The notes under the pieces: generated by a model
What the model was told of the DNA's origin: nothing
Databases searched by the model: none
Seen by the model: the letters and a program-made list of their open reading frames with translations, nothing else
From: Melioribacteraceae bacterium
GTDB lineage: Bacteria > Bacteroidota > Ignavibacteria > Ignavibacteriales > Melioribacteraceae
NCBI GenBank assembly: GCA_021647785.1
Contig: JAKIUC010000046.1
Span: 1 to 36,298, forward strand
Direction: 5' to 3'
Length of the DNA stretch: 36,298 bases
Translations under genes and position numbers: made by a program
Part shown: piece after piece, positions 1 through 36,298 of the stretch
Position numbering within the stretch: the stretch's first letter is position 1
Layout of the letters: the number at the start of each line of letters is the position of its first letter

Positions 1-97
1 AAATTTTTTTGGAGTATTTATCAACAAGTTTTTTAAATGCAATTTCACTTCCGTTCAGAAATTCATCAACTAATCTTTTATCTTCCACAGAATCCAT
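1..97 (-). CDS. ECF-type RNA polymerase sigma factor, N-terminal fragment
   Basis: Only the first 32 codons are inside the window; the gene runs off the left edge. Translating the minus strand from the ATG at 97 gives a start MDSVEDKRLVDEF followed by LNGSEIAFKKLVDKYSKKI. This is the usual opening of region 2 in sigma-70 family ECF factors (pattern LV..F..G...AF..L...Y). The family directs RNA polymerase to stress or envelope promoters, usually under a membrane anti-sigma factor. It is divergent from the Spy/CpxP-like periplasmic protein at 351, an arrangement often seen for envelope-stress ECF systems, so the two may be co-regulated. Too little is visible to assign an ECF subgroup. Confidence 0.72.
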   Translation of the reverse strand, partial: MDSVEDKRLVDEFLNGSEIAFKKLVDKYSKKI

Positions 98-350
98 AAT
101 TAAATTTAACTATCGGTTTGACAAATTTAAAACAGAAATGGTTTAATTATTCTTTTAGTAATCACTTAGAAGATTTATGAACTTATGATAATTGCTAAAT
201 TATTTTATTGTTGAATTGCTGCAAAAGTTTAGAGTAGTATAGCCGTTTAACAATGAAATCTGTTCTTCTGCCAAACTTTAAACCCTTTTAAACTTTTATG
301 TGTCAAACCCGCAGAAACAATAATTAACATATTAACAAAGGAGTAACAAA

Positions 351-896
351 ATGAAACGAATAATTATTCTAACAACAGCGGTTTTATTAGTAATAAGTAG
401 TGCACTTAACGCCCAACCAGGAATGGGAAGTTCGTATGGAAATAGGCACAAACAAGTAGATGATTGTAGTACACATAATATTAAAGCCAAATTTGGAGCT
501 GGACAAATGAACCGCTTGGAGAAAATAAAGGTTTTGCTGAAACTATCGGCTGAGCAAGAAGCAAAAGTAAGCGATATAAAATTTGAACATGATAATATTG
601 TTTTAGATGTAAAAAATAAAATTGCAAAAAATCGTTTATTAGTTCGAAAAATGATGACAGATAATAAAGTTGACCAAAAGAAATTACTCTCCCTTTCAAG
701 TACAAATAGTGAACTGCACGGCAAGTTGGGTTCATCAAAAATTAAAATGTGGTTAGAGATTTACAATATTCTTGACGATACTCAAAAAGAACAATGGACA
801 AAAATGTTTCTAAAAATGGGACAAAAAGGGAAGCATAATAAAAACAACTTCAGAAAAGGTGAATACGGAGAATTTCCTAAAGGGAGAATGAGATAA
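351..896 (+). CDS. Spy/CpxP-like periplasmic protein
   Basis: A 181-residue protein with a clear signal peptide (basic MKR, hydrophobic IIILTTAVLLVISSALNA, cleavage near AQ). The mature part is helical and charged, with two LTxxQ-like motifs: LKLSAEQEAKV near residue 65 and ILDDTQKEQW near residue 142. These are the signature of the Spy/CpxP/CnrX superfamily of periplasmic chaperones and metal-stress sensors. The tail is rich in Lys, Gly and Arg. The start is well supported by AAAGGAG seven bases upstream. It stands alone on the plus strand, divergent from an ECF sigma factor (1-97). By analogy with CnrX/CnrH-type arrangements it could be a sensor or a target of that sigma factor; this is inference. 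The exact function is unknown. Confidence 0.7.
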   Translation: MKRIIILTTAVLLVISSALNAQPGMGSSYGNRHKQVDDCSTHNIKAKFGAGQMNRLEKIKVLLKLSAEQEAKVSDIKFEHDNIVLDVKNKIAKNRLLVRKMMTDNKVDQKKLLSLSSTNSELHGKLGSSKIKMWLEIYNILDDTQKEQWTKMFLKMGQKGKHNKNNFRKGEYGEFPKGRMR

Positions 897-937
897 TATA
901 AAAACGAGAATTGCAATTACTATTTAACCATTGCTCA

Positions 938-1004
938 ATTGTTGCATTGCTCAATTGTTTAATTATTAACTTACATGTTTTTAACAATTGAGCAATGTAA
1001 CAAT
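938..1004. terminator. Long hairpin between convergent genes
   Basis: The arms at 938-959 and 983-1004 are 22 bases each and complementary at 21 positions (the exception can form a G-U pair); the loop is 23 bases. It lies between the ends of two converging genes (stops at 896 and 1027), so it can act as a terminator for either strand. It lacks a classic GC-rich stem and T-run. The arm sequence TTGCTCAATTG also occurs just upstream as an extra direct copy (931-941), so it may also be a degenerate repeat element. Confidence 0.5.
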
Positions 1005-1026
1005 AAAACAATTCTCTAAATTACTT

Positions 1027-1740
1027 TTACAAATCCCCTTTTATGGGTCTTAAAATTATCTCTTCTGGTACTAAATTATAATCAATAGAATAAAGCTGAT
1101 AGATAAACTTTGCTACATCTTCCGGCGACATCATTTGGCTTGCATATTCGTTTAACATTTCTGAAGACCAGATGGGAGTACGTGTAGCACCTGGTAAAAC
1201 ATTAATTACCTTAATATTATACTGTCGCACCTCTTCTCGCAAAACATTGGAATATGCTAACAACCCAGCCTTAGAGGCAGAATATACACTGCTATTTTGA
1301 AATGTTTTTTTTGCAGCTACCGAAAGAACATTGATAATAATTCCACCACCACGTTTTTTAAAATGGGGGAGCAGACTTGTGATTGTTCCAATTGCTCCAA
1401 TTAAATTTGTTTGAATAATTTCACTAACATCTTTATGTGAATGATTTTCAGCAGTAGTAAAAGTTGTAACTCCTGCATTATTGATTAAACAATCAACATC
1501 AAATTCTCTAAGTATTTTCTTAGAAACTTTGGAAATCTCATTTGTGTTAGAAACATCCAAAGGGAATGTTTCAATATTATTCGAAACCTTAATCGCTTCT
1601 TCTTTCATCTTTATAAGTGCTTTTTCCCTTCTTGCAGAAGCAATGCAACAAATATTATTGCTGCTAAATTGGTAAGTAATCGATTTTCCAATTCCGGAAT
1701 TTGCTCCGGTTATCCAGACTGCTTTTTTCATTTCGCTCAT
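1027..1740 (-). CDS. Short-chain dehydrogenase, sepiapterin reductase-like
   Basis: A 237-residue classical SDR. Visible are the cofactor loop TGANSGIG (11-18), the Arg pair after the second strand (SARREK, about 35-40; suggests NADPH), NNAG (87-90), and the catalytic Ser140, Tyr153 and Lys157 in YSASK. From memory, the C-terminal half (SVAAKKTF, PGATRTPIW, MMSPEDVA, EEIILRPIKGD) closely resembles the sepiapterin reductase of Chlorobium tepidum, which makes tetrahydrobiopterin. The frame is open further upstream into folE, but the ATG at 1740 is chosen because it begins one base after the folE stop and opens a normal SDR N-terminus; Met4 at 1731 is an alternative. It is the last gene of the bcp-PTPS-folE operon, which fits the two-step reduction of 6-pyruvoyl-tetrahydropterin. 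A generic SDR cannot be excluded. Confidence 0.78.
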   Translation of the reverse strand: MSEMKKAVWITGANSGIGKSITYQFSSNNICCIASARREKALIKMKEEAIKVSNNIETFPLDVSNTNEISKVSKKILREFDVDCLINNAGVTTFTTAENHSHKDVSEIIQTNLIGAIGTITSLLPHFKKRGGGIIINVLSVAAKKTFQNSSVYSASKAGLLAYSNVLREEVRQYNIKVINVLPGATRTPIWSSEMLNEYASQMMSPEDVAKFIYQLYSIDYNLVPEEIILRPIKGDL

Positions 1741-1741
1741 A

Positions 1742-2305
1742 TTAAATTCTATTTCGTGATAATAAATTAAGAAATTCCATTCGTGTTTTTTCGGCACGGA
1801 AGGCACCATGCACGGCACTTGTTGTTGTTGTTGAGTTTTGCTTTTGAACTCCACGCATCATCATACACATGTGATACCCTTCTGCAACAACTGCAACACC
1901 TTTGGGTTGTAATTTTTCTTGCAGCACATCAGCAATTTCTCTTGTTAACCTTTCTTGCACTTGCAGCCTTCTTGCAAACATATCTACTAATCTAGGGATT
2001 TTACTTAAACCTACAATTTTACCATTCGGGATATAGGCAATATGTATTTTCCCAAAAAACGGAAGCATATGATGTTCACACATACTGTAAAAATCGATAT
2101 CCTTTACAATTACCATCTCGTCATATTTCTCTTCAAATATAGCGTCATTCAAAATGTTATCAACATCTTGATGATAACCTTTTGTTAAGTATTTATACGC
2201 CTTTGCAACTCTCTCCGGAGTTTTTAACAACCCTTCACGCTCAGGATCTTCTCCTATTTCAGTTAAAATAGTTTTAACTTTTTCTGATACTATTTCTAAG
2301 TTCAA
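1742..2305 (-). CDS. folE: GTP cyclohydrolase I
   Basis: Converts GTP to 7,8-dihydroneopterin triphosphate, the entry step to folate and biopterin. The protein has 187 residues, normal for a bacterial FolE. The zinc ligands are visible: Cys76 and His79 in [11 protein letters not shown], and Cys147 in [13 protein letters not shown]. The family motifs [13 protein letters not shown] and [21 protein letters not shown] are intact. It lies three bases downstream of the PTPS gene and one base upstream of the SDR start, so translation is probably coupled. Its partners suggest use for tetrahydrobiopterin, though the enzyme may also feed folate since no other folE is visible here. Confidence 0.95.
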
Positions 2306-2308
2306 AAC

Positions 2309-2716
2309 TTACTCTCCTTTATATTCAGCATAATTATTTTCAGTTTCATATAACTTAACTGAATATAATTTACCTTCACTTATTTCATTTTCTAATAATT
2401 TCCAAATTCCAATTGCAATATTTTCTACTGTTGGAATTATACCTTTCATGAAATCTATATCAAAATTAAAATGATGATGATCCACTTTTGATATTACCTT
2501 TTCACGAACAATTTTTTTCAATTTTTTCAAATCAATAACATAGCCAGTTTTAGGATTTATTTCACCAGCTACTATAACTTCCAAAATATAATTATGCCCA
2601 TGTCCATACTGGTAGTTGCATTTATCATAAACTGCATTGTTTTCTTCATCACTAAGTTCTGGATTTGTTAATCTATGAGAAGCACTAAAGACCTCTCTAC
2701 GAGTTACATAAACCAT
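2309..2716 (-). CDS. 6-pyruvoyl-tetrahydropterin synthase (PTPS)
   Basis: A 135-residue member of the PTPS/QueD family. Zinc-binding His14 (FSASHRL), His39 and His41 (GHGHNY) are present, with the catalytic set Cys33, Asp79 and His80 and the pterin-binding Glu124 in KLYETENN. The spacing CNYQYGHGH puts six residues before the first His of HGH, as in animal PTPS (CNNPNGHGH). QueD has the shorter CxxxHGH. The stretches LSDEEN, GEINPKTGYV, PTVENIA..IW and the terminal YKGE also follow the animal enzyme as I remember it. I therefore favour conversion of dihydroneopterin triphosphate to 6-pyruvoyl-tetrahydropterin over queuosine synthesis. No other queuosine gene is nearby. It sits between bcp (nine bases) and folE (three bases). 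Confidence 0.88.
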   Translation of the reverse strand: MVYVTRREVFSASHRLTNPELSDEENNAVYDKCNYQYGHGHNYILEVIVAGEINPKTGYVIDLKKLKKIVREKVISKVDHHHFNFDIDFMKGIIPTVENIAIGIWKLLENEISEGKLYSVKLYETENNYAEYKGE

Positions 2717-2725
2717 AGCTGTCCC

Positions 2726-3190
2726 TTACTTCTCTTTGAGATATTTTAAGATTTCATTTACATGTCCGTTAACTTTTACTTTCGGAAATATCTTTTCAAT
2801 TTTTCCTTTTTCATCAATTATAAAAGTTGAACGCTCCACACCCATATATTTTTTTCCGTACATACTCTTCTCTTTCCAGATACCATATTTAGGAATAATT
2901 TTAATATCTTCATCACTAAGCAAAGTAAATTTCAATTCATATTTATCTCGAAATTTAATATGCGATTTTTGCGAGTCTTTACTAATTCCTATAACCTTAG
3001 TTTTAATTTTATCGAATGCTTTCAGCGAATCGTTAAAATCACATGCTTCTGCTGTGCATCCCGAGGTGTTATCTTTTGGATAAAAAAAGAGTACTACTTT
3101 TTTTCCTAACAAATCTTTTAATGCAACTTTATTTCCGTCACTATCTGGCAAAGTAAATGCAGGAGCTTTTTTCCCTACTGCAATTTCCAT
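2726..3190 (-). CDS. bcp: Thioredoxin-dependent peroxiredoxin, BCP/PrxQ type
   Basis: A 154-residue atypical two-Cys peroxiredoxin that reduces hydrogen peroxide and organic peroxides with electrons from thioredoxin. The peroxidatic Cys45 and resolving Cys50 lie in the motif FFYPKDNTSGCTAEAC, the five-residue spacing of the BCP/PrxQ class; Pro is replaced by Ser before the Gly. The thioredoxin-fold start APAFTLPDSDG and the strand VERSTFIIDEKGKI are intact. It is the first gene of the minus-strand operon ending in the pterin enzymes. It is divergent from a Fur-family regulator, suggesting peroxide- or metal-linked control; this is inference. Confidence 0.93.
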   Translation of the reverse strand: MEIAVGKKAPAFTLPDSDGNKVALKDLLGKKVVLFFYPKDNTSGCTAEACDFNDSLKAFDKIKTKVIGISKDSQKSHIKFRDKYELKFTLLSDEDIKIIPKYGIWKEKSMYGKKYMGVERSTFIIDEKGKIEKIFPKVKVNGHVNEILKYLKEK

Positions 3191-3213
3191 AATATATTTC
3201 CTTTATCTTTTTT

Positions 3214-3240
3214 ATTATTTGTAATAACATTTCAAATAAT
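3214..3240. promoter_or_regulatory. Perfect 8-11-8 inverted repeat upstream of bcp
   Basis: ATTATTTG (3214-3221) and CAAATAAT (3233-3240) are exact inverted copies around an 11-base spacer, 24-50 bases upstream of the bcp start. It could be an operator or part of the bcp leader. In DNA this AT-rich a chance match is quite possible. Confidence 0.3.
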
Positions 3241-3329
3241 TTTTGAACTATATTTTAAACATCTAAATTTATTTGATATCGAAAAATAATGTTTTCTGAA
3301 TTAATAATTTGGATTCAAAAAAATATTAT

Positions 3330-3348
3330 ATTTGTACTAAGTATAAAT
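3330..3348. promoter_or_regulatory. Candidate Fur-family operator (19-bp palindrome)
   Basis: The sequence ATTTGTACTAAGTATAAAT is a 9-1-9 palindrome with eight of nine arm positions matching. It lies in the 212-bp divergent region between bcp and the Fur-family gene, 55 bases upstream of the regulator start and 140 bases from bcp. Length and symmetry fit Fur/PerR-type boxes, which are 15-19 bp with a one-base centre. The regulator next door probably binds here and controls itself and perhaps the bcp-pterin operon; that is inference. Confidence 0.5.
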
Positions 3349-3402
3349 AATAAAATTTCAAAATCATAATTTTCAATTTAATATGAAAGATATAAACAGA
3401 GT

Positions 3403-3837
3403 ATGAACAAAGAAAAAGCACATGATGAATTTAAGTTATTTCTAAAGGCAGGAAAGCACCGAATAACTCCGGAACGGTTTGAGGTTCTTAGTTATGCATT
3501 TGAAAGTGGGGATCACTTTACTGCTGATGACCTTTATCTTGAAATGAAGAATGGGAAATCAAATGTTTCGCGAGCAACAGTTTATAATTCTTTAGAACTA
3601 CTTGTAAAGTGTGAAATGTTAGCTAAAAGAAATTTTGGAGAAAATAAAACTTTTTATGAATCTTCATACAATAGAAAGAATCATGTTCACTTAATTTGTA
3701 AAGAATGTGGTGAAATAATTGAATCGAATAATATAAAAGTTGCAGAGTTAGTGAATAGCATTGCAAAGAAAAATAATTTTATAAACGAATCGTTTCAATT
3801 TAATATTTTGGGCAAATGCAAAAAACATTCTAAATAA
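3403..3837 (+). CDS. Fur-family transcriptional regulator (Fur or PerR type)
   Basis: A 144-residue metal-dependent repressor. The winged-helix part contains RITPERFEVLSYAF and the recognition helix SRATVYNSLELL (about 56-67). The dimerisation part has the metal-sensing HVHLICKECGEI with His94 and His96, plus His38 upstream. The structural zinc site has a normal first CxxC (Cys99/Cys102). The second pair is Cys139-x-x-His142 rather than CxxC. At the position that separates Fur from PerR (Glu versus Asp) I read Glu in FYESS, but the loop is not aligned with certainty. Divergence from the peroxiredoxin gene bcp favours peroxide sensing; sequence alone does not decide between iron, zinc and peroxide. 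A 19-bp palindrome at 3330-3348 is the likely own operator. Confidence 0.87.
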   Translation: MNKEKAHDEFKLFLKAGKHRITPERFEVLSYAFESGDHFTADDLYLEMKNGKSNVSRATVYNSLELLVKCEMLAKRNFGENKTFYESSYNRKNHVHLICKECGEIIESNNIKVAELVNSIAKKNNFINESFQFNILGKCKKHSK

Positions 3838-3942
3838 AAATAATCTCAAATTACCAGCGATTCGGGGTCAAAATTAAGATGTGCAAAAACAACAAGTTAT
3901 AGGATATACTAAAAATTATTTTCCGGCTAAAAGTGTTTATAA

Positions 3943-4050
3943 AATCCCGCAAGGCGGGATTAAATATATGTATTTTATATCATTAACCAACGACTTAAGT
4001 CGTTGGTTAATAAGGAGTTACACACATTTCAATCCCGCCACTGCGGGATT
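3943..4050. repeat. REP/BIME-like cluster of three palindromes
   Basis: Three hairpins lie within 108 bases: AATCCCGC/GCGGGATT at 3943-3961 (loop 3), a perfect 30-base palindrome at 3982-4011 with core CGACTTAAGTCG, and again AATCCCGC/GCGGGATT at 4031-4050 (loop 4). The two outer hairpins have identical arms, so the whole unit is symmetrical around the central palindrome and could fold as one cruciform. It lies between converging genes (stops at 3837 and 4258) and is the most GC-rich stretch of that region. This matches extragenic palindromic elements mobilised by REP-associated transposases; no such transposase is in the window. Confidence 0.7.
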
Positions 4051-4088
4051 TATTAGTTGAAATTAATTTGACACCGCATTGCTGCAAA

Positions 4089-4241
4089 TTACAGGGGTAT
4101 TGGTATAGTTGAGAATTTCCCTTTCACCGTTAATTCATTACCTTCTGTTGGAGTTAGGTCAAATAAGGTACCAGTCATATTAAAATTACCTTCAATTTTA
4201 GTTGAACTTGAAGTAGTAATTTTAAAAGTTCCGGAAGACAT
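4089..4241 (-). pseudogene. Remnant of a secreted beta-rich protein gene (C-terminal piece)
   Basis: The minus strand codes for 50 residues from an internal ATG to a stop at 4089: MSSGTFKITTSSS, then TKIEGNFNMTGTLFD and a short tail. The frame stays open to 4262, i.e. up to the stop of the type IX substrate at 4258. The alternating Thr/Ser-rich strands (GTF.IT...IEG.F..TG) resemble the C-terminal strands of small lipoproteins such as the DUF6252-like group, as I remember them. No start signal, signal peptide or ribosome binding site is seen, so I call it a 5'-truncated remnant rather than a gene. With the REP-like cluster it accounts for the 420-base gap between 3838 and 4257; the rest of that gap (3838-3942, 4051-4088) shows nothing I can interpret. 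Confidence 0.4.
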
Positions 4242-4257
4242 TATATATAAGGTTGAA

Positions 4258-7236
4258 TCATTTTAACAGTATCATTTTTTTGCTCTCTACAAAACTGCCT
4301 GCGTGCAATCGATAAAAATAGACACCGCTTGTTAGGTTGCTTGCATCAAAACTCACTTCATAATTTCCAGCTTTTTGCTGTTTGTTTACAAGCGTTGCTA
4401 CTTCTCTGCCGAGTATGTCGTAAACTTTAAGAGTTACTAACCCACCCCCAACCCCTCCCAAGAGGGGAGTTTGAACCGATGGTATTGTATATTTAATTGT
4501 TGTACTTGGGTTAAATGGGTTAGGGTAATTTTGCGACAAGCTATATTCTGTTGGTAATTGTGAGCCTTTATTCCCATTAACTCCAACGGGAACGTAACTG
4601 AAATTCGTATTATAAAAACCTATTACATCATTTGTAATTCTGCGCGCTTCGGTTATTGAATTTAATGCATCTGTTCCACGTCCAACAATGTAGGCTACTA
4701 TTATTTCTATTGGTTTTCCTTTTACTAAATCGAATGGTCCTGTTGAACCAAACTGTCTTTGATCATCTGGTGAGCTATTTATCCATCCATTTTGTGTAAC
4801 TGGATTACCTGAGTACATTAATGATGGATTTATAGAACTGCAATCTTCGTTAAATACTTTACCAAATTCCCAATTACATGGGTCAACTAAATCTCCACCC
4901 TTATTAAACCCAAGCATATAGTCTCGCAATTGAGATTCATTATCTAGAGCATTATGTGGTAACCATATATTAGAGGAGATAACATTATTTTTTGCACCAG
5001 GGTATTCCTCTACCCCTAATAATTCTCCTTTCCTATTTCTTGCAGAATCAAGTGGCGTATCAATTCCCTCATCATAAACTCCATTACCATCTGTATCAAT
5101 AAAAGTTTCACCTTCTATATAAACTGGTGGAGCTTGTACAAATGAAACAAAGATTGCTGGAGGATTAATTCCAAAATCTTCATCTTCACCATCATTGTAT
5201 GTATAGGAAGAGTTAAGTGTTGAATCTATACCAATCAAATCATCAATATACTCACCATTATCCAGATCAGCCCATGCTCCAAAATAAACCGAATCAAGTT
5301 TATCAGCAACAGTTCCCATGTTTTCAATTTTATATCTAAAAAATATCACATTAGCAAGTTCTGGTGAAGTAGGTACATTATACGAAAAAGCAGTTTGTTT
5401 AATTTCAATTCCTTGTGGTTCAACATTACTAAACGTTCGGAATTGGGATGAAACACCATCATTATAAACTGTGAAGGCAGTAACATCACCTATCATATCT
5501 GGTTTATCTTCATTTGTATCCCAAGTACCATTGCCATTTAAATCAACTGGATTATAAATACCATCACCATCGCCATCATAAAAATCACCACCTTGTTCCA
5601 CTGCATTCTTCCAATCAGTCCATGAGTAATGAAAATCTGGTAGTAATCTTCTTACAACGTAAAATTCAGTATAAGATTCTGGGTTAGCAACTGTTCCAGC
5701 CTCATAATCCTCAATGCGAGAAGCTGTCATCATTCCATTTGCCCAGAGGTTTCCATTTGTATATCCACTAAGAGCAAACCCTGCTGAAAAGATAACTCCT
5801 ATATCGTCAAACCTACCTCCGGTTTTTCGGTTACCAATCTTAAAATCAGCTATTACTCCTCTTGAATTTATCGGTAATCTTAAATTATTATTATCAAAAT
5901 AAAACCCATCCCCACCATCCCCACCAAATGGAGAACTAACACTTTTACTTGGAGTCAATACTCTATTACCATATATATCTGTTGCAGATATTTGATATTG
6001 AAACAGAAAATTATAAGGTATATTAAGCAAATCATTACCAAAAATAAAATCTCCCGCTGCATCATCATTGTTCAAACCATCATCAAATAGTTGGAGGGAA
6101 TCTAAAACATTTGATAATGTATAATAGAACATTACAGAATTAAGAGTATTTTGTGAATATACTTTAGAATTTATATTTACATTAGCCTTTGGATTATTAT
6201 TTAGAAAGTGGAACTCAGTGTTATATACTGCAGGGATTGCTGATTCATCATTACTTTCATCGGCAATACCATACCATAATGTATATGCCCCATCCCTATT
6301 TGAAATAAAAGTAATATACTGTTTATCATTAACTCTGCTTATATTTTGCCCTCCGTCAAAATCGACATACTCTGTAAATTTATTTGGAGACCCCCAACTA
6401 TAAGCCCCATCTTCCAGTTTTGAATAATAAATATTCGATTGAGTATATTCTTCAAAAGGGGTTAACTCTGGTTGAACAAATGTCAACCAAAGAGTATTGT
6501 TGGAACCCTTTGTAACTCTTGGTCTCTCTTTATTTAATCCATTATCTAAAATAATTTTTGGGTTACTCCATGTTTTACCACTATCAATACTGGTCAATTC
6601 ATAAATATTGGATGTATCAGCATTACTTTTTCGATAAATTAAAACCAATGAATTATTCCAATGCGAATTGACTGATGAAAAATGAGGGGGACCATCTTCA
6701 ACAGTTATCATTGTATTCTTCTCACTCCAAGTAACTCCATCATCACTTTGGATATTGTAAATCTTATTTTGTCTGTTATAAACAAACCAAATTTTGTCAT
6801 CATTAGTTTGAGACAAACTAGATTCCATAATTTTTCGTGGACGTATTATTCCAATATCTGTTACAAGTTTTGCTGGTTCTGACCAAGTTGAACCATTATC
6901 ATCCGAATAGATTAAATAATGAAATTTCTGTTTGTACGTAACAAGTATTCTTCCACTATTTATTTTTAGTACATTTAGGTCGGAAAGTGAATCCCTTAAA
7001 ATTGTATTATCAACAAGTATTTTGGATGTACCCCAAGTTAAACCATCATCTAAACTTTTTGACATGTGCAAGTCTGTTGAATCAATCCAAAATGTTATCA
7101 ACTCATTTCCACTACCCTCAATAATAAATGATTCTGGAATTGTATTACTTATCGGTTCGAGTAATGGAATTTTTTCCATTTGTGCTGATAAACTAATTGT
7201 TAGTACTAATAGTAATTGTAATGTTAAGTTCTTCAT
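4258..7236 (-). CDS. Secreted Asp-box (BNR repeat) protein with type IX sorting domain
   Basis: A 992-residue secreted protein. It has a signal peptide (MKNLTLQLLLVLTISLSAQ) and four Asp-box/BNR motifs of a sialidase-type propeller: SLDDGLTW (61-68), SDDNGSTW (111-118), SDDGVTW (164-170), IDSGKTW (217-223). The central region has Asp/Asn/Gly-rich calcium-binding-like loops (GDGDGIYNPVDLNGNGTWD, DTDGNGVYDEG). The C-terminal sorting domain of about 85 residues starts at YSLSQNYPNPFNPSTTIKY. The last domain directs export by the type IX system and cleavage at the surface. No full set of sialidase catalytic residues is recognised, so a binding or structural role is as likely as an enzyme. The start has a good GGGAGAGG site. 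Near its end it carries a 40-bp palindromic element in frame and shares 173 identical bases with the subtilase gene upstream. Confidence 0.85.
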   Translation of the reverse strand: MKNLTLQLLLVLTISLSAQMEKIPLLEPISNTIPESFIIEGSGNELITFWIDSTDLHMSKSLDDGLTWGTSKILVDNTILRDSLSDLNVLKINSGRILVTYKQKFHYLIYSDDNGSTWSEPAKLVTDIGIIRPRKIMESSLSQTNDDKIWFVYNRQNKIYNIQSDDGVTWSEKNTMITVEDGPPHFSSVNSHWNNSLVLIYRKSNADTSNIYELTSIDSGKTWSNPKIILDNGLNKERPRVTKGSNNTLWLTFVQPELTPFEEYTQSNIYYSKLEDGAYSWGSPNKFTEYVDFDGGQNISRVNDKQYITFISNRDGAYTLWYGIADESNDESAIPAVYNTEFHFLNNNPKANVNINSKVYSQNTLNSVMFYYTLSNVLDSLQLFDDGLNNDDAAGDFIFGNDLLNIPYNFLFQYQISATDIYGNRVLTPSKSVSSPFGGDGGDGFYFDNNNLRLPINSRGVIADFKIGNRKTGGRFDDIGVIFSAGFALSGYTNGNLWANGMMTASRIEDYEAGTVANPESYTEFYVVRRLLPDFHYSWTDWKNAVEQGGDFYDGDGDGIYNPVDLNGNGTWDTNEDKPDMIGDVTAFTVYNDGVSSQFRTFSNVEPQGIEIKQTAFSYNVPTSPELANVIFFRYKIENMGTVADKLDSVYFGAWADLDNGEYIDDLIGIDSTLNSSYTYNDGEDEDFGINPPAIFVSFVQAPPVYIEGETFIDTDGNGVYDEGIDTPLDSARNRKGELLGVEEYPGAKNNVISSNIWLPHNALDNESQLRDYMLGFNKGGDLVDPCNWEFGKVFNEDCSSINPSLMYSGNPVTQNGWINSSPDDQRQFGSTGPFDLVKGKPIEIIVAYIVGRGTDALNSITEARRITNDVIGFYNTNFSYVPVGVNGNKGSQLPTEYSLSQNYPNPFNPSTTIKYTIPSVQTPLLGGVGGGLVTLKVYDILGREVATLVNKQQKAGNYEVSFDASNLTSGVYFYRLHAGSFVESKKMILLK
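4304..4476 (-). repeat. 173-bp identical repeat, copy 1 (sorting-domain 3' end)
   Basis: By eye these 173 bases are identical to 7478-7650. They code for the end of the type IX sorting domain, from the palindromic element through the VTLKVYDILGREVATLVN block to SGVYFYRL. The flanks on both sides diverge quickly; about 40 further bases upstream in the gene are similar but not identical. Perfect identity between otherwise unlike genes suggests recent gene conversion or cassette duplication. Confidence 0.85.
4437..4476 (-). repeat. In-frame palindromic element inside the sorting domain, copy 1
   Basis: A 40-base G/C-rich element in AT-rich DNA. Its core CCCCTC-CCAA-GAGGGG (4452-4467) is a hairpin. 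It is read in frame as VQTPLLGGVGGGL between IPS and VTLKVYD. Sorting domains of this type normally pass from the 'TTIKY.IP' strand to the 'V.LKVYD' strand with only a few residues, so about 13 residues look inserted. The second copy is at 7611-7650. Confidence 0.65.
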
Positions 7237-7257
7237 TTTTTCCTCTCCCTTCCTTAG

Positions 7258-7391
7258 TCCGGCGAAGCTCGTTCTTTGAGCGAAGACGGATTATTAGATA
7301 TTAAATTAATTATTTTATTAAAATCCACCGTGTACCCCGAAAGAAATCGGGACCTCGCAAAAACAACGGGGCAGGCAGGCGGGACTGTCCC
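7258..7391. repeat. Mosaic of small palindromes between two secreted-protein genes
   Basis: In the 180-base gap between the two minus-strand secreted-protein genes several palindromes lie close together. At 7258-7290 there is a nested hairpin (TCCG...CGGA outside, GCTC...GAGC inside). At 7336-7351, CCCGA/TCGGG has a six-base loop. At 7381-7391 there is GGGACTGTCCC. A GC-rich stretch with a repeated GGCA (about 7368-7383) separates the last two. These resemble fragments of extragenic palindromic repeats rather than regulatory signals. Confidence 0.5.
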
Positions 7392-7423
7392 AAAATAAAT
7401 AAACACTCCGTGTTCTTTATTTT
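7392..7423 (-). terminator. Hairpin overlapping the stop codon of the subtilase gene
   Basis: On the minus strand the stem AAAATAAAgAACAC pairs with GTGTTtATTTATTTT around a GGA loop. The TAA stop of the subtilase gene lies inside the 5' arm. The AT-rich stem ends in T-rich sequence, compatible with a weak intrinsic terminator that would separate this gene from the downstream Asp-box protein. Confidence 0.5.
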
Positions 7424-10400
7424 AGCAACAGCATTTTCTTACTTTCATTAAAGCCTTGCCCAGTGCTGTTTGTAGCTTGCAATCGATAAAAATAGACACC
7501 GCTTGTTAGGTTGCTTGCATCAAAACTCACTTCATAATTTCCAGCTTTTTGCTGTTTGTTTACAAGCGTTGCTACTTCTCTGCCGAGTATGTCGTAAACT
7601 TTAAGAGTTACTAACCCACCCCCAACCCCTCCCAAGAGGGGAGTTTGAACAGATGGTATTTGATATTTTATTGTTGTACTTGGGTTAAATGGGTTTGGAT
7701 AGTTTGCTTCCAATTTGAAGGAATATTGTTCAGTACTACCTTCAATTTCGGAATCTTCAACATCTGTTATAACCGGCATTTTCCCAACAGTAAATGCAGG
7801 TGCTATTTTCCAATTCGTTTTATTACCAGCCATATCAATAAATTGCAATTGTAAATCGATTGATGCTGAGTCGAGATTAGCATACGAAGTTAAATCGGCT
7901 TTGTATAAGAAACCAATTGTACTATCCTCCGATATTGTAAAAACTTCAACTGGCTTCCATTTTTCTAATCCATTTATTCTTACAGATAGTTCGGTTCTTG
8001 AAGAATTTATGGAATTATAAATCCTCGAGTAAGAATAATCTAAAAGGTTGTACTCAATATCAGCCGAGGAGAAATAGATTAAAATTGAATCTCCTATAGA
8101 GAAATGGTCTTTAATTTCTCTTGTTTGATTTAGAAATTTCAGGGATGTAATTTTAGGTGGTGTAGAGTCTTCAGCAGAAAGATCAAAATCAGAGACTAAT
8201 TTTAATTCTCCTTCTATACCATTCAAACTATAATTGGATGTTGTAAATTCAACTCGGTAATATTCCTCAGGCAGCATTTCCTTTTTTAGGATAGTATTAG
8301 AATCTGATTGCACTAAATTGTTATTTTTATCAAATACCTTTAATATTGAATTATTCTCCATATTATAAAAGAATTCTTGGTTTGAACCATAGAAAGCAAA
8401 CGATGTGATAAAATTGTAGTCTTCCCAATAATTATTCAGAAATAATGCATCACTAAAAAGAGGATTTCTCCCAAAAACAATTGGAGAGTCTTGATTAGTA
8501 AGTAAAACATCTGCTGATGGTTTAAAGCTACTGAATGGTTGTAGTTTTCCATTCCATTCTAATATCAATGGTGTAGAATATCCTTCAAAACCTTGGATAC
8601 TAAATGTTCCGGCAAAAAAACTTACAGATGGTAGATAAGTGTCATTTTTAAATGAAGATAATAATATTTCTCCTCGCCAACTACTGGAGTCCATTTCTCT
8701 AACATAAATTTGGAATCCTCCCGTTCTGAATAAATTACGACCTATAACACCATCATTAAAAATTGATAGTTCGGCATTATCAACTCTACTTCGAACTTCT
8801 ATCTCTCTCCTTATAAATGTACTCGGATCATTTTGTAATAATAGATTATCTGATATACCCTCAAGTACTGTATGATGTACTATTGTAATTTTTTCTGCGG
8901 CTACTTCATCAACTGAAGATTCTGAAAAGGATAGTTTGTATCTATCAGATATATCTGAAAAATATAATGTGTCATATGGGAAAGAGTAACTTGCACCTAT
9001 TAATGGAGTTGTGAGTGGCGGGAATAATATGAATTGTTTACTAGGGTATTCTAAAGGGTTACCCAATTCATCAACTCCGTCATAAATCACTTTGATTTCT
9101 AAATTATTAAAATCCAAATCGACTCTTTTGTAATCAGTAATTTCAATTTCTTCCTTGGTTAGAATTTTTATTTTTTCATCACCATGAATAGAAGCAAAAA
9201 TATCATAAGTATTTGGAGGTAAAATTATTTCAGCCTCATACATATCGTTAGAGAAATAAATAGGTGAAACATAGTTAGACCCAATAATACCTCCGAAAGG
9301 TCGAGGTGAGTCGGAAACTATAATAAGTTTAGCTGCCTTCACAAATGCAAATGGTATATGCAAATTTTCATTCCCTGAAATCAATATATTCCCATCATAG
9401 CTAAGAGAAGCCCAGTCAGGAAAGGGTACTATTGAATTATCAACTGAAAGTTCTACTATTATCTCCCCTTCTGCACCTGCATCAATACTAATTGATGTTG
9501 GATAGAATTCAATATTTATTCCGGAATGGTCAACATCTTTCTGAAATGAGTAAGTCTGCATAATATCAGAATGATTACTAATTGTTAGTGTATCTGCAAC
9601 AACCCAATTTGTCTCTTCCAGATTATCAATACCAAAACTTAATTGAGATGGAAAAATTGTTGTTTGAACTTTTGCAGCTTTAAGTGCATCAATTCTTCCA
9701 GCACCTTGAGCCATAGCCTCCTCGCCAATATCTATTGAGGTAGTCATTAATGCTGATTTTAATTCTTCTGGTCCCCAATTGGGATGGATCGATTTTAGCA
9801 AAGCACACACACCCGCCACTATCGGAGCTGCCATTGATGTACCGCTATACTCAACAGTTCCACCACCTAATTTTAGTGAGTTAATATCAACACCTGGTGC
9901 CACAACATCTGGCTTAATTGAATAAGTTTTGTTAACAGGTCCTTTAGAACTAAAAATTGCCAGTTTATCCTCACTATCCGATGCACCTACTGTAATTGCA
10001 GATTTAGCAGTTCCCGGACTACCAATGCTTTTATAAGAATAACCATTGCCCGCAGCAATAGAAGATGTTATTCCTAAAAAAGAAGCATTATCAACAGCAA
10101 CAGATGTTGGGTCATCTGGATTTCCGTAGTATGAACCAAGACTTAAATTAATTATATCTACCATATCATCTGTATTACCATCCCCATTTGGGTCGGCACA
10201 ATATTCTATTGCTGCAATAATATCATCTCCTCTACCACGTCCGGATCTATCCAAAACTTTTAGGGCAATTAGTGATGACTTTGGTGCAATACCTATAATT
10301 GAATCCCCATCAGCAGAAACAATTCCAGCCACATGTGTACCATGTCCATTATCATCAATTGGATCATCATCGTTATTAATAAAATCGTATCCTCCAATTA

Positions 10401-11094
10401 CTTTAAATCCTGGTCCGAAACCACCACCTAATGCTGGATGCAAATAGTCTATACCAGTATCAATTATTGCTATTACAATGCTATCTCCTTTAACACCAAA
10501 TTGACTCCAAACTGAATCTACTTTAATTAGTGATATACTCTCCGAGAGATTAGCTTTCATCTCTCTATTGTAATGTAATTTCTTTACATATTTTAATTCG
10601 TTCAGTCTATTTAAGTTCCCTCTTCTTACTGTGGCACTTACACCAAAAAATAGTTTATAAAATTCTTTATTTATTTTTATCTCATTTGGCTGTAAGTCAT
10701 TCAATTTATTTAATTGGCTTTGCTGCATATCTTCTAATACATTCCTTATTTGGGAGAACCTATTAAAGTAGATACTTTCATCAGCATATCCATCCATTTT
10801 TTTTCTAATTAGATAGGGAACCTCTTTGAATTCAATAATAATCTCCATTTTTTCATCAAGATCAATATTTTGAATTACAGGTTCTTCACCTTCAATGGTT
10901 GTTATAATGCTTGGAGTATTTGTGTTAGTTTTAAAATATCTGTCATAGATTTGACCTGCTGTAGAATTTGAAGTCTCTTGGTTTAATAATGGATTGCCCT
11001 TCTTGTTTCGCAGAAGTTCATTTAACTGGTTTATCTGAGAATAAAGATTTGAAGTTGTTAGTAGAACTAAGATAATTGATAAAATCCATTTCAT
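7417..11094 (-). CDS. Secreted subtilisin-like serine protease (S8) with type IX sorting domain
   Basis: A large extracellular protease of about 1225 residues. After a signal peptide (MKWILSIILVLLTTSNLYSQ) comes a propeptide-like region to about 185, then the S8 domain. Catalytic Asp212 (IAIIDTGIDYLHP), His251 (GHGTHVAGI), oxyanion Asn350 (AAGNG) and Ser420 (SGTSMAAPI) are all present, so it should be active. A long beta-rich region follows. The C-terminal sorting domain (ANYPNPFNPSTTIKY...SKKMLLLK) marks it for type IX export. An upstream ATG at 11106 opens the same frame, but the ATG at 11094 has GAGG six bases before it and gives a cleaner signal peptide. It lies upstream of the Asp-box protein on the same strand, 180 bases apart. 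The 3' end shares 173 bases with that gene. Confidence 0.93.
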   Translation of the reverse strand: MKWILSIILVLLTTSNLYSQINQLNELLRNKKGNPLLNQETSNSTAGQIYDRYFKTNTNTPSIITTIEGEEPVIQNIDLDEKMEIIIEFKEVPYLIRKKMDGYADESIYFNRFSQIRNVLEDMQQSQLNKLNDLQPNEIKINKEFYKLFFGVSATVRRGNLNRLNELKYVKKLHYNREMKANLSESISLIKVDSVWSQFGVKGDSIVIAIIDTGIDYLHPALGGGFGPGFKVIGGYDFINNDDDPIDDNGHGTHVAGIVSADGDSIIGIAPKSSLIALKVLDRSGRGRGDDIIAAIEYCADPNGDGNTDDMVDIINLSLGSYYGNPDDPTSVAVDNASFLGITSSIAAGNGYSYKSIGSPGTAKSAITVGASDSEDKLAIFSSKGPVNKTYSIKPDVVAPGVDINSLKLGGGTVEYSGTSMAAPIVAGVCALLKSIHPNWGPEELKSALMTTSIDIGEEAMAQGAGRIDALKAAKVQTTIFPSQLSFGIDNLEETNWVVADTLTISNHSDIMQTYSFQKDVDHSGINIEFYPTSISIDAGAEGEIIVELSVDNSIVPFPDWASLSYDGNILISGNENLHIPFAFVKAAKLIIVSDSPRPFGGIIGSNYVSPIYFSNDMYEAEIILPPNTYDIFASIHGDEKIKILTKEEIEITDYKRVDLDFNNLEIKVIYDGVDELGNPLEYPSKQFILFPPLTTPLIGASYSFPYDTLYFSDISDRYKLSFSESSVDEVAAEKITIVHHTVLEGISDNLLLQNDPSTFIRREIEVRSRVDNAELSIFNDGVIGRNLFRTGGFQIYVREMDSSSWRGEILLSSFKNDTYLPSVSFFAGTFSIQGFEGYSTPLILEWNGKLQPFSSFKPSADVLLTNQDSPIVFGRNPLFSDALFLNNYWEDYNFITSFAFYGSNQEFFYNMENNSILKVFDKNNNLVQSDSNTILKKEMLPEEYYRVEFTTSNYSLNGIEGELKLVSDFDLSAEDSTPPKITSLKFLNQTREIKDHFSIGDSILIYFSSADIEYNLLDYSYSRIYNSINSSRTELSVRINGLEKWKPVEVFTISEDSTIGFLYKADLTSYANLDSASIDLQLQFIDMAGNKTNWKIAPAFTVGKMPVITDVEDSEIEGSTEQYSFKLEANYPNPFNPSTTIKYQIPSVQTPLLGGVGGGLVTLKVYDILGREVATLVNKQQKAGNYEVSFDASNLTSGVYFYRLQATNSTGQGFNESKKMLLLK
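7478..7650 (-). repeat. 173-bp identical repeat, copy 2 (sorting-domain 3' end)
   Basis: Identical by eye to 4304-4476. It codes the same stretch of the type IX sorting domain in the subtilase gene. The two copies are in the same orientation about 3.2 kb apart, so recombination between them could delete or amplify the intervening sequence. Confidence 0.85.
7611..7650 (-). repeat. In-frame palindromic element inside the sorting domain, copy 2
   Basis: Same 40 bases as 4437-4476, with the CCCCTC/GAGGGG hairpin, translated in the same frame as VQTPLLGGVGGGL between IPS and VTLKVYD of the subtilase sorting domain. Its presence inside the 173-bp identical block means one insertion followed by copying explains both. 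Confidence 0.65.
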
Positions 11095-11306
11095 TTCGTG
11101 CCTCATTTTTTTGAATACGAAAGTTAGTTATATTCATCTTTTAGAATCATATATTAATATAATAATATTTAGAAGTATGTCAAAAGATAAATAGAAGAAT
11201 TATTGATTAGGTAAATATTTTTACCCTTTATAAAATATGGAGAAGGCTTAGGAAAAGGCTAAGTGTTAAGATTAGTTTATATATTGCATTATAAATGCTC
11301 GTTTCA

Positions 11307-11322
11307 TTGGTTTTCAAACCAA
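11307..11322 (+). promoter_or_regulatory. Small hairpin in the leader upstream of floA
   Basis: TTGGTTT-TC-AAACCAA is a perfect seven-base-pair hairpin 69 bases before the floA start, inside the divergent region 11095-11390. It is followed by a weaker GAGTT...AACTC pairing (about 11323-11343). It could be part of the 5' leader or a terminator remnant. The rest of the region is AT-rich and holds an AGGAG ribosome binding site five bases before floA; I see no clear promoter boxes. Confidence 0.3.
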
Positions 11323-11390
11323 GAGTTCTTGTAACACAAACTCTTTATTCATAAATTGTATTTATTATTAATTAATATATAGGAGCAACA

Positions 11391-12383
11391 ATGGAAGCAA
11401 TAACAGGATTATCACTTATGGTAATAGTTGGAGTAGTACTTTTTCTAATTTTATTTACATACTACGTACCAATAGGGCTTTATATTACCGCATATTTTTC
11501 TGGAGTTAAACTTAAAATTTTCAAAGACCTTGTTGGTATGCGTCTTAGAAAAGTTTCACCAATGACAATTGTACGTAGTCAAATTTCTGCAACAAAAGCC
11601 GGCATTGGGTTAGATACATCAATGTTAGAAGCACATTACCTTGCTGGCGGAAATGTTGTTAATGTTGTTAACGCACTTATATCTGCAAGCAAAGCTGATT
11701 TACCTCTTTCGTTTGAAAAAGCTGCTGCTATTGATCTTGCCGGACGTAATGTACTTGAAGCTGTGCAAATGTCTGTACTTCCAAAAGTAATTGAAACCCC
11801 GATGGTTGCTGCTGTTGCAAAGGATGGAGTTCAGTTAAAAGCAATTGCAAGAATTACTGTGAGAGCTAATATTGAACGACTTGTTGGTGGAGCAAATGAG
11901 CAAACTATTCTCGCAAGAGTTGGTGAAGGTATTGTCTCTACAATTGGGTCTAGTACTTCCCACAAAGATGTTCTCGAAAATCCGGATAATATCTCTAAGG
12001 TAGTTCTTGCAAAAGGGCTCGATTCCGGAACTGCATTTGAAATTCTTTCAATTGATATTGCAGATGTTGATGTTGGTACAAACATTGGTGCTATTCTACA
12101 AACAGACCAAGCGGAAGCCGATCTTAAAGTGGCTCGTGCAAAAGCTGAAGAGAGACGTGCTGCTGCTGTTGCTCTTGAACAAGAGATGATTGCAGAAGTA
12201 GCTAAGATGAAAGCAAAAGTTGTTGAAGCAGAAGCAGAAGTTCCACTTGCTATGGCTGACGCATTCCGTAAAGGTAATCTTGGAGTAATGGATTATTACA
12301 ACATTAAAAACATCCAGTCCGATACTGAAATGAGAAATTCAATTTCAAAATCAGATTCAGATAAAAAAGATAACCCAGAGTAG
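11391..12383 (+). CDS. floA: Flotillin-like membrane scaffold protein
   Basis: 330 residues, the length of FloA (YqfA family). An N-terminal hydrophobic hairpin ([32 protein letters not shown], about 6-37) anchors it to the inner membrane. The FloA-type SPFH region follows ([57 protein letters not shown]). The C-terminal helix is rich in Ala, Glu and Lys (about 235-300: [27 protein letters not shown]), the oligomerisation coiled coil. It forms membrane microdomains that affect membrane fluidity and protein assembly. The start has a good AGGAG site. It heads a plus-strand run, with the next gene only three bases away. Confidence 0.94.
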
Positions 12384-12386
12384 AAG

Positions 12387-12914
12387 ATGGATAATATAGT
12401 AGATTATCTTATAATTGGGTTTTTCATTATTAGCTTTTTAACTTCTATTTTTAAGAAGAAAAAAGTTAAAGCAAAACCGCAAAAGGTTGTAAATACTACT
12501 TCTGATAGCAATCAGCAAAAAGTAGAAGCGAGAGGTGCAAAGGCTAAAAGTCCATTTGATGATTTTTTCAAATCAATTAATGAAGAATTAGCTAATGCAA
12601 AAAAAGAAGTTTCTCGCTCAGAGGTTGATGAATATTACGAACAAGCATTGCTAAATTCTGATGCTGCTGAAATAACAGAGCAAAGTTCTTTTCAGAAAGC
12701 TACGGCTTCACCACTAATTTCAGAAGTAGTTTTACCGGAAAAGAAAAAAAGTGTTTCCATAAAATCGTATCACGAATCAGTTGAATTCTCAAAAACGAAA
12801 CGTGAGAATGCGAAATCTAAAAGTATTAAAAAACGATTATTGCAGAATGATTCTATTAAAGATTTCATGATTATAAATGAAATTTTAGGGAAGCCGAAAG
12901 CACTGCAAAGATAA
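12387..12914 (+). CDS. Membrane-anchored protein of unknown function downstream of floA
   Basis: I do not recognise this 175-residue protein. It has one N-terminal membrane helix (VDYLIIGFFIISFLTSIF, about 4-21) followed directly by KKKKVKAKPQK, so the rest is probably cytoplasmic. The middle is low-complexity, Lys/Ser/Glu-rich and probably disordered. The short C-terminal segment ends IKDFMIINEILGKPKALQR. A closing '...EIL..P..L' motif is, from memory, shared by other small proteins of this bacterial group, and looks like the conserved functional tip. It starts three bases after floA and its stop overlaps the start of the helicase gene (TAATG), so the three are translated together. A FloA partner is possible but not shown. 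Confidence 0.75.
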   Translation: MDNIVDYLIIGFFIISFLTSIFKKKKVKAKPQKVVNTTSDSNQQKVEARGAKAKSPFDDFFKSINEELANAKKEVSRSEVDEYYEQALLNSDAAEITEQSSFQKATASPLISEVVLPEKKKSVSIKSYHESVEFSKTKRENAKSKSIKKRLLQNDSIKDFMIINEILGKPKALQR

Positions 12915-14914
12915 TGGCAAAAAGATACAGATTAAAAAAAACAGAAAAAACGGGCAGTCGAGAACCAATTATTGACGAAGCCCGTTTTTCTATTAATTAC
13001 AAAGATGAATTAAACCAAACTCAATTCGATGCTGCATCTGCAATTGAAGGATCTTACCTTGTTATTGCTGGTGCTGGTACTGGTAAAACGCGAACTCTTG
13101 TTTACAGAGTTTCAAGATTAATAGAGATGGGTTACGACCCAAAATCAATTTTACTTTTAACTTTTACTCGCAAAGCTTCTCGCGAAATGATGAACAGGGC
13201 AACTGAACTTTTAGACAACCGCTGCTCAAAAATTAATGGAGGAACGTTTCACTCCTTTGCAAATTCAACTTTACGCAGATATTCTAAAGCCATTGGGCTT
13301 GATGCTAACTTTATAATTTTAGACCAGGGTGATAGCGAAGATGTAATAAACTTAATACGCGGAGAGATGAATGTTGCAAAGTTAAAGAAGCGGTTTCCGA
13401 ATAAGCAGACAATTCTTCGTGTAATTAGTTTAAGCCTCAATACATCCCGTTCAATTGAAGATATTTTGTTTGAGAGCTATCCGCATTTTTCTGAACACAT
13501 CGATAAAGTGCTTGAAATTAAAGCCAAATATGAAAAGTATAAATATTCTAACTCCCTTTTGGATTATGATGATTTACTAATTTACTTGCTTAAATTTTTA
13601 ACTGAACGTAGTGATGTAGCGGGCAAAGTACTATCCAGCATTAAATTTATAATGGTTGATGAATATCAGGATACTAATAAACTACAAGCAGATATTGTAA
13701 AAGCATTGGCTTCCATAAACCCAAATGTTATGGTTGTGGGTGATGATTCGCAATCAATCTATTCTTTCCGCGGTGCAAATTTTAAAAACATTATGGATTT
13801 CCCAAAACTCTTTGAAAACACGAAATTAATTAAACTTGAAGAGAACTACAGAAGCACAAAGGAAATTCTTAGTTTTGCAAATCATCTTCTGGAATTTGCT
13901 GTTGAAAAATACCCGAAGAAACTTTACACAAATATTTCTGATGGCGAACTTCCAGCAATAGTTTCTGCAACTACGGACAATATGCAATCCCGATTTATAG
14001 TAGAACGCATTTTGGAATTAAGAGAAGAAGGAGTTCCACTTGATGAAATTGCCGTTCTATTCCGTGCCTCCTATCATTCATTTAATTTAGAAGTTGAGTT
14101 AAACAAAGCGAACATTCCATATGTAAAGTTTGGAGGTATGAAGTTTGTTGAAACTGCACACGTTAAAGATGTACTTGCGTTTCTTCGTATCTCGATGAAC
14201 CCGAAAGATTTTGTAAGCTGGTATAGAATACTATTGCTGCACGAGGGAATTGGACCTAAGCGGGCACAGATGATTATGACGGAGTTGACAAGCATTGATA
14301 TTAATAAAATAAATATCCCCTCCGATCTTGCAAAGAACAAACTTCTAGAAAAAGTTATTCCACTCTTGGAAATAATCCAGAACTTAAATAGAAATTTCAA
14401 ACTCCCTGCAGATCAACTTGAGTTAATTTTAAGCTACTACGATCCATTGTTCAAAAAGAAGTACGATAATTTTAACAAGCGAAAAAAAGATTTAGATGCA
14501 CTAATAAACATTGCAAGCAACTATGATAATGCTTCAACCTTCCTTGCTGATATGGCATTAGAGCCGCTGCAAGATTCGGTTACTGATGTTGCAGAAGAAG
14601 ATAAAGAAGATGAACAACTTATACTCTCAACAATCCATTCTGCTAAAGGGTTGGAATGGCACTCGGTTTTTATAATTCACGCAATGGATGGATTTTTCCC
14701 GGCAACACAATCTTTCGATTCACAAGAATCTCTCGAAGAAGAGAGACGCCTGATGTACGTTGCAGTTACACGTGCAAAACAAAATCTCCACATTTCATAC
14801 CCAACAAATATTTTTGATAGATACAACGGATATACACTTGCAAAACCATCTCGATTTATTTCAGATGTTGGCGAAGAGCTTGCTGACGAATGGATAATTG
14901 AAGAGGATATTTGA
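12914..14914 (+). CDS. UvrD/Rep-like superfamily 1A DNA helicase
   Basis: 666 residues with all the SF1A helicase motifs in order: Q motif LNQTQFDAA (33-41), Walker A AGAGTGKT (52-59), Ia TFTRKASREMM, II VDEYQDTN, III VGDDSQSIYSFRGA, IV ENYRST, V STIHSAKGLEW and VI EEERRLMYVAVTRAK. It is an ATP-driven 3'-5' translocase that acts in DNA repair or replication restart. It is shorter than E. coli UvrD (720) and lacks an extended C-terminal tail; the last residues (EELADEWIIEEDI) are acidic. Which paralogue (UvrD, Rep, PcrA) it represents cannot be decided here. It overlaps its neighbours by one base on both sides, so it is part of a coupled operon. Confidence 0.93.
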   Translation: MAKRYRLKKTEKTGSREPIIDEARFSINYKDELNQTQFDAASAIEGSYLVIAGAGTGKTRTLVYRVSRLIEMGYDPKSILLLTFTRKASREMMNRATELLDNRCSKINGGTFHSFANSTLRRYSKAIGLDANFIILDQGDSEDVINLIRGEMNVAKLKKRFPNKQTILRVISLSLNTSRSIEDILFESYPHFSEHIDKVLEIKAKYEKYKYSNSLLDYDDLLIYLLKFLTERSDVAGKVLSSIKFIMVDEYQDTNKLQADIVKALASINPNVMVVGDDSQSIYSFRGANFKNIMDFPKLFENTKLIKLEENYRSTKEILSFANHLLEFAVEKYPKKLYTNISDGELPAIVSATTDNMQSRFIVERILELREEGVPLDEIAVLFRASYHSFNLEVELNKANIPYVKFGGMKFVETAHVKDVLAFLRISMNPKDFVSWYRILLLHEGIGPKRAQMIMTELTSIDINKINIPSDLAKNKLLEKVIPLLEIIQNLNRNFKLPADQLELILSYYDPLFKKKYDNFNKRKKDLDALINIASNYDNASTFLADMALEPLQDSVTDVAEEDKEDEQLILSTIHSAKGLEWHSVFIIHAMDGFFPATQSFDSQESLEEERRLMYVAVTRAKQNLHISYPTNIFDRYNGYTLAKPSRFISDVGEELADEWIIEEDI

Positions 14915-16002
14915 TGCTAATACTAATCTACATATTATTTAGTGTTGCACTTTTACTTTTAATATTTGATTTGTTCATTTACTCTGCTCTAAATAAGTTG
15001 TTCAGATTCACCGAGCAAAAATCGAGCAATCTTAATGTATCTGTTGTAGTTGCTGCTAAGAATGAGGCTGCTAACATTCATAGATTAATTTCTGCACTCT
15101 TAAATCAGAACTATTCAAAAGATAATTTTGAAGTGATTATTGTTGATGACACTTCAGATGACAACACGTTTATTGCTGCTACAGAAGCAACCAAAGAGAT
15201 AGATAACTTCAGAATTATAAAAGTAGAAGATAAGTTATATAAAGGGAAAAGAGGGGCATTAGATATTGGAATTAAAGCGGCAAAGCATCCTTACTTACTT
15301 ATCACTGATGCAGATTGCGAACCAGAAAAAGAATGGATTAATTCATTCGCAAATAGTTTTGAAGTTGGGAATGATCTTCTCTTTGGCATTGCCCCTTACA
15401 GAGTTGCTAATTCAATTACTAATTTGATTGCGAGATTTGAAAACTTGCGTTCAAACATAATTGTTTTTGCTTTTGCTAAACTTGGTCTTCCCTACTCAGC
15501 CTCAGCACGTAGTTTCGGATTTTCGAAAGAAGCATTTTATAAAATTGATGGGTATAAAAACACAACCGATACTTTAAGTGGAGATGATGATTTATTACTT
15601 CGAGAAGCTATTAAAAACAATTTAAATATTGGAATGATAATAAACTCGGATGCCTTTGTATTCAGCAATACAAAGGATAAATTCACAGATTATGTAAATC
15701 AGAAATCACGACATACTTCAACCTCTATTCATTATTCGTTAAAGAACAAATTACTACTTGGGTCATGGCATCTATTCAATTTAATATCTCTTTTTTCTAT
15801 TTTTGCATTACCATTTGGAACTGAATTTATCTTCCCAATATTTATTAAATTAGTAATAGATATTTTTGTGTTAAACAATTTTCAGAATAATTTTGGATGT
15901 AAAATAAACCCACTCTGGTTTGTTATTTTACAGATTAATTATGAGTTAAATTTAATTTACTTCTTTTTAAAAGGATTAAATTTTTCAGATAGATGGGAGT
16001 AA
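14914..16002 (+). CDS. Membrane glycosyltransferase family 2 protein
   Basis: A 362-residue GT2 enzyme. An N-terminal membrane helix (LILIYILFSVALLLLIFDLFIYSAL) is followed by the GT-A domain: VSVVVAAKNEAANIHRLISALLNQ, the nucleotide-binding VIIVDDTSDDNT, the metal-binding TDADCEPEKEW, and GDDDLLLREA plus QKSRHTSTS in the acceptor half. Two or more hydrophobic stretches at the C-terminus (WHLFNLISLFSIFALPFG, IFIKLVIDIFVL) anchor it to the membrane. Such enzymes transfer sugars from nucleotide donors to lipids or polysaccharides; the substrate cannot be told. The ATG at 14914 overlaps the helicase stop (TGATG). A TTG one codon upstream is less likely. Confidence 0.88.
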   Translation: MLILIYILFSVALLLLIFDLFIYSALNKLFRFTEQKSSNLNVSVVVAAKNEAANIHRLISALLNQNYSKDNFEVIIVDDTSDDNTFIAATEATKEIDNFRIIKVEDKLYKGKRGALDIGIKAAKHPYLLITDADCEPEKEWINSFANSFEVGNDLLFGIAPYRVANSITNLIARFENLRSNIIVFAFAKLGLPYSASARSFGFSKEAFYKIDGYKNTTDTLSGDDDLLLREAIKNNLNIGMIINSDAFVFSNTKDKFTDYVNQKSRHTSTSIHYSLKNKLLLGSWHLFNLISLFSIFALPFGTEFIFPIFIKLVIDIFVLNNFQNNFGCKINPLWFVILQINYELNLIYFFLKGLNFSDRWE

Positions 16003-16004
16003 AC

Positions 16005-16403
16005 ATGAACAAAAAAGAACTAATTAAATTGGCGGTCGAAGCAAAAACTAAATCATATTCACCCTATTCAAAATTTAGAGTTGGGGCTGCACTATTAACA
16101 AAGGATGGCAAAGTTTTTAAAGGTGCAAACATTGAGAACGCTGCTTACGGTGCTACAATGTGTGCTGAGCGGACAGCTATATTTACTGCAAAACTTGAAG
16201 GAGTTGAAGAGTATTCAGCAATTGCAATAGCTTCTGATAGTGGTGATTATATTCCTCCATGTGGCACCTGTCGTCAAGTACTGCTTGAACTATGTGGTGA
16301 AAAGTTAGATGTTCACATAACAAATGGTGATGGGGAAGTAAAAACTTTCAAGTTAAAAGAACTACTCCCCTTTTCGTTTGGTGATAAAAATTTGAATGGA
16401 TAG
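16005..16403 (+). CDS. cdd: Cytidine deaminase
   Basis: Deaminates cytidine and deoxycytidine to uridine and deoxyuridine. The 132-residue length fits the small homotetrameric class. Zinc ligands Cys53, Cys86 and Cys89 (TMCAERTA; PPCGTCRQ) and the catalytic Glu55 are present. The N-terminal SYSPYSKFRVGAAL and substrate loop GANIENAAYG are canonical. The ATG at 16005 is chosen over an upstream GTG-type start at 15993 because GGGAG lies five bases before it and the family starts here. It is two bases after the glycosyltransferase stop and opens the nucleoside-salvage block. Confidence 0.96.
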   Translation: MNKKELIKLAVEAKTKSYSPYSKFRVGAALLTKDGKVFKGANIENAAYGATMCAERTAIFTAKLEGVEEYSAIAIASDSGDYIPPCGTCRQVLLELCGEKLDVHITNGDGEVKTFKLKELLPFSFGDKNLNG

Positions 16404-16490
16404 TAATTAAATATGAAAATTTTCTAATGTCAAAATCTAATCTCTTTTTTGTATCTTTCACTTAATTATTTAACAACTAAAAATGGAAAT

Positions 16491-17060
16491 ATGGTAGATC
16501 TTGTCCCACACCCTGTCCCTCACAATACTGGATGGATAGAAGTAATCTCTGGCTGTATGTTTAGTGGTAAAACTGAGGAATTAATAAGACGCTTACGCAG
16601 AGCCAAATTTGCAAAACTAAAAGTAAAAATTTTCAAGCCAAAAATTGATGACCGATATTCAAAGAGTGAAATTGTTTCGCATAGTGAACAAGCACTCCCT
16701 TCAATAATGATTGAAAAATCTGATGATATAATTTTGTTAGTAAAAGATGCCGATATAATTGGCATAGATGAAGCTCAATTCTTTGATGAAAATATCCCGG
16801 ACGTAGTTTTAAAAATAGCTAAACTTGGTAAAAGGGTTATTGTTGCTGGTCTTGATATGGATTTTAGAGGCAAACCTTTTGGGTCTATGCCAACCCTTCT
16901 TGCTATTGCTGAGTATGTAACTAAGCCGCAAGCAATTTGTGTTGTTTGTGGAAGTCCTGCTACAATGACTCAACGCATTACAGATTCCCAAGAGACTGTT
17001 GTGGTTGGTGCTACAGATAAGTATGAAGCTCGCTGTCGTAAACATCATTATATACCTTAA
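16491..17060 (+). CDS. tdk: Thymidine kinase (type II, zinc-containing)
   Basis: Phosphorylates thymidine (and deoxyuridine) with ATP. The 189-residue protein has the P-loop GCMFSGKT (21-28), the catalytic Glu94 in GIDEAQFF, the lasso region [12 protein letters not shown], and a zinc site formed by Cys150, Cys153, Cys182 and probably His185 (CVVCG; CRKHH). The open frame extends upstream to a TTG at 16449, but the ATG at 16491 gives the normal family length; the ribosome site GGAAAT is weak. The gap of 87 bases after cdd is the largest within this block and may hold a promoter. It belongs with cdd, the transporter and the phosphorylase. Confidence 0.95.
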
Positions 17061-17072
17061 ACTTGGAGTGAT

Positions 17073-18425
17073 ATGGATTTTATTTCTATTTTCAGAGGAA
17101 TGTTTGGGATATTATTATTAGTCGGAATTGCGTTTCTTCTTTCTAATAATAAAAAGAACATCAATTGGAGATTAGTGTTTACTGGTCTTGGTTTACAATT
17201 TATCTTTGCTATGTTAATTATAAAGGGTGAGTATCTCGCTGGTTTTTTCTCCCCACTTGGTTGGGTTAAAGTTTTTTTTGAATGGGTTAGTAGCTTCTTT
17301 GTTATAGTACTGAACTTTACCACAGAAGGTGCAAAATTTATTTTTGGTGATTTAGCTATAAGTCCCGGTTCTGAAAATAGCATGGGTATGTTTTTTGCTT
17401 TCCAAGTTCTTCCTACAATTATTTTCTTTGCTTCACTAATGGCAGTACTTTATCATCTCGGAATTATGCAAAGGATTGTTCAAGCTATGGCTTGGGTAAT
17501 GGCTAAACTACTTGGTACAAGTGGTGCAGAGTCTCTCTCAGCAACTGCAAATATTTTTGTTGGTCAAACAGAAGCACCATTAATGATTAAACCCTTTATT
17601 AAGAAGATGACAAATAGTGAACTTCTCACTGTTATGGTTGGTGGTATGGCAACTGTTGCTGGTGGAGTAATGGCAGCATACATTCAAATATTAAGTCATA
17701 CTTTTGCAGATGTTATGGGATTATCAATTGGCGAAGCTCAATTAATGTTTGCTACTCACCTACTTGGGGCAAGTGTTATGGCTGCACCAGCCGGATTAAT
17801 AATCTCAAAAATTATTTATCCTGAAACAGAAGTACCAGAAACAAAGGGGAAAGTGAATATTAAAATAGAGAAGACTTCATCAAATGTAATTGAGGCTGCT
17901 GCTACTGGTGCTGGCGAGGGCTTACACTTAGCATTAAATGTAGCAGCAATGCTATTAGCATTTATTGCACTAATTGCTCTTTCAAATTATATGCTAGAAG
18001 GAGTTGGTGATATAATTGGAATAAACTCTTTTCTGATAGCTGAATATGGTAAACCATTGAACTTGCAATTTGTCCTTGGATATATTTTACAATTTCTTGC
18101 CTTTGGTATTGGGGTACCGTGGGAGAGTTCGCTGCAATTTGGTTCTTTGTTCGGAACCAAAATTATACTAAATGAATTTGTTGCTTATTTCGATATGAGT
18201 TCTCTTATTAAATCAAAAGAATTAGTAAATGAGAAAGCAATTTTAATGGCTACATATGCTCTTTGCGGATTTGCAAACTTGAGTTCTATTGCTATTCAAA
18301 TTGGAGGCATCTCACCATTAGCTCCAAACAGAAGGTCTGATTTAGCAAAGTTAGGGCTCCGTGCCTTAGCTGGCGGGGCTTTAGCAACCTTAATGACAGC
18401 AACCCTTGCAGGAATTCTTTTTTAG
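17073..18425 (+). CDS. Concentrative nucleoside transporter (CNT/NupC family)
   Basis: A 450-residue inner-membrane symporter that imports nucleosides with sodium or protons. About eight to ten hydrophobic segments are visible. The family motif GQTEAPLMIKPFI (about 167-179), the preceding GTSGAESLSATANIFV and the late WESSLQFGSLFGTKIILNEFVAY are the substrate- and ion-binding hairpins of CNT proteins. It starts 12 bases after tdk with GGAG before the ATG. Placed between thymidine kinase and purine nucleoside phosphorylase, it supplies their substrates. Confidence 0.94.
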   Translation: MDFISIFRGMFGILLLVGIAFLLSNNKKNINWRLVFTGLGLQFIFAMLIIKGEYLAGFFSPLGWVKVFFEWVSSFFVIVLNFTTEGAKFIFGDLAISPGSENSMGMFFAFQVLPTIIFFASLMAVLYHLGIMQRIVQAMAWVMAKLLGTSGAESLSATANIFVGQTEAPLMIKPFIKKMTNSELLTVMVGGMATVAGGVMAAYIQILSHTFADVMGLSIGEAQLMFATHLLGASVMAAPAGLIISKIIYPETEVPETKGKVNIKIEKTSSNVIEAAATGAGEGLHLALNVAAMLLAFIALIALSNYMLEGVGDIIGINSFLIAEYGKPLNLQFVLGYILQFLAFGIGVPWESSLQFGSLFGTKIILNEFVAYFDMSSLIKSKELVNEKAILMATYALCGFANLSSIAIQIGGISPLAPNRRSDLAKLGLRALAGGALATLMTATLAGILF

Positions 18426-18434
18426 GATAAGTAT

Positions 18435-19253
18435 ATGATTAACATTGAAGATAAATATAAAGAACTTACAGATTCCTTAAATGAACAAATTCCATTTTAT
18501 CCTGAGATAGCTTTAATTCTTGGTAGTGGACTTGGTGAGTTTGCTGAAAAAGTTAATACAATTAAAACAATTCCAACAAATGAATTGCCTAATTATCCTC
18601 ACTCTACTGTAGAGGGTCATAAAGGATTTATCCATTTCGCAGAATTGTTTAATAAAAAACTATTAATCTATCAAGGTAGAATTCATCCTTACGAGGGTTA
18701 TAATATTTCTGAGTGTGTTCTTCCAATCCACATTGCTCATAAGCTAAATGTAAAGAAAGTAATATTAACCAATGCTGCCGGAGGTTTGAACCATTTAAAA
18801 CCCGCTGACTTGATGTTAATAACTTCGATGAATACTTTTAATATTAAAAAGGAGTTAACTGAACTTATAGGATTAGCATCATTAGAAATGAGAAATAGAT
18901 TTTTAGATTTCCCATCTGAACATTTAAATAAAATAATTAGAAGTGCTGCACTTAAAGAAGAAGTTCCTCTAAAAGAAGGTGTTTACTGGTTTGGAATGGG
19001 ACCCAGTTATGAAACTCCAGCAGAGATAAAAATGGTAGAGAAGTTGGGTGGAGATGCTGTTGGAATGTCCACAGTACATGAAGCAGTATATGCATCTGCA
19101 CTTGGTATGGAAGTAGGAGCAATTTCGTGCATCACCAATTATGCGGCTGGTATATCCCCCAATAAATTAAATCATAAAGAAGTTATGGAAACAGCCGAGT
19201 TAGTTAAAGGGAAATTTGAAAGACTAATCAAAAAAATAATTAAATTACTATAA
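18435..19253 (+). CDS. Purine nucleoside phosphorylase (trimeric, PNP I type)
   Basis: Splits inosine and guanosine (and deoxy forms) with phosphate to the base and (deoxy)ribose-1-phosphate. The 272-residue protein has the phosphate loop LILGSGLGEFAE, the segment PHSTVEGHKG, GRIHPYEGYN, the family stretch LTNAAGGLNHLKPADLM, the purine-site GPSYETPAEIKM and GGDAVGMSTVHEA, and the late Asn in ITNYAAGI. All fit the punA/PNP trimeric class rather than hexameric DeoD. It starts nine bases after the transporter gene and completes the salvage set cdd-tdk-CNT-PNP. Confidence 0.94.
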   Translation: MINIEDKYKELTDSLNEQIPFYPEIALILGSGLGEFAEKVNTIKTIPTNELPNYPHSTVEGHKGFIHFAELFNKKLLIYQGRIHPYEGYNISECVLPIHIAHKLNVKKVILTNAAGGLNHLKPADLMLITSMNTFNIKKELTELIGLASLEMRNRFLDFPSEHLNKIIRSAALKEEVPLKEGVYWFGMGPSYETPAEIKMVEKLGGDAVGMSTVHEAVYASALGMEVGAISCITNYAAGISPNKLNHKEVMETAELVKGKFERLIKKIIKLL

Positions 19254-19283
19254 TTTTAAGAAGATAAAAGTGAAGGAATTAAA

Positions 19284-21716
19284 ATGAAGAAAATATTTAC
19301 TTTATCAATTATAATATTCTTTTTGATTTCATTTCCCCAAACAATAATAGCTCAGGATAACTCTCCAAAAATAGAATCCCAAGAAGTAGAAGAAATTGAA
19401 TATAAACCAATTGCAGTAATTGAAATACCTCAGAAAATAGAAGAAGTCTCTGCGTTTCTAAAAAAAATAAATGCTGTAGAAATTCCTGCTACGGAAATTG
19501 AAAAACTTAAAGAAAATTTCACTACTTATTTAGAAGAGATAGAGCAGCTAAGGAAAGAATCGACAAAAGAGATATTTGATAACTCTACAACTAAGAAACT
19601 AAAAGACTTCAACTTAAAATGGAATTCACACTTAGTAAATATAGGGGATTTCAAGAAACAGCTTCAAGAAGCATCCGAACGGTTGGCTCACAAAAGAGAG
19701 CAATTAAAGCGAGTTTTAGAATATTGGGAGTTAACACACTCCAATGCAAAAAAAGAGAAAGCCCCTAAACAACTGATGCAAAGGTTGCGAGACCTAAAAA
19801 AGGAAGTAGAAAAAACCGACAAAGCATTATTTGGAATTCTAAATAAAGTATTAGCAATACGCGATAAGGTTTCAATAGAAGAAGTTGCAACAAACGAAAC
19901 ATTAAACCTTATCAAAATTCAAATAGAGGAAAACCGTTCTTTAATTTTCACTTTTGATTCTCAACCTATATGGATTGCATTAACAGATTCGACCGATACA
20001 ACTACATTTGCACATAGTTTAAATTCATCAACTACAAGAGTTATCTCAGCCCTTGTTGAGTTTTGGGATATGTATAGTGAAGAATTTCCATACTACATTG
20101 GGTTTTACTTTTTTGTGTTATTAATAATACTCTACTTAAAAAGATTTGGTAATAAAAATGTTGATCAAAAAACTGTTAAGGTTGATAAATATTCTATTAG
20201 AATTCTTAACAAACCATTTTCAATTGCAATCCTAATTACAATTTACTTTCACTTAGCCTTCTTTCCTCTTGCACCATCAGTAATAGCAGAGCTTGCTAGA
20301 ATTTTACTTGTACTCCCAATTCTTTTTCTTTTTCCAACATTTATTTCAAGTACTTCGCGAGGACCACTATATTTTATTACCTCCATATATTTATTGCAAC
20401 AAATAATTGAACTCACAATTGGCAGCTCAATCTATTTGAGGGTATTCACAATTCTCCTTACAGCACTGATGATTACAGCCCTATATTGGTTCTTGAAAAT
20501 TGACACTTCAAAAATTATTGCTAAAAGAAAAAAAATTATTGCTGCTCTCCATGTTACTTCAAAATTATTAATTGTGATTCTCTTTATTTCATTGTTCGGA
20601 AATATTCTTGGAAATACTGCTCTTTCAACATTAATATTTTCAGGAGTTATGAGAACTATTTATGCCTCAATATTTCTTATAACCAGTCTGCAAGTTGCAT
20701 ACACATTGTTAACAATACTATTGGAAACAAAAGCGGCTAAGATTTCCTATATTGTTAAAAGAAAACGTAGTGAACTAAAAAGTACTTTATTCAGTTTAGT
20801 TAAAGTAATTGCAATCTTTTTTTGGGGTAAAATGTTTTTAATGAATTTTGAAATTTACGACTCAATTTCTGAACTTTTTATTACAATCTTCACAACCCCA
20901 TTGGAACTCGGTTCTTTTTCAATAACTACAAGTAGTATCGCATTATTTTTTATTTCCATTTGGCTTTCCACTAAATTTTCAAAAGTAACTAGATTCTTTT
21001 TTGAAAATGAGATTTTTGCAAGAGTAACACTCCCATGTGGAGTTCCAGCTGCAATTTCCTTAATGATGAATTATACTATTCTCACACTTGGCTTTTTATT
21101 TGCTCTTTCGGTAGTTGGCTTTGATATAGAGAAATTTGCAATTGTTGCCGGTGCACTTGGTGTTGGTATTGGTTTCGGATTACAAAGCATTGTTAATAAT
21201 TTTATCTCCGGATTGATATTATTATTTGAACGCCCTATTCAAGTTGGTGATACAATTAGTCTTACAAATAATTTATTAGGTACTGTTAAGAGAATAGGAA
21301 TAAGAGCAAGCATTGTTCAAACCTTTGATGGCTCTGAAGTAATTGTACCTAATGCTGATTTAATTTCTGGGCAAGTTACAAACTGGACTCTATCTGATAG
21401 TCGGCGAAGAATAGAAATTAAAATTGGTGTTCATTTTGATGCTGACCCTGATGAAGTTATGAATATTCTTAATAAAGCTTTAGAAGATAGAGAAGATGTT
21501 TTGAAAGAGCCAAAACCCTATAGCCTCTATAAAGGTTATGTAGAAAGCACACAAAATTTTGATTTAAGATTTTGGACTGCGAACAATGATAATTGGATAT
21601 TTATCCGAAGTGAGATTTTGCTAAAAATAGTAAAAATGCTGAATGATGCAGGTATAGAAATTCCATACCAGCAACAGAATGTTTATTTAAAAGAATATGA
21701 TAAAAAGAAAAATTAA
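19284..21716 (+). CDS. Large MscS-family mechanosensitive channel
   Basis: An 810-residue channel of the large MscS class (MscK/MscM-like architecture). It has a signal peptide (MKKIFTLSIIIFFLISFPQTIIAQ) and a periplasmic part of about 230 residues rich in Glu and Lys, with likely coiled coils (e.g. 48-90, 105-190). About ten further membrane helices lie from residue 270 on. The MscS pore helix and following motif ALGVGIGFGLQSIVNNFISG then LILLFERPIQVGDTI lie at about 617-655. The cytoplasmic beta and alpha/beta part contains VIVPNADLISGQVTNW. It opens on membrane tension to protect against osmotic shock. It is 30 bases after the phosphorylase gene and ends the plus-strand run. Confidence 0.92.
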   Translation: MKKIFTLSIIIFFLISFPQTIIAQDNSPKIESQEVEEIEYKPIAVIEIPQKIEEVSAFLKKINAVEIPATEIEKLKENFTTYLEEIEQLRKESTKEIFDNSTTKKLKDFNLKWNSHLVNIGDFKKQLQEASERLAHKREQLKRVLEYWELTHSNAKKEKAPKQLMQRLRDLKKEVEKTDKALFGILNKVLAIRDKVSIEEVATNETLNLIKIQIEENRSLIFTFDSQPIWIALTDSTDTTTFAHSLNSSTTRVISALVEFWDMYSEEFPYYIGFYFFVLLIILYLKRFGNKNVDQKTVKVDKYSIRILNKPFSIAILITIYFHLAFFPLAPSVIAELARILLVLPILFLFPTFISSTSRGPLYFITSIYLLQQIIELTIGSSIYLRVFTILLTALMITALYWFLKIDTSKIIAKRKKIIAALHVTSKLLIVILFISLFGNILGNTALSTLIFSGVMRTIYASIFLITSLQVAYTLLTILLETKAAKISYIVKRKRSELKSTLFSLVKVIAIFFWGKMFLMNFEIYDSISELFITIFTTPLELGSFSITTSSIALFFISIWLSTKFSKVTRFFFENEIFARVTLPCGVPAAISLMMNYTILTLGFLFALSVVGFDIEKFAIVAGALGVGIGFGLQSIVNNFISGLILLFERPIQVGDTISLTNNLLGTVKRIGIRASIVQTFDGSEVIVPNADLISGQVTNWTLSDSRRRIEIKIGVHFDADPDEVMNILNKALEDREDVLKEPKPYSLYKGYVESTQNFDLRFWTANNDNWIFIRSEILLKIVKMLNDAGIEIPYQQQNVYLKEYDKKKN

Positions 21717-21736
21717 ATATAGTTTTCGTACTATAT
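21717..21736. terminator. Short hairpin between convergent genes
   Basis: ATATAGT-TTTCGT-ACTATAT is a perfect seven-base-pair stem in the 32-base gap between the convergent stops at 21716 and 21749. It is weak and lacks a clear T-run, but its position suits a shared terminator. Confidence 0.4.
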
Positions 21737-21748
21737 CCAATATTTACT

Positions 21749-22708
21749 TTAAATAAGATTTTCTTTCCGCATCCATTTATCATTATAAATGCTGCTTAAA
21801 TATCTGAAACCAGAATCAGGGAAAAGTGTAACAATATTAGCTTCTTCATCAATTTCTTTTGCCAATTTTAAAGCTCCATAAATGTTTGCTCCACTAGAGC
21901 CACCTGCAATTATACCTTCTTCAAACGCTAATTTTTTAGCCCACCCAAATGCCTTTTTATCAGTTACTTGAATCATATCATCAATATATTCCAATTGTGC
22001 AGTTTTAATTAAAAACTCATCCCCAATACCTTCAATAAAATATCTTTTAGATTCAACTATTTTTCCACTTTTAAAATAATCGTAAAATATTGACCCAATA
22101 GGATCAATTCCAATTATTTTTATTTTCGGATTTTTCTCTTTTAAATATTTTGCACTACCAAAAAGAGAGCCGCCTGTTCCTATCCCTGCAACAAGATAAT
22201 CAATCTTCCCTTCTCGCTGCTGCCATACTTCTGGTCCAAGTGTTTCGTAATATGTTTCATTATTATTTAAATTATTGTGCTGGTCAATATAGAAAAGTGA
22301 TTTATCATTTTCAGATAGACTCTGTGCTAAGTTATTGTAGGAGTATTTCTCCTCTGGAGGAATTTTTGCATCCACTTTAATAACATCAACTCCAAGCACT
22401 TCTAACATTTGCAATTTCTCTTTGCTTGTTGTATCACGAATAACAATTTTTAGTTTATAACCTTTTTGTCTGCAAACAATTGCTAACCCTAATGCTGTAT
22501 TACCAGATGAGTTTTCTATTATTGTATCACCAGGTTTCAGCTTGCCATCTGCTTCTGCTTTTTCAACCATATACTTGGCAATTCGGTCCTTAATGCTTCC
22601 ACTAGGATTCATAAATTCCAGTTTAGAAAATATTCTTGCTTTAACATTTTTTGATATATGAGTTAACTCAACTAACGGTGTATTTCCAATTGTTTGTAGT
22701 AGGTTCAC
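21749..22708 (-). CDS. Cysteine synthase (PLP-dependent O-acetylserine sulfhydrylase family)
   Basis: A 319-residue beta-family PLP enzyme. PLP-binding Lys40 lies in MNPSGSIKDRIA. The substrate loop ENSSGNTALGLA, the phosphate-binding GIGTGGSLFGS and GGSSGANIYGA, and the late FPDSGFRYLSS are intact. It makes cysteine from O-acetylserine (or O-phosphoserine) and sulfide. CysK, CysM and the catalytic core of cystathionine beta-synthase cannot be separated with confidence from sequence reading alone; the protein is of CysK/CysM length with no CBS-domain tail. The start overlaps the rsmE stop by four bases, so the two are coupled. Confidence 0.9.
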   Translation of the reverse strand: MNLLQTIGNTPLVELTHISKNVKARIFSKLEFMNPSGSIKDRIAKYMVEKAEADGKLKPGDTIIENSSGNTALGLAIVCRQKGYKLKIVIRDTTSKEKLQMLEVLGVDVIKVDAKIPPEEKYSYNNLAQSLSENDKSLFYIDQHNNLNNNETYYETLGPEVWQQREGKIDYLVAGIGTGGSLFGSAKYLKEKNPKIKIIGIDPIGSIFYDYFKSGKIVESKRYFIEGIGDEFLIKTAQLEYIDDMIQVTDKKAFGWAKKLAFEEGIIAGGSSGANIYGALKLAKEIDEEANIVTLFPDSGFRYLSSIYNDKWMRKENLI

Positions 22709-23430
22709 AATATTCTCGTATTCTTATTTATTAATGATATTGCTGAAGCAGCCGTTACCACTGCTGTTTCAGCTCTTAATCTATTATTTGTTAGGCATAC
22801 AATTTTGGCGTTGTCAATAGTTTCAATCTCCATTTCAGATAACCCACCCTCAGGACCAAAAATAAAATATCTATTACTATTTTCTTCTTCTTTTATAAAA
22901 TCGCCAAAGTCAATTAAAGATTTTTGATCCAATATTATTTTTTCACCTTTCAAAGAATTAATATTTCTTAAGGATTTCTGATATTCAATTTTTGGCATAT
23001 AAGTTCTTAACGATTGCTTCATAGCAGAGAGAGCAATTTTATTCCAACGCTCCATCTTTGCACCCTTTGGTATTGTACGTTCTGTATCAATAATTATAAA
23101 GTTTGTTATTCCTAACTCTATCGATTTTTCTAATTCAAATTCAAATCTATTATTACTTTTAAGACGAGGGAAACAGAAATAAATATTACTAAATTTATTT
23201 TTGTGTTTTTTTCTATTCCGAATACTTGTACTTACGCTACTTTTAGTAATTTCTGTAATTACAGTTTCAAAATAATTTCCTGAACCATCAGTTATATGCA
23301 ATGTATCACCAACCGAATGCCGCATAACTTTTGTAATGTGCTTGAACTCATCACCAGTTATAATAAGGCTTTCGTTACTAATATCAGTTGTAAAATAAAG
23401 TTCAATATCAGAAAGATATTCCTGTTTCAA
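22705..23430 (-). CDS. rsmE: 16S rRNA (uracil-1498-N3)-methyltransferase
   Basis: A 241-residue SPOUT-class methyltransferase that modifies U1498 of 16S rRNA. The N-terminal PUA-like part (LYFTTDI.NESLIITGDEFKHITKVMRHSVGD) is followed by KSIELGITNFIIIDTERT, the SAM-binding IFGPEGGLSEMEIE and the knot LTNNRLRAETAV. The chosen start is the TTG at 23430: no ATG or GTG is available before the conserved LYFTT block, and AAAGGAG lies a proper distance upstream. It overlaps the end of the outer-membrane gene by 23 bases and the next gene by four. Confidence 0.93.
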   Translation of the reverse strand: MKQEYLSDIELYFTTDISNESLIITGDEFKHITKVMRHSVGDTLHITDGSGNYFETVITEITKSSVSTSIRNRKKHKNKFSNIYFCFPRLKSNNRFEFELEKSIELGITNFIIIDTERTIPKGAKMERWNKIALSAMKQSLRTYMPKIEYQKSLRNINSLKGEKIILDQKSLIDFGDFIKEEENSNRYFIFGPEGGLSEMEIETIDNAKIVCLTNNRLRAETAVVTAASAISLINKNTRIL

Positions 23431-24739
23431 TTAATAATTCTCCTTTCCCCATTTCATTAAATGCGTACTCAATTCTGAATGAGCTATAGGGTAAAAATAA
23501 AAAGGATATACCTGCACCATATCCAGAGTTAAAATCATTTAATAAAACTTTCTCATTATTATTAAAAGTTGTTGCTGCATCTATAAAAACACTTGCTATT
23601 ATTGATACTCTTGCACGTGTTAAACTATTTGGAAGTATTGGTAAATCCAACCCAAAATTCCATTCTTCCAAAAGAGGATGCCCCATTTCTATTGAACCAA
23701 ATATTCTATTATTACCCTCTCTCACTAAATATCTATTACCACGAGTATAAAAATCATAACCTAATAAAGGGTAATCATAGTAAGGAACAAACTCACCAAA
23801 AGTATGCTTAGCATGAAATCGTCCTTTAATCATAAGGGATTTATACAATTCACGATAATTTCTTGCGTCAATACTAACAGAGTTGTAATTAATTTTACTA
23901 TAGCCTAAACCATAGTGGGTTAAATCAAGTGAAAATAAATAACCTCTATTTGCAAATTGTTTTAGGTTTCTTGAATCGAGTAAATATGTAATTCCAACAC
24001 TAAATTTCTCATCTCTTGAAGTTCCTGAAGCCATATAGTTATCAACATTATTATTTGGAGCATTTATTTTTGAGTAACTAACTGAAAGAAAAATATCACT
24101 TGATGTATTTAATCTTTTACCAAAAATTGATGCAACAGCAATTGTGTTAAAATCAAAACTACTTCCATTTGCAATATCCAATGTAGGGCTTTTATTCACA
24201 GGGGTTCCAACAGCTCCAGAAAAATAGAAGCTAATTTCTGCTGATGGAATTATAAGGGGATTTTCATACTGCAAACTATAGAATGGGTCATACCCCAATG
24301 ATACTGTGGCTCTTATCGTTTCGTTACGTCCTCTAAAGTTTTTATATTTTAAACTTATTCCGTATGATGTTCGCTCCATAGTTTTTTCACGAATGTATAA
24401 AAATGGAACAGGGAAGATATACCAACTCTCTTCAATCAATATCTCAACAACATTATTCTCGTCCCCAACACCTTTCTTAACTTCAACTCTAGTAAATATC
24501 CCTAAACTAAAAATACGTTCCCTATTAAAAAAAAGAGTCTCTGAATTTACCGAATCACCTTCAGAAAAAGTTAATTCCCTTAGAATAACAAATTCTTTAG
24601 TTCTTTCATTCCCAAATATTTTTATAGAATCAACTTTGAATGAACTCTCATTAACAAATGAAATAGTATCAATACTCTGTGCTGATACTACTGCTATTGC
24701 AAAAATGAAGAAGAAATATATTTGATTTAATTTAATCAT
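23408..24739 (-). CDS. Omp85-like outer-membrane barrel with one POTRA domain
   Basis: A 443-residue outer-membrane protein. The signal peptide (MIKLNQIYFFFIFAIAVVSAQ) is followed by a single POTRA-like domain (about 35-110: VDSIKIFGNERTKEFVILRELTFSEGD ... NRERIFSLGIFTRVEV). The rest is an amphipathic beta-barrel of the surface-antigen (D15) type, ending in phenylalanine (ETGISF) as BAM substrates do. It is too short for BamA, which has five POTRA domains, and is closer to the BamA/TamA-related small Omp85 proteins. It may transport or insert something, but no substrate can be named. It precedes rsmE, whose start lies inside it. Confidence 0.82.
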   Translation of the reverse strand: MIKLNQIYFFFIFAIAVVSAQSIDTISFVNESSFKVDSIKIFGNERTKEFVILRELTFSEGDSVNSETLFFNRERIFSLGIFTRVEVKKGVGDENNVVEILIEESWYIFPVPFLYIREKTMERTSYGISLKYKNFRGRNETIRATVSLGYDPFYSLQYENPLIIPSAEISFYFSGAVGTPVNKSPTLDIANGSSFDFNTIAVASIFGKRLNTSSDIFLSVSYSKINAPNNNVDNYMASGTSRDEKFSVGITYLLDSRNLKQFANRGYLFSLDLTHYGLGYSKINYNSVSIDARNYRELYKSLMIKGRFHAKHTFGEFVPYYDYPLLGYDFYTRGNRYLVREGNNRIFGSIEMGHPLLEEWNFGLDLPILPNSLTRARVSIIASVFIDAATTFNNNEKVLLNDFNSGYGAGISFLFLPYSSFRIEYAFNEMGKGELLIETGISF

Positions 24740-24780
24740 TCTATTGAACTACATACTAAAAGTTTTATAAGCAACATACT

Positions 24781-25170
24781 TTAAAAACAATTATAGTGTT
24801 CAATTTTTATACACTTGTCTTGAATTGTTGTTATTCCCTTTTCAATACAGGGTTGTAGAGCTTCATCGTTCCATATTCCAAGTTGTAACCAAAGCACTTT
24901 CGGGTTTAAAGCAAGAATATCCGGAATGATTTGAGGTATATCTTCAGACTTCCTAAAAACATCAACAATATCAATTTTAAAGGGAATATCTGTTAACTTT
25001 GCATATACATCCATTCCTTCAATTTTAGGTTTACCAGGATTTACACCTACAACTTTATAACCACTATCTTGAAGAAAACTTGCAATCATTCTACTTGTCC
25101 TCACGGGGTTACTCGAAATCCCAACAACAGCAATAGTTTTAGCTTCTTTAAGTATTTTGCATATCTCCAT
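24781..25170 (-). CDS. CoA-binding domain protein (YccU family)
   Basis: A 129-residue single Rossmann-fold protein. The start IAVVGISSNPVRTSRMIASFLQDSGYKVVGVNP is the CoA/nucleotide-binding strand-loop-helix. The middle (IDIVDVFRKSEDIPQII) and the segment VLWLQLGIWNDEA...GITTIQDKCIKIEH are family hallmarks. The family resembles the CoA-binding domain of succinyl-CoA synthetase but has no ligase part; its role is unknown. The Cys in DKCIKIEH is the usual conserved Cys of this family. It lies between gcvP (52-base gap) and the barrel protein (41-base gap), probably in one transcript. Confidence 0.9.
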   Translation of the reverse strand: MEICKILKEAKTIAVVGISSNPVRTSRMIASFLQDSGYKVVGVNPGKPKIEGMDVYAKLTDIPFKIDIVDVFRKSEDIPQIIPDILALNPKVLWLQLGIWNDEALQPCIEKGITTIQDKCIKIEHYNCF

Positions 25171-25221
25171 TTTAAGTTCCTTAGAATGATTTTATTTAAT
25201 ATTCAATTAGTATATTAAAGT

Positions 25222-28104
25222 CTATTCATATTCAGTAAGTGGTAAACAACTACAAATTAAGTTCCTATCTCCATAAGCATTATCTATCCTACTAACAGGA
25301 GACCAATACTTATTCTCTTTACTATGCACAAAAGGAAATGCCGCAACTTCGCGAGAGTAGGAATGCGTCCATTCGTTGCTAATAACTTCATGAATTGTAT
25401 GCGGAGCATTTTTTAGTGGATTATCAACTCTATCCATCTTTTCATTTTCAATTTGCTTAATCTCATTTCTTATTGAAATCATAGCATCACAAAATTTATC
25501 CAATTCAGTTTTTGATTCACTCTCTGTAGGTTCAACCATTAATGTTCCGCCTACAGGGAAAGAGACTGTTGGTGCATGATAGCCATAATCCATAAGCCTC
25601 TTAGCAATATCTTCAACTTCAACATTAGCAGATATTTTAAATTGACGCATATCAAAAATCAATTCATGTCCAACATTTCCATTAACTCCAGTATAAAGTA
25701 CAGTGTAATGTTTTTGTAATTTTGCTTTAATATAATTTGCATTAATAATTGCTGTGGTAGTAGCTTCCTTTAGTCCTGCACTACCCATCATTTTAATATA
25801 GGCATATGAAATTGGAATTATAGATGCACTTCCCCAAGGTGCAGCAGATACTGCAGTCATCGATTTTTCACTTCCAATTTTTACTACGGCATGACCCGGT
25901 AGATATTCTGCAAGATGTTTAGCAACTACAATTGGTCCAACTCCAGGTCCGCCGCCTCCGTGTGGAATTGCAAAAGTTTTGTGAAGATTTAAGTGGCAAA
26001 CATCGGCTCCAATAATTGCTGGATTTGTATAACCTACTTGAGCATTCATGTTTGCACCATCCATATAAACTTGTCCACCATTCTCGTGAACAATTTTACA
26101 CATCTCAATAACCTTATGTTCAAATACTCCATGCGTTGAAGGATATGTTAACATCATAGCAGACAAATTATCTTTCTGCTCCTCAGCTTTTAATTTTAAA
26201 TCTTCAAGAGAGACGTTCCCATAATCGTCACAAGCAACTATTACTACTTTGTTGCCCGCCATTACAGAGCTTGCGGGATTTGTTCCATGTGCAGATGATG
26301 GAATTAGCACAACATTTCTGTGACCCTCTCCATTATTAATATGAAATTCTCTAATCACCATCAAACCGGCATACTCACCCTGTGCACCAGAATTAGGTTG
26401 AAGAGATGCTGCTGCAAAACCAGTAATTTCACAAATCTGTTTTTCAAATTCTTTAAATAATTCCAAATAACCTTCTGCCTGATTCAATGGTGCAAAGGGG
26501 TGGAGCTGAGTAAACTCTGACCAGGAGACTGGATAGAGTTCTGCTGTAGCATTTAGTTTCATTGTACATGAACCAAGCGGAATCATAGAGGTAGTTAAGG
26601 ATAAATCCTTATTCTCCAATCTTTTCGCATAACGCATCAATTCAGTTTCAGTACGGTATAAATTAAAAACCTCGTGGGTTAAATATTCTGATTCCCTAAC
26701 AAAATAATTATCAAATGATTTCTTTAATTCACTTATCGAATTAATAACATCAATAGATATTTGAGTTTCACCCATAGCTTCTTTAATAATGTTAGTAATA
26801 ACTACAACATCAGTAGTAAAAGTAGATTCTGAAATAGAAATTCCAATCGTTGTTTCATCAATATATCTTAAGTTTACTTCTTTATCGAGAGCAATTTTGC
26901 TAATCGATTTAGCAACATCTTTATTTGTAAATCTTAATTTTAATGTGTCAAAATAGTTTTCATTTAATTGCTCAACATTAGAGTTGGAAAGGAGTTCAGC
27001 CAATAAAGTAGTGAGTCTGTTTATTCTAAATGCAATATTTTTAATTCCAACTGGTCCATGATAAACAGCATACATCCCTGCCATTATTGCAAGAAGAACT
27101 TGTGCAGTACAAATATTACTTGTTGCTTTTTCGCGTTTAATGTGTTGCTCTCTTGTTTGCAAAGCCATTCGCAATGCTGGGTTACCTTGGCTATCAATAG
27201 ATACTCCAATAATTCTTCCTGGCACTTGGCGTTTGAAAGATTCCTTTGTTGCAAAATATCCAGCATGAGGTCCGCCAAATCCCATAGGAATACCCAAACG
27301 CTGTGTAGAACCTACTGCACAATCTGCACCGAACTCACCAGGAGGTTTTAAGAGAGCCAAACTAAGTATATCTGCTGCAACCACCTTGAAAATCTGCTTC
27401 TCCTCTGCTCTTTTAAATAAGTCAGAATAATCAATAATCTCTCCATCAACATTAGGGTATTGAACAATCATTCCAAATAGATCATCCGTTAATTGAAAAT
27501 CTTTTACAGATACAATTCTAAGTTCTATTCCTATTGGGTTTGCTCTTGTCTTTAGTACATCGAGAGTTTGCGGAAATATATCATCAGCAACAAGAAATAC
27601 ATTAGATTTCTTTTTCTCTTTCTTGCGAGAATTATAAAACATAAACATAGCTTCTGCAGCAGCAGTTGCTTCATCTAATAGTGAGGCATTCGTCAATGGT
27701 AATGCTGTTAAATCAGCAACCATTGTTTGATAATTAAGAAGTGCTTCCAATCTTCCTTGTGAAATTTCTGCTTGGTAAGGAGTATATTGTGTGTACCAGC
27801 CTGGGTTTTCAAATATATTTCTTTGAATTACTGCTGGTGTTATTGTTGGATAATATCCAAGACCAATATAATTTTTGAATACTTTGTTTTTCTTTGCAAT
27901 GTTTTTTAAGTCAGTGAGTAATTCTAATTCACTAACTCCATCACCAACATCAATTCCATTCTCTAATCTTATTGTTTTGTGTATTATTTTATCAAGTAAT
28001 TCTTCTGCCGATTTAAATCCAATTTCATTAAGCATTTCCGCTAATTCAGTTTCATTAGGACCAATATGACGATCAACAAATTTATCAGAAATTTCAAAAT
28101 TCAC
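25222..28104 (-). CDS. gcvP: Glycine dehydrogenase (decarboxylating), P protein of the glycine cleavage system
   Basis: A PLP enzyme of about 960 residues that decarboxylates glycine and passes aminomethyl to the H protein lipoyl arm. It is the fused P1+P2 form. The N-terminal FVDRHIGPNETE.AEML, the first-half YTPYQAEISQGRLEALLNYQTM and GGPHAGYFATKE, the P2 entry MIPLGSCTMKLNATAE, and the PLP-lysine motif HLNLHKTFAIPHGGGGPG are all visible. The frame is open to a TTG at 28122. The GTG at 28104 is preferred because TGAGG lies eight bases before it and VNFEISDKFVDRHIG is the family N-terminus. Other glycine cleavage genes (gcvT, gcvH) are not in the window. Confidence 0.96.
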   Translation of the reverse strand: MNFEISDKFVDRHIGPNETELAEMLNEIGFKSAEELLDKIIHKTIRLENGIDVGDGVSELELLTDLKNIAKKNKVFKNYIGLGYYPTITPAVIQRNIFENPGWYTQYTPYQAEISQGRLEALLNYQTMVADLTALPLTNASLLDEATAAAEAMFMFYNSRKKEKKKSNVFLVADDIFPQTLDVLKTRANPIGIELRIVSVKDFQLTDDLFGMIVQYPNVDGEIIDYSDLFKRAEEKQIFKVVAADILSLALLKPPGEFGADCAVGSTQRLGIPMGFGGPHAGYFATKESFKRQVPGRIIGVSIDSQGNPALRMALQTREQHIKREKATSNICTAQVLLAIMAGMYAVYHGPVGIKNIAFRINRLTTLLAELLSNSNVEQLNENYFDTLKLRFTNKDVAKSISKIALDKEVNLRYIDETTIGISISESTFTTDVVVITNIIKEAMGETQISIDVINSISELKKSFDNYFVRESEYLTHEVFNLYRTETELMRYAKRLENKDLSLTTSMIPLGSCTMKLNATAELYPVSWSEFTQLHPFAPLNQAEGYLELFKEFEKQICEITGFAAASLQPNSGAQGEYAGLMVIREFHINNGEGHRNVVLIPSSAHGTNPASSVMAGNKVVIVACDDYGNVSLEDLKLKAEEQKDNLSAMMLTYPSTHGVFEHKVIEMCKIVHENGGQVYMDGANMNAQVGYTNPAIIGADVCHLNLHKTFAIPHGGGGPGVGPIVVAKHLAEYLPGHAVVKIGSEKSMTAVSAAPWGSASIIPISYAYIKMMGSAGLKEATTTAIINANYIKAKLQKHYTVLYTGVNGNVGHELIFDMRQFKISANVEVEDIAKRLMDYGYHAPTVSFPVGGTLMVEPTESESKTELDKFCDAMISIRNEIKQIENEKMDRVDNPLKNAPHTIHEVISNEWTHSYSREVAAFPFVHSKENKYWSPVSRIDNAYGDRNLICSCLPLTEYE

Positions 28105-28312
28105 TAAGCAAACCTCAATCAAAAAGTTAAATAATAAATAAAGTGTAAATATAGATAAAGAATTTATTTCTTTTATCTCAATTCTTTTATTTGAACATTA
28201 TAGTTTTACTTTTGCTCAAGTGATTATTAGGTGAAGAAAATATTTGCTATATAATTAACCCTGATGACTTATATTAAAGCTAACTGTTCAAAATATCTTT
28301 TATAACTATAAA

Positions 28313-29080
28313 CTATTTAGAATTATCTTTAAATTCTAATAGTGTATTTTTTGCAGCCTCTTGTTCAGCCCCTTTTTTATTTCTTCCTCTGCCAATGCCA
28401 TGTGTAATTTTATCAATATGAACTTCAATAATAAATTCTTTGTTATGGTCTGGACCTTTGGAACTTACAATTACATACTCTGGAGATGATAATTTTATGG
28501 AATGAGTGTATTCTAATAATTGCCCTTTAAAATTATTATCTACTTGATAATTCCCAGACTCTAAATTTGGTTTTACAAGCCATTTAATAATAAATTTTTC
28601 TGCTGCATCAATCCCTTGATCTAAATATATAGCCCCAATTAAGGCTTCTAAACAATCTGCAAGAATTGTCTTAATTCCAACTTCGCTATCTTTGATAAAT
28701 CTACTATCGTACAAAAGATATTTTTTAAGTTGTAATCTTTCCGCAGAATCATAGAGTGCATTTCTATCAACAATATGTGAACGAGTTTTAGTTAAAAATC
28801 CTTCATCTTCATCTTTAAATTTTGTAAAAAGAATTTCAGCTACAATCATTCCAAGTACAGCATCGCCAAGGAATTCGAGCCTTTCGTTCGATTTATTTAA
28901 CTCAGTAGTTCTTTCCAAATATGAACGATGAGTTAAAGCTTTTGCAAAAAGTATAGGATTATTAAATTGAAGTTTAAGTTTTTTGGAGAGAATATTAAGT
29001 TTATTAGTCTCATACTCAGAGACATTTTCAATCTTTCTGTTTTTTTTAAAAGCAGTAAATAAATTCGCGAATAGTTTCAT
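28313..29080 (-). CDS. rnc: Ribonuclease III
   Basis: A 255-residue double-strand-specific endoribonuclease that processes rRNA and some mRNAs. The nuclease domain contains the signature NERLEFLGDAVLGMIVAE with its metal-binding acidic residues, and later ADCLEALIGAIYLDQG. The C-terminal double-stranded RNA-binding domain (NNFKGQLLEYTHSIKLSSPEYVIVSSKGPDH ... GIGRGRNKKGAEQEAAKNTLLEF) is complete. About 30 extra residues precede the nuclease domain. It follows fabF by 107 bases, the usual order fabF-rnc in this group. The next 208 bases towards gcvP hold no gene. Confidence 0.96.
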   Translation of the reverse strand: MKLFANLFTAFKKNRKIENVSEYETNKLNILSKKLKLQFNNPILFAKALTHRSYLERTTELNKSNERLEFLGDAVLGMIVAEILFTKFKDEDEGFLTKTRSHIVDRNALYDSAERLQLKKYLLYDSRFIKDSEVGIKTILADCLEALIGAIYLDQGIDAAEKFIIKWLVKPNLESGNYQVDNNFKGQLLEYTHSIKLSSPEYVIVSSKGPDHNKEFIIEVHIDKITHGIGRGRNKKGAEQEAAKNTLLEFKDNSK

Positions 29081-29187
29081 CTGTTTATAGTAATTTGTTT
29101 TTATCAGAAAAGATAGTACTACTCATTTATCCTTATCTCAAAAAGAAAGTTTAATACTATTTTATTTCGCTAATTAACAAACTTTCT

Positions 29188-30432
29188 CTATTCTGAATAT
29201 TTCTTAAATAGTAGTGTAGAGTTATGACCACCAAATCCGAAAGTATTTGTTAAAGCATAATCAATATTTCTTTCCACTGCAACCTTAGGTGTATAATTTA
29301 AATCACATTCAGGGTCAGGTTCATCCAAATTTATTGTTGGAGGTATAATTGAATTTTGAATAGCAAGAATACAAGCAATAGATTCAATAGCACCAGTAGC
29401 ACCAAGCAAATGCCCGGTCATAGATTTTGTTGAACTAACTGCCAATTTGTAAGCATGTTCTCCAAATAGTTTTTTTATAGCTTTGGTTTCATTTATGTCA
29501 TTTAGGGTAGTTGAAGTACCGTGTGCATTTATATAATCAACATCTTCAGGATTAACTCCGCCATCACGTAACGCCTCACGCATCGAACGAAAAGCCCCCT
29601 CACCTTCAGGAGCAGGTGCAGTAACATGAAATGCATCGCCAGTTAAACCTGCACCAATTATTTCAGCATAAATTTTGGCACCACGCTTTTTTGCATGTTC
29701 TAATTCTTCCAAGATAAGAGTACCAGAGCCATCACCCATCACAAAACCGTTTCTATCTTTATCAAAAGGACGCGATGCTTCTTTGTACCTATCATTCCAG
29801 GTAGATAAAGCACGAGCAGAATTAAAACCGCCAATAGCCATAGGTGTTATTGAAGCTTCAGCTCCACCAGATACAATCAAATCGGCAGAACCTCGTTGAA
29901 TAATAAAGAGTGCATCAGCTATAGCATGTGTAGATGTTGCACATGCAGAAGTTGTTGCATAATTAGGACCTTTTAAACCAAACTTAATTGATATTTGTCC
30001 GGCAGCAATATCTGAAATCATCATTGGAATAAAGAAAGGAGATATTTTTCTAGGACCACCCTTCACAAAATTCGTAGTCTGGTTTTCGAATGTTTCCATA
30101 CCCCCAATACCGCTACCATAAATAACACCAAATCTCTCAAGGTCAATAGCATCAAGGTCAAAATCAGCATCATCCATCGCCATAGTTGCTGTTGCAATGG
30201 CATATTGGCAATAAAGGTCCATTCTCCTGGCTTCTTTTCTATCAAGATATTCTTCAACATTAAAGTTTTTTACTTCACAAGCAAATTTTGTATTGAAATT
30301 TTCAGTATCAAATCTTGTAATTAAGTTAGCACCATTTTTTCCGGAAATAAATCCAGCCCATAACTCTTCAACATTATTTCCTATTGGCGTAAGTGCTCCT
30401 AGCCCAGTAATTACAACACGTCTATTACTCAT
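29188..30432 (-). CDS. fabF: Beta-ketoacyl-ACP synthase II
   Basis: A 414-residue condensing enzyme that extends acyl-ACP with malonyl-ACP. The Cys-His-His triad is visible: Cys in TTSACATSTHAI, His in NAHGTSTTLND and His in STKSMTGHLLGATGAIE; the gating Phe lies in NTFGFGGHNSTLLF. The N-terminus RRVVITGLGALTPIGN is normal. The start has AAAGGAG at a proper distance, directly after a strong hairpin (30462-30504), so fabF is transcribed only by read-through or from a start between hairpin and gene. Confidence 0.97.
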   Translation of the reverse strand: MSNRRVVITGLGALTPIGNNVEELWAGFISGKNGANLITRFDTENFNTKFACEVKNFNVEEYLDRKEARRMDLYCQYAIATATMAMDDADFDLDAIDLERFGVIYGSGIGGMETFENQTTNFVKGGPRKISPFFIPMMISDIAAGQISIKFGLKGPNYATTSACATSTHAIADALFIIQRGSADLIVSGGAEASITPMAIGGFNSARALSTWNDRYKEASRPFDKDRNGFVMGDGSGTLILEELEHAKKRGAKIYAEIIGAGLTGDAFHVTAPAPEGEGAFRSMREALRDGGVNPEDVDYINAHGTSTTLNDINETKAIKKLFGEHAYKLAVSSTKSMTGHLLGATGAIESIACILAIQNSIIPPTINLDEPDPECDLNYTPKVAVERNIDYALTNTFGFGGHNSTLLFKKYSE

Positions 30433-30461
30433 TCTACAATCTCCTTTAAAAATAAAAAAAA

Positions 30462-30504
30462 GAGGCTGTTACAAAAGTCAATCATTAACTTTTGTAACAG
30501 CCTC
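30462..30504 (-). terminator. Strong intrinsic terminator between acpP and fabF
   Basis: The perfect 17-base-pair stem GAGGCTGTTACAAAAGT (30462-30478) and its complement (30488-30504) close a nine-base loop. On the minus strand it is followed by a run of eight T residues, and a T-run also precedes it. It is 12 bases past the acpP stop and 29 bases before the fabF start. It should end most transcripts after acpP, giving more acyl carrier protein message than fabF message. Confidence 0.88.
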
Positions 30505-30516
30505 AAAAAAAAATAA

Positions 30517-30750
30517 TTAACCTTTAAGTTCGGTTAAATATTTAACTGCATCACCAACAGTTCCAATTTTTTCAGCATCTTCATCTGGAATTGAAACATC
30601 AAATTCAGATTCAAAACCCATAACTAACTCAACAATATCTAATGAATCAGCACCAAGATCATTTGTAAATGATGCTTCACTTGTAATTTGTGATTCTTCG
30701 ACACCCAATTTGTCCATAATTATTTCTTTTACTTTTGTTTCGATATCCAT
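30517..30750 (-). CDS. acpP: Acyl carrier protein
   Basis: A 77-residue acidic four-helix carrier. The phosphopantetheine attachment Ser36 lies in the motif [19 protein letters not shown]. It holds growing acyl chains as thioesters for the fab enzymes and PlsX. A GGAG-type site (AAAGGAGTTAAT) precedes the ATG. The gene lies 38 bases after fabG and is followed at once by a strong terminator, which fits its need for high expression. Confidence 0.97.
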
Positions 30751-30788
30751 ATTAACTCCTTTTGTTTGTTTGGATCCATTTATAAAAA

Positions 30789-31547
30789 CTACATTACCAT
30801 TCCGCCATCAACAGTAAGAACCTGTCCTGTAATATAATCGGCATCAGAGCTACATAAAAACGCTACCGCTTTAGCAATATCTTCAGGTTGTCCCATTCTT
30901 TTTAACGGCACATTTGTTAGTAATGCTTCTTTTTGATTATCATTCAATTTTGAAGTCATATCTGTTTCAATAAAACCGGGGGCAATTGCATTAACATTAA
31001 TATTACGAGATGATAATTCTCGTGCCATTGTTTTTGTAAATCCAATTACACCAGCTTTTGATGCAGCATAATTAGCCTGCCCAGCATTTCCCATCAATCC
31101 TACAACAGAAGCTATGTTAACAATTTTTCCAAAACGCTGTTTCATCATTGGTCTCATTGCTACTTTTGTATAATTAAAAACACTTTTAAGATTAATATTA
31201 ATAACCAAATCAAAGTCTGCTTCAGTCATTCTCATTAAAAGATTATCTTTAGTAATACCCGCATTATTAATCAATATATCAACACCGCCCATTTTTTCTA
31301 TTGCAGCTTCAATAGTTGCTTCCGCTTCTTCATATTTAGAAGCATCGGCTTTGAAACCATAAACTTTTGTTCCGTTACCAATTTCCGATTCAATTTTTTT
31401 CGCATGCGCATTAAAATCATCACCGTCAACAACAACATCAGAGAACATAACACTAATACAATTTCTTTTTGCTAATTCAATTAAAATTGATTTCCCAATT
31501 CCTTTTGAACCACCAGTTACAATTGCTCTTAACTTCCTATCTTCCAT
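30789..31547 (-). CDS. fabG: 3-oxoacyl-ACP reductase
   Basis: A 252-residue NADPH-dependent SDR for the first reduction of each elongation cycle. Visible are the cofactor loop [25 protein letters not shown], the catalytic Ser in [11 protein letters not shown], Tyr and Lys in [11 protein letters not shown], and PGFIETDMT. The end ([21 protein letters not shown]) is typical of FabG. Its place between fabD and acpP supports the fatty-acid role over other SDRs. The 98-base gap from fabD is AT-rich with a small ATACG/CGTAT hairpin and no clear signal. Confidence 0.95.
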
Positions 31548-31645
31548 TCTTTAAAAACCTTTAAATTCATTAAATATATTTTTTCACTGAATAATATACG
31601 ATTTAACGTATTACATTTCCACTTTCATTAAATTATTGAACAATT

Positions 31646-32557
31646 TTATAAATTATTCAAATACTCAATATCTTCTAATTTTTCAATCCCAAAAACTTCC
31701 ACATTTTTATCAATTCTTTTAATCAAACCTTGTAAAACTTTACCAGGTCCAATTTCATAGAATTTAGAAGCACCATCAGTAATCATATTTTTTATTGTTT
31801 TTTCCCACTGTACAGGGGCAGATAATTGTTCAAACAATAATTTACTTATTTCATTTTTTTCAAATACTGGTTGTGCAGTAACATTTGCATAAACAGGAAT
31901 TGCAGCATTAGTAATTTTTGTTGTATCCAATTTTGCTAACAATTTACCTTTAGCCGAAGCCATAAGTGGAGAATGAAAAGCTCCGCTAACTACTAATTCT
32001 TTTACAAGTTTTGCACCACTCTCTTTTAATATTTCCATCGCTTTATGAACACCTTTAACAGAACCAGAGATAACAACTTGCCCAGGAGAATTAAAATTGG
32101 CACTTTGTACAATATCTGATTTAGAAACTTTTGTACAAATTTCATCAACTTTTTCTGGAGGTAATCCAATTATTGCTGCCATAGTTCCAGGTTGCTCAAT
32201 ACCAGCTTGAAGCATAGCTTCACCACGAGTTCTAACTAATTTCAAAGCATCAATTGCATCAATTGCACCTGCTGCAACAAGGGCAGAGTATTCTCCCAAT
32301 GAATGCCCAGCAACCATATCTGGTTTTAGGTTTTCAATTTTATTAAGAGCTGCAATACTATGCAAAAATATTGCTGGTTGTGTAACATCAGTCTGCTTCA
32401 ACAACTCCATTGGTCCATTGAACATAATATCTGTTAATGAAATTCCAATAGCAGAATTGGCACTATCCATAAGCTCTTTGGAGGAATCATATAAATCTTT
32501 TCCCATTCCAACATACTGAGAGCCTTGCCCAGGAAATACAAATGCAATCTTATTCAC
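31646..32557 (-). CDS. fabD: Malonyl-CoA:ACP acyltransferase
   Basis: A 303-residue transferase that loads malonyl onto acyl carrier protein. The N-terminal FVFPGQGSQYVGMGKDLY, nucleophilic Ser in AGHSLGEYSALVA, the Arg in RTRGEAM, the His in GAFHSPLM and the end FYEIGPGKVLQGLIKR are the family set. The frame is open into fabH, but the start is the GTG at 32557, whose first base is the last base of the fabH stop (TAGTG); it opens VNKIAFVFPGQG. This gives translational coupling with fabH. Confidence 0.96.
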   Translation of the reverse strand: MNKIAFVFPGQGSQYVGMGKDLYDSSKELMDSANSAIGISLTDIMFNGPMELLKQTDVTQPAIFLHSIAALNKIENLKPDMVAGHSLGEYSALVAAGAIDAIDALKLVRTRGEAMLQAGIEQPGTMAAIIGLPPEKVDEICTKVSKSDIVQSANFNSPGQVVISGSVKGVHKAMEILKESGAKLVKELVVSGAFHSPLMASAKGKLLAKLDTTKITNAAIPVYANVTAQPVFEKNEISKLLFEQLSAPVQWEKTIKNMITDGASKFYEIGPGKVLQGLIKRIDKNVEVFGIEKLEDIEYLNNL

Positions 32558-33564
32558 TACTCTATTCCCCAAACAAGATGCACGGCACCCCAAGTAAACC
32601 CACCACCAAAAGCGGAAAGAATAATGTTGTCACCTTTTTTGAATTTACCATCACGATAATATTCTGTTAAACACAATGGAATAGTAGCAGCAGTTGTGTT
32701 TCCATATTTTTCAATATTTATTGTAACTCTCTCGGGATTAATTCCCATTCGTCTTGCTGTAGCATCAATAATTCTTAAATTTGCCTGATGAGGAACTAAG
32801 TAGGCAATGTCTTCACCTGTTAGTCCACTTTTTTCCATTATTTCAACTGCAACATCAGCCATCCCTTTTACTGCCGCTTTAAAAACAGATTTACCATCTT
32901 GATAAACAAAATGTTCTCTATTATCAATGGTTTCGTGGGATGCCGGATGGAGGCTACCACCGGCTTTCATGCGTAAAACATCTCTTCCCGAACCATCTGT
33001 TCTTAAAATAGAATTTTGAATGCCAATATCTAAATCGTTTGATGGCTCTAATAATACTGCTGATGCACCATCACCAAAAAGTATGCAAGTGTTTCTATCA
33101 GTATAATCAATTATAGAACTCATTTTATCGGCTCCAACAACTACCACTTTTTCACACTGTCCACTTTCAATTAAACTTGTTCCAGATTGCAAAGCAAATA
33201 TAAAACCAGAGCAGGCTGCTGATAAATCATACCCCCAAGCATTTTTGGCTCCAATATTATCTTGTACTAAACAAGCAGTTGCCGGGAAGAGCATATCGGG
33301 AGTAACGGTAGCAACAATAATTGCATCAATATCAAGTGGGTCAGTGTTTGTCGATTCCAATAAATCTTCAATGGCTTTAGTAGCCAATATACTTGTTCCA
33401 CCTTCTTCAAGAATTCTTCTTTCCTTAATTCCAGTTCTGGCTCTTATCCATTCATCATTTGTGTCAATAATTGATTCAAAATATTTATTATCTAAAACTT
33501 TTTCAGGTACATACATCCCAACGCCAGTAATAACAGCGGTGCGAAATTTATTTCTTTTCTGCAT
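32557..33564 (-). CDS. fabH: Beta-ketoacyl-ACP synthase III
   Basis: A 335-residue initiating condensing enzyme that joins acetyl-CoA (or branched starter) with malonyl-ACP. Catalytic Cys lies in YDLSAACSGFIFAL, His in LVPHQANLRIID and Asn in EKYGNTTAATIPL. The N-terminus AVITGVGMYVPEKVLDN and end LSAFGGGFTWGAVHLVWG are canonical. The ATG at 33564 is preferred. A TTG ten codons upstream (33594) also opens the frame but lies deeper in plsX. Either way it overlaps plsX by at least 17 bases. Confidence 0.96.
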   Translation of the reverse strand: MQKRNKFRTAVITGVGMYVPEKVLDNKYFESIIDTNDEWIRARTGIKERRILEEGGTSILATKAIEDLLESTNTDPLDIDAIIVATVTPDMLFPATACLVQDNIGAKNAWGYDLSAACSGFIFALQSGTSLIESGQCEKVVVVGADKMSSIIDYTDRNTCILFGDGASAVLLEPSNDLDIGIQNSILRTDGSGRDVLRMKAGGSLHPASHETIDNREHFVYQDGKSVFKAAVKGMADVAVEIMEKSGLTGEDIAYLVPHQANLRIIDATARRMGINPERVTINIEKYGNTTAATIPLCLTEYYRDGKFKKGDNIILSAFGGGFTWGAVHLVWGIE

Positions 33565-34579
33565 TGTGAGTAAGTTCTTCCTTAATTTTTTCAATTAAAT
33601 TTTTATTGTACATTTCCCTCGCACGTAAAACCATGTTCTTAATTGCAAGTATTGAACTTGACCCATGACCTATAATACTTATTCCATTTACACCAAGCAG
33701 TGGTAAACCACCAAGTTTATCTGCGTTTGCATTTTTAAGAGCTTCTTTTAACGGACCTCTAATGAGACCAACCTTAAGTTTTTTTACTAAACTTTCATCA
33801 GCATAAGTTTTAAATGTAGATTTAAGGAATGGTATAATACTCTCCGCAAATTTTAATAAAATATTCCCGACAAAACCATCGCAAACAATTAAATCTACTT
33901 TGCCTCCAAAAATATCATTACCTTCAACATTACCAACAAAATTTAATTCCGATTCTCTTAGCAATTTAGCGGTATCGGTAGTTAATTTATATCCTTTGCT
34001 ATCCTCTTCGCCAACATTTAATAAACCAATGCGTGGGTTTTCAATTCCGTAAATTTCTCTTAACAAAATTGAACTTAAAAAAGCAAATTCAAAAATATGC
34101 TGCGGTTTAGAATCGACAAATGCACCAACATCTGCTAAGTAAGTAAACTCTGAATTACTGTTTGGGATAGGTGCAGTAAGGGTGGGACGTGATACTCCCT
34201 TTATTCTTCCCATTCCGAATATGGAATTAACAACCATTGCACCAGTATTGCCAGCACTTACAAACGCATGTGCTTTCCCATCTTTTACCAGCTTAGTACC
34301 AACAGCCATCGAAGAATTTGGTTTGGTTTTCATTGTTTCGGTTGGATGGTCGTGCATATCAATTACTTGGTCAGCATTAACAATAAACTCAGAATTAAAA
34401 TTAAGATTGTTCTTTTTAATTACATCTTCAATTTCATCTTTTCTACCAACCAGAAATAAATCGAAATCTTTTGTTTCATTGAAAGCATCAATTGCACCAA
34501 CAACAGCATTGTGCGGAGCAAAATCTCCACCCATTGCATCTATTGCAATTGCACACTTAGATTTAGTGTTGTTTGTCAT
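33548..34579 (-). CDS. plsX: Phosphate acyltransferase PlsX
   Basis: 343 residues. It makes acyl-phosphate from acyl-ACP for the PlsY step of phospholipid synthesis, acting at the inner membrane surface. The N-terminal CAIAIDAMGGDFAPHNAVVGA, the segment MKTKPNSSMAVGTKLVKDGKAHAFVSAGNTGA, GLLNVGEEDSKG and VGNVEGNDIFGGKVDLIVCDGFVGNILLK are hallmarks. It lies 17 bases after rpmF and overlaps fabH, the common rpmF-plsX-fabH order. Confidence 0.97.
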   Translation of the reverse strand: MTNNTKSKCAIAIDAMGGDFAPHNAVVGAIDAFNETKDFDLFLVGRKDEIEDVIKKNNLNFNSEFIVNADQVIDMHDHPTETMKTKPNSSMAVGTKLVKDGKAHAFVSAGNTGAMVVNSIFGMGRIKGVSRPTLTAPIPNSNSEFTYLADVGAFVDSKPQHIFEFAFLSSILLREIYGIENPRIGLLNVGEEDSKGYKLTTDTAKLLRESELNFVGNVEGNDIFGGKVDLIVCDGFVGNILLKFAESIIPFLKSTFKTYADESLVKKLKVGLIRGPLKEALKNANADKLGGLPLLGVNGISIIGHGSSSILAIKNMVLRAREMYNKNLIEKIKEELTHNAEKK

Positions 34580-34596
34580 ATTATTTTTCGTTTAAT

Positions 34597-34776
34597 TTAA
34601 GATTCTGGAACGAACATTGAACGACCAGCATAGTACCCGCAATTTGCACATGCTCTATGGTTCAATTTCATTTCTCCACAATTTGAGCAAGCTGTTAGTG
34701 TAGGAGCCGTAGCTTTATAGTGGGTTCTTCTTTTGTCTCTTCTACTTTTTGATATCTTTCTCTTTGGATGCGCCAT
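34597..34776 (-). CDS. rpmF: 50S ribosomal protein L32
   Basis: A 59-residue ribosomal protein of the large subunit. Reading the minus strand from the ATG at 34776 gives [20 protein letters not shown], then a zinc ribbon with Cys30, Cys33, Cys43 and Cys46 (ACSNCGE ... [10 protein letters not shown]), so it is the zinc-binding (C+) form. AAGG seven bases before the ATG is a good ribosome site. It lies between yceD and plsX as in many bacteria; here a 25-bp tandem repeat separates it from yceD. Confidence 0.97.
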
Positions 34777-34803
34777 ATTATTACCTTATTTTAATTTAGT
34801 TTT

Positions 34804-34957
34804 CATTTTCGACTACGCTCAATGCAACGCATTTCTACTATGCTCAATGTACCGCATTTCGACTATGCTCAATGCACCGCATTTCTGTTATATTCAACGC
34901 AACGCATTTCTATTGCTCAATGCACAGCATTTCGGTTACACTCAATGCAGAGCATTA
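34804..34957. repeat. Tandem repeat of about 25 bp, six units, between yceD and rpmF
   Basis: Six consecutive units start at 34804, 34829, 34854, 34879, 34904 and 34927. Five are 25 bases and one is 23. A partial seventh (GCATTA, 34952-34957) overlaps the yceD stop codon. The unit is close to GCATTTCGACTATGCTCAAT followed by GCACC. Units differ at several positions, so the array is not very recent. There are no spacers, so it is not a CRISPR. The rpmF ribosome site lies outside the array. Confidence 0.88.
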
Positions 34958-35461
34958 CAAGCCTTTTAATTTCAATAATTTTTCCCATACGGGATTACTT
35001 GTTTCAGCAACACAATTACATTCTTCTTCATTTTTGTTAACACCACAAATCGAACAAAGACCTTTACAATCCTTGTTGCAAAGAACTTTCATTGGTAATG
35101 TTAACAGAGCATTCTCAATGGTATCGCCGGATAAATCTATTTTATCATCACTTGATGATAAATAATAGATTCCACTTTCATCTTCATCAGCACTACTTCT
35201 GTTGTTAGTAAGAAAGTAGATATTCTTAAAATCCGTTTCAATTACATCTTCATATTCTGCCGTACATCTATCGCAAACTTGTTTTGCATTAACTTGAAGA
35301 TTACAATTTATAATAATCTGTGTGGACGATTTATCCATTTCACAATTTAAGAGAGCAGTACCTGCAAATTTTTCTTCAATACTAAGTTCTTCTACTTCTG
35401 TTTTTAAAACAAATTTATGAAGACCATCTTTATAATTTGTGAATTTTATTTGCATCGACAT
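34955..35461 (-). CDS. YceD/DUF177 family zinc-binding protein
   Basis: A 168-residue protein of the YceD family (DUF177), nearly always next to rpmF and linked to 23S rRNA accumulation. The first half carries a Cys pair in KQVCDRCTAEYE. The second half has the family motif VLCNKDCKGLCSICGVNKNEEECNC, a probable metal site. The end NPVWEKLLKLKGL is typical. It is the first gene of the yceD-rpmF-plsX-fab cluster. Met3 at 35455 is an alternative start. Its stop overlaps the 25-bp repeat array. Confidence 0.92.
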   Translation of the reverse strand: MSMQIKFTNYKDGLHKFVLKTEVEELSIEEKFAGTALLNCEMDKSSTQIIINCNLQVNAKQVCDRCTAEYEDVIETDFKNIYFLTNNRSSADEDESGIYYLSSSDDKIDLSGDTIENALLTLPMKVLCNKDCKGLCSICGVNKNEEECNCVAETSNPVWEKLLKLKGL

Positions 35462-35738
35462 TCTAATTCAAATTTAGCTTGTAAAGTTAGATAAAGTGAG
35501 GTTCAGAATCAAGAAATAGTTATAACACAAGAAATAGTTGCCTTTGCAATGTAACTCCGTATAGTTAAAAATTTATAGGTGGAAAGAAAAATCACTTGCA
35601 CCAAATTCAGACACCAGTACTGTTTCAAAAAAAAAGTGGAATCTTTTATTATTATTATTATATTCAAGTTTACAAGTAAATAGTAATTACTCTTTTAAAG
35701 ATATTTAATTTTTTTTAATTTATGTGGATGGGGCAATT

Positions 35739-36200
35739 ATGAAAAAAATTCTAGTTGTTGAAGACGATACTGTTCTAAGAGAAAACATTACAATTATACT
35801 TGAAGAAGAATATTCTGTTATTGAAGCTGAAAACGGAAGCAAAGCAATTAGTATTTTAGAGCAAGATCAAAATTTCGATTTAATCCTATCTGATATTATG
35901 ATGCCAAATGTTGATGGATATGAACTATATGATTATACTAAAAGCTCTGAGATTTTATCTGATATCCCTTTCATATTCCTTACTGCCCGTGCTGATTATT
36001 CTTCTATTAGAAAAGGAATGAACTTAGGAGTGGATGATTATATCATCAAACCTTTTGCAATAGATGATTTACTAAATGGTATTAAAACCAGATTAATAAA
36101 AAAAGATAAAGCAGTTAAAAAGTTTGAAGATCTTAAAAATAATATTTCCCTCTTTATCCCTCACGAACTACGTAGGGTATCCTCAGAAAGTCAGATGTAG
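35739..36200 (+). pseudogene. Response regulator receiver, apparently cut within a following histidine kinase domain
   Basis: The intact part is a CheY-like receiver: acidic pair Asp9/Asp10 (VVEDD), phosphoacceptor Asp52 (ILSDIMMPNVDGYE), Thr in FLTARAD and Lys in YIIKPF. From about residue 120 comes the linker KKFEDLKNNISLFIPHELR, the start of a HisKA domain with its His box. Instead of the expected Thr-Pro-Leu the frame continues with RVSSESQM and stops at 36200. The gene was therefore probably a receiver-kinase hybrid, broken near 36174. The ATG at 35739 with GGGG before it is preferred to a GTG at 35724. The product may still fold as a receiver-only protein of 153 residues. The 262 bases before it hold no gene. 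Confidence 0.72.
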
Positions 36201-36298
36201 AAATTTTTGATTTCAGCAAACTTCACAATGTTCGCGACGAACAGCGTTAAACCAATCCAAGTTTCTGAAGTATTTTTTAGTTTAGCTTTAATTTGATT
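36175..36298. mobile_element. Probable end of an insertion sequence, continuing beyond the right edge
   Basis: The response regulator/kinase reading frame loses its family sequence at about 36174, just after HELR. From there the DNA, starting GGGTATCC, carries an opposite-strand reading frame that looks like the 3' end of a transposase gene (stop at 36191). The short gap between that stop and the break fits an insertion-sequence terminus. The other end, the target duplication and the element body are outside the window, so this is inference. Confidence 0.42.
36191..36298 (-). CDS. Possible transposase, C-terminal 35 residues
   Basis: The minus strand is open from the window edge to a TGA at 36191. 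It reads NQIKAKLKNTSETWIGLT followed by LFVANIVKFAEIKNFYI. The pattern of a basic helix then a Trp and a hydrophobic helix 'xxFVxNIVKF' resembles the closing segment of DDE transposases of the IS4/IS5/IS1182 type, but 35 residues are too few for a firm call. Position next to a broken gene supports it. A chance open frame is the alternative. Confidence 0.4.
   Translation of the reverse strand, partial: NQIKAKLKNTSETWIGLTLFVANIVKFAEIKNFYI

Follow-up and report, generated by a model that had tools for sequence, protein, structure and literature searches.

A putative tetrahydrobiopterin synthesis operon headed by a peroxiredoxin gene in Melioribacteraceae

Described pathways and the layout of the locus

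The joint gene context of PTPS-II, FolE and sepiapterin reductase for tetrahydrobiopterin (BH4) synthesis is already known, as laid out in the excerpted text of PMC5041015. The same excerpt, dating from 2016, puts the COG0720 proteins predicted in BH4 synthesis at only about 50, names Rhodothermus marinus in the legend of its Figure 3 among the organisms in which two or more PTPS genes sit in distinct conserved neighbourhoods, and gives a caution, namely that a Synechococcus PTPS homologue closer to the rat enzyme was not a BH4 maker. Chlorobium tepidum makes L-threo-BH4 according to the excerpt of PMC5683033, which deals with a pteridine glycosyltransferase. When the literature was searched for hydroxylase, dodecin or peroxiredoxin together with BH4 in bacteria, no title on such an operon was found, and the only match to Ignavibacteri with biopterin in the library searched concerns, in the part of the text retrieved, the folate-biopterin transporter that an anammox bacterium carries (PMC12213060).

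The locus described here lies in a 36,298-nucleotide stretch of DNA, analysed at its full length and termed the window, which corresponds to contig C96 of genome G000 (4.25 Mb in 99 contigs, 99.16% complete). It contains the same three enzymes as the context in the excerpt of PMC5041015, but a peroxiredoxin gene comes first, and relatives often carry dodecin and Fur/FeoB genes in addition; a hydroxylase gene joins the operon in another family, whereas none was found in the window's genome. Compared with the animal BH4 pathway (GCH1, PTS, SPR), the window PTPS has the same active-site residues as the human enzyme, while the short-chain reductase (SDR) belongs to the bacterial kind, and the genes are tightly clustered.

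All four genes are on the minus strand in the order bcp, PTPS, folE and SDR from head to tail, and the gaps of 9, 3 and 1 bases (bcp-PTPS, PTPS-folE and folE-SDR, respectively) given in the initial annotation were confirmed from the coordinates. The first gene, bcp (2726..3190, 154 aa), encodes a PrxQ-type thioredoxin-dependent peroxiredoxin and scored 168.3 bits to the equivalog model PRK09437 (cut-off 140). The PTPS gene (6-pyruvoyltetrahydropterin synthase, PTPS-II type; 2309..2716, 135 aa) scored 116.6 bits to PF01242 (cut-off 22.4), and folE (1742..2305, 187 aa, TTG start), encoding GTP cyclohydrolase I, scored 269.4 bits to TIGR00063 (cut-off 181.6). The last gene, encoding a sepiapterin-reductase-like SDR (1027..1740, ATG at 1740, 237 aa), belongs to PF00106. 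A longer SDR reading frame of 275 aa, starting from an upstream GTG, overlaps folE. The four genes are presumably co-transcribed.

The intergenic region at 3191..3402 separates the operon from a divergent Fur-family regulator gene on the plus strand (3403..3837, PF01475), and is presumed to hold the promoters of both. A promoter scan of positions 600-4300 performed no better than shuffled sequences (19 found versus a shuffle mean of 19.4), and no Rfam match was obtained at gathering thresholds within the window. NCBIfam models for both Fur and PerR scored far below cut-off on the regulator. On the other side, a convergent gene on the plus strand (351..896) encodes a Spy-like protein, with 21.1 bits to PF13801, below the cut-off of 29.2, and a score also below cut-off to the Spy model. 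Its sequence cluster spans 15 loci including the window, and one member (L044:5759-6316) reached 62.9 bits to PF13801. It is doubtful that the Spy-like gene is part of the BH4 system.

Assignment of the PTPS and the reductase

The spacing C-x5-HGH is a hallmark of PTPS-II, the biopterin type of COG0720. The window PTPS carries this animal-type CxxxxxHGH motif, noticed from the sequence at the outset, as CNYQYGHGH at residues 33-41 (2594..2620, minus strand). In searches against PDB, the animal PTPS chains 3i2b, 1b66 and 2g64 were matched at E values of 4e-36 to 2e-28, compared with about 1e-8 for E. coli QueD. The top matches were the human (3.8e-36) and rat (2.1e-35) enzymes, as we take these chains to be. 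Human and window PTPS share 47.7% identity over 132 columns, and all eight residues checked in the window PTPS (H14, C33, H39, H41, D79, H80, E98 and E124) align with the human enzyme; these presumably represent the zinc-binding His triad, the catalytic Cys, the Asp-His pair and the pterin-binding Glu.

In a PTPS tree of 97 rows, the window PTPS grouped with the PTPS of its order, and a branch with an SH-aLRT value of 95 set off 77 rows including the window and animal PTPS (72 CxxxxxHGH rows, the three animal enzymes, a single CxxxHGH row and one further row). The animal side of this tree, which has few columns, takes in two CxxxHGH rows, L080 and L081, the latter long-branched and outside the 77-row set. 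The placement close to animal PTPS and outside the QueD clade agrees with what had been proposed from the sequence. The label "eukaryote-like" holds in the sense of likeness to animal PTPS but not of descent: a transfer from animals was rejected, since in the tree this PTPS is embedded in a group of related bacterial sequences.

It is very improbable that the PTPS is instead a QueD (6-carboxy-tetrahydropterin synthase), with an unrelated reductase as the SDR, in an operon for queuosine. PTPS and QueD do belong to one superfamily, QueD enzymes are promiscuous, and the predicted fold alone hardly tells the two apart. The structure predicted for the window PTPS (pLDDT 96.4) was closest to human PTPS 3i2b (Foldseek E value 1.7e-17, compared with 1.6e-11 for the best QueD), with query-normalised TM-scores of 0.93 for human PTPS and 0.82 for QueD. 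The target-normalised scores (0.91 and 0.92, respectively) were nearly equal and do not discriminate; therefore, the fold by itself separates the two weakly. No NCBIfam model matched the window PTPS above its cut-off. The QueD model scored 62 bits on it, against a cut-off of 89.25, whereas a second PTPS-family gene of the genome, at C95:90042, reached 86.2 bits, only slightly below that cut-off. This second gene, the separate queD whose search had been suggested, encodes a QueD with the motif CFNLHGH and directly follows a QueE-like gene (291.2 bits to the QueE model, slightly below the cut-off of 300). Neither the C-x3-HGH motif nor the queE linkage typical of QueD was found for the window PTPS, and its motif, sequence scores and tree position place it with animal PTPS.

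Still more improbable is a folate bypass like that of PTPS-III, in which the PTPS would make 6-hydroxymethyl-dihydropterin instead of FolB. In PTPS-III, FolB is absent and a Glu replaces the catalytic Cys. The operon does bear on folate, in that the adjoining folE is the only match to GTP cyclohydrolase I (FolE) in the window's genome. As FolE2 was not found in this genome either, the operon folE must feed folate, queuosine and BH4 alike. FolB, however, is present in the same genome (C37:65057) and in 110 of the 116 order genomes, the PTPS retains its nucleophile Cys33, and neither the linked sepiapterin-reductase-like SDR nor the hydroxylase described below plays a part in such a bypass. Given a separate QueD and FolB, queuosine and folate do not need the operon PTPS. 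Both the QueD and the PTPS-III assignments were rejected on the separate QueD with its QueE-like neighbour, FolB, the motif, the scores and the tree. Judged from its sequence, the window PTPS is most likely of the PTPS-II type, a putative maker of 6-pyruvoyl-tetrahydropterin.

The resemblance of the SDR to the Chlorobium tepidum sepiapterin reductase, seen in the initial annotation at the C-terminus, was borne out by sequence and by fold, with moderate support from the tree. The best PDB match by sequence was the C. tepidum enzyme 2bd0 (E value 9e-31, 33.5% identity), which was also the top match of the predicted structure (pLDDT 93.9) with a TM-score of 0.93, an rmsd of 1.5 and an E value of 3.1e-23 (runner-up, 5.3e-21). 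Both proteins have YxxxK, TPxW and the C-terminal EExxxRPxxGD. Among 17 hand-chosen SDRs, residues S140, Y153, K157, W191, M204, E226, E227, R231, P232, G235 and D236 were invariant, and all are also found in 2bd0; W191 and the C-terminal Asp (D236) are, we assume, substrate-pocket residues. The terminal Asp is not universal, as L046 has Glu and L043, L078, L262 and L267 end otherwise; these five are outside the 17-row alignment, and the Trp is kept in all of them. No NCBIfam model was above cut-off on the SDR among the best 25 of 214 matches.

In a first SDR tree, seven generic SDRs on a very long branch fell inside the clade of the window. A refined tree, which leaves out these seven and three partial rows, contains a branch with 94/83 support that joins the window SDR and 2bd0 against a second operon SDR present in some relatives. 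Strict monophyly of the signature-bearing SDRs was rejected (AU p 0.0086), and the position of the window SDR beside 2bd0 is moderately supported. The closest relative of 2bd0 among the loci collected (L119) has no match to PTPS, folE or peroxiredoxin within its 8.7 kb.

Sequence is a poor guide to the specificity of an SDR, and not every operon SDR has the terminal Asp. The product might be a tetrahydropterin other than biopterin (6-lactoyl or half-reduced), if the SDR reduced a single ketone or needed the second SDR. The window has no such second SDR, which in several relatives comes after the first one and lacks TPxW, GD and the C-terminal signature. We regard such a product as rather unlikely, as the single SDR of the window has every feature compared with the Chlorobium enzyme and many loci have one SDR only. 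Of the possible isomers of BH4, L-threo-BH4 would be the likelier product by analogy, because the closest characterised relative of the SDR comes from an L-threo maker.

Conservation in relatives and linkage to hydroxylase genes

Conservation was investigated in genomes sampled from the phylum (148) and from the order (116), the latter comprising, by hand count, 54 from the window's family (f1), 5 from f43 and 57 from f2. Gene neighbourhoods were compared at 81 loci, i.e. the window and 80 hand-picked stretches (L043-L122), among them a QueD locus (L120) and an SDR locus (L119), and the locus counts hold for this subset. A PTPS with CxxxxxHGH was present at 74 of the 81 loci. Among these 74, folE or folE2 adjoined the PTPS at 66, and a nearby SDR had the sepiapterin-reductase-like C-terminal signature (Asp or Glu) at 28. 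The view of the initial annotation that biopterin synthesis is rare in bacteria is therefore overstated for this phylum.

A peroxiredoxin gene was located within 1.3 kb upstream of the PTPS at 25 of the 74 loci and directly downstream at three. Families f1, f2, f3, f4, f9, f34 and f39, which belong to a single class, had the upstream arrangement, and so did the three f43 loci read. The complete chain of peroxiredoxin, PTPS, folE and SDR was found in all 14 loci sampled from the window's family (L043-L055 plus the window itself), the peroxiredoxin being upstream of the PTPS in each, and in both sampled members of f2. This conservation, which had been proposed as a test of the operon, indicates that the arrangement is more than chance. 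Within the same 14 loci, a divergent Fur-family neighbour was present in 12 and a dodecin gene, absent from the window, in 11; in several relatives a FeoB gene lies beyond the Fur-family gene. At the genome level, folE was found in 51 of the 54 genomes of the family; it, and hence the operon, was not found in G286 (about 90% complete) and G292 (about 94%), both of the window's genus, or in G242 (99%).

Aromatic amino acid hydroxylase genes were detected, among the matches listed, in 51 of the 148 phylum genomes and, as Biopterin_H, in 33 of the 116 order genomes, all 33 belonging to f2. When one folE per genome was compared against each hydroxylase, the hydroxylase was located 983 to 2182 bases from the operon folE in 27 of these 33 genomes. 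No linkage was seen in the other six, five of which have the genes on different contigs and one of which yielded no folE; in G239, the hydroxylase appears to be genuinely unlinked over the stretch covered (L260 and L261). In all 13 linked f2 loci fetched, the order on one strand was hydroxylase, peroxiredoxin(s), PTPS, folE and SDR. L057 is a fourteenth linked locus with the hydroxylase upstream on the same strand, and contigs L131 and L132 have the same order. Pterin dehydratase, by hand count among the matches listed, was present in 33 of 33 hydroxylase genomes versus 54 of 83 others. As the genomes are related, these linkage counts are not independent trials. The strongest argument for a hydroxylase cofactor as the product of the operon is nevertheless that hydroxylase and BH4 genes occur side by side.

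Taken together, the gene order, the family membership of the products, the conservation and the hydroxylase linkage make it highly probable that the operon serves BH4 synthesis. FolE would convert GTP to 7,8-dihydroneopterin triphosphate, from which the PTPS would form 6-pyruvoyl-tetrahydropterin, and the SDR, acting like the Chlorobium sepiapterin reductase, would reduce both side-chain ketones with NADPH to give BH4. The full route from GTP to BH4 read from the window at first is supported as a prediction from sequence, and gains further support from the hydroxylase genes linked in f2. The pathway would occur in two settings, with a hydroxylase gene commonly just upstream in f2, and with the peroxiredoxin in the operon and usually dodecin and Fur-family genes adjoining in the window's family. 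As far as the literature was searched, the class-wide peroxiredoxin link, the hydroxylase-upstream form seen in one family and the hydroxylase-free dodecin/Fur form of another are new.

Possible roles of BH4 in the window's genus

The remark that no pterin-dependent hydroxylase is encoded in the window can be extended, among the matches listed, to the whole genome: aromatic amino acid hydroxylase and pterin dehydratase were found neither there nor in the other four sampled genomes of the genus. Across the window's family, hydroxylase was found in 0 of the 54 sampled genomes among the matches listed. NO synthase, with the same scope, was found in none of the 116 order genomes. The FA_hydroxylase superfamily, which includes alkylglycerol monooxygenase, was listed for 80 of the 116 but for none of the five genomes of the genus, the window's included. 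Use of BH4 by NO synthase, the FA_hydroxylase superfamily or aromatic amino acid hydroxylase was accordingly set aside for the window's genome, in which none of the three was found.

One explanation is that the operon is a relic in the window's family, kept only for its single folE, with BH4 itself functionless; this is compatible with the enzymes making BH4. The lack of hydroxylase matches across the family, the position of the sole folE of the window's genome inside the operon, and the fact that no known BH4 user was found would all fit. Nevertheless, in the 14 family loci the PTPS motif and the YxxxK of the SDR are intact throughout (14/14 each) and the C-terminal signature of the SDR (Asp or Glu) is kept in 13, and pterin dehydratase is retained in 38 of the 54 genomes sampled from the family, with no match in the five from the genus (hand count, among the matches listed). 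We therefore consider a relic unlikely.

Tentatively, BH4 in this genus may not be a hydroxylase cofactor but part of a peroxide/iron response, either as a small-molecule antioxidant or as the cofactor of an undescribed bacterial BH4 enzyme. The neighbourhood behind this suggestion consists of the PrxQ-type peroxiredoxin in the operon and the Fur-family neighbour, together with dodecin and FeoB in relatives. Such gene linkage may point to a redox, antioxidant or protective role. Besides the antioxidant and the relic, a BH4 user that the searches missed is a further possibility.

The order thus contains a BH4-type operon that in one family commonly has a hydroxylase gene beside it and that occurs in the window's genus, where none of the known BH4 users searched for was found, which offers a natural comparison for BH4 without hydroxylases. 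The peroxiredoxin link makes the possible antioxidant role of BH4 directly testable.

Sequences flanking the operon

The intergenic stretches next to the divergent gene for a Fur-family regulator (3403-3837, forward strand, in the window) were read by eye. Of the 16 stretches, 10 have a near-identical TTTAGATTTAGTCTAYATAA-like element just ahead of the start of the Fur gene, namely those of the loci L044, L045, L047, L052, L053, L055, L123, L124, L128 and L137, where L055 and L123 are an identical stretch and both are counted. In the same reading, no TTTAGATTTAGTCTAYATAA-like element in that form was seen in the window. The window also encodes two large secreted-looking proteins, at 4258-7236 and 7417-11106, with nearly identical C-terminal segments of the sorting-domain type.

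Additional SDR and PTPS genes

Several relatives carry a second SDR gene after the first (5684-6397 in locus L048, and equivalents). Its product ends in RPTNPK or similar at the C-terminus, and in PDB matches other reductases rank above the Chlorobium tepidum sepiapterin reductase (2bd0). A tandem pair of PTPS-family genes ahead of folE was found in 13 of the 80 named loci (L165, L171, L176, L179, L185, L187, L188, L191, L192, L194, L196, L197 and L201), 12 of them from Acidobacteria; L157 is a fourteenth case, with a weak second copy. The tandem copies separated from each other in the PTPS tree in all six pairs included (L165, L176, L179, L185, L191 and L201).

PTPS genes in other arrangements

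Loci of families f5, f6 and f8 (L064-L066, L068-L070, L072 and L075-L077) carry PTPS followed by a divergent FolE, scoring 88-101 bits to the window FolE, without an SDR, and most have an RNase HII gene nearby. The CxxxxxHGH PTPS genes of family f21 are accompanied by neither folE nor an SDR, and in three of five loci (L086, 3986-4851; L087; L093) the peroxiredoxin gene bcp directly follows PTPS. This order is a second peroxiredoxin-PTPS link, arranged differently. On a Verrucomicrobia contig (L193, 5920-8051), the genes for PTPS and a sepiapterin-reductase-like SDR converge on one for an aromatic amino acid hydroxylase, a case of hydroxylase linkage from beyond the phylum of the window.
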